Source: Candidatus Sumerlaeota bacterium (GTDB taxonomy: Bacteria; CG03; SLGR01). From it: a stretch of 7,063 bases of DNA. Positions 1-7,063 of the stretch are shown here, piece by piece. The translations under genes and the position numbers were made by a program. The first letter of the stretch is position 1. Each line of letters starts with the position of its first letter. Where the stretch lies: the NCBI GenBank assembly GCA_007136585.1, contig SLGR01000163.1, forward strand, positions 1 through 7,063. The letters run 5' to 3'. Under the pieces are notes generated by a model. That model was not told the DNA's origin. It did no database searches and worked only from the letters and a program-made list of their open reading frames with translations.

Positions 1-45
1 ATATATTTAATACCCCTTTTAATGACCGCCTCTCCGGCAAGGGCT
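1..45 (+). other. C-terminal part of a Sec signal peptide of the channel
   Basis: Frame 1 from base 1 reads IYLIPLLMTASPARA followed by SRRDTK. This is a hydrophobic core ending in an Ala-Arg-Ala (AXA) signal peptidase I site, with cleavage predicted after base 45. The mature protein would then begin shortly before the first OEP helix (MTLRECLETARENN). The basic n-region and start codon are not in the window. This is inferred from pattern only. Confidence 0.6.
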
Positions 46-1290
46 TCCAGGAGAGATACAAAAAGTATGACCCTACGGGAATGTCTGGAAACGGCCCGGG
101 AAAATAACAGGTCTCTTCTGGCGGCCAGGGAGAAGATAGAAGAGGCGAAAAAAGGGCTCCTTGAGACTGCCGGAAATTTTCTTCCCACGGTAAGCCTGGG
201 GGGAACTTATACCCGTCTTGACGAGGAGCCACGCCCCCTCCCCGAACCCCTTATGCCGCCGGATGCCTACACCAGTTCTGACCGTTATAATATAACCGGG
301 ACGGTCCGGGTTCCGCTTTTTACCGGATTCAGAAACCGCGCCGCATACCGCAGCGCCTCCAAGGCTCTTAAAATAGCAGAAGAAAACTACCGAAAGCAGA
401 AAAATGAGCTTGAATTCGAAATAACCCGGGCTTTCTACGGAGCCATCCTCGCTGAGAAACTGGTTGAATTAAACAGGGAGTCGCAGAAGCGCCTGGAAAA
501 ACTTATGGAGCAGACCCGGACCCTTTACGAAAACGGTCTGGCTTCCAGGCTGGACCTGCTCCGCTCGGAAGTGCAGTATTCCAATATGAAGCCGCAGATT
601 ATAGAAGCTGAAAACAACCTGCGGATGGCGCAAAGCTCCCTCTCCCTTCTAATCGGACGGGAGAATCTTCTCATTCTTCCGGAAGGAGGGCTTGAGGTTG
701 AGAAAATAGACCCGGAACTCGGGGAGACTCTCAGAATTGCCCTTGAGAGACGCCCTGAGATAAATCTTATTTTGCTTCAAAAATCTGTAGCCGGAGAGAG
801 TATCACCCTGGCCCGCTCGGCGGCCTATCCGCAAATAAACGCATCCTACAACCGGAGTTTTGAGCATCCCGACGGCATGCGGGACGAATGGGGAGACAGG
901 TGGAATATAATGCTGAACGTCTCACTCCCTCTTTTCCGGGGTTTCTCTACATATTCCGATACTGAAAAAGCCCGTTCAAGACTTAGACAGCTTGAACATA
1001 ACCTTGAGCAGCTTAAGGAGAGCATCCGTCTTGAAGTTGAGAACGCCTACTACGAACTTGTTAAGAGTGAAGAGACCATAGCGGCCCTTGAGAAGAACGT
1101 CGTCCAGGCCGGGGAGGCCTACAGCGTGGCCTCCAGGAGGTACAGCTCCGGCCTTCTGAGCAGCCTGGAGTTTATGGATACGGAGCTTGATTATATGCAG
1201 GCCCGGATAGGGCTCATACGGGCGCAGGCAGATTATATTACAGCTGCCGGCAGGCTCAGAATGTCCGCAGGAGGAGAGATAAACAAATGA
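1..1290 (+). CDS. TolC-type outer-membrane efflux channel, 5' end outside window
   Basis: This gene encodes the outer-membrane and periplasmic-tunnel part of a tripartite efflux system (OEP/TolC family, a trimer). The first ATG is at base 22, but the frame stays open to base 1 and reads IYLIPLLM before it, so the real start is probably left of the window. Numbering from that ATG, the family's two-fold internal repeat is clear. Each half has a long helical stretch (about 17-55 and 232-268), then a beta pair (PTVSLGGTYTR at 55-65 and PQINASYNRS at 270-279). A second strand with a VPLFTGF / LPLFRGF turn follows (97-103 and 302-308), then a long coiled helix (about 106-210 and 312-410). About 420 residues is normal for the family. 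The stop overlaps the adaptor start in an ATGA junction, placing it first among the visible pump genes. The family call is secure; the substrate cannot be read from this protein. Confidence 0.93.
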   Translation: MYLIPLLMTASPARASRRDTKSMTLRECLETARENNRSLLAAREKIEEAKKGLLETAGNFLPTVSLGGTYTRLDEEPRPLPEPLMPPDAYTSSDRYNITGTVRVPLFTGFRNRAAYRSASKALKIAEENYRKQKNELEFEITRAFYGAILAEKLVELNRESQKRLEKLMEQTRTLYENGLASRLDLLRSEVQYSNMKPQIIEAENNLRMAQSSLSLLIGRENLLILPEGGLEVEKIDPELGETLRIALERRPEINLILLQKSVAGESITLARSAAYPQINASYNRSFEHPDGMRDEWGDRWNIMLNVSLPLFRGFSTYSDTEKARSRLRQLEHNLEQLKESIRLEVENAYYELVKSEETIAALEKNVVQAGEAYSVASRRYSSGLLSSLEFMDTELDYMQARIGLIRAQADYITAAGRLRMSAGGEINK

Positions 1291-2189
1291 GGAGAAAAAA
1301 ACTGCTGATACTCGCCGCCCTGGCAGCTGCGGGTGCGGCTTATATGATTTTTTCGGTAGAGAGGGATAGCGCTCCGGAGAGAGAGGAGAGGCCCGAATCC
1401 CGCGGCGTGGCGGTAAGGGCTTCGCTCCCGGGAAAAGGTCTCCTACAGGTTACAAGGACCTTTACCGGGGAGGTATCGGGAACAGACCAGGCACGGATAT
1501 ACTCTGAAGCCCCCGGAAGGCTCCGGAGCTACCTTGTGACCGAGGGCGAGGATGTCAGAAAAGACCAGGTCATAGCCCTTGTTGACAGAGAAGTAACCGG
1601 CATAGATTTTGAGCAGCTCAGGGTCCGTTCTCCAATAGACGGGACTGTGACCAGGCTTTACCTGGGCCGGGGTGATACCGTAAACCAGCAGACCCCCCTT
1701 GCGGTGGCCGCGGAACTTGATACCGTGAAGGTCTCCTTCCATATCCCGGAGAAGGACCTTCGCTTTGTCTCAAGAGAGAGCCCCGCCTTCCTGCGGGTAA
1801 GCGCGCTTCCAGGCGAACGTTTTGAAGGAAAAGTAAGCCGTATAGCCCTCTCCCTTGAAAGGGGCAGCCGCAGCGCCTATGCCGAAGCCCGGTTTAAAAA
1901 CCCCGGAAGGGCCCTTAAACCGGGGATGTTCGCGGAGCTGGAGGTCGTCTCCAGCGAGATACCCGATGCCATTACCATACCTGAAAACGCGGCCGTATGG
2001 GACCCGGTCGAGGAATGTTTCTGCGTCTTTGTAATTGAAGACGGCCGGGGCGTAAAAAGACCCGTTGAGATAGGGCACAGGCAGAACGATATCATACAGA
2101 TAGAATCGGGAATATCCGCCACTGACAGGGTCATAGTTGAAGGCCAGGAGTTTCTGGAAGACTCCCAGCAGGTCCGCGAGATAGAGTAA
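1287..2189 (+). CDS. RND periplasmic adaptor (membrane fusion protein) lacking the alpha-hairpin
   Basis: This is the HlyD/AcrA-family adaptor that links the pump to the outer-membrane channel. Residues 1-23 form a basic then hydrophobic N-terminal anchor or signal without a lipobox Cys. Residues about 69-100 form the first half of the lipoyl (barrel-sandwich) domain, ending in VIALVD. Residues about 111-143 form the second half, with RSPIDGTVTRLYLGRGDTV. Residues 144-222 are the beta-barrel domain (KVSFHIPEKDLRF ... LKPGMFAELEV), and 227-300 the membrane-proximal domain (TIPENAAVW to the end). The two lipoyl halves are joined by only about 10 residues, so the coiled-coil hairpin of AcrA or MexA is absent and the protein is short at 300 residues. 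The ATG overlaps the channel stop and follows AGGAGGAGA at 1269-1277, which fixes the start. A CxC pair (244 and 246) lies in the membrane-proximal domain; its meaning is unknown. Confidence 0.93.
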   Translation: MRRKKLLILAALAAAGAAYMIFSVERDSAPEREERPESRGVAVRASLPGKGLLQVTRTFTGEVSGTDQARIYSEAPGRLRSYLVTEGEDVRKDQVIALVDREVTGIDFEQLRVRSPIDGTVTRLYLGRGDTVNQQTPLAVAAELDTVKVSFHIPEKDLRFVSRESPAFLRVSALPGERFEGKVSRIALSLERGSRSAYAEARFKNPGRALKPGMFAELEVVSSEIPDAITIPENAAVWDPVEECFCVFVIEDGRGVKRPVEIGHRQNDIIQIESGISATDRVIVEGQEFLEDSQQVREIE

Positions 2190-2193
2190 GACC

Positions 2194-2202
2194 GGAGAGG
2201 AG
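2194..2202 (+). promoter_or_regulatory. Ribosome binding site supporting the TTG start of the pump
   Basis: GGAGAGGAG lies 8 bases before TTG at 2211. The ATG at 2221 is out of frame, and the next in-frame ATG codons (residues 14 and 15 of the TTG-started protein) would cut into the first membrane segment. TTG at 2211 is therefore the best start. Confidence 0.7.
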
Positions 2203-2210
2203 CAGCTCCA

Positions 2211-5200
2211 TTGAAGATATATGAACGCGCGGTAAGAAGAAAAGTCACCTTCATGATGGTTTTCACAGCCATTGTGGGGTTCGGGGTCGTCTCTCTCTTT
2301 CAGCTTCAGCCGGAGCTTCTCCCGGATATATCATTTCCGGCCGTAACGGTCCTCCAGACTTACTCCGGGGTAGGCCCGGAGGAGATGGAGTCCCTTATAA
2401 CGCGGCGCATAGAACAGGCGGTCTCCAGCGTAAGCAGGGTTGAGAGCGTCTCCTCCTCCGTACAGGAAGGCCGGACCACAACAACAGTTGAGTTCCAGTG
2501 GGGGACCGATATGGAGGCCGCCGTAGCCGATATAAGGGAAGCTATGGACAGGGCCCAGCGCTTCCTGCCGGATGACGCCGACCCCCCGTTTATCTTTAAA
2601 TTTGATTTCTCGGCGATGCCTATAATGATGATAGGTCTCAGCGGCCCATTTGACCGAGCGCGTATGAGGCAGCTCTCCGAGGATCTAGTTGAACCGCGCC
2701 TTGAGAGCGTTGACGGGGTGGCGGCTGTAAGCACCGGGGGCGGACAGGAAAGGGAGATACGGGTCGAGCTCGACAGGAACAGGCTTGAATCTCTCAAAAT
2801 GCCCGTTACAAGCGTAATCGGAGCCATATCGGCTGATAATATCAACCTTCCCGGAGGAAGCGTAAAAACCGCCCGGCGGGAGTACCTCTTAAGGACCTCT
2901 AACGAGTTCAGAAACCTGAGGGATATTGAGAACGTAACCATAACTTCCCGGGACGGGGTCCCCGTGACGGTAAGGGATATCGCCGAGGTCCGGGACACCT
3001 TTATGGACCGCACAAATGAGATGACCATAAACGGCGAACCCGGGGTGATGGTGGTTATCCAGCAGCGCTCCGGGGCAAATACCGTTGAAACCTCCAGAAA
3101 CGTGAGGACGGCACTGGAAGATATAAGAAGAGAGCTCCCTTCCGGGGTGGAGTTCCTGGTACTTATGGACAGCGCGGAGTTCATAGAACAGTCCATTGAC
3201 AACCTGGCCGGGATAGCCATGCAGGGGGGTCTCCTGGCCGTTCTTATACTCCTCTTCTTTCTGAGAAATATCAGGGCGACCCTTATAATCGCCATCTCCA
3301 TACCGGTATCTATAGTAGCCAGTTTTACGGCTTTAAGGGCCGGAGGGATAACCCTGAACATAATGTCCCTGGGAGGCCTGGCCCTGGCTGTAGGGATGCT
3401 CGTTGACAACTCCGTGGTTGTCCTGGAGAACATCTTCCGGCACCGGGAGGAGGGGCAGACCCCCGCGGAGGGGGCGATATGGGGAACCCACGAGGTGGCT
3501 ATGCCCATAACCGCCTCCACCCTTACGACAATCGCCGTATTCCTTCCTATATTCTTTGTCCCCGGCATAGCAGGCATCCTTTTCCGGGAGCAGGCCCTGA
3601 CAGTCACCCTTTCGCTCATAGTCTCACTATTTGCGGCCCTGACACTTATCCCGCTTCTCAGTTCACTTCTTCTGAAGGGAAACCTTAAGCCTCCCGAGAC
3701 CGGGGCGGGAGGAGCCCTCACTTCACTTCTCGAGAAACTGGACGGGGCCTATAAAGGAGTTATCACGTGGGTCCTCGGACATAAAAAGAGTATCCTCCTG
3801 GCCACCCTTGTATTTTTCGCCGGCTCCCTTGCCGCGGTCTTTCCCTTCAGATGGATAGCGGCCGAGTTTATGCCCCGCGTGGATGACGGAAGCGTAAGGA
3901 TAAGCATAGAGATGCCGGTGGGGACAAGGCTTGAGAAGACAATACAGAAGACCCGGGAAATCGAGCAGATTGCCATTGAGGGGGTCCCCGAACTTGAAAC
4001 CTCGCGGGCCAGGATAGGCCCAGGCGGGTTTGTCTTCGGAGGAAGGACCGGAAGCCACGTATCACAGATAGACCTGGAACTTATCCCGGCCGGCGAGAGG
4101 CGCCGCTCTCAGGACGAGGTTATCCGGAGCCTGCGCGAGAGTTTCACCGATATAACAGGAGCCCGGGTTCGGGTAGGGTCCGGGGGAAGAGGTATGAGGA
4201 TGATGGGCGGGGCAGCCAGCCCCATAGAGGTTGAGATATATGGGTTTGATCTTACAGCCGCCGCCGCGCTTGCCGAACAGATAAGCAACATAATAGAGGA
4301 TATCCCCGGGACCACGGATGTACAGATGGGGATAGAAGACAGGCGCCTGGAGTACGCTATGAGTATTGACAGGAGAAAAGCCGGGGACCTGGGCCTTACT
4401 GTAAGAAGCGTTTCATCCCAGATAGAGGCTTATATGCTCGGGCAGACTGTAGGGTTTTTCAGGACAGGCGAGGACGAATACCCCATCTCAGTGAGGCTGA
4501 GAGAAGAGGACAGGGAGAGCCTGCGGCAGGTGGAGAACCTCCCGGTCTCGGCCCCGGGCGGGAGCGTCGTGCCCCTTAAGAATATAGCAGAGATATCCCC
4601 GTCGGCAGGGCCGGTATCCATAACGCGCTATGACCAGAGGCGCCGGACCACGGTAACTGCGGATTATATCGGCAGGGACCTTGCCGGCATAAGCCGGGAG
4701 ATAGAGAGACGCATAAACGAGGAGATCATCCCCCCCGCGGATTTCACCATACGTATGGGAGGCGAGGTTGACGAGCAGCGCGAGTCGTTCTTCTGGCTCG
4801 CCCTGGCTTTCCTCGGAGCGGTTATACTCGTATATATGGTAATGGCATCCCAGTTTGAATCCCTTCTGGATCCGTTCATAGTGCTTTTCACCATACCCCT
4901 CTCCCTTATAGGGGTTATCTGGATGCTTTTCTTTACAGGGACGAGCCTCTCTGTAATATCCTTTATCGGGGTCATAATGCTTACGGGTATCGTTGTAAAC
5001 AACAGCATAGTCCTTGTGGATTACATAAACCTGCTTAGAGCAAGAGGGCTGAAACTTGAAGAGGCGGTGATATCCGGGGGGCGGAAGAGGCTGAGACCCG
5101 TACTTATGACTGCCTTTACCACTATGCTGGCGATGACCCCGATGGCACTGGGTCTCGGAGAAGGCGCGGAGATGAGCTACCCAATAGCAAGGTCTCTCAT

Positions 5201-5300
5201 AGGGGGGCTTATAGCCGCGACTTTCCTGACCCTGCTGGTCATACCTGTTTTATACACTGTGCTTAACAGGGTGAGAGAAAGAAACGGAGGAGGAGCGTGA
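2211..5300 (+). CDS. RND efflux pump, HAE-1/AcrB-like inner-membrane transporter
   Basis: This is a proton-driven efflux transporter (AcrB superfamily) that works as a trimer in the inner membrane with the two upstream gene products. At 1029 residues it has full family length and the expected two-fold layout. TM1 is at about 11-30, with the first periplasmic domain at about 33-330 and TM2-6 between about 333 and 487. TM7 is at about 525-545, the second periplasmic domain at about 546-858, and TM8-12 at about 860-1018. The N-terminal QPELLPDISFPAVTV is typical of HAE-1 pumps. TM4 reads GMLVDNSVVVLEN, with D399 at the position of AcrB D407 and N400 replacing D408. TM10 reads GIVVNNSIVLVDY, with N930 where AcrB has K940. 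The heavy-metal pump TM4 signature is not present, so a drug, lipid or other hydrophobic substrate is more likely than a metal, but this is not proven. The second periplasmic domain has a Gly/Met-rich loop at 656-667. The gene starts with TTG, and its stop overlaps the next gene's GTG. Confidence 0.96.
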   Translation: MKIYERAVRRKVTFMMVFTAIVGFGVVSLFQLQPELLPDISFPAVTVLQTYSGVGPEEMESLITRRIEQAVSSVSRVESVSSSVQEGRTTTTVEFQWGTDMEAAVADIREAMDRAQRFLPDDADPPFIFKFDFSAMPIMMIGLSGPFDRARMRQLSEDLVEPRLESVDGVAAVSTGGGQEREIRVELDRNRLESLKMPVTSVIGAISADNINLPGGSVKTARREYLLRTSNEFRNLRDIENVTITSRDGVPVTVRDIAEVRDTFMDRTNEMTINGEPGVMVVIQQRSGANTVETSRNVRTALEDIRRELPSGVEFLVLMDSAEFIEQSIDNLAGIAMQGGLLAVLILLFFLRNIRATLIIAISIPVSIVASFTALRAGGITLNIMSLGGLALAVGMLVDNSVVVLENIFRHREEGQTPAEGAIWGTHEVAMPITASTLTTIAVFLPIFFVPGIAGILFREQALTVTLSLIVSLFAALTLIPLLSSLLLKGNLKPPETGAGGALTSLLEKLDGAYKGVITWVLGHKKSILLATLVFFAGSLAAVFPFRWIAAEFMPRVDDGSVRISIEMPVGTRLEKTIQKTREIEQIAIEGVPELETSRARIGPGGFVFGGRTGSHVSQIDLELIPAGERRRSQDEVIRSLRESFTDITGARVRVGSGGRGMRMMGGAASPIEVEIYGFDLTAAAALAEQISNIIEDIPGTTDVQMGIEDRRLEYAMSIDRRKAGDLGLTVRSVSSQIEAYMLGQTVGFFRTGEDEYPISVRLREEDRESLRQVENLPVSAPGGSVVPLKNIAEISPSAGPVSITRYDQRRRTTVTADYIGRDLAGISREIERRINEEIIPPADFTIRMGGEVDEQRESFFWLALAFLGAVILVYMVMASQFESLLDPFIVLFTIPLSLIGVIWMLFFTGTSLSVISFIGVIMLTGIVVNNSIVLVDYINLLRARGLKLEEAVISGGRKRLRPVLMTAFTTMLAMTPMALGLGEGAEMSYPIARSLIGGLIAATFLTLLVIPVLYTVLNRVRERNGGGA

Positions 5301-5587
5301 AAGCTTTACTTGTAATATATAACTCAGCTATAGAGAGTATGGTCATTGAGTGTATGAAGGAATGCGGACTGGAATCCTATACCAAGTTCCCCCGTATACA
5401 CGGGGCCGGAAAAAGCGCCGGCCCGAGGTTTGACACCCACGTATGGCCGGGGCTCAACAACGCCCTTTTCATAGTCGCGCCTGAGGAGAATATTCCCGAG
5501 ATGCTGGATAAGATCCGCGCTCTAAAAGAGCGCCACCTCAAGGAAGGCGTCAAGGCCTTTGTACTTCCCGTAGAAGACTCCGTATAA
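5297..5587 (+). CDS. PII-like small signalling protein coupled to the RND pump
   Basis: This is a 96-residue cytoplasmic protein with no signal peptide or membrane segment. It resembles the PII-like (ferredoxin-like fold, trimer-forming) small proteins. It opens with a beta strand, KALLVIYN, then a helix, AIESMVIECMKECG. A Gly/His-containing loop follows (about 31-49, with RIHGAGKSAG and H35, H48), then a conserved-looking WPGLNN turn at 50-55 and a strand, ALFIVAP. A second helix (64-82) and a final strand, VKAFVLPVE, complete the fold. Classical GlnB/GlnK proteins have about 112 residues and a uridylylated T-loop tyrosine; this loop has no tyrosine, so it is not ordinary GlnB. The GTG start lies inside the pump stop (GTGA), after GGAGGAGGAG at 5286-5295, so translation is probably coupled. 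PII-like proteins encoded beside RND or metal-efflux genes are known. The ligand and target here are unknown, and a CutA-like role is a weaker alternative. Confidence 0.75.
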   Translation: MKALLVIYNSAIESMVIECMKECGLESYTKFPRIHGAGKSAGPRFDTHVWPGLNNALFIVAPEENIPEMLDKIRALKERHLKEGVKAFVLPVEDSV

Positions 5588-5630
5588 ATATCCTACACTT
5601 CGCGACCGATAGAACCAAGAAGTTCTCGTA
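5588..5630 (+). other. Short intergenic stretch between operon and insertion sequence
   Basis: These 43 bases hold no gene. A weak 5-bp inverted repeat (AGAAC at 5611-5615, GTTCT at 5622-5626) is present without a following T-run, so it is not a convincing terminator. If the operon terminator originally lay here or just beyond, the insertion may have separated it from the operon. Confidence 0.4.
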
Positions 5631-5657
5631 TTGCCTCACAAGAAAATCTAAACGAAA
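5631..5657 (+). repeat. Left outer terminal repeat
   Basis: This 27-bp copy begins TTGCCTCACA and ends TCTAAACGAAA. It matches the left inner copy at 25 of 27 positions, differing only at positions 9-10 (CA versus TC). It is a probable end or transposase binding site. Confidence 0.85.
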
Positions 5658-5665
5658 CATAATCG

Positions 5666-5692
5666 TTGCCTCATCAGAAAATCTAAACGAAA
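5666..5692 (+). repeat. Left inner terminal repeat
   Basis: This 27-bp copy begins TTGCCTCATC and ends TCTAAACGAAA, 35 bases after the outer copy start to start. It lies 36 bases before the transposase ATG, so transposase bound here could also repress its own transcription; that is inference. Confidence 0.85.
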
Positions 5693-5704
5693 TGATTTAG
5701 AATA

Positions 5705-5723
5705 GCCACCGAAGGGAGGTGGC
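5705..5723 (+). promoter_or_regulatory. Ribosome binding site partly inside a hairpin
   Basis: GCCACC (5705-5710) and GGTGGC (5718-5723) can form a 6-bp GC-rich stem with the 7-base loop GAAGGGA. The strong Shine-Dalgarno stretch GGAGGTG (5715-5721) ends 7 bases before the ATG at 5729 and is half in the loop, half in the 3' stem arm. Pairing would hide part of it, which could keep transposase translation low. The arms are read directly; the effect is inferred. Confidence 0.6.
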
Positions 5724-5728
5724 GAAAG

Positions 5729-6943
5729 ATGAGGTTAGAATTGAAAGAAAGACAGAAGATCGCCGGATTAATGAGCGGCAGATACCAGAAGGCCGGCAAG
5801 AAGGAAAAAGGACGTATTCTTGATGAGTATGTTGATCTGACAGGCCAGAATCGAGCGTACGCTTCATATCTCTTAAACAATTGGGGCCAAAAGATAAGGG
5901 TGGGCGATACCGTGTACATTCTTGGCCGCAGGAAAAAGAAGAAGCCGGTAGAGAAGAAAAAACTCTATGATGAAAATATATTCGGGCCATTAAAAGAACT
6001 ATGGCTGATAAGCGGGATGTTATGTGGAAAACTTATGTGGAAGTTCATCGAAGATAATCTTGACCTGCTTACTGATCACGGTGAGATAGAGGTGAGCGAA
6101 GAACAAAGGGAGAAGTTGCTGCGGATAAGTCCTGCGACGATAGACAGGATGCTGTCCCAGGAAAAGAAGAGGCTGGAGATGAAGGCAAGAAGCGGGACAA
6201 AGCCCGGCACCCTGCTGAAGAAAAACATACCGATAAAGACTTTTTCTGATTGGAATGACAGCCTGCCTGGTTTTCTTGAGATGGATCTGGTAAGCCACAA
6301 TGGAGGCGATCCCCGGGGAGAATTCATACAGACGTTGGATGTGACAGATGTATGCACCTGCTGGACAGAAACTGAAGCTGTAATAAACAAAGCCCAAGTA
6401 TTTGTATTCAAAGCGATAAAAAACATAAGAGCTCGTATGCCTTTCAAGGTGCTCGGCCTGGATGCTGACGGAGGAGGAGAATTCATAAACGATCAACTGT
6501 ATCGGTACTGCGGGAAAGAAAAGATTACCTTTACCCGCTCAAGACCCAACAGAAAGAACGATAACTGCCACATAGAACAGAAAAACTACTCTATAGTGAG
6601 AAAAACGGTGGGGTACTACCGGTATGAGGGAGAAGAAGATCTGAAGCTGTTAAATGAGATATACAAGCGTTTAAGGCTAATGACAAATTTCTTCATCCCG
6701 ACGATGAAACTGGAGAAGAAAATCCGGAACGGAAGCAGTGTGTATCGTAAGTATGATCAACCACGTACACCATACAAAAGAGTCTTAGAATCGCCGCATA
6801 TAGGAGAATCGGTAAAAGAAGAGCTGATAGAAATGCGGAAAGGATTGAATCCTGCTGCATTAAGACGGGAAATGGTAGCGCTACAGAATAAGTTGTATAA
6901 AAAAGTTGCTTCGCGAGGTAAAAGTAGTTTTAAAGTAGCATAG
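5729..6943 (+). CDS. DD35E transposase (rve/integrase-core fold, ISNCY-like)
   Basis: This 404-residue transposase would bind the element's end repeats and catalyse cutting and strand transfer. The N-terminal part is basic and helical, with a helix-turn-helix-like segment at about 26-51 (RILDEYVDLTGQNRAYASYLLN). A second possible DNA-binding helix pair lies near 123-150 (ISPATIDRMLSQEKK). The catalytic core follows with D186 in FLEMDLVSH, D247 in LDADGGGEFIN and E283 in NDNCHIEQKN. D247 and E283 are separated by 35 residues, as expected for DD35E enzymes of the IS3/IS481/retroviral integrase fold. The C-terminal region, with PRTPYKRVLESP (345-356) and GLNPAALRREMVALQNKL (372-389), resembles a large group often annotated as ISNCY-family or integrase-catalytic-domain transposases. 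The frame is intact with all three acidic residues, so it could be active. The start is fixed by the strong GGAGGTG site. The exact family name is less sure than the enzyme class. Confidence 0.9.
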   Translation: MRLELKERQKIAGLMSGRYQKAGKKEKGRILDEYVDLTGQNRAYASYLLNNWGQKIRVGDTVYILGRRKKKKPVEKKKLYDENIFGPLKELWLISGMLCGKLMWKFIEDNLDLLTDHGEIEVSEEQREKLLRISPATIDRMLSQEKKRLEMKARSGTKPGTLLKKNIPIKTFSDWNDSLPGFLEMDLVSHNGGDPRGEFIQTLDVTDVCTCWTETEAVINKAQVFVFKAIKNIRARMPFKVLGLDADGGGEFINDQLYRYCGKEKITFTRSRPNRKNDNCHIEQKNYSIVRKTVGYYRYEGEEDLKLLNEIYKRLRLMTNFFIPTMKLEKKIRNGSSVYRKYDQPRTPYKRVLESPHIGESVKEELIEMRKGLNPAALRREMVALQNKLYKKVASRGKSSFKVA

Positions 6944-6998
6944 TACTTGAAGAAAAAAACAAAAAATTAGTAGTATTTGGAGGCGCAATTGGAAAATC
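6944..6998 (+). other. A-rich stretch between transposase stop and right repeats
   Basis: These 55 bases are A-rich and contain no credible gene. GGAGG at 6979-6983 precedes a TTG at 6989 that opens a 20-codon frame running through the right repeats to TGA at 7049-7051. This is most likely chance. Confidence 0.5.
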
Positions 6999-7025
6999 AT
7001 ATCTTTAGATTTTTAAATGAGGCAA
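6999..7025 (-). repeat. Right inner terminal repeat
   Basis: This is an inverted copy ending TGAGGCAA on the + strand. It matches the reverse complement of the left inner copy at 20 of 27 positions. The conserved blocks are TTTAGATTTT and ATGAGGCAA; the bases between and at the inner end have drifted. Confidence 0.75.
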
Positions 7026-7040
7026 CGAAAGGCTTTCGTT
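7024..7040. repeat. 17-bp near-perfect palindrome between the right repeats
   Basis: AACGAAAGGCTTTCGTT has 8-base arms around a single G (7032). As RNA it would form a 7-bp stem with a GGC loop, but the stem is A+T-rich and the following TAGAATTTT is a poor T-run. It overlaps the inner edges of both right repeats. A role as weak terminator or protein site is possible but unproven. Confidence 0.5.
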
Positions 7041-7059
7041 TAGAATTTTGATGAGGCAA
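7034..7059 (-). repeat. Right outer terminal repeat
   Basis: This inverted 26-bp copy starts TTTCGTTTAGA and ends GATGAGGCAA on the + strand, both blocks identical to the reverse complement of the left inner copy. It has 5 instead of 6 bases between them. Its outer edge lies 34 bases beyond that of the inner copy, close to the 35-base spacing on the left. Confidence 0.85.
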
Positions 7060-7063
7060 ATCG

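Follow-up and report, generated by a model that had tools for sequence, protein, structure and literature searches.

A PG0541-family PII-like protein encoded directly behind an RND efflux pump as a probable cytoplasmic regulator or sensor of the pump

In Gram-negative bacteria, RND pumps account for a large share of drug and xenobiotic export, and to our knowledge little is known of the proteins by which these pumps are turned on or off once synthesised. The locus described here raises the question of what a small PII-like protein does when its gene begins inside the stop codon of such a pump. The window, by which we mean the whole 7,063-nucleotide stretch analysed, is one entire contig (C180) of a draft genome of 1.88 Mb (88% complete), and a scan of named genomes placed Elusimicrobia MAGs as its nearest named relatives. 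Four genes assigned with Pfam follow one another on the forward strand: a TolC-like outer-membrane efflux protein (OMP; 22-1290; Pfam OEP, 245 bits) whose N-terminus is possibly cut by the contig start, a periplasmic adaptor of the MFP/HlyD type (1287-2189; Pfam HlyD_D23, 85 bits; NCBIfam RND_mfp, 176 bits against a cut-off of 95), an RND permease of 1029 residues (2211-5300; Pfam ACR_tran, 841 bits; alignment to AcrB) and a PII-like protein of 96 residues (5297-5587). The adaptor start overlaps the OMP stop by 4 nt, 21 nt separate the adaptor from the RND gene, and the RND and PII-like genes again overlap by 4 nt. This last junction is as the first-pass annotation had described it, with the GTG start of the PII-like ORF (5297-5299) sharing the letters GTGA with the TGA stop of the pump (5298-5300), and a GGAGGAG ribosome site lies just 5' of the start. 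Rfam and promoter/terminator scans of the window returned nothing above chance.

The PII-like assignment was supported by both profile searches and structure prediction. Because the protein scores above the cut-offs of Pfam P-II (34.6 bits; gathering cut-off 25) and of NCBIfam NF045581, the PG0541 family transporter-associated protein model (90.8 bits, E 4.3e-26; whole-protein cut-off 45), it is not a chance ORF. The NF045581 match spans residues 2-91 and covers the whole model, which also matches all 61 aligned members, window protein included; Pfam P-II matches 57 of the 61 relatives at E 0.01 or better, and relatives at 28-73% identity keep the same motifs. A single-chain AlphaFold2 prediction made with the 61 aligned sequences gave the order E-H-E-E-H-E (mean pLDDT 91.8, pTM 0.84), which is the beta-alpha-beta-beta-alpha-beta arrangement with T-loop of the ferredoxin-like PII fold, in agreement with the fold that the first-pass annotation had expected. 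The best solved folds were CPII (Z 12.4), PotN (11.7), E. coli GlnK (11.2), SbtB (11.1) and a DUF3240 protein (3ce8; 10.9), and since these scores are nearly tied the predicted fold singles out no one subfamily.

Given an NF045581 score far above its cut-off, together with the P-II match and the predicted PII fold, the window protein is an additional member of the named, uncharacterised PG0541 family and not a new kind of protein; nothing in it excludes membership. We found no described function for the family in the literature open to search. The family name already records a link to transporters, which the RND gene directly upstream in the window bears out, and the novelty of the locus is therefore below what had been supposed at first reading. 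The family namesake, PG0541 of Porphyromonas gingivalis, presumably adjoins the rifampin/puromycin pump genes xepCAB. A 2007 comparison tabulated PG0541 among the proteins confined to Bacteroidales or a related group (PMC1887533); with loci across many phyla, the family is far wider than Bacteroidales. DUF3240 (PF11582) was considered as the same family and rejected, as it shares the PII-like fold with no sequence match to the window protein, and it occurred in only 1 of 290 genomes. The SbtB and CPII folds are close to that of the window protein; no model of either family gave a match in the Pfam and NCBIfam searches. A search of the window's genome for a canonical PII protein found none, but it also missed the window's own PII-like protein and is therefore uninformative.

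The alignment showed which parts of a PII protein the family retains. Across 61 sequences G36, G38, W50, P51 and N54 were invariant, and T29, P43 and G84 nearly so; the stretch from GxG to the W-P-x-x-N turn forms the T-loop (codons 36-54; 5402-5458). The first-pass annotation had proposed the loop at 31-49, with H35, H48 and this turn, as the ligand or target site. The turn fits that proposal well and H48 reasonably (84% conserved), while H35 (39%) does not, and the alignment contains no conserved cysteine. GlnK of the GlnK-AmtB pair shares with the window protein the PII fold, a transporter-linked gene, T29 and the GxG (G35-x-G37 in GlnK), all kept in the family. Unlike GlnK, the family has a T-loop about 7 residues shorter at its tip, with a gap in aligned members at the pore-plugging R47 and L, M or F at the uridylylation site Y51; the pattern Y[KR]G[AS][AE]Y, present in GlnK, occurred in 0 of 107 members. 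The C-loop arginines are also mostly missing (80% of members have a gap at R101, 88% one at R103), and the B-loop reads EG[IV]K instead of the canonical GDGK. Judged from these residues, the family is a PII relative with part of the adenine site retained and the nitrogen-signalling features lost, since T29 and GxG are kept while R47 and Y51 are absent and R101/R103 mostly missing.

The association with RND pumps extends well beyond the window. Distinct members numbered 115 when the loci of the named-genome scan were combined with profile matches from further genomes, and in 104 of them, from many phyla, a same-strand RND ORF ended shortly before the member (between -800 and +200 nt relative to its start); the conserved neighbourhood on which the first-pass annotation had staked its reading is thus real. 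Among the 104 pairs, 37 have the 4-nt overlap and 42 have gaps of 0-30 nt. The named-genome scan alone gave 80 loci, in Elusimicrobia, Omnitrophota, Latescibacterota, Eisenbacteria, Planctomycetota, Lentisphaerae, Spirochaetes, Bacteroidetes/Ignavibacteria, Deltaproteobacteria, Nitrospirota and others. Most loci follow the order OMP-MFP-RND-PII where the contig is long enough, and several of the non-adjacent members sit at contig edges.

This pairing is conserved but not exclusive. The divergence of the partner tracks that of the pump (distance correlation 0.79 over 48 pairs), and when a pump from the main paired clade served as the query, the partner accompanied 13 of the 14 top matches. Pumps sampled purely by similarity to the window's pump include many that lack it, and the window's own genome holds four RND pumps and only one PG0541 family member. 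The pairing state changed at least six times on well-supported branches of the pump tree. The simpler picture of paired pumps as one clade, seen with same-genome pumps, was rejected, because several unpaired pumps fall between paired groups when sampling is blind to the partner.

By curated models and by its TM4 motif, the pump itself does not belong to the HAE-1 type to which it had been assigned at first reading. It missed the cut-off of the HAE-1 model TIGR00915 (438 of 940 bits), as well as those of CusA/CzcA TIGR00914 (548.8 of 701 bits) and RND_permease_2 (744 of 1250 bits), and in the AcrB alignment its TM4 reads VDNS at 398-401, which is neither the VDDA of HAE-1 pumps, with its DD, nor the DFG..DGA of heavy-metal pumps. 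The absence of the heavy-metal signature had been correctly noted. At the proton-relay positions, D399, N400, N930, R960 and T967 correspond to D407, D408, K940, R971 and T978 of AcrB, so that two relay residues are replaced (D408 by N400, K940 by N930) and three are kept; the same replacements are common in paired and unpaired relatives.

A comparison of paired with unpaired pumps pointed to two cytoplasmic loops. Positions 944, 941 and 945 in the TM10-TM11 loop and 424 and 420 in the TM4-TM5 loop (AcrB 954, 951, 955, 433 and 429) were among the most discriminating of 1022 columns. By the AcrB alignment they fall just past the relay residues on TM4 and TM10; in AcrB, relay residues lie on TM4, TM10 and TM11 (PMC8277102). 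Paired pumps tend to share E420 and an aromatic residue at 424 after TM4, and N-[IL]-x-x-[AG]-R-G after TM10. In the window these are the loop with E420 and W424 (pump codons 408-428; 3432-3494) and the motif DYINLLRARG at the cytoplasmic end of TM10 and in the TM10-TM11 loop (5019-5048), a motif common to most paired pumps. In a thinned pump set, 4 of the top 10 discriminating columns were cytoplasmic, against 0-2 in 24 control clade splits. Under a circular-shift null the top-10 value was reached by 47 of 1019 shifts, with the top 5 and top 20 not unusual, and the mean discrimination of cytoplasmic columns was only 1.05 times the mean, so that just the top-ranked columns stand out.

Raw counts of the motif, whose columns were chosen after looking at the data, were striking. 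A scripted count found it in 74 of the 94 pumps with a partner and in 4 of the 57 without, 2 of those 4 being broken pairs. The pattern D[YF]xN[ILMV]xx[AG]RG picked out 18 RND pumps in 280 genomes, 15 of them followed by the PII gene, and in 28 genomes of another phylum all 15 motif pumps had the partner, although these were mostly of one genus and two of the genomes were shared with the larger set. The motif is missing from an unpaired pump whose rank places it within the main paired group. Once ancestry was corrected for, the association was not significant: of 6 independent contrasts, 3.8 showed the motif following the pairing and hardly any showed the opposite (sign test, median p 0.125). 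Covariation between T-loop and pump loops gave no signal over 48 pairs. Because the contrasts point the same way but are too small in number to reach significance, we treat the cytoplasmic-loop signature as a lead to a contact site, suggested by sequence, and not as a result. One unpaired pump with the RARG motif was considered as a sign of a partner acting from elsewhere in its genome (G046); this was rejected, as the PII gene there belongs to an NfnAB/GltD-like operon.

Taken with a predicted PII/ferredoxin-like fold, the conserved RND neighbourhood makes a cytoplasmic partner of the pump the most reasonable reading, and the PG0541-family protein is probably an intracellular regulator or sensor of the pump. 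The best explanation, to which we give about an even chance, is direct gating, in which a dedicated cytoplasmic PII trimer would dock on the RND trimer and its T-loop contact would gate transport in response to a small-molecule ligand. The protein would be co-produced with the pump whose gene precedes its own and would serve that pump alone, and its trimer would most likely dock on the cytoplasmic face of the trimeric pump. The short T-loop (G36xG38 to W50-P51-x-x-N54) would then contact two loops that lie next to the proton relay, TM4-TM5 and TM10-TM11, and a bound small molecule would set whether transport is slowed or permitted; retention of T29 and GxG favours an adenine nucleotide as this ligand. 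We infer the trimer, its docking, the ligand and the direction of control, and at the sequence level an inhibiting, an activating and a reporting role would look alike.

Since RND permeases are themselves trimers and the SbtB trimer sits under the SbtA trimer, a PII-like trimer under the pump is the simplest model. SbtB binds the cytoplasmic face of SbtA with its T-loops inserted, as GlnK does in AmtB (PMC8352866). SbtB, the partner of the bicarbonate transporter SbtA, and CPII are among the closest folds to the window protein; in contrast to them, it accompanies a transporter of a different superfamily (RND efflux), carries the W-P-x-x-N turn and ends at residue 96 without the C-terminal CGPxGC R-loop. 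Against direct gating count the loss of GlnK's R47 and C-loop arginines, the many close pumps without the partner, and the lack of a natural fusion of the PII-like gene to a pump among the loci checked. Long open frames had hinted at such fusions, and in those inspected the extra length lay upstream of the likely start. If the family gates its pump in the way proposed for SbtB and SbtA, one more class of trimeric transporters would come under PII control. Both cytoplasmic loops of the pump, together with the W-P-x-x-N turn of its partner, offer concrete residues for mutation. A bolder extension, possible but well short of even chances, would make PG0541 proteins the widespread fourth subunit of a particular set of RND pumps. 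Such trimers would read the energy state of the cell and, via both loops, block or free the proton path where it ends in the cytoplasm, which would put RND pumps under direct metabolic control by a PII protein.

Somewhat unlikely in our view is a sensor or reporter, recruited by the pump's cytoplasmic face or binding incoming substrate or metal, that passes the signal on to a different target in the cytoplasm instead of gating the pump. It is typical of PII proteins to act on several targets, H48 is well conserved, and a few members occur away from pumps, for example behind the NfnAB/GltD-like operon. There is also a precedent in PII-NG, co-transcribed with CzcABC in Geobacter (e.g. GSU2134) and proposed as a metal sensor, which is likewise a PII-domain protein in an RND operon (PMC7726332). 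However, PII-NG is reported to derive from GlnB/GlnK and to be encoded by the first gene of a heavy-metal CzcABC operon (PMC7726332), whereas the window gene comes after its pump, and that pump misses the CusA/CzcA cut-off. With H35 variable and no cysteine conserved, there is little to support a metal site, and the pump operon is the one recurrent neighbour tested for and found.

We regard as more doubtful still that the protein is an assembly or stability factor, a small accessory subunit of the pump that senses no metabolite. The tight translational coupling, with its same 4-nt overlap in 37 of 104 pairs, and the co-divergence with the pump would suit such a subunit, and small proteins such as AcrZ bind RND pumps (PMC10710835); yet the retained adenine-site residues T29 and GxG suggest a ligand, and similar pumps exist without the gene. 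Very improbable, and already disfavoured, is a gene merely travelling with the operon with no functional link, for although some close pumps lack it and one locus (L052) retains it after its pump was lost by deletion, drift would leave far fewer neighbouring pairs than the 104 seen among 115 members from many phyla.

Several loci depart from the usual arrangement. First, at L052 (5848-5987; G163:C212) an intact PG0541 gene directly follows the last 33 codons of the deleted RND pump, a remnant that a TetR-like ORF enters out of frame. Second, at L072 (540-2186) the RND tail is separated from the PG0541 gene by a hydrolase gene and a REP-type transposase gene. Third, the gene stands between two RND genes, the first pump very divergent, at L163 (G145:C11, 12288-18843), and before the RND gene, not after it, at L245 (4756-8002; G284:C573). 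Fourth, the member behind the NfnAB/GltD-like operon (L242, 2733-4577; G046:C138) is divergent, with a WPG motif and no pump, possibly a different use of the same protein type. Lastly, in the window an insertion sequence (~5631-7059) starts ~44 nt past the PII-like stop, and the contig ends at it. Its transposase ORF (5729-6943) has weak IS481 and rve matches in Pfam and NCBIfam, and is flanked by inverted repeats of ~45 nt carrying tandem copies of a 27-nt unit.
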